Positions 1-38,781 of a DNA stretch of 38,781 nucleotides are shown one piece after another. The position numbers and the translations under genes are program-made. The number at the start of each line of letters is the position of its first letter. The first letter of the stretch is position 1. This DNA is from Deltaproteobacteria bacterium (lineage in GTDB: Bacteria > Desulfobacterota > Syntrophia > Syntrophales > JAAYKM01). The stretch covers positions 1 to 38,781 of the forward strand of contig JAAYKM010000078.1 of assembly GCA_012522415.1 (NCBI GenBank). Direction: 5' to 3'. The notes under the pieces were generated by a model. That model was not told where the DNA came from, did no database searches, and saw nothing but the letters and a program-made list of their open reading frames with translations.

Positions 1-1
1 C

Positions 2-220
2 ACGGACAGCAGGGGCACCGACGCATATAACCAGAAGCTTTCCCAGCGCCGAGTCGATGCCATCAAGAACTACCTGGTTGACAAGTTCGGGATCGATGCG
101 GATCGTTTAACGGCTGTCGGCTATGGCAAATCGAGACCCATCGCCACCAACGACACGGATGAGGGCCGCCAGTTGAACCGCCGTGTGCAGGCCGTCATGG
201 AAACCTACATCCGCAGATAG
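2..220 (+). CDS. OmpA-family outer-membrane/peptidoglycan-associated protein, C-terminal part only
   Basis: The window opens inside this gene, so only the last 72 residues are visible. They match the end of an OmpA-type peptidoglycan-binding domain: the TDSRGTDAYN stretch, the helix with LSQRRVDAIKNYL, then LTAVGYGKSRPIA and the closing LNRRVQAVME. The domain binds the diaminopimelate of peptidoglycan non-covalently and anchors outer-membrane proteins or lipoproteins to the wall. The N-terminal part, which would tell a Pal-like lipoprotein from a beta-barrel or coiled-coil porin, lies outside the window. The gene ends in TAG at 218-220, about 30 bases before a strong terminator, so it is the last gene of its transcript. 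Confidence 0.9.
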   Translation, partial: TDSRGTDAYNQKLSQRRVDAIKNYLVDKFGIDADRLTAVGYGKSRPIATNDTDEGRQLNRRVQAVMETYIRR

Positions 221-250
221 TCCTTCTTTATCTGTGTAAGGGAAACAAAA

Positions 251-281
251 AGCCCCGGGAGCTTCTCCCGGGGCTTTTTTT
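251..281 (+). terminator. Rho-independent terminator, probably bidirectional
   Basis: A perfect 10-bp stem (251-260 with 266-275, AGCCCCGGGA/TCCCGGGGCT) encloses a 5-base loop and is followed by seven T (275-281). A run of A at 246-251 gives a T-run on the other strand as well. It sits between the OmpA-like gene (plus) and the end of nadD (minus), so it can end both converging transcripts. Confidence 0.93.
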
Positions 282-310
282 GTTCCCGTTGCGCGATCGT
301 ACCGGGGTTT

Positions 311-958
311 TTAGGCGACATAAAGCCCCTGTTCACGCAGATAGCCCTCAACGAAGGGCGGTACAAGGTATTGAACGGACCGCCCTTCCCTCACGGCACG
401 CCGAATCCCGCTTGATGAAATGTCCAGGAAGGTGACTTCCCGGAAATAAATCGAATGGCTGCGGGAACCGCGAAAACCACGGTCTCGCGTCCGGTAAGTG
501 AACGTTTCGGCAAAAGACGGTGGAACAATTCCCGCGAGGCTCCTGGTCTCGTATCCCGGCCTGGTCATGACGATAAAATGGCACATGACCAGAAGTCTAT
601 CCCAGTCCTTCCAGGTTTGAATGGCCTGAAAGGCATCCTGGCCCACGATGTAATAAATCTCCATATCGCGTCCATATTGCTCCTGGAAATAAGAAACGGT
701 GTCTATGGTATAGGAAGGGCCCATCCGATGCTGCTCCAGATCGGAGCAGTCGAAATGGGCATTATCGGAGATGGCCAGACGAATCATCCGTTCCCGGTGA
801 ATGAACGCGCTGATTTCATGATGTGTTTTGTGAGGCGGCCGGGCGGCGGGGATAAAAACGACACGGTCCAGCCCGAACATTTCCCTCACCTCCTCGGCGC
901 ACCGGAGATGCCCCGTATGAATCGGATCAAATGTTCCCCCCAGGAGCCCCCACTTCAT
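311..958 (-). CDS. nadD: Nicotinate-nucleotide adenylyltransferase
   Basis: This cytoplasmic enzyme transfers AMP from ATP to nicotinate mononucleotide, giving deamido-NAD, the penultimate step of NAD synthesis. The 215-residue protein has the usual length. The nucleotidyltransferase signature [12 protein letters not shown] lies at residues 7-18, GPSYTIDT at 80-87, the GQDAF segment at 106-110, and the second ATP-binding motif SSSGIR at 181-186. The start codon overlaps the end of proA by 4 bases (ATGA), so the two are translationally coupled. A proA-nadD order, often with obg and proB upstream, is familiar in many bacteria; proB is not in this window. Confidence 0.97.
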
Positions 959-2211
959 GTCCTGACTTGGCCGTTTCCGTAGATAATGAATTTGGTCGTT
1001 GTCAATTCCTCGAGTCCCATGGGACCGTAGGCATGCAGCTTGGTCGTGCTGATTCCGATTTCCGCCCCCAAACCCAGCTCAAAACCGTCACTAAAACGGG
1101 TGGAGGCGTTGACCAGGACCGTCGAGGAATTGACTTCATTCAAAAAACGCTGGGCATGGCCATAATTTTGCGTAACAATCGATTCCGTATGCAGTGACCC
1201 GTACCGGCCGATATGCGCCACCGCCTCATCCAGAGTCTCTACCACGCGCACAGCCAGGATCAAATCCGTATATTCCGCATACCAGTCCTCTTCCCTCGCC
1301 TCCTCAATACCGGGAACAATCTCCCTTGTTTTGGGACACCCGCGTAACACGACGCCCGCTGTCCCGTATTTCTCCGCCAGGACCGGCAAAAAAAGGGAAG
1401 CGATATCCTGGTGGACAAGCAGTGTTTCCATGGCGTTGCAGACTGCCGGCCGCTGGATTTTCGCATTCATGCAGATCTCTACGGCCATGTCGAGGTCCGC
1501 GCCGGCATCGATGAAGATATGACAAACGCCCTTGTAATGCTTGATGACCGGTATTTTAGACTGCCTGACAACAGCGCGGATCAGTTCCTCTCCGCCTCGG
1601 GGAATGATGAGGTCAATGAATTCGTCCAGTTGCAGCATCTCGTGGACCGCTTCCCGGTCCGTCATGGGGATGACTTGAATCGCCTCTTCCGGGATGCCGG
1701 ACCGTTTCAAACAGTCCTGCAGAATCCGGGCAATGGCCAAATTGGAATGGATCGCCTCTGAGCCTCCACGCAGGATGACGGCATTGCCTGATTTGAGGCA
1801 GAGAGCGGCCGCATCGGCGGTCACATTGGGCCGGGACTCGTAAATAATGCCGATGACACCTAAAGGGATTCTCATGCGCCCCACCAAAAGTCCGTTCGGT
1901 CTTTTCCACATGGAGGTGATTTTTCCCACCGGATCCGGTAACACAGCCACCTCCCGCAACCCCTGGGCTATTCCCGCTATGGTTTCCTCCTTCAGCGCCA
2001 GGCGGTCCAACATCACCGAAGAAAGACCGCTACGGCGGGCATACTCCAGATCCTGACCATTTTCCCTCATGAGAACATTCTTTTGCTTCAGAAGCTCTTC
2101 CGCCATATCCAGTAACGCGTTGTTCTTGACACGGGACGATATCCGCGAAAGGACCGTCGCCGCCCCTTTGGCGTTTTTCGCCATGCTGATGATTTCACTC
2201 TGAATATCCAT
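955..2211 (-). CDS. proA: Gamma-glutamyl phosphate reductase
   Basis: It reduces gamma-glutamyl phosphate with NADPH to glutamate semialdehyde, the second step of proline synthesis. The 418-residue length is normal. The family hallmarks are visible: YESRPNVT at residues 124-131 and the catalytic cysteine (about residue 258) in [21 protein letters not shown] lies in the nucleotide-binding domain near 204-211. A clear ribosome binding site (AGGAGGAG) precedes the ATG. It is the first gene of a proA-nadD unit in this window and is divergent from the patatin-like gene. The kinase partner ProB is not adjacent here. Confidence 0.97.
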
Positions 2212-2564
2212 TTGGAACCATCTCCTCCTGATTGTTAACCCTTACCGTCACCCAAAAAGGACATGATCAAGACAACGGGATTGACAAATTCCATCGCCAT
2301 TGTGTATGGTTCGTCAGACCATGGTCATGTCATGCACCATTTCATTGGGCGTAACCATTCCCGCCCTAGAATCTGTTGATTTGACATACCTTTCAATCGA
2401 CAGCGCCCCCCTTGCAACGGCATTCGCAATGTATAGAAGGGTGCGTTTCGTGTCAAGATGTTTGATCATGGGTAGGGGACCACTGCGCAGCCCATAGGGT
2501 GGGAATGAGGCCATGCGGGATGATCCATGTGGGAATCTCATTGTCATGAGGAAGACAAAAAACC
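2212..2564. other. Divergent intergenic region between proA and the patatin-like gene
   Basis: This 353-base stretch separates two divergent genes and must hold both promoters. Short open frames exist on both strands, but none has a convincing ribosome binding site or recognisable protein. A plus-strand promoter candidate is listed separately. Confidence 0.5.
2281..2310 (+). promoter_or_regulatory. Candidate sigma-70 promoter for the patatin-like/pflX-like genes
   Basis: A perfect TTGACA (2281-2286) is followed after 18 bases by TATGGT (2305-2310). It points to the patatin-like gene but would leave a leader of about 250 bases, so another promoter nearer the gene is possible. Confidence 0.35.
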
Positions 2565-3638
2565 ATGCTCGGCGACCTAATCGTAAAAGCGGGGAAAAAT
2601 GCCCTGGCCATTATTCGTGACGGGGGGTTTAATTGGGATCGCGTCAGTACCTGTTACGGTTCAGCCTCGGGGCCTCGGTGGCTGGTGGCCAGCGGATTTG
2701 ACCTGACCCTCCTAGAAAAGGGTTGTCTGGGCCGTCAACGCGCGATTGTACTTGCGGGCGCCTCTTCCGGCGCCTGGCGCTTTGCCGCCTGGGCGCAGGC
2801 CGATCCGTTGAAGTCATACCATGAACTCCGCCGGGCCTATATCGAAGCGCAGTACCATCGCGAGGACACGCCTCGCTCGGTGCAGCAGTCCCTTATGAGG
2901 ATCATTGACCGTTACATCGAGGAAGACGCCCTTCCCTTTGCCCTTCAAAACAAACGATACCGCCTGGCGATCATCTCCGCCCGGGCCAAAAATCTGACCG
3001 CATCAGAGCAATCCTGGCTACAGAAGATCGGTCTGGCCACGTGTTTTGTCTCGAATCTGCTTTTCCCCGGTACAATACACCGTTTTTTTGAGCGGATCGT
3101 TTTTTTTTCAGGTCCCAAGCCGCCCCCTTTCTGCCTGAACGGAGGTTATCGGGGCCAATACATTCCGCTCAATCACTTCAATTTTAAACATGCTGTCCTG
3201 TCATCGGGAGCCATTCCAATCGTCGTGGCCGGGGTGCAGGACATTTTCGGAGCCCCCCGGGGTATTTACCGGGATGGTGGGCTGGTAGACTACCACATCA
3301 ACGAATCCTTCCACGGTCGCAACGATGAAGTGACTCTGTTTTTCCATCATCAGGAACAGAGTAAGCCGACCTGGATGGATAAAAACCTCCAGAAGCGTCG
3401 ATCGCCGGAACATCTGATGGATAACGTGCTGATGGTTTATCCCTCACCCGTTTTTGTCTCTACCCTTCCCGACAGGAAAATTCCGGACCGGACAGATTTT
3501 ATCACCTACGTCGATAATCAATCCCAAAGAATACGTAACTGGTGGAAAGCAGTCGATATGTCTGCCCATCTGGGGGAGCGATTCATGGAACTGGTGGACA
3601 GCGGGCGGATACGCAGCGCAGTCCTTCCTTTCAACTGA
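2565..3638 (+). CDS. Patatin-like phospholipase/acyl hydrolase
   Basis: The 357-residue protein carries the Ser-Asp dyad of the patatin fold: a GASSGAW nucleophile elbow (residues 65-71, probable nucleophile Ser67) and a DGGLVDYH catalytic-aspartate segment (237-244). The usual glycine-rich oxyanion loop (DGGGxRG) is not obvious; GSASGPRWL at 32-40 occupies about its position. I infer hydrolysis of an ester or acyl lipid. No signal peptide is seen, so it is probably cytoplasmic or membrane-associated from inside. It starts 26 bases after a GAGGAAG-like site and is followed after 45 bases by the PflX-type radical SAM gene. The substrate is unknown. Confidence 0.75.
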   Translation: MLGDLIVKAGKNALAIIRDGGFNWDRVSTCYGSASGPRWLVASGFDLTLLEKGCLGRQRAIVLAGASSGAWRFAAWAQADPLKSYHELRRAYIEAQYHREDTPRSVQQSLMRIIDRYIEEDALPFALQNKRYRLAIISARAKNLTASEQSWLQKIGLATCFVSNLLFPGTIHRFFERIVFFSGPKPPPFCLNGGYRGQYIPLNHFNFKHAVLSSGAIPIVVAGVQDIFGAPRGIYRDGGLVDYHINESFHGRNDEVTLFFHHQEQSKPTWMDKNLQKRRSPEHLMDNVLMVYPSPVFVSTLPDRKIPDRTDFITYVDNQSQRIRNWWKAVDMSAHLGERFMELVDSGRIRSAVLPFN

Positions 3639-3683
3639 CGGGGCTGTATGGCCAGAACCCGCTTAACCCATAAGGACAAGATC

Positions 3684-4625
3684 ATGAGCAAAGACGACCC
3701 AACCATCCCGGGAATGAATCCACTTAAGGAACAACTTCTCTCTTGCCACCTCTGCCCCAGACATTGCGGGGCTAACCGTATAACGGGAGAAAAAGGCGTC
3801 TGCGGCCTGGACGACGGTATCACCCTGGCTCGGGCGCTCCCCTACCATGGCGAGGAGCCACCCATTTCAGGCACCTGGGGCGCCGGTGCCCTTTTTCTTG
3901 CCTCCTGCAACCTCCGGTGCCGCTACTGTCAGAATTTCCAGATCAGCCACCAGAATCACGGCGAGAAACTGAGTCCCGAGGAGCTGGCCCTCAGGATGAT
4001 GACCCTGCAAGATCAAGGCTGTCACAATATTGAAACCGTGACGCCGACCTCTCAATTACCGCAACTGATCGATGCGCTGCAGCTGGCTTGGGAGGCAGGT
4101 CTGAACCTTCCCCTGGTGTACAATTGCGGGGGTTATGAAAACCCCGAAATCATTCGACTCCTCGACGGTCTTGTCGATGTTTATCTCCCTGATTTTAAAT
4201 ATGGAAACGGGGAAGATGCCTCCCGATTATCCGGAGTCAAGGATTACACCCCCTTCGCCCTGAAAGCGATTGGAGAGATGATCAAGCAGGTCGGCTCGGA
4301 ACTCGATCTTGACGATGACGGTATAGCGACACGAGGCATCATTATCCGCCATCTGGTTCTCCCCGGACACATTGAGAACAGCATTCAGGTGCTGAAACTC
4401 ATCCAGCAACATTTTTCTCTCGAAACCCCCCTGAGCCTGATGTCCCAGTACACCCCCACACGATGGGTCAAGGATGATCCCCTGCTGGGCAGGCGAATCA
4501 CCAAAAAGGAGTACGACGAGGTGGTCAATCAGGCGCTGGATATGGGTTTTGAGCAGATTTTCGTGCAGGAAGTCGATGACCGGAATCTCAGTCCCGATTT
4601 CGACAATCCGAACCCTTTTCCATGA
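3684..4625 (+). CDS. PflX-type (COG1313) radical SAM protein
   Basis: This 313-residue protein has the radical SAM CxxxCxxC motif in CNLRCRYCQNF (Cys75, Cys79, Cys82), which binds a [4Fe-4S] cluster and S-adenosylmethionine. An extra N-terminal cysteine set, CHLCPRHCGANR with a later GVCG (Cys21, 24, 28, 40), is typical of the PflX group related to pyruvate formate-lyase activases. No glycyl-radical enzyme is nearby and the group's substrate is not established. I place the start at 3684 because AAGGA at 3672-3676 is well spaced from it. An in-frame ATG at 3648 would add 12 residues but lacks such a site. The gene overlaps the next by 4 bases. Confidence 0.88.
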   Translation: MSKDDPTIPGMNPLKEQLLSCHLCPRHCGANRITGEKGVCGLDDGITLARALPYHGEEPPISGTWGAGALFLASCNLRCRYCQNFQISHQNHGEKLSPEELALRMMTLQDQGCHNIETVTPTSQLPQLIDALQLAWEAGLNLPLVYNCGGYENPEIIRLLDGLVDVYLPDFKYGNGEDASRLSGVKDYTPFALKAIGEMIKQVGSELDLDDDGIATRGIIIRHLVLPGHIENSIQVLKLIQQHFSLETPLSLMSQYTPTRWVKDDPLLGRRITKKEYDEVVNQALDMGFEQIFVQEVDDRNLSPDFDNPNPFP

Positions 4626-4867
4626 ACGAAAAGGATGACATGATGCCGCTCATTCTCCAATTGGGTAAAACGCTGTTGTTTATCGGCCTCGTCCTGATCA
4701 TGGCCGGTGCAATCATGGTGTTTTCAGCCAAGATTCCCTGGATGGGACGTCTTCCTGGAGATTTTTATTTCAAGGGGAAGCATTTCTCCCTCTACTTCCC
4801 TTTAGCCACCGGTTTGCTGATCAGTGTAGTCCTGACACTCATCTTCTGGCTGATCGGACGAAAATAA
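4622..4867 (+). CDS. DUF2905 small inner-membrane protein
   Basis: An 81-residue protein with two predicted transmembrane helices (about residues 14-35 and 57-78) flanking the short loop IPWMGRLPGDFYFKGKHF. That loop, with its conserved LPGD, is the hallmark of DUF2905. The function is unknown. The ATG overlaps the stop of the preceding radical SAM gene (ATGA), so the two are probably translated together. A second in-frame Met pair (residues 7-8) could be the start, but the overlap favours 4622. Confidence 0.85.
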   Translation: MNEKDDMMPLILQLGKTLLFIGLVLIMAGAIMVFSAKIPWMGRLPGDFYFKGKHFSLYFPLATGLLISVVLTLIFWLIGRK

Positions 4868-4938
4868 TAAAGGGCCTTCGAGTTGGTCCCGTGGAAACCC
4901 CTTCTTCGCCCAATTCCTTCATCTTTTCCGGCCGGCGT

Positions 4939-7900
4939 CTATCCCCAGAACACAAGGCCCGGTTCCACTTTGGAAGACAGGCGGGGATGATACGGCATAA
5001 CTCGAGCCCCGTAGCTGTAGGGACCGTTGCTTTTGACGGTGTATTCCGCAAAGAACCTCAGCATATTTGATTCTGTTCCTTCTTGAAGGGTCAGGGGCAC
5101 ACACTCCACGTTGGAAAGCGAACCGTCCTTCCCCTTCCTGCCGATGATCATTTCAACAAATATCTCTTCCGGACTCATTTTCCCCGGATCGATATGAACC
5201 CTTATGGTCAAAGGTTCATCAATGTGGATTATGTCACCATGGAATCCCTCAACCACGAAATCGACCATCCGGAGCGAGGCAAAACGCATAGGCAGGGTGC
5301 TTTTCCATTGCGCCAGTTCCCTCGCCAGAGCAAAGGAGTCCTGAGTCATTTCCCTGGACCTTTGGGCGGTCGGACGATACATGGCATTGAAATAATCGAT
5401 CAGCATTCTTTCCGTGTTGAATTTTGGCGTCAGGGTTATCATGGACCGCTTGATCATTTCAATCCATTTTACAGGCAACCCCGACATATCCCGATCGTAA
5501 AACAGGGGAATAATCGTGTTCTCCAGAAGGCTGTACAGGGATTGACCGTCTTCCTCATCGGCGTTGGGGAGTTCCTCAACGTAATCGGTTACCACAGGAC
5601 CAATCGTCCAGCCGTTGCTGCCGTCGTAGCCTTCCGGCCACCAACCGTCGGCAACACTGAGATTCAGGACCCCGTTGGCCGTAACCTTCTGACCGCTCGT
5701 CCCGCTGGCCTCGTATGGTCGGCGAGGCGTGTTGAGCCAAAGGTCAACGCCCTGAACCAGATGTCGGGCCACCCGGATGCTGTAATCCTCGATAAAGAAT
5801 ATCTTGCCTCTAAACCGTTCATCCCGACAAATATCGACAACTTTTTTCACGAAATTTTTCCCCATGTCGTCATTGGGATGGGCTTTCCCCGAAAAAACGA
5901 TATGGACCGGCCTGGTTTGATGATTCAGAATTCGTTCCAAGCGATCCAGATCTGAAAAGAGCATGTTCGCGCGCTTATACGGAGCAAAACGCCTTGCGAA
6001 GCCGATCATCAGGGCGGCCGGATTGAGCCGAGAGAAGACTTCTTCCCGCCAGGTTTTGGACAGGCCATATTTGGTATACTGGCGGGAGATCTGATCCCTC
6101 AAAAAATTGATGGAACGTTGTTTCACTTCGTAACGCGTCCGCCAGAGCAGGTTGTCAGGGATGTCTTCCACCTTACGCCAACGCTCTGTATCCGTGAGGT
6201 TCCGCTCCCAATCCAATCCGAGAAAGTTATCGAGAAGTTCCCTCATGCGAGGTGCGACATAGGTCATGGTATGAACCCCATTGGTAACATGACCGATCGG
6301 GATGTCCGTATCGTGAAAGCCCTTCCAGACATCCTTCCACATGTGGCGGGAAATCTGACCGTGAATGGCACTGACTGCATTGCTCATATGGGTCAGCTTC
6401 AGCGCCAGGATCGTCATGAAGAACGGCTTGTCGTCACCTGCCTCCTTCCGTCCCAATTCCCAGAACTGGGACCACGATATTCCCGTTTTTCGTACATAAC
6501 TCGAAAAGTAATGTTCCATCAGTTCCCTGCTAAATCTTTCGTTGCCCGCCTCCACAGGGGTATGGGTCGTAAAGATGCTGCTGCCTCGCACAACCTCCGC
6601 CGCCTCCACAAAGGACAACCCCTCCTCTATCATAAGAGCGGATATTCTTTCCAACAGCAGAAACGCCGAGTGCCCTTCGTTGATGTGAAATACACGGGGT
6701 TTATAACCCAGCTTGCGGAGGAGCTTTACACCGCCCATGCCAAGCAGAATCTCCTGTTCTATGCGCGTCCTCTGTTCCGCGGCGTAGAGACGATCCGTGA
6801 TTCTCCGGTCCTGTGCGGTGTTTCGGGGAATATCCGTATTCATAAGGTAAAGGCTGACACGCCCGACCTTGATCTCCCAGATGTTGGCGTAAAGTGTCCG
6901 CCCAGGCAGGTCAAGGGATATCTGGACCTCGTTGCCGAGGTCGTCTTGGATACGGTTGATCGCCATATGAGTAAGATCGGTTTCGGGATACTCGGCGATT
7001 TGAACTCCGTTTTGATCGATCACCTGCCGAAAATAACCGTTTTTATAGAGGAGCCCGACACCAACGAGGGGAATATTCAAATCGCTCGCTGTTTTTAAAT
7101 GATCGCCCGAAAGGGTTCCCAGCCCTCCGGAGTAAATGGGGAGTGTTTCATGCAGGCCGTACTCCGTGGAAAAATAGGCAATCGGGTGGGTGGCATTGAT
7201 TGGCGGAGTCGGCTGGATTTTTTTGTGAACACCTTTGTCCTCCATGTACTGATCGAAATGCTTGAATATTTCTCGATAACGCCCCATGTAAAATGAGTTG
7301 TCCGATGCCTCTTCCAGCTTTTCCGGTGAGATCATCTCCAGCATTTTGACGGGATTATTCTCCATCTCATTCCACTTTTTCGGATCCAGGGGAGCAAACA
7401 GATCGAACACACGGGGATTCCATGACCACCAAATATTATAGGCCAACTCTCTCAGCCTTCTGATTTTTTTCGGAAGATGAGCGACGGCAGTGAAATTGCG
7501 GAAATGGGGCAAGACGGAAACGCCTCCGGCATACCTGTGCTTTTCTTCAGGGGTCTCTTCCTTCTCGACCATTCTCAGGGAACGTTCCCCGGCCACACTG
7601 ACGGCTTTTGCATAGGCTTCGAGGTAAAAACGGAAAAATCGCTCCCAACTGGCCTGCTCCACCACATGACGCGCATCCTTCCTCTGGTCCTGCAACATTA
7701 CGTCGGTTTGTGACATGAACTGGGCCAGAATACGGTATAGCCTCTCTTCAATTTCCGATGCAGGCCTGCCCTTCCGATCCAAAATAATCACGCCCGTCGA
7801 ACCCCCGATGGTCTCCTGAATCCATCCCGCAAACCCCGCCTGATCAGTGGTCACTGTCGGCACCGCATAGGCTGCGCATTCCATGGGGGTGTACCCCCAG

Positions 7901-9195
7901 GGCTCATAATAAGAGGGGAAAACGCCCAAGTCGCAACCGGAAAGGGTTTCATAATACGGCAGGTTAATCAGGCCATCATAACCGCTCAGATAGGCGGGGA
8001 TAAAAATGATAAAAACCTTGTTCTGCGGACCATTCCGGAAGCCCATGCGGTTGCAGGTCTGCAGGATCGGGTCTGACGCCTCGTAATTCAGCCGATGGGT
8101 GGCAATCGGTACGCCGGCCGTATCCGTTTTTACAAGATCGCTTTGCAGGTGCGGATTCAAGTCGGTGTGCCCCGCGAGCATTGCGATAAAGACGAGGACA
8201 GGCTCATTTTCGTTCAAATCCCTTTCCAAACGCGCCAGGGCCTCTAAAAAGACATCAACGCCCTTGTTATGAAATTCATAGCGCCCGGAAATGATCATGA
8301 TTTTGGTCTGGCTGGGAAAATCTCTTCGCAAAAAACGGGAAGCGCCTTCCAACAGTTTCTCTCTTGCCCTGAGGGCCGGCGCACGATTTTCGGACAAATC
8401 CGGAATATTTTCGATATCCAGCCCGTTCGGGGTAATGATATCGGGCGGTCTGCCGAGAAAATTCAGCACCTCCGATGTCGTGATCCTACTGACCGTGGTA
8501 AAGCAGTCGGCGTTTCTCGCCGAGGCCGTTTCCATGGAATACTTCGCCGTAATATTATGCGCACTTGCCTCACGCTGGGGGGATATGTGATCCATGCCCG
8601 CATAGATATCTATACCGGAGCCAGCGAGGGAGCGCCCCAGAATCGTGGCGTGGGTGGTAAAAACCGTGGCGATTTCCGGTGTCTTTTTCTTCAGGAACAA
8701 GAGGCCCGCTCCACACATCCATTCATGAAAGTGGGCGACGGCCGGTTCATTCTGCGGTCGGGCCAAAATGTTGTAAACCGTTTCAATGACCTCGCCGCAC
8801 GCGTAACTGAACATGACGGGTTCGATGTAGTCCCATCCTCCGGCAATGGAATCGACACCGTGCTCTTCCCATAACGTATACAGAAGCTGATCCTTGTTGT
8901 ATTTTTTGCCGGCGCTGACCAGAATGACTTTCGGCTCCCCCGCGATTTTCCAGCGACCAAAACGACAGGCTATGTCTTTCATGGCCGTTGTTTCTCGAAT
9001 TCTCGCCCAACCGTCTTCGTCTGTTTCCTCGAAATCAACATTGGTTTTCAAGTCGGGTCCCAGCAAGAAATAATTTTCTCCGTATTCCCCAATGGCTTCA
9101 CGCATTTTACTGGCGATCACCGTATAGATTCCACCGACCTTGTTGCAGACTTCCCAACTGACTTCGAAGAGATATCCTTTCCCCGGCTCCGGCAT
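4939..9195 (-). CDS. Fused glycogen synthase (GT3-like) and alpha-glucan phosphorylase (GT35, DUF3417 type)
   Basis: A 1418-residue two-enzyme protein. Residues 1 to about 545 are a glycogen synthase resembling the eukaryotic GT3 type: FEVSWEVCNKVGGIYTVI at 10-27 and the E-x7-E catalytic pair in YYEPWGYTPME (Glu431, Glu439). From about residue 560 comes a DUF3417 N-terminal segment (ELAYNIWWSWNP) and an alpha-glucan phosphorylase, with STEYGLHETLPIYSGGLG, the NEGHSAF segment, and the pyridoxal-phosphate lysine in GTSGQKVTANG (Lys1170). The first half would add glucose to glycogen from a nucleotide sugar; the second would remove it as glucose-1-phosphate. I chose the ATG at 9195, preceded by AAGGAGA at good spacing; the longer frame (to 9231) would run into the gene upstream. 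It is the last gene of a tight glycogen operon. Confidence 0.93.
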   Translation of the reverse strand: MPEPGKGYLFEVSWEVCNKVGGIYTVIASKMREAIGEYGENYFLLGPDLKTNVDFEETDEDGWARIRETTAMKDIACRFGRWKIAGEPKVILVSAGKKYNKDQLLYTLWEEHGVDSIAGGWDYIEPVMFSYACGEVIETVYNILARPQNEPAVAHFHEWMCGAGLLFLKKKTPEIATVFTTHATILGRSLAGSGIDIYAGMDHISPQREASAHNITAKYSMETASARNADCFTTVSRITTSEVLNFLGRPPDIITPNGLDIENIPDLSENRAPALRAREKLLEGASRFLRRDFPSQTKIMIISGRYEFHNKGVDVFLEALARLERDLNENEPVLVFIAMLAGHTDLNPHLQSDLVKTDTAGVPIATHRLNYEASDPILQTCNRMGFRNGPQNKVFIIFIPAYLSGYDGLINLPYYETLSGCDLGVFPSYYEPWGYTPMECAAYAVPTVTTDQAGFAGWIQETIGGSTGVIILDRKGRPASEIEERLYRILAQFMSQTDVMLQDQRKDARHVVEQASWERFFRFYLEAYAKAVSVAGERSLRMVEKEETPEEKHRYAGGVSVLPHFRNFTAVAHLPKKIRRLRELAYNIWWSWNPRVFDLFAPLDPKKWNEMENNPVKMLEMISPEKLEEASDNSFYMGRYREIFKHFDQYMEDKGVHKKIQPTPPINATHPIAYFSTEYGLHETLPIYSGGLGTLSGDHLKTASDLNIPLVGVGLLYKNGYFRQVIDQNGVQIAEYPETDLTHMAINRIQDDLGNEVQISLDLPGRTLYANIWEIKVGRVSLYLMNTDIPRNTAQDRRITDRLYAAEQRTRIEQEILLGMGGVKLLRKLGYKPRVFHINEGHSAFLLLERISALMIEEGLSFVEAAEVVRGSSIFTTHTPVEAGNERFSRELMEHYFSSYVRKTGISWSQFWELGRKEAGDDKPFFMTILALKLTHMSNAVSAIHGQISRHMWKDVWKGFHDTDIPIGHVTNGVHTMTYVAPRMRELLDNFLGLDWERNLTDTERWRKVEDIPDNLLWRTRYEVKQRSINFLRDQISRQYTKYGLSKTWREEVFSRLNPAALMIGFARRFAPYKRANMLFSDLDRLERILNHQTRPVHIVFSGKAHPNDDMGKNFVKKVVDICRDERFRGKIFFIEDYSIRVARHLVQGVDLWLNTPRRPYEASGTSGQKVTANGVLNLSVADGWWPEGYDGSNGWTIGPVVTDYVEELPNADEEDGQSLYSLLENTIIPLFYDRDMSGLPVKWIEMIKRSMITLTPKFNTERMLIDYFNAMYRPTAQRSREMTQDSFALARELAQWKSTLPMRFASLRMVDFVVEGFHGDIIHIDEPLTIRVHIDPGKMSPEEIFVEMIIGRKGKDGSLSNVECVPLTLQEGTESNMLRFFAEYTVKSNGPYSYGARVMPYHPRLSSKVEPGLVFWG

Positions 9196-9208
9196 AGATC
9201 GTTCTCCT

Positions 9209-10390
9209 TTATTTCGGTAATGTGCGGTCAAAATCTTCCAGAATATTCATGAAGCTGATATACGCATCGTAAGGTGATTCCCATGGATTAAAATAGGTAT
9301 GAACATCACCGTCCGCAAACCATTTCGTACACATATAGTAAAAATGATCCGACGTTTGAAGCATCCGCCAAGTCCGCAACATCCGTTCATCCCCCGCCCT
9401 TTTCACCTGATCCTCCAACTGATACAAGGACCTCAAGGCATCTTTCTGCATATCGTTACCGGTCCAGGCGGTCAGGTCCCGTTCCGAGTCCGCCCAGGAT
9501 ATGGGATCCCTGACGTCAAGGAGGGAAGAAGAGGAGGGATCGGGAATGATCTGGGCCGGTGTGCGAAAATCGAGGTCGCGATGTTTGAAAATTTCTTCCG
9601 GCAACTCCCGCAAAAACTCAAAAATACCCGTCTCCTCCCACTGGTGTTCACCGAAGGTTTCGTAATCCATAAACAGATTGATCACTTCCGCTCCATCATA
9701 ACGTCGGCTTAACCACCGGGCGTACTGTTTCGCTGTCAGGGGGTATTCACGCCAGTCGCGGGCCGATAACCGGAAAGAAATATCATCGGAGAGACGATAG
9801 TCTCGTAAAAGCACGGTCAAATCGGGGCAAGGTAAGGCCCGCCAGCCTATCCTCGGGCTTCGCCCGGCCAGAACCCGATCGGCCCCCTCGGTCAAGATGA
9901 CTTGATAGCCCATGTCTCCGACCGTTTGGGCGATATCGTTATGATATATCATTTCCGTGTTACAGAAGGTCACGGCGTCCTGTTCGAAAAGAGTCTTGAT
10001 TTTTTCCCGGTGTCGCAACACCTGCTCCCGGAACTCTCCGGACGAATAGAGGCTCGCGAGGGAATGATCGTATGTTTCATTCAACCATTCCACATAGCCC
10101 GTTTCGCTCAATTTTTGGAAACTATCGAGCACTTCAGGCCTCTTACTTTCCAGTTGGCTAATCAGTGTGCCCGTCAGGGAAAAGGAAACCCGGAACGCTC
10201 CCTGATATCGGTGAAGAAGTTCCAAAAGCAGCTGATTTGCCGGGAGATAGCACTTTTCCGAAACTTTGTGGAGAATTTCCGTGTCCAGTTCATCGTTTCC
10301 GTAATCATGATTTCGACCGATATCGAAAACGGTGTATCGCCGTAGCCGCCGCGGCTGATTAACCTGAAAAAACAGGCAGATATGGGGCAT
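9209..10390 (-). CDS. Glycoside hydrolase family 57 protein (alpha-amylase/glucanotransferase-like)
   Basis: The 393-residue protein fits the catalytic core of family GH57, which includes alpha-amylases and 4-alpha-glucanotransferases. Visible elements are the N-terminal strand ICLFFQVNQPRR, a CNTEMIYHND segment (around residue 143) that may carry the nucleophile glutamate, and MDYETFGEHQW (around residue 237), expected to carry the acid/base aspartate. The first motif normally reads HQP; here the histidine is asparagine (codon AAT). It lies 13 bases from both neighbours in the glycogen operon, so a role in trimming or transferring alpha-glucan chains is likely. The exact reaction is not determined by sequence alone, and there is no signal peptide. 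Confidence 0.88.
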   Translation of the reverse strand: MPHICLFFQVNQPRRLRRYTVFDIGRNHDYGNDELDTEILHKVSEKCYLPANQLLLELLHRYQGAFRVSFSLTGTLISQLESKRPEVLDSFQKLSETGYVEWLNETYDHSLASLYSSGEFREQVLRHREKIKTLFEQDAVTFCNTEMIYHNDIAQTVGDMGYQVILTEGADRVLAGRSPRIGWRALPCPDLTVLLRDYRLSDDISFRLSARDWREYPLTAKQYARWLSRRYDGAEVINLFMDYETFGEHQWEETGIFEFLRELPEEIFKHRDLDFRTPAQIIPDPSSSSLLDVRDPISWADSERDLTAWTGNDMQKDALRSLYQLEDQVKRAGDERMLRTWRMLQTSDHFYYMCTKWFADGDVHTYFNPWESPYDAYISFMNILEDFDRTLPK

Positions 10391-10403
10391 GGTTCCGGGT
10401 TCC

Positions 10404-11684
10404 TTAATTCAACATTGCTTTGTATACTGCCTCAATCTTACTCGCCGCCCCCTCCCAAGTGGTCCGGAGCAATTCTTCCCGGGCACGGATTTGTAATTCC
10501 CGGACCAGCGGTTCATAACGTAACAGGGCGATGATTTTATCCACCATGTCCCGGACATCCCAAAAATCGACAAGCAGGCAGTGATGGAAAACTTCCGCCA
10601 CACCGGACTGGCGTGACAAAATCACCGGTACGCCATAACGGGTTGCCTCCAGAGGCGACAAGCCGAATGGTTCGGATACGCTCGGCATGACATACAAATT
10701 GCTCATCCGGAAAATATGATCCACGTCTTCTCCCCGGAGAAAGCCTGTAAAATGAAAATGTTTCCCAATACCCAGCTCGGCAACCCGCTCAATCATGCCG
10801 GTCATCATATCACCGCTTCCCGCCATGAGGAACGTCGTCTCTGGAATCCTTTTGAGGACTTCCGCCGCCGCTTCGATGAAATATGCCGGACCTTTCTGGA
10901 AAGTAATCCGTCCCAGGAAAAGAACATTTTTCTTCTGACCCGGTTTCCGGAACACATTGATGTGTTCCGACCCATTGATGTGGGTCACCCCGTTATGTAC
11001 GACCGCAATCCTGTCAACGGGAATCCCGTAACAATCAACGATCCGCTTACGTGTATAGTTGCTCACGGCAATGATGCGATCTGCCTCTGCCAGGCCACGT
11101 CGTTCCATGTCAAATATCTCCGGGTTGACCGACTCACCGCTGCGGTCCTGCTCAAGTGAGTGGACATGGAAAATCCAGGGTCTGCCGCTGATCTCACGGG
11201 CCCGTATCGCCGCGGGGACCGTCATCCAGTCATGGCTATGAATGATATCAAATGTTTCCGAAAGGGCAATGGTTTCTGCTGCGTATGCGTATCTCCAGAC
11301 TTCGGAGAACAGGTTGGAACCGTATGGAGAAAACGAGCGGGCATCAGGATTTCCAAAGCCGGACAAGATTCCCGTTGCTCTGTTTCCATATACGGGCCCG
11401 TACGTCCTAACATTCTGATAGGGAGTCAGGGAAGAATTCACAATGAAACGGGTCATCAGCCCGTTCCGTTCCGATGAATCGTCCTCCCTTTCATTACGGA
11501 CTCTGTAAACGTCCGGGTCGATGAATCTCATAAAGCGATCTTCATGGGCCGGAGCCTGACCCGGCATGACGAAGAGAATCTTGATCCGAGCGTCTGTTAA
11601 CGCACGGGTCATGCCCAGGCAGGCCGTGCCGAGGCCACCACTCATATAAGGAGGGAATTCCCAGCCAAACATTAAAATTCTCAC
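10404..11684 (-). CDS. GT4-family glycosyltransferase, glycogen-synthase-like
   Basis: A 426-residue GT-B fold glycosyltransferase. The N-terminus MFGWEFPPYMSGGLGTA has the glycine-rich sugar-acceptor loop of glycogen/starch synthase-like enzymes. IIHSHDWMT follows near residue 147, and the GT4 E-x7-E pair is in SEPFGLSPLEA (Glu338, Glu346). It probably transfers glucose from ADP- or UDP-glucose in alpha-glucan synthesis. The start is GTG, preceded by AAGGAGG. The gene lies between the debranching enzyme and the GH57 gene with gaps under 20 bases. It gives the operon a second synthase beside the fused one, which may act as a primer or maltosyl-type synthase; that is inference. Confidence 0.87.
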   Translation of the reverse strand: MRILMFGWEFPPYMSGGLGTACLGMTRALTDARIKILFVMPGQAPAHEDRFMRFIDPDVYRVRNEREDDSSERNGLMTRFIVNSSLTPYQNVRTYGPVYGNRATGILSGFGNPDARSFSPYGSNLFSEVWRYAYAAETIALSETFDIIHSHDWMTVPAAIRAREISGRPWIFHVHSLEQDRSGESVNPEIFDMERRGLAEADRIIAVSNYTRKRIVDCYGIPVDRIAVVHNGVTHINGSEHINVFRKPGQKKNVLFLGRITFQKGPAYFIEAAAEVLKRIPETTFLMAGSGDMMTGMIERVAELGIGKHFHFTGFLRGEDVDHIFRMSNLYVMPSVSEPFGLSPLEATRYGVPVILSRQSGVAEVFHHCLLVDFWDVRDMVDKIIALLRYEPLVRELQIRAREELLRTTWEGAASKIEAVYKAMLN

Positions 11685-11700
11685 AAGGAATCCCTCCTTA

Positions 11701-13692
11701 TCAGCGAATATCGTCCAGTAAAGTCAGAAGCCGGATCAATTCGGCGATACTCCAGGCTTGGGAAATGCAGCCATTGGGACGATGCGGCGGATTGCCGTCA
11801 AACACTTCCGATACACAACCCAAACCAGCCTCGCCCAAATGATTTTTGAGAAAGTTTATAATTTGCTTGTACAAAATATTTTTCGCCTTACGGGAATTCC
11901 GGTTCACCCGCAGATATGCTTCACCGAAATGTCCCCAGAGCCATGGCCAAACGGTTCCTTGATGATAGGCCCTGTCCCTTTGTATCATCACACCATTGTA
12001 GTTCCCCCGATAATCCGGGTGTGCCGGATCAAGAGTGCGTAGCCCGCAGGGGGTGAGAAGGTCACTTTGCACCCTTTTGACGACACCGTTCCAATCGGCG
12101 GAATCAAGGGGAGAGTACGGCAGGGAAACGGCAAAGATCTGGTTCGGCCTGACGGCTTCGTCAAGGATACCCTGTCTGGATACATCACCGAGATAGGCCC
12201 CTCGTCCAACCCAGAAGGTCTCCCGAAAAGACCGGCGAGCCAACGGAATCAGCTCTTGAAGGGCAAATTCCTGATCGCCATATCGGGTGGACAGTTCATG
12301 CGAAAAACAGACGGCATTGAACCACAGGGCGTTTATTTCCACCATGTACCCCCAGCGCGGCGTCACCGGTAACCCGTTAACTGCGGCATCCATCCAGGTC
12401 AAACGGATCCCTTCGCTGCCCGCATGAAGAAGTCCCCGTTCATCCACGTATATATCGTAAATCGTTCCGGCCAGAAACTGCTTCAAAATACGCTTCATGA
12501 CCGGCCAGATGTGCTGATGAACCCAGTTTTCGTCGCCACCGTATTTCAAATATTGTTGCACGGCCCAAAAGTACCACAGTGATGCATCCACCGTATTGTA
12601 GGCGTTTTCCTTTTCGTCTTCCGTAAAAAAATTGGGAAAAAGGCCTTGCTGTTCAAAGTCGCCGAAGGTTTTCAATATCTCCCGCCCCTCATGCATGAGG
12701 CCGCGGCAAAATGTCAGGCCCGGCAGCGATATCAATGAATCTCTCCCCCACTCATAAAACCAATGGTACCCGGCTAAAATGGCATGGCGCCCGTGCGGCG
12801 TCCGAATCAGAAGTTGGTCCGCTGCCCGGAACAGGCTTTCGATATTTTCCCTGTCTTTTTTGAAGGACTGAACGAAAAAATCTCTGTGTTTCTCCAGAAA
12901 ATCTCGCCGCTCCCATTCCCCATTCCAGACCTTTTGCAACGGCTCCGGAAAGGGGTCCGTGGTAAAGCAAAGATAGATTTCCTTTCTTTTTTCATCCATG
13001 GGGATCGTTATCGTTCCGGGGCAATAGAGATCCTCTCTCCAGTTATAACCGCGAATCCGGTCCTCCTCATATTCAAAATTTTTATACCAATCACCAAACA
13101 TCGGACATTGGAAATCACCGCTCACCTGGATGTACATGGCCGGCATTCCTTCGTAAGGTGCTATCCGACACCCTTCAGGAATTTCAGAAATCTCTCCGCG
13201 AAAATAGGTGTTTTCTTTGGAAAGAGAATGGATACTCCGGTAGGCTAAAAAAGGTTTTATACGCAACATGCAGGGCTCATCCATGTCCGGGAGTCGATAT
13301 TTCAGGATCACGCTGTTTGTTCCCTGAATCATCATGATTTCCCTTTCAAGGGTTCGACCAGCTACGCGAAAAACAAATTTTGGACAAACCCCGATATCGA
13401 CTTGTTCAAGATAGGATTGGCCACCGGAGAAAAAAAAGTCCGGATACTGGTGGGATACAAGATAAAACTCTTCCCCCCGGCGGACAAGGGAATCTTCAAC
13501 CTTGGAAATCAGGACGTAACGACCGGAAGGATTGGCGAGATTGGCGACCAGCAAACCATGATATTTTCGCGTATGACACAGGAGGATGGAACTGGAGGCA
13601 TACCCTCCCAGGCCGTTCGTTTCCAGCCACTCATAGGTCAATGCCTTCCGGGACCGGATGCAGTCAGGCGTGTTGATCGTGATCGTTGACAT
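11701..13692 (-). CDS. Glycogen debranching enzyme, amylo-alpha-1,6-glucosidase type (GH133)
   Basis: A 663-residue protein of the archaeal/bacterial glycogen-debranching type. An N-terminal beta domain begins EWLETNGLGGYASS (residues 21-34) with RKYHGLLVA (42-50). The catalytic (alpha/alpha)6 barrel carries GYHWFYEWGRDS (308-319), WMDAAVNG (433-440) and the VEINALW helix (451-457). It would hydrolyse alpha-1,6 glucosidic branch points after phosphorylase has shortened the outer chains, which fits the phosphorylase encoded downstream. AAGGAGAG precedes the ATG. It begins 30 bases after lolA, so lolA probably leads the operon. Confidence 0.92.
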   Translation of the reverse strand: MSTITINTPDCIRSRKALTYEWLETNGLGGYASSSILLCHTRKYHGLLVANLANPSGRYVLISKVEDSLVRRGEEFYLVSHQYPDFFFSGGQSYLEQVDIGVCPKFVFRVAGRTLEREIMMIQGTNSVILKYRLPDMDEPCMLRIKPFLAYRSIHSLSKENTYFRGEISEIPEGCRIAPYEGMPAMYIQVSGDFQCPMFGDWYKNFEYEEDRIRGYNWREDLYCPGTITIPMDEKRKEIYLCFTTDPFPEPLQKVWNGEWERRDFLEKHRDFFVQSFKKDRENIESLFRAADQLLIRTPHGRHAILAGYHWFYEWGRDSLISLPGLTFCRGLMHEGREILKTFGDFEQQGLFPNFFTEDEKENAYNTVDASLWYFWAVQQYLKYGGDENWVHQHIWPVMKRILKQFLAGTIYDIYVDERGLLHAGSEGIRLTWMDAAVNGLPVTPRWGYMVEINALWFNAVCFSHELSTRYGDQEFALQELIPLARRSFRETFWVGRGAYLGDVSRQGILDEAVRPNQIFAVSLPYSPLDSADWNGVVKRVQSDLLTPCGLRTLDPAHPDYRGNYNGVMIQRDRAYHQGTVWPWLWGHFGEAYLRVNRNSRKAKNILYKQIINFLKNHLGEAGLGCVSEVFDGNPPHRPNGCISQAWSIAELIRLLTLLDDIR

Positions 13693-13722
13693 GGATACTC
13701 TCCTTGGAGGGCATGACCCGGT

Positions 13723-14415
13723 TCAAGGTAAAGAATAGATTTCAACACCGACGGGTATTCTGAAAAGAAATTTATCGTCCTTGAGTTTTTGGTTCAGTTT
13801 GGTGTTGAACAACGTGACGCGCGTTACATTACCGTAAGGGTCTTCGAACCAAATCCGGTTGATAAAATAAGTCGCCCCGCTGATCTCAATATGCGCCTGC
13901 GAAAAGCCGGCGTTGCCTTCCCTGGGAATTAGCCGAAGAAAATAATTTCCCTTTCTCTCACCCTGGTCGGCCTCGGCGAATTGTACATGAAAATCGTTCT
14001 TGATCCCAACAAAACCGGACAAGAGCCTTACAGCCGCAGTGGATTGAAGGAGGCGGTCCGTTTGCTGAACATAGGCAACGCGATCTTCAGGGAGATACAA
14101 CCATGATTTCTCAGGGTTAACGACAAGAGTTTTTCTTTGAGGTTTTTCGTACTGCCAGAGCATTTTTCCGGGCCTTTTAAAATAAAGACGTCCCTGCTCC
14201 CTTTCGGTCTTTGCCAGACTTTTCAGCGTCGTCTCCTGAATAAAACCCGCCTCAAAATCCTGAGTAAGATCATACTGTCGTTCAACCTTTACCAAAAGCT
14301 CATCTAGGGATAACGCCCGGATGGGGGTAACCATCACTGCGAAATACAGTCCGATTAGAATCGACACTGCGGCCATCAAAACGATTTTCCCCGATTGATC
14401 CTTTTTATTTTCCAA
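13723..14415 (-). CDS. lolA: Outer-membrane lipoprotein carrier protein LolA
   Basis: LolA is the periplasmic chaperone that carries lipoproteins from LolCDE in the inner membrane to LolB or the outer membrane. This 230-residue protein has an N-terminal hydrophobic signal segment (about residues 11-32, ending in IRALS) and then family features: GRLYFKRPGKMLWQYEKP (about 76-93), the strand with PEKSWLYLPED, and DPYGNVTRVTLFN near the end. The start is TTG; no ATG gives a better signal peptide. It may be the first gene of the glycogen operon, 30 bases before the debranching enzyme, which seems a positional rather than functional link. Confidence 0.92.
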   Translation of the reverse strand: MENKKDQSGKIVLMAAVSILIGLYFAVMVTPIRALSLDELLVKVERQYDLTQDFEAGFIQETTLKSLAKTEREQGRLYFKRPGKMLWQYEKPQRKTLVVNPEKSWLYLPEDRVAYVQQTDRLLQSTAAVRLLSGFVGIKNDFHVQFAEADQGERKGNYFLRLIPREGNAGFSQAHIEISGATYFINRIWFEDPYGNVTRVTLFNTKLNQKLKDDKFLFRIPVGVEIYSLP

Positions 14416-14690
14416 ATCTTAAGTATGAACCTCCAAAGCGCCAAAATCATCCAGGCGCGTCAAGTTTATGATAAGTCTAAAAAACATGAGATATTGTTAT
14501 CCATATTGTATCTTACTGTTATTATTAACATTTTTATTTGCTCAGAATGTATGCAATACGGTAGAACGTTGAGTCGGGTATGGACTTAGATAACTTATCC
14601 ACAGATTTGTCCACAGAATTTTCCACAACTCTGTGGATTGCATGACCAAGTGTTTGTTTCAACGCAGAAATCGCGAAGCCGATAGCGATT
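14416..14690. other. AT-rich region with DnaA boxes: candidate oriC or DnaA-regulated site
   Basis: Between the lolA start and the ilvE stop lies an AT-rich tract (about 14460-14550), then TTATCCACA (14595-14603), TTGTCCACA (14607-14615) and TTTTCCACA (14619-14627), all in one direction at exactly 12-bp steps. A weaker inverted copy (14632-14640, CAATCCACA on the minus strand) follows. A one-mismatch box, TTATCCATA, lies inside the AT-rich tract at 14497-14505. The arrangement resembles DnaA box arrays beside a DNA unwinding element. It must also contain the lolA promoter. No dnaA, dnaN or parAB lies in the window, so origin function is unproven. Confidence 0.5.
14595..14627 (+). repeat. Three tandem DnaA boxes, 12-bp period
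   Basis: Three copies of TTnTCCACA start at 14595, 14607 and 14619. The first matches the consensus DnaA box TTATCCACA exactly; the others differ only at the third base. Confidence 0.85.
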
Positions 14691-14692
14691 TC
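14667..14692. repeat. Perfect 8-bp inverted repeat at the ilvE 3' end
   Basis: GAAATCGC (14667-14674) and GCGATTTC (14685-14692) form a hairpin with a 10-base loop, touching the ilvE stop codon. There is no T-run after it on the minus strand, so it is not a classic terminator. Confidence 0.5.
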
Positions 14693-15764
14693 ACGCGATT
14701 CTCACTCTCCAACCGAATGGATCCGGGGCTTTTCCATATTGAATGTTCAGGATTTCATTATAGAATTTTTCTGCCGTTGATCCGGTTCTACCCCCGTTTA
14801 TGACATATTCGTTTCCCTGATAGTAAATATGTCCAACAGGCGACACAACTGCCGCCGTGCCTGAAGCAAACATTTCCTTCATCGAACCGTCATGGATCGC
14901 CTGAATGACATCTTGAATGCCAATAGGCCTTTCCGAAACCTTCATATTCCAGGAATCAGCAAGCGTTAAAATGGAATTCCGCATAACTCCTGGTAGAATG
15001 GTTCCACCCAAAGGAGGGGTAACCAATTCTTCGCCGATCAGGAAGAAAATGTTACTCGTCCCCACTTCTTCCACGAATCGCCGTTCCACGGCATCAAGCC
15101 ACAGGACCTGGGTGTATCCCATCTCATTGGCCAGGCGCATGGCGTAGAGGCTGGCGGCATAATTCCCTCCGGCCTTGCAGGCTCCGGTACCACCGGGAGC
15201 GGATCGGACATAGTCCTCACTGACATAGATTTTGGTCGGATTAAACCCCTCAGGGTAATACGCCCCGACGGGTCCGGCAATGATGAAAAAAATAAATTCC
15301 GTTGACGGATGGACGCCGAGAGCAGCCTCCGTAGCAATCATGGCTGGACGAATATACATGGACGCATCTTTGGCTTTTGGAACCCAGTCCCGATCGATAA
15401 GAACGAGCTGCGTAACCGCTTCCACAAAAAAAGATTCCTCTATTTCGGCCATACACATGCGCCTAGCCGATATATTCATCCGTTTTGCATTTTCAAACGG
15501 ACGAAAAAGATATATTGATCCGTTTTCACCCCGATATGCCTTCATCCCTTCAAAAATTTCCTGGCCGTAATGCAAACATTGGGCGGTCGGGTCCAGCGCC
15601 AGAGGAGCGAAAGGCCCCAGCAACGGATCATGCCAACCCTTCTCCACGTGATAATGCATCGTAAACATATGATCCGAAAATATCTTGCCGAACTCGAGTT
15701 TTGTTTCGTCGACAGGCCTGGGCTTTCTTTTCTCCTCGGGAACGGGCTCCACCATGATTTCCAT
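14691..15764 (-). CDS. ilvE: Branched-chain amino acid aminotransferase
   Basis: A 357-residue fold-type IV pyridoxal-phosphate enzyme of the longer BCAT form. It interconverts leucine, isoleucine and valine with their 2-keto acids using glutamate/2-oxoglutarate. The cofactor lysine is in GTGACKAGGNYAASL (Lys197), LHYGQEIFEGMKAYRG lies at 64-79, and the EEVGTSNIFF motif and late GTAAVVSPVG segment are present. GAGGTG precedes the ATG. It lies about 70 bases downstream of comM on the same strand and may share its transcript. No other branched-chain pathway genes are seen. Confidence 0.96.
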   Translation of the reverse strand: MEIMVEPVPEEKRKPRPVDETKLEFGKIFSDHMFTMHYHVEKGWHDPLLGPFAPLALDPTAQCLHYGQEIFEGMKAYRGENGSIYLFRPFENAKRMNISARRMCMAEIEESFFVEAVTQLVLIDRDWVPKAKDASMYIRPAMIATEAALGVHPSTEFIFFIIAGPVGAYYPEGFNPTKIYVSEDYVRSAPGGTGACKAGGNYAASLYAMRLANEMGYTQVLWLDAVERRFVEEVGTSNIFFLIGEELVTPPLGGTILPGVMRNSILTLADSWNMKVSERPIGIQDVIQAIHDGSMKEMFASGTAAVVSPVGHIYYQGNEYVINGGRTGSTAEKFYNEILNIQYGKAPDPFGWRVRIA

Positions 15765-15837
15765 AACACCTCACCTCTCTGTTTGGCCTTTCAGAATATT
15801 CGCGATCTATCGTCCCGGCGATCCTGATTTCTTAGCA

Positions 15838-17367
15838 CTAAATCACCTGACGATCAAGGTTTCTATACTGAATGGCCTCAGCAACGTGATGTGAGCCGAT
15901 GAGACTTTCGCCACCCAGATCCGCAATGGTGCGAGCCACTTTAATAATGCGGGTAAAGGTACGAGCACTCATGCCCAGGCGGTCCATTGCCATTTCCAAA
16001 AGGCCCTGAGATTCTTCGTCAATCTGGCAGTACGCCTTAATCTGACGTTCCGTCATCCGTGCATTCACAAGAATATCGGCTCCGTTGAATCGTTTTCTCT
16101 GAATTTGCCTGGCCTGTATGACTCTCTGCCGAATCTCTTCTGATGATTCCACCGTTCGCTGGGAGACCAAGTCGCGATAGCGCAGGGAGGGTACCTCTAT
16201 ATGAAGATCGATTCTATCCATCAGGGGGCCGGATATTTTGGTCTGGTACTGTCGGATCTGGGTCATGGAACAGCGACAGCCCTTCAATTTGTCACCGTAG
16301 TACCCGCAGGGACAGGGATTCATCGCCGCCACGAGCATGAAACGCGCCGGGAACGTTGCCGTTGCGGAAGAGCGGCTGATGGTCACAACGCCGTCCTCCA
16401 GAGGCTGACGCAACGATTCCAAGGCGTTCTTTTTGAATTCCGGAAACTCGTCAAGAAAAAGAATGCCGTGATGGGCCAGACTTATTTCACCTGGTTTTGG
16501 CAGATGACCGCCTCCAACCAACCCGGCATCGGAAATGGTGTGGTGAGGAGCGCGGAAGGGGCGGGTTCGTACAATCATGTGTTCCCTGTCGAGCATTCCC
16601 GCTACAGAAAAGATTCTCGTCGTTTCAAGTGCTTCCTGAAAGGACCAATCGGGAAGTATGGTGGACATGCGTTGGGCGAGCATGGTTTTTCCCGACCCAG
16701 GCGGACCGATTAAAAGAACGTTGTGACCTCCCGCCGCTGCAATCTCCAAGGCCCGCTTGGCCTGCTCTTGTCCTTTGATTTCATTGAAATCGACCATAGA
16801 AGCAGGTCCGGCTGAAAAAAGTTCGTCGGCCCGAACCGAAGGGGTCATAAATTCTCTTGTACCTCGGAAAAATTCGACCACATCGGATAGATCGGCCACC
16901 GCAATCACCTCGATCCCCTCGACCATAGCCGCTTCCTGGGCATTGTCCTCCGGAATAATCAATCCCCTTTTCCCCAGCTCCCTGGCAAGAAAAGCGCTGG
17001 GTAAAACGCCCTGAACCCCCTTGACCCGCCCATCCAGAGACAACTCACCCAAGACCAGATAATCTGTCAACAATTCCGGCCGGATCAACCCCTCCATTGC
17101 CACCAGTCCCACGGCAATGGGCAGATCGAAGGCCGTACCTTCCTTCCTCAGATCGGCAGGAGCCAGGTTGACGGTTATATGATGGCGGAAATAACCGTAT
17201 CCTGAATTCTTCAGAGCGGCCCGGATGCGATCCTTGCTTTCCTTGACCGTCATATCGGGTAAACCGACGATATAAAATTCAGGCAACCCCGGAGAAACAT
17301 CGATTTCCACTTCGACGACACAAGATTCAATCCCAATGGTGGTGCTGCTGAAAAGCCTGACTATCAT
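15838..17367 (-). CDS. comM: YifB/ComM family Mg-chelatase-like AAA+ ATPase
   Basis: The 509-residue protein has the ComM architecture. An N-terminal Lon-protease-like S5 fold domain (about 1-170, with VGLPDMTVKESKDRIRAA near 34-51) is followed by a Mg-chelatase-type AAA+ core with Walker A GPPGSGKT (221-228) and Walker B GILFLDEFPEF. A cysteine cluster, CPCGYYGDKLKGCRC, and a C-terminal helical domain complete it. ComM is a hexameric helicase that promotes branch migration of recombining single-stranded DNA in natural transformation; it is also present in non-competent species. No other competence gene is in the window. Confidence 0.94.
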   Translation of the reverse strand: MIVRLFSSTTIGIESCVVEVEIDVSPGLPEFYIVGLPDMTVKESKDRIRAALKNSGYGYFRHHITVNLAPADLRKEGTAFDLPIAVGLVAMEGLIRPELLTDYLVLGELSLDGRVKGVQGVLPSAFLARELGKRGLIIPEDNAQEAAMVEGIEVIAVADLSDVVEFFRGTREFMTPSVRADELFSAGPASMVDFNEIKGQEQAKRALEIAAAGGHNVLLIGPPGSGKTMLAQRMSTILPDWSFQEALETTRIFSVAGMLDREHMIVRTRPFRAPHHTISDAGLVGGGHLPKPGEISLAHHGILFLDEFPEFKKNALESLRQPLEDGVVTISRSSATATFPARFMLVAAMNPCPCGYYGDKLKGCRCSMTQIRQYQTKISGPLMDRIDLHIEVPSLRYRDLVSQRTVESSEEIRQRVIQARQIQRKRFNGADILVNARMTERQIKAYCQIDEESQGLLEMAMDRLGMSARTFTRIIKVARTIADLGGESLIGSHHVAEAIQYRNLDRQVI

Positions 17368-17749
17368 TCTTTCCCCCGGAAGACGTGTGTTTTTTATGAA
17401 AGTCCGAAAAACGTCCCCGCCGCACGATTTACGATCTGACGGCGAGTTCCTCTTTGAAGGATGGATGAAAATCTATAATAATGCCTGATATTTGGCAAGT
17501 TTTTTCTCCCAGGTTCTCACCCGTTTATCAGCCTGATTCTGTCGCTTTAGCCAGATTTCGGTACCCCCTGCGTGAACAACCGCATGAATTAAGGATTTCT
17601 TCTCCTCTTTTTCTCATACCCAATCGATGTGAAAGGATTTTGATTTTACGGTCCTCTCCAAACCCATGCTTGACGATCGATACGGCCTGTGTTACTTAAG
17701 CGGCGAATATTTTCGGAAAGAAACTCCCTGCTGAAGGAGGCGTAATTAG
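17368..17749. other. Divergent intergenic region between comM and moaC
   Basis: This 382-base region must hold promoters for both directions. I see no coding frame with a credible start, no tRNA and no riboswitch I recognise. MoCo riboswitches precede some moa operons, but I could not make out that fold here by eye. Confidence 0.45.
17472..17498 (-). promoter_or_regulatory. Weak candidate promoter for comM
   Basis: Read on the minus strand, TTGCCA is followed after 15 bases by TATAGA, about 105 bases before the comM start. The spacing is short for sigma-70, so this is only a candidate. Confidence 0.25.
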
Positions 17750-18232
17750 ATGACCCAGCCCCTATCTCACCTAGACGAAAAAGGACAGGCCAAAATGGTC
17801 GATGTGACAACCAAAGAACCGTCTTTAAGAGAAGCCGTTGCAACAGGCCGGGTTCGTATGTTACCTTATACGCTCTCTCTCCTTCAGGAAGGAGGCGTGC
17901 CGAAGGGAGATGTTTTCGGGGTGGCCCGCGTAGCAGGCATCATGGCAGCCAAGAAAACAGGGGACTTGATTCCCATGTGTCACCCCCTGGCGTTGACGCA
18001 TATCGACATCCGCTTTGAAGTCCTGCCGCAGGAGGGAGAGGTGTTGATCGAGAGCCGGGCAAAACTGGTAGGCAAAACGGGTGTCGAAATGGAAGCCCTT
18101 ACCGCCGTGTCTGTGGCCGCACTCACGATCTATGATATGTGCAAAGCCGTCGATAAGGAAATCGTCGTGACGGATATTATGCTTGTAAGGAAGTCCGGCG
18201 GCAAAAGCGGCCTGTTTGAGAGGAATACTTAA
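17750..18232 (+). CDS. moaC: Cyclic pyranopterin monophosphate synthase
   Basis: MoaC converts 3',8-cyclo-7,8-dihydro-GTP (made by MoaA) to cyclic pyranopterin monophosphate in molybdenum cofactor synthesis. The 160-residue length is normal. Catalytic residues known from E. coli MoaC are all present: the MCHPL motif (Cys77, His78), GVEMEA (Glu113, Glu115), and Asp129 and Lys132 in [10 protein letters not shown], plus Lys52 in GVPKGDV. AAGGAGG precedes the ATG at good spacing. moaA is not adjacent here. The cofactor implies molybdenum or tungsten enzymes elsewhere, such as formate dehydrogenase. Confidence 0.97.
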
Positions 18233-18263
18233 TGTTCAGGGCTTGCCCGCAAAGCTGAAACCA

Positions 18264-18788
18264 ATGGATACGCACCGATACAAAATCAAGCGCCCTTTTG
18301 TGATTCCCTTTGTTCTGGCGGTATTTCTTCTCGTGATACTCCTGTTCATGTCCCTTCTTCACCGCCGTTCTGCCGCTGAAACGGTTGTTTTGACAATATT
18401 TTTATGCGCCGCATTGCCGGTTTTAGGCGAGATGTTTTACCGTCTGGTCACAACCAATGCCTCCGGCCTAACGATCAGAAAGTTTCTGAGGACCCGAGCC
18501 ATTCCCTGGGAAAACATCAATCAGGTCGGACTGGTCATGGTAAGGCGGAAGACGTATCTTCTGCTGACGACCCGCAGAGGTTTTTATATACTCTCCAGTG
18601 CCTACGGGGATTTCCCCCGTCTGGTCCGCGATATCACGGACCAGGTCCCATTCGATCGGGTAGATGCTGAGGTCCGTCAACAGTTGGAAGAAGGTCCCCT
18701 CGTCAACCGCGGCGATGTTTTATCCATCTGGCTCGCCGTTATTTTGATGATCGGACTCATTGTGATGAAACTTTTTGGTGTGATCTGA
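18264..18788 (+). CDS. Membrane protein with bacterial PH-like domain
   Basis: A protein of about 174 residues with two N-terminal transmembrane helices (about 13-32 and 39-58), a middle soluble domain and one C-terminal helix (about 150-172). The middle segment, NASGLTIRKFLRTRAIPW followed by hydrophobic strands with RRKTYLLLTTRRGFYIL, reads like the bacterial pleckstrin-homology-like fold found in small membrane proteins. The function is unknown. I start it at ATG 18264; a longer frame from TTG 18216 would overlap moaC by 17 bases, and neither start has a strong ribosome site. It probably shares the moaC transcript. Confidence 0.65.
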   Translation: MDTHRYKIKRPFVIPFVLAVFLLVILLFMSLLHRRSAAETVVLTIFLCAALPVLGEMFYRLVTTNASGLTIRKFLRTRAIPWENINQVGLVMVRRKTYLLLTTRRGFYILSSAYGDFPRLVRDITDQVPFDRVDAEVRQQLEEGPLVNRGDVLSIWLAVILMIGLIVMKLFGVI

Positions 18789-18810
18789 TGACCTGATAAA
18801 GGGATATGTA

Positions 18811-19125
18811 ATGGTCAGGAAGGACAAAGTGATGAAAACGGAAACAGCCAATGCCGCGGAACATGGGGCAGATTCACTCCAGTCCATCATCGAAGACATT
18901 TTGCACAAGGATCTTGAAAATGTCGTAACCATCCTCGAACCCAAGGGAAGCGGAAAAAGCACCCTTTACGAGGATGTGATAAGGATCATCGATCGAAGCC
19001 TGTTCAGAATTGCTTTGAACCGCTCCGGTCAGGTTAAAACCGTTGCCGCTACGTACCTTGGTATCAGTCGCAATACCTTCCAGAAGAAAATGATCAAGAT
19101 GGGAATGGATGGCCGTGAAGATTAG
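18811..19125 (+). CDS. Small Fis-family helix-turn-helix protein
   Basis: A 104-residue protein whose C-terminal half matches the Fis/NtrC-type DNA-binding domain: IALNRSGQVKTVAATYLGIS and NTFQKKM (about residues 68-95) align with the familiar helix-turn-helix of these regulators. There is no AAA+ or receiver domain, so it resembles a stand-alone Fis-like protein. The ATG at 18832 has the better ribosome site (AGGAAGGA) and could be the true start, giving 97 residues. A GSGKST string at about 51-56 looks like a P-loop, but the protein is too small for a P-loop NTPase. What it regulates is unknown. Confidence 0.75.
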   Translation: MVRKDKVMKTETANAAEHGADSLQSIIEDILHKDLENVVTILEPKGSGKSTLYEDVIRIIDRSLFRIALNRSGQVKTVAATYLGISRNTFQKKMIKMGMDGRED

Positions 19126-19205
19126 TTCTCCTGCGTAAGTAGGCAGGACAGGCCGATCGTTTGAATCCTCGCTCTATCTTCCGGGTTCCAGGTTCAGAAA
19201 ATGTC

Positions 19206-20459
19206 ATGAATATATCCGGGCATACAGAATTGCTTCAGAGAAAGGGCGTACTCATCCCGAACCCCACCGCCGTCGACATTGATGCGGAAATTGACCCAGC
19301 GCGCATTTCAGGTGAAGGGGTCGTTTTTTATCCGGGAACCAGGATTTACGGGGCCGACACCGTGATTTCGGCCGGTGTGAAACTTGGCTATGAGGGCCCC
19401 GTCACGATCGAAAACTGTCAGCTGGGATCCCGTGTCCAGCTCAAAGGCGGCTTTTTCAGCACCTCCGTCTTTCTCGATGGGTGTACCATGGACAACGGCG
19501 CCCACGTCCGGCAAGGTTGCCTGTTGGAGGAGGAAACCAGGGCCGGACACACCGTTGGCCTCAAGCAAACAATCCTCTTCCCATTTGTTACGCTGGGAAG
19601 CCTGATCAACTTCTGCGACTGTTTCATGGCCGGGGGTACGGACAGAAAAAATCACAGTGAAGTCGGCAGCAGTTACATCCATTTCAACTACACCCCCCAG
19701 CAAGACAAGGCGACGGCCTCCCTGATCGGTGACGTCCCCCAAGGCGTCATGCTCCGGCAAAAGCCCATTTTCCTAGGCGGCCAGGGGGGGCTGATCGGTC
19801 CAGCCCGAATCGCTTTTGGTACCGTCATCGCTGCGGGTACCATCTTCCGGGGTGACTGTACGGAGGATGGAAAATTCGTCTCTTCCGGTGCAAACAAGGA
19901 TCGACTGACTGCCTACCACCCCGGTCTCTATGTCCATGTCAGCCGTCGTATCCGTATTAACCTGTCCTACATGGCGAACCTGCTCGCCCTGAAACAGTGG
20001 TACATCCATGTCCGGCAGCCTTTTTTTCTTAAGCATGCCCTGGCGGAGACCGTCCATCAGGGAGCATTGAATACGCTGGATGCCGCTCTTCATGAACGGC
20101 TCTTGAGAATGGATGAACTGGCTGAAAAAATGGATGAATCGCTGGCACAGGTTTCACGCCATTTAAAGGGTCAACAGAAAAAACTCGCCCGCGGGGAACA
20201 GGAGGCATTCCGGGATCGCTGGCCTGAGATACGGGGCATTTTCGAAGCAAAGCTTGAAGAATCCCTGGGTGCGGATGACCGGCATCGTTTCCTCACTTGT
20301 GTTGACCAAACGGCAACCCGTCATCAGCATTATCTGGCCATGATAAGGGCCCTGCCTCCCGAAGCAGTCGCCTGTGGAAAAAGATGGCTTGGCAAAATTG
20401 TCACCGGTATCTCCACAAGGGGTGAATCCATTCTGTCGGGGGAAACAGGCGGCCCATGA
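19206..20459 (+). CDS. Left-handed beta-helix acyltransferase-like protein (GlmU C-domain-like)
   Basis: The central part (about residues 25-245) consists of hexapeptide-repeat turns of a left-handed beta helix, for example ISGEGVVFYPGTRIYG and ITIENCQLGSRVQL-like turns. The KNHSEVGSSYIHFNYTP segment recalls the GlmU acetyltransferase active site (His, Tyr and Asn positions), followed by ASLIGDVPQGV. A helical C-terminal region of about 160 residues follows, and there is no nucleotidyltransferase domain. The frame opens upstream at TTG 19161; ATG 19206 is my choice, though its ribosome site is weak. The stop overlaps the start of the GlmS-like gene (ATGA), so the pair is coupled. I infer sugar acyl transfer or nucleotide-sugar metabolism. 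Confidence 0.72.
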   Translation: MNISGHTELLQRKGVLIPNPTAVDIDAEIDPARISGEGVVFYPGTRIYGADTVISAGVKLGYEGPVTIENCQLGSRVQLKGGFFSTSVFLDGCTMDNGAHVRQGCLLEEETRAGHTVGLKQTILFPFVTLGSLINFCDCFMAGGTDRKNHSEVGSSYIHFNYTPQQDKATASLIGDVPQGVMLRQKPIFLGGQGGLIGPARIAFGTVIAAGTIFRGDCTEDGKFVSSGANKDRLTAYHPGLYVHVSRRIRINLSYMANLLALKQWYIHVRQPFFLKHALAETVHQGALNTLDAALHERLLRMDELAEKMDESLAQVSRHLKGQQKKLARGEQEAFRDRWPEIRGIFEAKLEESLGADDRHRFLTCVDQTATRHQHYLAMIRALPPEAVACGKRWLGKIVTGISTRGESILSGETGGP

Positions 20460-23400
20460 ATCTGATGACTAGCTTAGCGGCCTCACTCCGCCGATTCGGG
20501 ACATGGCATTGGTTCGTCGGCGCGAATCCCCACCGCTGTCCGCCGCGCTCCCTGATCCTTTTCCCATATTACCCGGCAACCTTTTTCTGCGGTCTTGCGG
20601 GCATCTTGGTGATCAAAGGGCCAGGCCCTCTTGAAAAAACGGGTATCGTCCGGACATTCATTACGCTTTTCGACGTCGTGAGTTCCTTGCGAATTGCAGA
20701 CATACAGGGCGGTGCCTTAACTCTGGCACGCTATCTGGATGGAGACGCCTCCCTGGAAAAAATGGCCCGTCGAATCCCTGAACTCAAGGGAGATCATGTT
20801 TTCCGCGAACTCACAACGCATCCCGAAACGGCATTCAAACTGGAACGGCTCGCAGGCAATATAAAAGCATATCTTCTTCAGGAAGAAGCCGCGTTGGAGA
20901 AGGCTGCGGCTTTCTTCGATACGCAAATCCTGGAGAAAGTAAACCGGTCTCTGCTTATCCTTCGAGATATCCTCTGGGCACTGGAGAATGACGTCCTGGC
21001 AACCCTCGAACAGATCCAAAACCTGGCCGAAGAGAGCTCCAAGCCGCCAGGAACAGAGTCCCTTCTCAAGTACAAGAGGATAAACTTCCTCCTAAACTGC
21101 ATCAACCGTTTGGAAGTAAGGGGAAGAGACTCCGCTGGCCTCCAGGTCTCCTTCACCCTGCCCGCCGGATCCGTTTTCAGGGAAATTCTCCACCGTCTCA
21201 AGGAAAGGAATCTTTACACTGAATTTTCGGACCGGGTTGATACGGCTGACTTGCTAAACAACTCTATCAGCCTCCCCTGCACCATCACAGACCTTGAATG
21301 TATCCGGGAAGATACGAGCAAAACGATTACCTTCACCTATAAAACCGCCTCGGTCATCGGGGAGTTGGGGCAAAATGTTCGGGAGTTAACGGAATCAATC
21401 CGCGGGGATCATGTCCTCCGGGTGTTTGCCGAAACCGAAATGGCGTGTGAATCGTCCTTCTGCCACACCCGATGGGCCTCTGTCGGTTCCATCTCCGTTG
21501 AGAACTGCCATCCTATCAACAACGCCACCTTAAACGGTCATCCACAGGCGTTAGCGGATAAAAATTATCCCCGTTATGGCCGGGGGAACTGGACGATCAA
21601 TGTGGCCTTAAACGGTGACATCGACAATTACCAGATTCTACGATATCGGCTGGAATCCGGGCATGATCTGATCGCTCCGGAGGTAACAACGGACACAAAA
21701 ATCATCCCCCTTCAGATAGAACATTACCTTATGCAGGGGTGTGACCTCGAGGCGGCTTTCAGGTTGGCGCTGAACGATTTCGAGGGTTCCCACGCCATCG
21801 CGATGGTGAGCAACCTCGAGCCAGGCAAGGTCTTCCTGGCGTTACGAGGCAGCGGCCAGGCCCTGTACATCGGATTAGCCGACGATCAATATCTATTCTC
21901 TTCGGAGCTTTACGGCTTGGTAGAGCGGACCCCTTTCTTCATCAAAATCAACGGGGAAATGCCGGCCGATCCAGCTCGCCCGGAAACCACTGGACAGATG
22001 TTCATCCTGGACCAGGAAAGCACTGGGGGGTTGAATGGCATCGCCGCCTGTTTCTATGACGGCAAAACCCTGCTACTTGCCCCGGAAGATATTCAAAAAG
22101 CGGAAATCACAACCCGGGACATCGACAGGGGTGACTTCAGACATTATTTTCTCAAGGAGATCTCCGAATCAGCACAATCCGTCCGGAAAACTCTCCTGGG
22201 AAAATACCGAATTATCCAGGAAGAAAACGGAGGGAACCGGGTCTTTTTCAACCTGGGGCAGGACGTGCTGCCCGATAAAATCCGAAACGAGATCACCCAC
22301 CGTCGAATACGCCGCGTCATCGTCATCGGTCACGGCACAGCGGCAGTCGCTGGACAGGCCATCGGCGACGCTCTGAACCGTTTCCTCAAGGGTACTAACC
22401 TCCTTGCGGAAGCGAATTTAGCCTCCGAACTGAGCGGTTTTTCCCTTAGTCAAGATCTTTCGGATACCCTCATTATCCCGATTACACAATCAGGCACCAC
22501 GACGGATACCAACCGTGCCGTAGCCATGGCCCGAGATCGGGGTGCGTCGGTTATCGCCATTGTCAACCGCCGACAGTCCGACATCACGACCAAAACGGAT
22601 GGTGTTTTCTACACCAGCGACGGCCGGGATATCGAAATGTCCGTGGCTTCAACGAAGGCCTTCTATTCCCAGATTATCGCCGGGCACCTCCTGGCTCTGT
22701 TTTTCGCCCAGATCACGGATGCTCTCACAGATGATGAAATAGCAGGGGAACTACGCGTGCTTGAAAAGGTGCCCCAGTTCATAAATCGTGTTCTTGAACA
22801 GCAAGAGACGATCCGCAAAGCTGCACAGCAGGTTCCACGCCAGAAGAGCCACTGGGCTATCGTCGGGAGCGGACCCAACAAGGCAGCCGCTGATGAAATC
22901 CGTATCAAGTTAAGCGAACTCTGTTACAAAACCATTTCTTCCGACATCGTGGAAAACAAAAAACATATTGACCTGTCAGCGGAGCCCCTCATCATAGTCT
23001 GCGGCGCCGGCAATCCGGAAACCGTCGTCGGGGATATCGTGAAAGATGTTGCCATCTTCAAGGCCCATAAGGCTGGCGTCGTCGTTTTCACCGACGAGGG
23101 TGAAACCCGTTTCGACGATCTGGCTGATGCCGTCATCAAATTGCCTAAAGGTTCCGCCCCCCTGCCGGTTATATCAAATACGGTGGCAGGACATTTATTT
23201 GGCTATTATGCCGCCCTGGGCATCGATGAGGACGCCATGTTTCTACGCCGGTTCCGCAGCGAACTCAACAGGCGGATGATCGAACAGGACAAGCAGCACT
23301 GGTCAATTTACGAACGGATCGCCGACCGGGAATTCCGCAAATTGATTCGGGACTTTTCCAGGCGTTTCCACGAAAGACGCAACCAGGGCGCGTTTCATTC

Positions 23401-24244
23401 CGCCAGCGCCAAGACCATTTCCGATATCGTTCTTCTGCTGAAATACACCGTCGGTCGTCTGCCTCTCGAGGATTATGCCTATGATTTCAAAGGGCAAGAT
23501 GACCTCCTTTCTCCCATTGATTTCCTGGATGTTTCCCTAGGCAATGCCATTGATGAACTATCCCGCCCCGTGGACGCAATCCGTCATCAGGCCAAGACGG
23601 TTACTGTCGGTACGAGCCGGAAAGAACAACCACTACACGGCATCCTCTTCGACTTGCTCAAGGAACTGGCCTTTTCCGACCGGACCCTGGCAAGCAAGAA
23701 TATACTCGACATCGATCGTCTGCAACCTGCCGTCGCCGAAATCCGGGGTTACACCCTCTACCTGATCTCTGCCCTGAAAACGGAAGGCAATCCGACGGAA
23801 GAAACGACCATTTCCATTGCAAAACGGAGTGGTGTATCCCTCCAGATGTCATCGAGGGTGGAAAAATCCGGGCGACTCATGGGTACAAAAAGGACCATCG
23901 TCAATACGGGGCATCTCTATATCGGCTGCGGTAAATCCGACGGGGCTCCCCTCATCGTGATTCCGCTCAAAAAGGGAGGGGACCTGATCAGCCATCTGTT
24001 GCTCATCCATGTTCGATTCAACGAACGGATCACTCTGAGAGAACGCATCGCCGCCATGGGCGTCCGGTATAATGATCTCAAGAACCTGATCAATGAATAC
24101 AACCTGCTCTGGATGGACCGGTACCTGCTGCAGATCCCTCTGGAGACCCTCTTGGGTGAACCGGTTGAAATCATTGCAGGCCAGATCAAGCTGGCCCTGG
24201 CTGACCATCCGAATACGAACAGCGGGCTGAACAGGGACTTATGA
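20456..24244 (+). CDS. Giant GlmS-like protein: split class II amidotransferase, two SIS domains, C-terminal extension
   Basis: The 1262-residue protein contains recognisable pieces of glucosamine-6-phosphate synthase. Cys45 in FFCGLAGILV matches the N-terminal nucleophile. LEVRGRDSAG (219-228), RWASVG (339-344) and NGDIDNY (386-392) match amidotransferase motifs. SIS1 spans about 618-750, with TQSGTTTDT (687-695) and ASTKAFYSQ (731-739), and SIS2 about 798-925. Differences from GlmS: 44 residues precede the cysteine, about 145 residues are inserted between the cysteine strand and the RGRDSAG helix, the C-terminal PRNLAKSVTVE tail is absent, and about 330 residues with no recognised domain follow. 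It could form an amino-sugar phosphate or regulate its formation; the product is uncertain. Confidence 0.82.
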   Translation: MNLMTSLAASLRRFGTWHWFVGANPHRCPPRSLILFPYYPATFFCGLAGILVIKGPGPLEKTGIVRTFITLFDVVSSLRIADIQGGALTLARYLDGDASLEKMARRIPELKGDHVFRELTTHPETAFKLERLAGNIKAYLLQEEAALEKAAAFFDTQILEKVNRSLLILRDILWALENDVLATLEQIQNLAEESSKPPGTESLLKYKRINFLLNCINRLEVRGRDSAGLQVSFTLPAGSVFREILHRLKERNLYTEFSDRVDTADLLNNSISLPCTITDLECIREDTSKTITFTYKTASVIGELGQNVRELTESIRGDHVLRVFAETEMACESSFCHTRWASVGSISVENCHPINNATLNGHPQALADKNYPRYGRGNWTINVALNGDIDNYQILRYRLESGHDLIAPEVTTDTKIIPLQIEHYLMQGCDLEAAFRLALNDFEGSHAIAMVSNLEPGKVFLALRGSGQALYIGLADDQYLFSSELYGLVERTPFFIKINGEMPADPARPETTGQMFILDQESTGGLNGIAACFYDGKTLLLAPEDIQKAEITTRDIDRGDFRHYFLKEISESAQSVRKTLLGKYRIIQEENGGNRVFFNLGQDVLPDKIRNEITHRRIRRVIVIGHGTAAVAGQAIGDALNRFLKGTNLLAEANLASELSGFSLSQDLSDTLIIPITQSGTTTDTNRAVAMARDRGASVIAIVNRRQSDITTKTDGVFYTSDGRDIEMSVASTKAFYSQIIAGHLLALFFAQITDALTDDEIAGELRVLEKVPQFINRVLEQQETIRKAAQQVPRQKSHWAIVGSGPNKAAADEIRIKLSELCYKTISSDIVENKKHIDLSAEPLIIVCGAGNPETVVGDIVKDVAIFKAHKAGVVVFTDEGETRFDDLADAVIKLPKGSAPLPVISNTVAGHLFGYYAALGIDEDAMFLRRFRSELNRRMIEQDKQHWSIYERIADREFRKLIRDFSRRFHERRNQGAFHSASAKTISDIVLLLKYTVGRLPLEDYAYDFKGQDDLLSPIDFLDVSLGNAIDELSRPVDAIRHQAKTVTVGTSRKEQPLHGILFDLLKELAFSDRTLASKNILDIDRLQPAVAEIRGYTLYLISALKTEGNPTEETTISIAKRSGVSLQMSSRVEKSGRLMGTKRTIVNTGHLYIGCGKSDGAPLIVIPLKKGGDLISHLLLIHVRFNERITLRERIAAMGVRYNDLKNLINEYNLLWMDRYLLQIPLETLLGEPVEIIAGQIKLALADHPNTNSGLNRDL

Positions 24245-24360
24245 ACACCAAACGGATCTTCCGCACCTGCGCCGTCCGGTTCTCTTACGGAAAGGCCCTG
24301 TCGTTGTCTCCATCGCGATCTTGTTTGAACTTGCAGCGACGGGACTTGCCCGGGGTTCCC

Positions 24361-24388
24361 TGGACGGCGTTATAACCTTCTGTATAAT
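24361..24388 (+). promoter_or_regulatory. Sigma-70 promoter candidate for the adenylating enzyme
   Basis: TGGACG (24361-24366) and a perfect TATAAT (24383-24388) are 16 bases apart and lie about 45 bases upstream of the ATG at 24433. This suggests the gene is transcribed separately from the GlmS-like gene. Confidence 0.55.
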
Positions 24389-24432
24389 TACAAGGTTTAC
24401 CCTTACATGGATACAAAGGAGATTATACATTC

Positions 24433-26091
24433 ATGGACGGATTCGTACCCTGGCCTGGATCATTCAGGGAACAATATTTAAAGGCCCGTTATTGGCGGGA
24501 AAAACCTCTCGCATCGATCATCGAAACTGCGGCAGCCCGTTGGCCCCGGCGTATTGCCATCACCTTCAACGGCCAGGGTATCACATACGCAGAACTGCAA
24601 CGCAGGGTCAATCGTCTGGCGTTGCACCTGGGAAAACTCGGACATCGGCCCCTGGATCGCCTGCTCCTCCAACTGCCCAATTGTCCGGAAACCCTTTACC
24701 TGTATTTTGCCGCTGTGAAAATCGGCGTCATCCCCGTTATGGCCCTACCAGCCCACCGGTTGGCGGAAATGGCCTTTTTTGCCGAATTCGCTGCGGTGAA
24801 AAGCTATTGCATCCCCGGCCTCTTCGGAAAGTTCGATTACCCTGCTCTGGCAAGGGAAGTCCGCATGAGGGCGCCAAGTCTAAAACATATCATCGTCCAT
24901 GCCGATCAGGTTCCGGACGGCATGATTTCCCTCCAGAAATTACTGGACGACCCCCTGGAAGAACGGGTCAACGGAGAAACGATATTTGCAGTCCTGAAAC
25001 CCGACCCCTTTGAACCGGCGGTGTTTCAGCTATCGGGTGGAACCACGGGCATCCCGAAACTGATCCCAAGGACCCACAACGACTACTACTACAACGTATA
25101 CCGGAACAGTGAGATATGCGGATTCTCCGGGGATACGGTTTATCTTGTCGCCATCCCCATGACCCACAACTTCGCCACCGCCTGCCCGGGCTGGCAGGGG
25201 GTGTTCCTGCACGGCGGCCGGGTTGTTTTGTCCCCCTCCCCTTCCCCCGATACAATTTTTCCCCTGATTGAAAGAGAGAAAGTGACGACGATTCCTGCCG
25301 TACCCGCTATCGTCATCAATATGTTGAATCATCCGGACCGGGGGCGATACGATCTGTCGTCGCTCCAAATGTTGCACGTCGGCGGTTCGAAACTGAACGA
25401 GGAAACAGCCCGGCGAATTCGCAGTGAACTCGGGGCGGGGGTACAACAGGTTTTGGGCATGGCGGAAGGGCCCCTATTCTGGACCCGACCGGACGACCCG
25501 GAAGAAATCAGCTGGATTACCCAGGGGAGACCTCTTTCTCCTGGGGACGAATTCCGAATCGTTGACGCGGGAGACAGGGACGTCAAGCCGGGTGAAATCG
25601 GTGAACTCATCTGCCGCGGTCCTTATACGATCCGGGGGTACTACAAGGCCCCGACACATAACAGGGAAGCTTTCAGCGAAGACGGATTCTATCGCTCAGG
25701 CGATCTCTGCCGCCTCCATGAAAGTGGTAACATTGTTGTGGAAGGACGGAGTAAGGACACAATCAACCGCGGGGGTGAAAAAATCAGTGCAGAAGAGATG
25801 GAAAACCACATTCTTGCTCACCCCAAGGTTCGGCTGTGCGCATATGTGGCCATGCCCGACCCTGTTTTGGGCGAACGGGCAGTCCTTTTTGCCGTTACCC
25901 GGGAAGGACAGACGTTCAACATGGAAGAACTGAGCACATTCCTTTTGACGGAGCGCCGGATTGCCCGTTACAAATTGCCTGAACGGTTGGAAATTCTGGA
26001 CGAAATGCCTCTGACACCTGTCGGCAAGGTAGATAAAGCCCGACTCCGGGAATGGATTGCGAAAAAACTGGAAACTGAAAATCGAAAATAG
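24433..26091 (+). CDS. Aryl-acid adenylating enzyme of the EntE/DhbE/YbtE family
   Basis: The 552-residue protein follows EntE along its length, from WPGSFREQYLKARYW at the N-terminus to GKVDK at the C-terminus (catalytic Lys532). The AMP-binding P-loop SGGTTGIPK is at 201-209, PRTHNDYYY at 212-220, GMAEG at 342-346, and the hinge/loop VVEGRSKDTINRGGEK at 435-450. Such enzymes activate 2,3-dihydroxybenzoate or salicylate as the acyl-AMP for a carrier protein or CoA. The pocket residues (Asn246, Phe247, Cys251, Leu348) look salicylate-type. No isochorismate gene, carrier or peptide synthetase is adjacent. AAGGAG lies 11 bases from the ATG. A CoA-ligase role in aromatic acid metabolism is an alternative. 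Confidence 0.88.
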   Translation: MDGFVPWPGSFREQYLKARYWREKPLASIIETAAARWPRRIAITFNGQGITYAELQRRVNRLALHLGKLGHRPLDRLLLQLPNCPETLYLYFAAVKIGVIPVMALPAHRLAEMAFFAEFAAVKSYCIPGLFGKFDYPALAREVRMRAPSLKHIIVHADQVPDGMISLQKLLDDPLEERVNGETIFAVLKPDPFEPAVFQLSGGTTGIPKLIPRTHNDYYYNVYRNSEICGFSGDTVYLVAIPMTHNFATACPGWQGVFLHGGRVVLSPSPSPDTIFPLIEREKVTTIPAVPAIVINMLNHPDRGRYDLSSLQMLHVGGSKLNEETARRIRSELGAGVQQVLGMAEGPLFWTRPDDPEEISWITQGRPLSPGDEFRIVDAGDRDVKPGEIGELICRGPYTIRGYYKAPTHNREAFSEDGFYRSGDLCRLHESGNIVVEGRSKDTINRGGEKISAEEMENHILAHPKVRLCAYVAMPDPVLGERAVLFAVTREGQTFNMEELSTFLLTERRIARYKLPERLEILDEMPLTPVGKVDKARLREWIAKKLETENRK

Positions 26092-26540
26092 TCAGCGTTG
26101 TCGTATACATGATCAACAGGGACAAGACTCTCTCCGGATAAAAGAAATGCATCCTTCCTCTCACTGGCTCCGGCCACAGTAGAGAGGAACCCCGAGGCGG
26201 GTTTAGGACATTGAACCCTTTGTCGCACTTAGCCCGCACCGTGGCAACTCATCCCTCTGTTTTCCCGTACACTCATCATGGTTTGTTTGATTCGTAAGCC
26301 AAGGGTATACTCAAGAACGTATATTTTCTATACGATTTGAGTATTTATTATCCAGATTATGGTTTATTTCCGACCTTCCTGATTGACATCGGTCAGCGCA
26401 TTTAGCTAATATTATTGATGTTTGAAAAAATGAGCGGGCTGGCATACCATTTGCCTTGTTAATTAATAAAAAGAAACCATCACCACCACCCTAACACGCT
26501 CCCGAGAGGGTAGATAAAGCCTGAATGGAGACGAATCATT
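26092..26540. other. Non-coding stretch upstream of the secreted protein pair
   Basis: These 449 bases hold no convincing gene. The second half is AT-rich (about 26270-26470), unlike the flanking genes, and contains the promoter candidate listed separately. Confidence 0.45.
26383..26412 (+). promoter_or_regulatory. Sigma-70 promoter candidate for the split-motif secreted protein genes
   Basis: A perfect TTGACA (26383-26388) is followed after 18 bases by TAATAT (26407-26412) in an AT-rich setting, leaving a leader of about 120 bases before the ATG at 26541. Confidence 0.5.
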
Positions 26541-27164
26541 ATGACTACATCGCACTTCCGGAGGGCCATTGCCATAATACCTTTGGAACGATCGAAATTC
26601 CGGCAGGTTTTTGGTCAGTCGATCCTGTTAACCCTCTGTATGTTGTCGTTGCTGGTGGCCTGTCCCTGCCTCGCAAAAGCGGATCCGTGGCGTGGCAATT
26701 ATGAAGAGCCCCTATTGACTTACCCAACCCAGGTTTTCATGTACCCCCGGGCGGGCCAGCCACCGATGCAGCAGGATCGTGATCGTTATGAATGTCACAT
26801 CTGGGCCATGGGACAGAGCGGATTTGACCCGAGTCTACCTCCCCTCCCGGTTCATCGCCCAGTCCGGGTCGAACCGATGCCCCCGGTTGGCCATGATACG
26901 ACATCCTTGGCATTCACGGGAGCTCTGCTGGGCGCAATTATCGGCGGTCACCACCATACAGGAAGGGGGGCATTGATCGGTGGGGTCATCGGTGCCATGG
27001 CCGGATTGGCATCCGATTCCGCCAGAGCGCAAACCGCGCGGCGTATCGAAGAGGAGCAGTCGCAACGGTATAAGGAATATGACAGCCATATGGAGAAAAG
27101 GGCTTCCGACTACAGGCGGGCCATGGGGGCCTGCCTCGAGGGAAGGGGTTACGGCGTTAAATAA
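26541..27164 (+). CDS. Secreted glycine-zipper protein with split cysteine motif
   Basis: A 207-residue protein with a long basic N-terminus and hydrophobic signal segment (about 25-45, ending PCLAKA), so it is exported. A glycine zipper of two GxxxG-rich helices (GALLGAIIGG at 127-136, GALIGGVIGAMAG at 143-155) suggests membrane insertion or oligomerisation. On each side lie the halves of a motif shared with the next gene: DRYECHIWAMGQSGFDPSLP (81-100) and YRRAMGACLEGRGYGVK at the C-terminus (191-207). The two motif cysteines (Cys85, Cys198) may pair in the periplasm. GGAG precedes the ATG by 10 bases. The function is unknown. Confidence 0.8.
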   Translation: MTTSHFRRAIAIIPLERSKFRQVFGQSILLTLCMLSLLVACPCLAKADPWRGNYEEPLLTYPTQVFMYPRAGQPPMQQDRDRYECHIWAMGQSGFDPSLPPLPVHRPVRVEPMPPVGHDTTSLAFTGALLGAIIGGHHHTGRGALIGGVIGAMAGLASDSARAQTARRIEEEQSQRYKEYDSHMEKRASDYRRAMGACLEGRGYGVK

Positions 27165-27211
27165 TCCATTATTTGGATGATCAAGAAGTCAGAAACAAGG
27201 AGACACATGCC

Positions 27212-28129
27212 ATGAGATATAATCGACAAACCGGGTTGATTCTCGTTCTCTGGATTTCCCTGCTTTTTCTTTCCGGAATGAGTCAGCCTCTATTTGCAAA
27301 AAGCTGGGGAACCGGTCAGGGACATCATCAGGGTAAAAGCCTTGGGAATCACGGAATCCTCAAACAAAACAGTGACCCTTCAGGAAATGTCATAAAGAAG
27401 TCCCGGACAGGAAACAGGGTTAGCCAAACCGGATCGGGCAAAAATCAAGGGGTCCAGAAACGGGGCGGTAGCCGTTCAGAAGGTATCACCCACAGGCCCC
27501 GGACTGGGAACAACTTCCACCGAATGGACCTGGGAAAAAGTTCGACTCATAAGCGGACCTGGCAGGGTAAGTACTCTCGGGGATGGGATACGCGTTACCG
27601 GCAAAATCGATACTATCCCGCCCGCGGTCATTATGTTCGAACCTTGCCCCGGGGCTATTATACAGCCTATCATTACCGATCGCCCTATTACTTCTGGCAG
27701 GGCGTCTGGTACCGCCCATACGGAAGTCACTTAACAATCGTCGCGCCGCCCGTCGGCCTGGTGATTCCCCTGCTTCCCCCGCTTTATACGACCCTTTGGG
27801 TACGTGGCGTTCCCTACTATTACGCTAATGAAACCTACTACACCTATTACCCCGGGGGCGGCTACATTGTGGCGGACCCACCAAACGAGGAGATCAGTGA
27901 AATACCGCCCGAAGCTGACTGGCTTTACAGTTACCCCATGAGGGGCCAGAGCGAACAGCAACAGGCCGATGACCGCTATGCCTGCCATCGCTGGGCGGCA
28001 GATCAGACAGGCTACGATCCGACCCTCCCGTTGGGAGGCGTTCCAGAATCTCAGGCATTCCAGAAACGGAATGATTACCAGCGTGCCCTGGGCGCCTGCC
28101 TCGAAGGCCGCGGCTACAGCGTGAAATGA
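27212..28129 (+). CDS. Secreted DUF6515-like protein with the same split cysteine motif
   Basis: The 305-residue protein has a signal peptide (about 1-29, ending PLFA), a basic Gly/Ser/Lys/Arg-rich low-complexity part (30-130), then a Tyr-rich segment with YYFWQGVWYRPYG and hydrophobic VGLVIPLLPPLYTTLWV (about 150-215) like DUF6515 proteins. The C-terminus carries DRYACHRWAADQTGYDPTLP (254-273) and YQRALGACLEGRGYSVK (289-305), matching the preceding protein. I start at ATG 27212, 9 bases after AAGGAG; the frame opens 39 bases earlier without a good site. It is co-transcribed with 26541-27164. A cell-envelope role is inferred from the signal peptide only. Confidence 0.8.
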   Translation: MRYNRQTGLILVLWISLLFLSGMSQPLFAKSWGTGQGHHQGKSLGNHGILKQNSDPSGNVIKKSRTGNRVSQTGSGKNQGVQKRGGSRSEGITHRPRTGNNFHRMDLGKSSTHKRTWQGKYSRGWDTRYRQNRYYPARGHYVRTLPRGYYTAYHYRSPYYFWQGVWYRPYGSHLTIVAPPVGLVIPLLPPLYTTLWVRGVPYYYANETYYTYYPGGGYIVADPPNEEISEIPPEADWLYSYPMRGQSEQQQADDRYACHRWAADQTGYDPTLPLGGVPESQAFQKRNDYQRALGACLEGRGYSVK

Positions 28130-28248
28130 TGCTTCTGGGCACATGAGTTGGCCTAACAGGTTTACTTTAATTGCAACCTGACATACCGCCCCTTTCATTC
28201 AGTCGGTTCTTCCGGGAATTACCGAGGTATGAAGGCTAAAACAGTTTT

Positions 28249-28278
28249 AAAAAAGCCCCTTGAGGGCTTTTTTGAAAC
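28249..28278 (+). terminator. Rho-independent terminator after the secreted protein pair
   Basis: A perfect 10-bp stem (28249-28258 with 28264-28273, AAAAAAGCCC/GGGCTTTTTT) with a 5-base loop. The stem's own T-run provides the tail, and the A-run makes it symmetric, so it could also work on the minus strand. It lies 120 bases after the second secreted protein. Confidence 0.8.
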
Positions 28279-28300
28279 ACCAGAGAAAGGCGCTCTGATC

Positions 28301-29116
28301 GTGTTTAAGAGAAAACAGGCAAACCTCTCCGACCATCGTGTCAGGAAAACCTGCCTCATCGTGCTCCTCTCTTTCCTGAGCTGTGTCGGGTTTGATGATA
28401 TTAACGCCAATGCCCTTGCATGGGCGAAGGAATTTCCTTTTGCAGTCGGAGAAAAACTCACCTACCGTGCCCGCCTGGGACCCATTGCAGTCGGCACGAC
28501 CACCATATCAGTTAGGCCATCTAACCTATCGAAGGCTCCAGATACCTATCATTTCATCATGGAGACCAGAACAAGCAGCCGGATAAACTGGTTTTACCGT
28601 ATCAACGAAACTCAGGAGTCCTGGGTGGACGGGAAGATGAGCCGGAGCCTTGCCTATCGCAAGCGGGACACGGGTACCCATGTCCGCGATGTCGTCGTGC
28701 GATTCGACTGGCAAACAATGAGGGCATCATATCGGAACGCCGGGAAAGACGAAAAGACGAGTTCTCTGCTACCGGGCACATTCGATCCGCTGGCTCTGTT
28801 CTTTGTTCTCCGCACGAAACCGTTAAGAGTCGGAAATACTGTGGAACTTCCAATCAGTAACGGGAAAAAACTGGTCCGTGCCATTGCCAGAGTTGTGAAG
28901 CGTGAAACAATCACAATCAACGGGAAAAAGCATGATACTTTCCTGGTCGTGCCCGATCTGGGAGCTCTGAACGAAGCCCTGGGCGGGAAGGATGCATCAG
29001 ATTTGATGATCTGGTTTAGTGCGGATGCGAAGCGTTTTCCGTTGAAGATCGCCAGTCGCTTCCCGATAGGCAGCTTTGTTTTTGAAATGGTATCCGCAGA
29101 AACCGGCCAAAGTTGA
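28301..29116 (+). CDS. Exported DUF3108 protein
   Basis: The protein (271 residues from GTG 28301) has a basic N-terminus and hydrophobic export segment (about 17-30, LIVLLSFLSCVGF). It then matches DUF3108, a periplasmic beta-rich family: FPFAVGEKLTYRARLGPIAVGT near the N-terminus, then TYHFIMETRTSSRINWFYRINETQESW, DPLALFFVLR and a closing RFPLKIASRFPIGSF. The open frame extends to 28229, but that stretch contains the terminator hairpin, so I choose the GTG after AAGG (28287-28290). The FLSC string could be a lipobox, though Phe at -3 is atypical. The family's function is unknown. Confidence 0.8.
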   Translation: MFKRKQANLSDHRVRKTCLIVLLSFLSCVGFDDINANALAWAKEFPFAVGEKLTYRARLGPIAVGTTTISVRPSNLSKAPDTYHFIMETRTSSRINWFYRINETQESWVDGKMSRSLAYRKRDTGTHVRDVVVRFDWQTMRASYRNAGKDEKTSSLLPGTFDPLALFFVLRTKPLRVGNTVELPISNGKKLVRAIARVVKRETITINGKKHDTFLVVPDLGALNEALGGKDASDLMIWFSADAKRFPLKIASRFPIGSFVFEMVSAETGQS

Positions 29117-29131
29117 CAGAATGAGGGTTTT

Positions 29132-29536
29132 TCAACGATTACGGATCTTTCGGCTGTCCAGAGTATTCCGGATACCTTCACCGATCCGAGAAAAGGTTTT
29201 CAAAACCGTATGATAGGCATCATGGCACCAACCCCGGACCGTTCGGTCCGCCTTTTTGATGCCACGCCCCGTAGCCTGCCCTGCTTTTTCCATTTCCCGT
29301 GCGACACCATGGCTTTTGTCGCCAATCATCCGGCCGGTTCCCTTGCCGACCCTCATCACCCCCTGGCCGGCCTCTTTTCCTCCGTCCCTGACGGTCTTTC
29401 CGATATCAGTTCCGGCTTTTTTTAAACCGCGTCCAATATCCATGGCCCCGTCCCTGGCGGCATTTTCTGCCCATACCGCAGGGACCAGAAGGAAGAACGC
29501 CATGAGCGCAATCAGGACGCTTGAGCACCGAAACAT
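29132..29536 (-). CDS. Small exported protein with amphipathic (apolipoprotein/LEA-like) repeats
   Basis: A 134-residue protein with a signal peptide (about 1-23, ending VWA) followed by repeated Gly/Lys/Asp-rich turns such as GRGLKKAGTDIGKTVRDGGK, KEAGQGVMRVGKGTGRM and KAGQATGRGIKKADRTVR. The spacing of about 11 residues between G-K units is like amphipathic apolipoprotein A1 or LEA repeats. The function is unknown; membrane or envelope association is inferred. Two adjacent ATGs (29539, 29536) follow AGGTGAGG; the second has the better spacing. The gene converges on the DUF3108 gene with only 15 bases between them. Confidence 0.7.
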   Translation of the reverse strand: MFRCSSVLIALMAFFLLVPAVWAENAARDGAMDIGRGLKKAGTDIGKTVRDGGKEAGQGVMRVGKGTGRMIGDKSHGVAREMEKAGQATGRGIKKADRTVRGWCHDAYHTVLKTFSRIGEGIRNTLDSRKIRNR

Positions 29537-29539
29537 CAT

Positions 29540-30073
29540 CGCCTCACCTGAGTTGGAATAATCCTTGCCAAACACGTAAGAAGGTCAGGGGAATCGCGCA
29601 GGCACACAGGACAAGACGATGAATGAGTCGGGTTGGGCGAAAGATCTTCTGGAGTCCTGCCAAGAATTCTCATATTGATTATCCGGCGGGTAGGGGTTGA
29701 CCCCTTCGATATTTAATAATCTGGAAAGACGCAACACCTGTAGAAAGCTCTTCTGCTCAAGGCAGACATACAGTGATCTTCTCACCGTCTGGACATCGAT
29801 TTCCTTTTACAAAGGAAAAATCAATTTTTTAACCATCGTCGGTTCTAAATTAAGCGGTCACCCCTTTCTGACGTAAGAACCTTGCCATAAAAGTATGTAC
29901 ATCACTCAGCTCAGCTTAACAATGGTCGGTGTCGCGTCTTTCGCTTACCTCTATTTTAATCATGGATCATAAATAAGCAAGGCAATTTGATATTGACATA
30001 ACTTTGCCTCGGCCATAGGGAAACATTGAATCCTTTTAGAAAAACCAATGCAATGAATTGAATAACTTTTCTT
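29540..30073. other. Non-coding stretch between DUF748 and the repeat-protein gene
   Basis: These 534 bases carry no believable gene. Small hairpins are present: AGGGG-ttga-CCCCT at 29692-29705 and TTTCCTTT-tac-AAAGGAAA at 29800-29818. The right half (29820-30073) is AT-rich. It must contain the promoter for the repeat-protein gene on the minus strand. Confidence 0.4.
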
Positions 30074-33016
30074 CTATTTCAAACGAAATTCCACCCGGCT
30101 TTTTCTTATTTTTTCCTTCTCCGGCGGGGCCTCGTATCTGGTTTCCACCATAAAAATCCGATCCGTCTCCACTTCCCCTGTGGACAGAATAGCGTCCCGG
30201 GTGTTACTGACCCGTTGGTTTGCCAACTGGCGGAGATCACCATCCTTTATTTCAATATGGTCATACATCAGTTTTTCCATCTCAGGGACAGGTAGCCTCT
30301 TGGTCAGGCCAATCAGGTTTCGCGGTTTGGAAAATTTCTCCGATTCGTAGGCCTTCCTCAGGTATTTTTCATATTCGTCCTGCTCCATCGTAACTTCTTC
30401 CAGGATGGTGGCGGCCTTGCCGGAACGGTTCAGGTCGTTCATTTTCTGTGCCTTCAGTTTCCGGTCAAAAGTCATTCTTCTCATCGCTTCCCTATCCCGT
30501 TCCATATCGACATAACCCTCTAGGTCAAGTTTCAGAGCGGGACGATCCGCCAGAGCTTTTGACAACAATTCGATTTTCTTAAGGCTCTCCATATTCAAAT
30601 GGGCCAGACCAGGGTCAAATTCGATGTAACTCAACTCTTCTCCCCCGCCGAAAAGGGAGCCGAGCAGGGAAAAAGGCGCCGTGGCTGCTTTGGTAAGCAG
30701 GTTTTTCACCACTTTTAGAATGATTCGCCATACACTGAATTCCGGGTCATCCAAGCTTCCCGAGACTGGAATATCGAGTTTGATCTGACCATGACGATCT
30801 TTGAGCAATGAAACGGCCAGAGCGACGGGAAGGTCCGTCGCATCAGGACTGTCTACCCTTTCTCCCAGGTTGAACTGATCAAGAAAAAGCAGATTGGTGG
30901 AATCCAGTTTCCTCTTTTCAATTTGATACTTGAGATCAAAAGAGAGTTTCCCCTTCTGAATTTCATAACCGATATACTTGCCCGAATATGGCGTGACAGG
31001 ACTCAGGTCCATACCGGTGAAAACCGCTTTAAGGTCTACATAAAGGTCCCTTTTTAACGGATTGATCCTCCCGGTTATTTCGAGGGGAGCATAGCCATCG
31101 ACCTTTCCCCGAAGTTCAACATCTCCTCCGGCACTACCCAGCGACGACAGATCGGAGATGCGACCGTTTATCCCTGTAAGTTTTTGTGAATATTTCGGTG
31201 TAATGCTTGTGTCCATAAAATCGATTTCACCCCCCTGAAGGGTGAGGGAGCCGATATGGATGTCATCCTCGCTTTTTCCTTCTTCCTGGACGTTCGAGGC
31301 CCCATCATGTTGTTCAATTTCAATTGATCGTGTTTTTTGCTCTTTACGCCTATCTTCACGTCCCAGATGTTGCAAATTCAATGTCGCATCCTGCCGGACG
31401 AAGATCCGACTGTAAAAATCAGTCAGAGCCACATCATGGACATGAAAACGCAACGGAGCATGGGCAAAATCAACGCCATTCAGATAGAGACTGCGCCATT
31501 TCAGCAGATCATTGGCCGAACGCGTATCGATGGCGGCAAAGCGGGTGAGGGATGCCTTCCCCCTGTAGCCTGTTTTTAGTTCCCCATCGGCCTCTCTCAG
31601 GGTGAAATCGCCTTGCGCCCCGACCTTACCTCCCGTTACCCTCACATTCAGCATATCGCCGATATAAGGCTGAAATAGGGGCACATCGACCTGTCGGACA
31701 TCCAGGGCCAGTTTCGCCGACAGAGGCGAAATTACAATAGGGCCTTCCAAGCTGAGCGATCCCTGGTTGGGCAAGCTGGCGCTGAACGTCGCTTTTCCTT
31801 CCTTTTTCTCGGATGTAGACAGATCAAGAACCGACAATTGAAGATCAGACAGGGAAAGCCTGACCGGAGAAGCCAGTTTATAATCCTCAAAACTGATTGT
31901 ACCGTTCCGGATTTGAAATGTATCGATATCCACCACAACCTGACCGCCTTGGCCTGTTTCCGCCGTGTCAGTCGGTTCCATGCTGGACTCCTTTTCATTT
32001 GGGAAAAGGCCCGAAAGGTTGACCTCACCCTGCCTATTCCGCCGCGCATGCAGTTCCGGTGCAACAAGTGTGAGTTCAGAGAGGTGATACTTCCCCGAAA
32101 GGGGAGCCAATTCCGCAAGGGTTGCCTGCAGAAGCGGGAGGCGCAACAGAGCTCCCCCCGCAACATCATCAACGGCGAGATCGTTCAAGGTCACCTGCCC
32201 CTCCAACCCCAGAAACTGCTGACCACTGGTTTCCTGACGAAAAACGAGTTTCATGTCCACGTCCAGGGAAGCGGAAGGCACAAGAAAATTCGGCTTTACC
32301 GATAAATAGGTCATATAATGAGGAAGATCGATCTTGTTTATTTTTATACTTAGTTCGGTTTGATAGGTGTTCTTGAACGGCTTCGTGTACCCTTCCAACA
32401 CGTGCGTCGCACCATTGATTACAGCCCTGAAATAGGGTTCAACGAATGTATCGGCATGATGACTGATGTTCGAAATGAAGGGGATTTCAATTTGAATTTT
32501 TTCGGCAATATGACGGGCCTCTCCGGGGACATCCTGAAAAATGATTTTTCCGTCCGTAATCCGAATGTTGTTGACGGAAAATTGTAACGGTGTGCTTTCC
32601 TCTTCTTCCCGGCTTTTTTCCTTTTGCAGCAGATCCGAAAAATTATACGTCCCGTCCGCCCGGCGGACCAGATGAATGCAGGGATCTCTCAGGTTGCATT
32701 CACTAACGATAATAGCTCGTTTCAGTATCGAGATCCCTTCAATATTAATGAAGAATTCCCGAAAGGAAACAAAAGTTTCCTCTTGTGCAGGTTCTCCGAT
32801 GACAACACCTCTGATGGTCAAGCAACCACGGAAAGGATTAAATTTGATGGCTTCAATGGTGATATTCCGGTGCAAGGTCTCCGAAAGCTTTTGGATCAGA
32901 ATGGACTTAACAAGAGGCGGAACGATAAAAAAACCCGTGACGGCAAACAAAGACAGGAATACTAAAAATCCAATAATGATTTTCTTGAATCGTTCCATGA
33001 TTTCAGGCCGGATCAA
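30074..33016 (-). CDS. DUF748 family (AsmA-like) envelope protein
   Basis: A 980-residue protein with one N-terminal transmembrane helix (about 11-35, IIIGFLVFLSLFAVTGFFIVPP), then the DUF748 start signature KLSETLHRNITIEAIKFNPFRGCLTIRG (about 39-66) and long beta-rich repeats. The C-terminal part has KVVKNLLTKAATAPFSLLGSLFGGG and ELSYIEFDPGLA, typical of the family. Related AsmA/TamB proteins are thought to carry phospholipid between the inner and outer membranes; for DUF748 this is only by analogy. The frame opens at TTG 33016 after GGGGG; Met7 (32998) matches the usual N-terminus better and is a good alternative start. Confidence 0.88.
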   Translation of the reverse strand: MIRPEIMERFKKIIIGFLVFLSLFAVTGFFIVPPLVKSILIQKLSETLHRNITIEAIKFNPFRGCLTIRGVVIGEPAQEETFVSFREFFINIEGISILKRAIIVSECNLRDPCIHLVRRADGTYNFSDLLQKEKSREEEESTPLQFSVNNIRITDGKIIFQDVPGEARHIAEKIQIEIPFISNISHHADTFVEPYFRAVINGATHVLEGYTKPFKNTYQTELSIKINKIDLPHYMTYLSVKPNFLVPSASLDVDMKLVFRQETSGQQFLGLEGQVTLNDLAVDDVAGGALLRLPLLQATLAELAPLSGKYHLSELTLVAPELHARRNRQGEVNLSGLFPNEKESSMEPTDTAETGQGGQVVVDIDTFQIRNGTISFEDYKLASPVRLSLSDLQLSVLDLSTSEKKEGKATFSASLPNQGSLSLEGPIVISPLSAKLALDVRQVDVPLFQPYIGDMLNVRVTGGKVGAQGDFTLREADGELKTGYRGKASLTRFAAIDTRSANDLLKWRSLYLNGVDFAHAPLRFHVHDVALTDFYSRIFVRQDATLNLQHLGREDRRKEQKTRSIEIEQHDGASNVQEEGKSEDDIHIGSLTLQGGEIDFMDTSITPKYSQKLTGINGRISDLSSLGSAGGDVELRGKVDGYAPLEITGRINPLKRDLYVDLKAVFTGMDLSPVTPYSGKYIGYEIQKGKLSFDLKYQIEKRKLDSTNLLFLDQFNLGERVDSPDATDLPVALAVSLLKDRHGQIKLDIPVSGSLDDPEFSVWRIILKVVKNLLTKAATAPFSLLGSLFGGGEELSYIEFDPGLAHLNMESLKKIELLSKALADRPALKLDLEGYVDMERDREAMRRMTFDRKLKAQKMNDLNRSGKAATILEEVTMEQDEYEKYLRKAYESEKFSKPRNLIGLTKRLPVPEMEKLMYDHIEIKDGDLRQLANQRVSNTRDAILSTGEVETDRIFMVETRYEAPPEKEKIRKSRVEFRLK

Positions 33017-33133
33017 TCTTTAACCCCCTATGTCATCAAACCGTAATCAATACACTATTTAAGATATTTACACGATCTTCCATGGTTTCTCGCTTTTTCG
33101 GCAATGGCCGCGGAATCATTTTTCAACGGCCTG

Positions 33134-33877
33134 TCAGAGGTTCAACAACATTATAATATTTTTGCAAACAATATTTTCGAAATCCTGCTTTCCCAGGTTA
33201 AGGCGGTTTATTTTCTCCAGTTCATCGATCGGTGTGCCAAAAGGGAAATCACTTCCAAACAGGAGCCTCTCACTCCCGTACCTATTTAAAAATTCCGCCA
33301 TTTCCCAGCCTGAGGCCAAAGCCGTGTCGGCGTAAATGGACGTATTGTCCCAGATCCCGGATTTTAATAATTTTGAAAAGCCCCCGTTCAGTCCCCCCAT
33401 ATGGGGAATAATGACAGGAACTCTCTCTTCGACTCTCCTTATAAAGTACAGGGTATTTTCAAAGGATTCTTCCAGAATTATGGGAAGACGAAGGCGATAA
33501 ACCTCCTGCAAAAACAATTCACAGAGGGGGTTATTGTAATGATAAACCGGCTCATTTTCGTGTCGATGCCATTTGATTCCCTTGTAGCCTTTCTTAAGCT
33601 CATTTTTCTGAAAATCGTTCCATACAAAATAATATGAAAAAACGTTGTCATTGGCCGCCTGTATATCGAGGAGATATTGGTTGGCCTGTTGTCTGGATCG
33701 CACCCATTGGGCGGTGTCTTCGAAATCATAATGAGAACGGTCGTAGATATCCTCAACGGGCGCGAAGAGGCATGCGCCTTCAATACCGGCCGCATCCAGA
33801 TACTTTCTGATAACGGTAAACGGCAGATTCACGTTCTGGATACCGCAATGTACATGAGAATCGATAATTTTGGCCAT
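33134..33877 (-). CDS. TIM-barrel metal-dependent hydrolase (amidohydrolase-2 family)
   Basis: The 247-residue protein has the amidohydrolase HxH motif in DSHVHCG (His8, His10), GIKWHRHE (100-107), a metal-ligand candidate His159 in VIIPHMGGLNGG, and the catalytic aspartate candidate Asp210 in LLFGSDFPFG. The strand-5 region reads LPIILEESFEN, with Glu where many relatives have His. The family includes amidohydrolases and decarboxylases of ring acids. The substrate is unknown. It is short (usual length 270-330), and the start at ATG 33877 (GTG at 33880 also possible) gives a complete N-terminal strand. Confidence 0.82.
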   Translation of the reverse strand: MAKIIDSHVHCGIQNVNLPFTVIRKYLDAAGIEGACLFAPVEDIYDRSHYDFEDTAQWVRSRQQANQYLLDIQAANDNVFSYYFVWNDFQKNELKKGYKGIKWHRHENEPVYHYNNPLCELFLQEVYRLRLPIILEESFENTLYFIRRVEERVPVIIPHMGGLNGGFSKLLKSGIWDNTSIYADTALASGWEMAEFLNRYGSERLLFGSDFPFGTPIDELEKINRLNLGKQDFENIVCKNIIMLLNL

Positions 33878-34463
33878 CACTCCACCCGGACCTTCTCCTA
33901 TCTCATTTTATCAACACACCCATCTGTTCGAGATAGACATGAGGAATTGAAAAGGATGCATACACATCAGTAAAAAATATATAAACAGGAACAATTTTCG
34001 CAGAGGAAGTAACCATGATGAACAGATTTAACAACATCTTCAGCCGAATTCCACACCTTTTTTCGAACGGTGATTTCTTTGTCACGATATATCGAATCCA
34101 ACTGGAACGATGGCCGAGGGATTTGCAAGCTCGGGAACTGTACATGGTAATCCTTCTCATCGACTGACAGGAGGACCTTCACCGGGGACTACGGCGGCCT
34201 GCCGGCTGTTTCGTAAATCCGAACTTTCTGCTAAAGGAGCAACCCATTCAGGGGGATCGGAACATTCTGAACCACCAGATCAATGAAGTTGAAGATTTTC
34301 ATAGGAGAGGTAACATCCATGCCAAGCGAGGTGGAGGGAAACGCCGGGTGAAGGAATGAATCAACCGGTGTTGTTGCTGAACAATTTTTTACGGAAAAAC
34401 CGACGGACTTATGTTAAGGATCAGGACGATGCCTAACAAGCATCGTTCATGCAGGAGGGCGCT
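33878..34463. other. Low-coding-density region between the amidohydrolase and the nitroreductase
   Basis: About 585 bases in which the only item worth naming is a short open frame at 34015-34167. It continues in frame past its TGA to 34359. Several ribosome-site-like strings (34047-34440) lack genes behind them. This looks like decayed sequence. Confidence 0.4.
34015..34167 (+). CDS. Short open frame, possible transposase remnant
   Basis: A 50-residue frame starts at a double ATG, well spaced after GAGGAAG. The residues FSRIPHLFSNGDF, then LERWPRDLQARELYMVILL, faintly recall the N-terminal domain (DUF4372) of IS4-type transposases, but this resemblance is weak and by eye. The same frame stays open for 63 further codons after the TGA (to 34359), which suggests an interrupted older gene. 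Confidence 0.25.
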   Translation: MMNRFNNIFSRIPHLFSNGDFFVTIYRIQLERWPRDLQARELYMVILLID

Positions 34464-35129
34464 ATGGATATCATGACCGCGGTCAGAAGCAGAAGGAGCA
34501 TTCGAAAATTTTTCAACAAAGAAGTACCGCAGGATGTTGTCCGGGAAATTCTGGACGCAGCACGCTGGTCACCGTCTTGGGGGAATACCCAATCCTGGAA
34601 CTTCCATATCATAACCGGCAACCCCCTGGCCCGTTTCAAGGAAGAAAACGAGCGACGGCTCAATGAAGATGAACCCGCCACCCCCGATATTCCGATGCCG
34701 GAATCATGGCCCGACGCCTGCCGGCTCCGATACAACGACATGGGGCGCACACTCTATGACTCCCTCGGCATCGCCCGCCGGGATATGGACGCCCGCCGGA
34801 AGCTTCGACTCAAGATGGCGCATCTTTTCGGTGCCCCGTGCCTCATCGTTGTGACGATCGACCAGGAAAATTCCGTGGAATATGCCATGCTCGACATCGG
34901 GCTGATTGTCCAAACCCTGTGCCTTCTGGCCCACGGAAAAGGACTGGGAACGCTGATCATGGCGGCGGCGGTTCAATATCCCGATCTGATACGAAAAATT
35001 TCTGCCATTCCGGATGATCGGCGGATTGCCGTGGGTATTGCCCTGGGCTACCCTGACCATGAATACGAACTGAACAATTTCGTACGAAAACGCGCTTCCA
35101 CGGAAGAACTCATCCAATGGGTCGGTTAG
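34464..35129 (+). CDS. Nitroreductase-family FMN oxidoreductase
   Basis: A 221-residue protein starting MDIMTAVRSRRSIRKF, the classical nitroreductase N-terminus with the FMN-phosphate-binding RSRRSIR. DAARWSPSWGNTQSWNF (about 32-48) is the second FMN-contact region, and the C-terminal half has GLGTLIMAAAVQYPDLI and VGIALGYPDHEY. These enzymes use NAD(P)H and FMN to reduce nitro, quinone or similar substrates. I start at 34464 because AGGAGGG stands just before it; the ATG at 34449 overlaps that site. The substrate cannot be told from sequence. Confidence 0.92.
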   Translation: MDIMTAVRSRRSIRKFFNKEVPQDVVREILDAARWSPSWGNTQSWNFHIITGNPLARFKEENERRLNEDEPATPDIPMPESWPDACRLRYNDMGRTLYDSLGIARRDMDARRKLRLKMAHLFGAPCLIVVTIDQENSVEYAMLDIGLIVQTLCLLAHGKGLGTLIMAAAVQYPDLIRKISAIPDDRRIAVGIALGYPDHEYELNNFVRKRASTEELIQWVG

Positions 35130-35639
35130 AGCCTGACCAGAGAGCACCCGACCATGCTCGACCCATTCCGCCGGGATGGTTGTTTTTTCCCGAGGCCTTG
35201 TCGGTTCCTTGTCAACTCCAGGACAACCAGACGAATTAAACGCCCCGACATCAATATAAACGAGTGGAAAATTTTTGTTCACCCCGTCCCATGGACACCG
35301 TGGCCTTAAATGCGATGGATGCACAGGAATGTCACGCAGCATGATCCAGCGTACCTTGCACACCGAAGGAGTACCCCTCTTGCATTATGAGTTGATCTTT
35401 TTTGAAATATTTCTTTGGTTCACTGAGAAATTTTATCGGGATTGACAATTCTGAATTGCCACGGAACCGGATTCATGATAGATTCGACCCCTCTCCTTCG
35501 CAAAGGGGTTCCACACCTGATAAGGAGCAGGGATATTTCATTCGCAATTGCATCAGGCAACAGGAACACGGGCAAGCCGGCCTTAAAAAGTTGCTGTCTT
35601 GGCTGGCTGGCTTCGGAGGCGAAAAAAACAGGAGGACCT
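35130..35639. other. Non-coding stretch after the nitroreductase
   Basis: These 510 bases have no convincing gene. The frame of the next gene is open back to 35442 but lacks a start with a ribosome site there. An isolated TTGACA lies at 35442-35447 without a clear -10 partner. ACCCCT/AGGGGT around 35489-35511 could form a small hairpin. Confidence 0.4.
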
Positions 35640-35915
35640 ATGACAGATTACTGGATAAAGATCGTCGAAGAAGAGGAGGAGGATATAAAAAGGCACCATT
35701 ATCTGGTCACAGCCATTGACGTATCGGAAGCCAGAAAGGCGGCTCTGGCTTTTCTCCGACATTTCTGCGACGAAGACGATAATCCCGATCCGATTCAGGA
35801 TGGTTTTGCATTTTGCAACAACGCAATTAGAGTGCGGATCGTCGATATCAAAGAAACGACGAAAGAGGATTTTAAAAACTTCATGCTCAAGATGTTCACG
35901 ATCCAATGGAAGTAA
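35640..35915 (+). CDS. Small acidic protein of unknown function
   Basis: A 91-residue protein beginning MTDYWIKIVEEEEEDIKRHH and ending FMLKMFTIQW. The start is fixed by GGAGG (35631-35635) shortly before the ATG; the frame is open upstream, but the longer version has an untypical composition. It is acidic (EEEEE, CDEDDNPDP), has no signal peptide or membrane segment, and alternates strand and helix (ITAIDVSEARKAALAFLRHF-like), as in a small ferredoxin-like fold. I do not recognise the family. Confidence 0.6.
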   Translation: MTDYWIKIVEEEEEDIKRHHYLVTAIDVSEARKAALAFLRHFCDEDDNPDPIQDGFAFCNNAIRVRIVDIKETTKEDFKNFMLKMFTIQWK

Positions 35916-36118
35916 CCGGAACAATCGATTATTCCAGAAAGATCGGTGCGGTGACTCCATCGGTACAGATCCAGGGGGAACCATAAGTGGAGCAAAAGCT
36001 CTGAAACGGATACTCGCGAATTGACAACCCGGACCCGGATGTATCTTGTCCTGATCGCCCGGAGATGACTTTCAGAAAATAAGTTCCTGAAAATAACAAT
36101 TGAGAGGAGGTTATTGTC

Positions 36119-36283
36119 GTGAGTGAGTTTGGAACAAATCATCCGTTGCATGTGGAATCCAGGGCCTGTGGTTTATTCGTAGTCGGTGAGGGGAATTGTA
36201 TTAAAGTGAAGTCCATGGAAGAGGCAAACAAGCTCATCGCCCAATTAAAATCCGAGAAAAAAACCAACGAAACAACATGTTAG
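36119..36283 (+). CDS. 54-residue protein of unknown function, GTG start
   Basis: This short gene is supported by an excellent ribosome site, AGGAGG at 36105-36110, 8 bases before a GTG start. The protein starts MSEFGTNHPLHVESRACGLF, continues with VVGEGNCIKVKSMEEANKLI and ends ETTC. The ACGLFVVGEGNCIKVKSMEEANKLIAQL-like pattern of two short strands followed by a helix looks like a small folded domain. Three cysteines (17, 27, 54) are present. I cannot assign a family. It lies 200 bases after the 91-residue gene on the same strand. Confidence 0.55.
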   Translation: MSEFGTNHPLHVESRACGLFVVGEGNCIKVKSMEEANKLIAQLKSEKKTNETTC

Positions 36284-36872
36284 ATAGGTAATCTTTCAGG
36301 AATAACAAAGTTAATTTCTGACGGCAGGGGGTGTCAAATGAGGGACATGCCACCCCCCTCCGGGAACGATGACGGACAAGCAGGCGTTTTATATCCTTGC
36401 AACGACTTGATCGTATATCCCGGGCAACTCATCTCATGTTGCCTTGAGGCGTTTTGCCTTGCGCTGGCAAACCGAACTCCGTGCGGATTGATTCGAGGGC
36501 ACAGAGGATAAGGATACTGTAGGAGTGATGACTGTTCGGCTCCGTCTTTGAACCGAACATCTCATTCTCCATGGAATCCTTTGAATCGGTCGCTGATATG
36601 ATAAGACCAGGCTCGATCATAGAACGAGGCCTTTGCGAAACCGGATCAATTCGTGCTTATGCCATGCCGGAACAGGCAGATACCCGGTATTTTCAGATAC
36701 CCCCTGGGTTGGGGAATGCCTCGGAGGGGTCATCATACCATCGCCAGCCAGCCACACGCCTTTTTCGCGTATTCACATGAGGTACACGAAATGCCATCCA
36801 ATATGATCTTTCGTGTACGGCTTGGAATATCATGATTATATTCAACATTTGGGATTCAAAGGCCTTTCATCT
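36284..36872. other. Hairpin-rich non-coding stretch before the B12-type radical SAM gene
   Basis: No credible gene in 589 bases, but several short inverted repeats: GGGGGTG/CACCCCC (about 36327-36357), GGCAAC/GTTGCC (36423-36443), GTTCGG/CCGAAC (36534-36558) and the 10-bp repeat at 36782-36818. It may be a long leader or decayed sequence. Confidence 0.4.
36782..36818. repeat. Perfect 10-bp inverted repeat upstream of the radical SAM gene
   Basis: GTACACGAAA (36782-36791) and TTTCGTGTAC (36809-36818) are perfect complements around a 17-base spacer, 55 bases before the ATG at 36873. The dyad could be an operator or an mRNA hairpin; no T-run follows. Confidence 0.75.
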
Positions 36873-38408
36873 ATGAAAGTTGTTCTGATGTCCATGCCCG
36901 ACGTGGCGCCTGTTATCATGCATGAAGCGGCCTTTCACATGCCCAATTGCGGTATTGCCAGCGTGGGGGCCAATATCGATGAGGAACATCAGGTCTATGT
37001 CATTGATCTGATCCGCAAGCGCGGGCGGCTTCAGAATTACCTGACCAAAACCCTCACAAAAATACAACCCGAACTCGTCGGCTTGTCCGCCATGGCCTGG
37101 CAATACGACACCTGCCTCAAAATAGCCCGTTTCATAAAATATCTGTTGCCCCGTGTAAAAATCATGATCGGCGGCTATCATGGCACCCTGATGTACGAAG
37201 AAATCGCGGCCTCACCGGAAGCCGGACAGATCGATTTTATTATCCGGGGAGAGGGAGAGGAGACATGCCGCAGACTGGTCAACGCCCTGGAAGGCAGGGA
37301 CAGGATCGAAGATATTCCCTCCCTCTCCTACAAACAGGGACCCGATTTCGTTCACAATCCCAGAGGGGAGCTGCTGGATTTATCCCGACTGAAACTTCCC
37401 ATCCGGGACAAACGCCGCTTAACCTCGGGCTATCACGTCATGCTTTCCAAAGTGGAGGTGCTTGAGACATCCCGGGGCTGCACGCGGGCCTGTTCTTTTT
37501 GCAGCATCAGGCACATGTACGGCCGGACATTCAGGACCTATCCCCTGGAACGGATTCTGGCGGACATAGACGACATTTATTATAACCGCCGCACTCGTCT
37601 GATTTTTGTGGCCGACGACAATCTGGTATTGGACCCCGACCGGGTGATCCGGATCTGTGACGCCATAATCGCCCGCAACTACAAGGGATTAAAACTTATT
37701 GTCCAGGCCGATTGTGTTTCCATGTCGCGAAACGAAGAGATGGTCCGGAAAATGTCGCAGGCAGGCATGAAATCCATCTTCCTCGGCATCGAGAGTGCCT
37801 CCCGGAAAAACCTGGCCGTCGCCAGAAAGGGGGACATTGTGAAAGCCTCCCGGCAGGCCGTGCAGATGTGTCACAAGTACGACATCATGGTGGTAGCCGG
37901 GATGATTTTCGGATTTCCCGACGATGCGGAAGAGGACATCATTGAAAATTATCGTTTCCTGAAATCCCTCGATGCCGACACCGCCTATTGTCAGATTCTC
38001 ACGCCATACCCCCGAACCGAATTACGCCGGGAACTTCTTGACCTGGGCATGGTGACCAACCCCTCCGACTACCGGTGGTATAACGGCATGTGGGCCAATA
38101 TCAAAACCCGGCACCTTGATGACCGGCAACTGCAGTACCTTGTCTGGCTTCATCGCCAGCAGATCATGGGCTGGTGGGAACCCTCCGTGCGGGCCAGGTC
38201 GGAGGGACGCCTGTGGGTGCCGATCTGGCTTTTCGCGTTTCGCCCCCTGCTCAAACTGTATTTGGAGCGGAAACTGCGGAAAATCGGCTGGGACGGACTT
38301 TACGTCCAGCAGATGAAAAACCAGGCCCGTCTGAATGTATTTGAAGATTTGGATGTATTGGGTGAATTGGAGAAAGGACGAGATGGGGATCGTAATGGGG
38401 TACGATGA
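36873..38408 (+). CDS. Radical SAM protein with B12-binding-type N-terminal domain
   Basis: A 511-residue protein of the BchE/HpnJ-like type. An N-terminal Rossmann-like domain (1 to about 135), with MPNCGIASVGANI, LVGLSAMAWQYDT and IMIGGYHGTLMYEEI, has the cobalamin-binding shape, but no clear DxHxxG motif. The radical SAM core carries CTRACSFC (Cys203, Cys207, Cys210), FVADDNLVLDPDRV and GMIFGFPDDAEEDI. A C-terminal basic helix region (about 430-500) includes a hydrophobic WVPIWLFAFRPLLKLYL that may touch the membrane. Relatives act on lipids, cofactors or peptides; the substrate is unknown. The frame opens at GTG 36813, inside the inverted repeat, so I prefer ATG 36873 (AAAGG upstream). 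Confidence 0.85.
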   Translation: MKVVLMSMPDVAPVIMHEAAFHMPNCGIASVGANIDEEHQVYVIDLIRKRGRLQNYLTKTLTKIQPELVGLSAMAWQYDTCLKIARFIKYLLPRVKIMIGGYHGTLMYEEIAASPEAGQIDFIIRGEGEETCRRLVNALEGRDRIEDIPSLSYKQGPDFVHNPRGELLDLSRLKLPIRDKRRLTSGYHVMLSKVEVLETSRGCTRACSFCSIRHMYGRTFRTYPLERILADIDDIYYNRRTRLIFVADDNLVLDPDRVIRICDAIIARNYKGLKLIVQADCVSMSRNEEMVRKMSQAGMKSIFLGIESASRKNLAVARKGDIVKASRQAVQMCHKYDIMVVAGMIFGFPDDAEEDIIENYRFLKSLDADTAYCQILTPYPRTELRRELLDLGMVTNPSDYRWYNGMWANIKTRHLDDRQLQYLVWLHRQQIMGWWEPSVRARSEGRLWVPIWLFAFRPLLKLYLERKLRKIGWDGLYVQQMKNQARLNVFEDLDVLGELEKGRDGDRNGVR

Positions 38409-38781
38409 GAACCCTTTCAAGATTTTTCGAAGGTGGAATATCACGTGACGAGAAGCCACGGAGGGAGAAAAAACGATTATTCACGACAAACATTGGAACC
38501 GTACCGGTTATAGAAGAACAAAGGGTGAAAAAATTCAGGTGTGAAATAAATATTGGAATAAGACAGGATACGAAAAAAACAGGGAACGCCAATCTATCTT
38601 GATCATTTGGAAGGGAGGCCAGGCTCCCTGGATTACATTACGGCAAAATCTTGGCTCTATTTAGTCGGTTCTGAAAAAGTCTATTTTGATAAAGCGTTAC
38701 CGTAAGAGATGGTTCTTTGATAATTAGAAAGCCATTGGAAAATTAGACGCAAAAAAGCGGCTGCCCACCGCAGCAGCTTGG
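38409..38781. other. Right-edge stretch with no supported gene
   Basis: The only open frame (38405-38602, basic, 65 residues) overlaps the radical SAM stop as ATGA but has low-complexity basic composition and resembles nothing I know. The rest is AT-rich and ends in a minus-strand terminator. Confidence 0.4.
38750..38779 (-). terminator. Rho-independent terminator on the minus strand
   Basis: Read on the minus strand, AAGCTGCTGC and GCAGCCGCTT form a 10-bp stem with one mismatch around a 5-base loop, followed by a T-run (the A-run 38751-38756). It implies a minus-strand gene just beyond the right edge of the window. Confidence 0.7.

Follow-up and report, generated by a model that had tools for sequence, protein, structure and literature searches.

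Of the amino sugars of the cell wall, glucosamine-6-phosphate is made first, and GlmS catalyses the first step towards UDP-GlcNAc; it is an essential enzyme whose architecture has been much studied. In the stretch of DNA analysed here (38,781 nucleotides, hereafter the window), a real forward-strand open reading frame encodes a GlmS-like product of 1262 aa, against 609 aa in E. coli GlmS. A preliminary description of this giant had noted unusual insertions, a glutaminase that might be inactive, a lost catalytic tail and about 330 unassigned residues at the end. The question raised by the locus is whether such a protein can be a working GlmS. Our computational inference is that the giant is, with high likelihood, the organism's glucosamine-6-phosphate synthase and represents a divergent, monophyletic GlmS class. 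The features on which this reading rests are collected in Table 1.

Table 1. Features of the giant GlmS gene and of the gene upstream of it, in window coordinates
Feature	Position	Strand	Basis
Upstream gene, left-handed beta-helix protein resembling the GlmU acetyltransferase half	19161..20459	+	Overlaps the start of the giant
Giant GlmS, whole gene	20456..24244	+	ORF of 1262 aa
Leader, residues 1-44, probable propeptide	20456..20587	+	Conserved in 89 giants; cleavage inferred
Cys45, glutaminase nucleophile (GlmS Cys1)	20588..20590	+	98/98 giants
Insertion 1, residues 57-206, about 150 aa	20624..21073	+	Helical in model; no Pfam/PDB match
RGRDSAG motif (GlmS R26 region)	21119..21139	+	R222 = R26 in 98/98
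Insertion 2, residues 236-330, about 95 aa, less conserved	21161..21445	+	Alignment with E. coli GlmS
Glutaminase site: HTRWAS, LNG (N386, G387), D413	21464..21694	+	R73, W74, N98, G99, D123 equivalents in 98/98
SIS1 domain	22307..22699	+	PF01380
SIS2 domain with Glu821 (E488) and His837 (H504)	22841..23188	+	Weak PF01380 match; residues in 98/98
Insertion 3, residues 922-1036, helical, separates tail from SIS2	23219..23563	+	Model, spacing
Displaced catalytic tail RPVDAIRHQAKTVTVGTSR, Lys1047 = GlmS Lys603	23564..23620	+	Alignment, tail-matrix scan
C-terminal domain, residues 1056-1246, tentative sensor-like fold	23621..24193	+	AlphaFold, weak Foldseek matches

HMM searches located a GATase_6 glutaminase at residues 334-484 and a SIS domain at residues 618-748, followed by a second, weaker SIS stretch, bearing out the description of the protein as a GlmS-like giant. 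The order of glutaminase and double SIS, the catalytic residues and the AKxVTV tail motif are the same as in E. coli GlmS and TIGR01135, whereas the leader, three insertions, internal tail and 200-aa C-terminal domain are the giant's own. GlmS models aligned with the giant from profile position 57 to 585-593 at 230-252 bits, against curated cut-offs of 418 and 381 bits. Because the score for TIGR01135 was 230 bits (cut-off 418), the giant falls outside that family, and we filed it as a divergent sister class predicted to work like GlmS. The giants formed one clade in a FastTree phylogeny (support 0.74), with a stem branch as long as 1.9 substitutions per site; this very long stem, together with scores far below the cut-offs, leaves an altered specificity conceivable from sequence. 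AlphaFold modelling of residues 45-1244 (pLDDT 82.5, pTM 0.71) gave a core that matched GFAT-1 and GlmS in Foldseek searches, with a TMt of about 0.84 to isomerase domains. Human GFAT-1, likewise an insertion-bearing GlmS relative, was the best Foldseek and phmmer match over this core, but the giant's insertions are placed elsewhere than those of GFAT-1 and match nothing in the GFAT sequence.

To compare active sites we took residue equivalences from a joint alignment of 98 giants with canonical GlmS, and assigned the numbered catalytic residues the roles that we take them to have from general knowledge of GlmS. The glutaminase residues Cys1, R26, R73, W74, H86, N98, G99 and D123 were unchanged in all 98 giants, as were G301, T302, Q348, S349, T352, V399 and S401 and, further along, E481, K485, E488, H504, A602 and K603; the R599 position is Arg or Lys. 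Every giant thus carries the set by which we recognised a class II glutaminase (Cys1, R73, N98, G99, D123). The tandem-SIS set (E488, H504 and the P-site residues) is present at most positions, with Ala at S303 and mostly Thr at S347, and the Schiff-base lysine (K603) is represented by Lys1047, though in a tail that is internal. T76 is replaced by Ser, C300 by His or Gln and H97 by Leu. We counted the changes at S303, T76 and C300 against GlmS function. The preliminary description had observed that ENKKHID stands in place of the ELKHGP loop of SIS2. This is correct, but the ring-opening His is still present, aligned with His504 in 98/98 giants. As judged from the alignment, neither half lacks a catalytic residue, and the complete set is spread over a protein of twice the usual size.

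The catalytic tail that had been described as lost is displaced. The GlmS tail PRNLAK(603)SVTVE corresponds to IRHQAK(1047)TVTVG in the giant, about 110 residues further along, and when 67 giants are aligned with E. coli GlmS, the segment AKSVTVE falls on AKTVTVG inside IRHQAKTVTVGTSR (residues 1042-1055 of the window protein). HQAKTVTVG is identical in all 98 giant homologues, and the invariant columns among 37 diverse giants are R1037, P1038, D1040, I1042 and H1044-R1055, with R1043 nearly so. A scoring matrix built from 21 canonical GlmS tails had its top match at the IRHQAKTVTVGTSR site in each of the 98 giants; the window protein scored 12.3 bits, against no more than 7.7 for 1960 shuffled sequences. 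Some giants score down to 4.8 bits, so for these it is the shared position and the alignment, not the score, that identify the site. In the same phylum, a canonical GlmS (L189) has KPRNLAKTVTVG as its own C-terminus. The tail scan ruled out that the isomerase lysine is lost, since Lys1047 is the K603 equivalent throughout the 98 giants. The stretch of 330 residues taken to be unassigned contains the catalytic tail, and about 200 residues lie C-terminal of it. The His504 loop and the tail are typically about 210 residues apart in giants and 190 in the forms from family f74, against 98-101 in canonical GlmS, and thus about 110 residues are inserted between the end of SIS2 and the tail. AlphaFold confidence is low at the tail (model residues 1002-1014, window residues 1046-1058), as would be expected of a mobile tail, though this is no proof of mobility.

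Cys45 is internal, as first described, with no Met adjacent to it, and either a cleaved propeptide or a lost glutaminase had been proposed; the comparison of giants favors the former. About 44 residues precede the Cys in 89 giants, with Pro at -8 in 89/89 and Gly at -23 in 84. This leader is absent in L011/L012, in L162 and in four giants of family f74 (L158-L161), in which the ORF begins with Met-Cys or with GTG and then Cys; several of the leader-free giants show a ribosome-binding-like sequence upstream of the start. As L011/L012 and L162 are nested in leader-bearing clades of the tree, the leader was apparently lost at least twice while the Cys stayed in place. Met-Cys starts in three lineages, two of them nested, make a removable propeptide the most likely identity of the leader, and we consider its removal by cleavage probable. 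That the glutaminase is lost, with Cys45 internal and the isomerase half running on free NH3, would agree with the presence of a leader in most giants and with anaerobic habitats, whose richness in ammonia makes free NH3 plausible. We judge this very improbable, given that none of the 98 giants departs from Cys45 or from the glutamine-site residues, and that the leader-free versions, of which two branch within leader-bearing giants, begin with Met-Cys. A propeptide also has a precedent, which further argues against loss: in PurF-type amidotransferases (B. subtilis, plant GPRAT), likewise class II glutaminases with a leader, a propeptide is cleaved off ahead of the catalytic Cys (PMC7056826), although the PurF synthase half is a phosphoribosyltransferase rather than SIS and the leaders are unrelated in sequence.

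The long insertion reported to follow the Cys strand and precede the RGRDSAG helix was confirmed: 158-190 residues separate the Cys from RGxDSAG in the 98 giants, against 25 for canonical GlmS. Insertion 2, also in the glutaminase half, had been overlooked. Insertions 1 and 3 are helical in the AlphaFold model. A Pfam search of the inserted regions and the C-terminal domain yielded no recurring family, and profile searches of the PDB gave no match to the C-terminal domain and, with the inserted regions, only GlmS/SIS proteins. Modelled alone, the C-terminal domain (1053-1249) reached a pLDDT of 91.9. Its Foldseek matches were mainly to Cache, PAS/LOV and GAF folds; they are weak (best E 5e-3, none at 1e-3) and have low TM-scores, so we put forward a ligand-sensing, regulatory role as a hypothesis, and call this domain of about 200 aa sensory only tentatively. 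Regulation of amino-sugar flux, an earlier suggestion, may operate through the extra domains.

In the mechanism that we propose, removal of the 44-residue leader would make Cys45 the N-terminal nucleophile. Cys45 would release NH3 from glutamine, and the NH3 would pass to the SIS1/SIS2 isomerase site, where Lys1047 would hold fructose-6-phosphate, Glu821 would serve as the base and His837 would open the ring. The C-terminal domain would most likely regulate the enzyme through metabolite sensing. It is conceivable, though less likely than not, that across the lineage the tail was moved onto an inserted helical module and tied to the appended sensor-like domain, with a metabolite or a partner protein, namely the detached acetyltransferase, controlling closure of the active site. 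If true, this would be a control of cell-wall precursors unlike the glmS ribozyme or known GFAT control; in human GFAT-1, UDP-GlcNAc feedback acts in the isomerase domain (PMC7000685). An Rfam scan of the window at gathering thresholds found no glmS ribozyme and no other family.

The genomic distribution bears on what the giant makes. Profile searches of the source genome, which is 98.9% complete, found no NagB, no other double-SIS protein and no other GlmS, while GlmM and MurA are present. A second GlmS elsewhere, and NagB-II or NagB as another source of glucosamine-6-phosphate, were thereby rejected for this genome. NagB-II (SIS-type GlcN-6-P deaminase, NF046059) shares SIS domains with the giant (E 5.6e-16, residues 608-823) but is without a glutaminase half, and the giant scores 59 bits against its cut-off of 430. 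The giant is very probably the only enzyme with which this bacterium makes glucosamine-6-phosphate. Among 80 genomes of the order Syntrophales none has a GlmS over the cut-off, and the giant was matched in 56 of 60 relatives, with near-complete matches in other genera at 47-60% identity; by this comparison its conservation across the order is far beyond chance. Named records with the giant include Syntrophaceae, Smithella, Syntrophus and related MAGs. TGA codons in relatives were considered as selenocysteine, but at the six loci examined each was a normal terminator that the alignment had overrun.

Within our phylum sample of 395 genomes, to which statements of breadth apply, the giant occurs in fourteen further families (f50, f52, f54, f67 with one genome, f68, f74, f75, f80, f85, f87, f96, f101, f106 and f114). 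Outside the order it was found in 36 of the 39 genomes checked, only one of which (G262) also has a canonical GlmS, and two genomes of giant-bearing families (G449, G418) have canonical GlmS without the giant. In these genomes and those of the order, giant and ordinary GlmS hardly ever occur together, the pattern expected if one GlmS replaced another.

GlmS function is thus supported by the catalytic set in 98/98 giants, by the GlmS/GFAT fold and by a genome that has GlmM and MurA and no other GlmS or NagB. The preliminary description had suggested a different amino sugar, and had held that the lack of a second, ordinary glmS, together with complementation of a glmS mutant by the giant, would speak against its reading; as far as can be computed, a second gene is lacking, and another product need not be invoked. 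A GlmS-derived enzyme aminating another keto-sugar phosphate would account for the strong divergence, the long stem and the phosphate-site changes (S303A, mostly S347T). It would also leave a genome with GlmM and MurA without a source of glucosamine-6-phosphate, and it fits poorly with the swap of giant and ordinary GlmS between related genomes and with canonical GlmS that show Ala at 303 (two) or Thr at 347 (one). We regard it as most unlikely.

The giant class, read as a GlmS, replaces the ordinary enzyme across Syntrophales and the fourteen further families. Standard annotation can easily overlook it or describe it wrongly, since it scores under the curated cut-off and a visual reading suggests that the tail is gone; the literature that we searched, outside subscription sources, contained no description of it. 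It offers a direct system for learning how a catalytic tail can shift from the C-terminus to an internal position, and for studying what controls the supply of cell-wall precursors in syntrophic anaerobes.

Nine genomes of the order (G003, G048, G088, G068, G006, G007, G019, G050, G090) and one outside it (G324) have neither a full giant nor a canonical GlmS. Unless there are assembly gaps, which may lie behind some of these cases, the nine indicate that the giant is not indispensable everywhere. All nine keep the upstream acetyltransferase-like gene, and MurA is over its cut-off in all ten except G068. In genus g2, remnants of the giant lie between pyrG and purQ, neighbors that we identified by reading ORFs (L119:3113-3747 in G048, L120:4027-4236 in G003), and by sequence this is gene loss that left the ends behind. 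Extra SIS proteins of this genus were considered as GlmS substitutes, but on inspection their ORFs read as RpiR-type regulators. In G049 we also observed a second, partial copy of the giant (L122:2197-2739), decayed and with internal stops, near the intact copy and beside a NagB-like gene.

A divergent NagB-like protein (PF01182) is present in 7 of the 10 giant-less genomes, two of which, G003 and G088, carry it in partial form; G068 encodes a NagB that passes the cut-off. This protein may provide an alternative route to glucosamine-6-phosphate. The NagB of Akkermansia aminates fructose-6-phosphate poorly, and that organism needs GlcNAc (PMC5902328). The NagB-like protein has about 317-329 aa (L203:2152-3138, L204:8269-9219, L045:12549-13490, L176:145-1092), and its gene clusters with the acetyltransferase-like gene and often also with the giant, the latter at L010, L045, L050, L074, L083, L085 and L176.

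The upstream gene overlaps the giant by ATGA. Over residues 23-241, its product matched the GlmU acetyltransferase model with E 2.2e-11, a score short of the cut-off. Pairwise alignment with GlmU, in which we presume the usual roles for the residues compared, showed the Arg, Lys and NY positions kept and Ser at the position of the catalytic His, so that acetyltransferase activity is not certain. GlmU appears to be split in the source genome (G000): the sole other piece is the uridylyltransferase half, free on another contig as a 277-aa ORF (C33, L181:680-1513, minus strand). Across 60 genomes, the upstream gene occurs without full-length GlmU in 39, both occur in 2, GlmU only in 12 and neither in 7 (Fisher p 2e-6, with genomes treated as unrelated); for eight of the 60, gene presence was read from separate locus and genome searches. 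The coupled gene would supply the acetyltransferase step absent from the split GlmU.

Besides its GlmS role the giant might form a complex with this partner, its extra domains being a docking surface and not a sensor. The overlap in the window, adjacency in most Syntrophales loci and the tendency of the partner to occur where full-length GlmU is absent are in keeping with such a complex. In other families, however, the partner is mostly not adjacent to the giant, family f74 has the giant and full-length GlmU with no such partner, and the partner gene is also found in genomes with canonical GlmS (G155, G306, G460); we hold the complex to be rather unlikely. In the window, three small genes (17750-19125), coding for a MoaC family, a PH-domain and a Fis-type HTH protein, directly precede the acetyltransferase-like gene and share its orientation, and G007 (L121) has a similar set ahead of its truncated giant. 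On the other side of the giant in the window, immediately downstream, 24433-26091 encodes an AMP-binding enzyme that scores 594 bits as a 2,3-dihydroxybenzoyl-adenylate synthase (cut-off 724).
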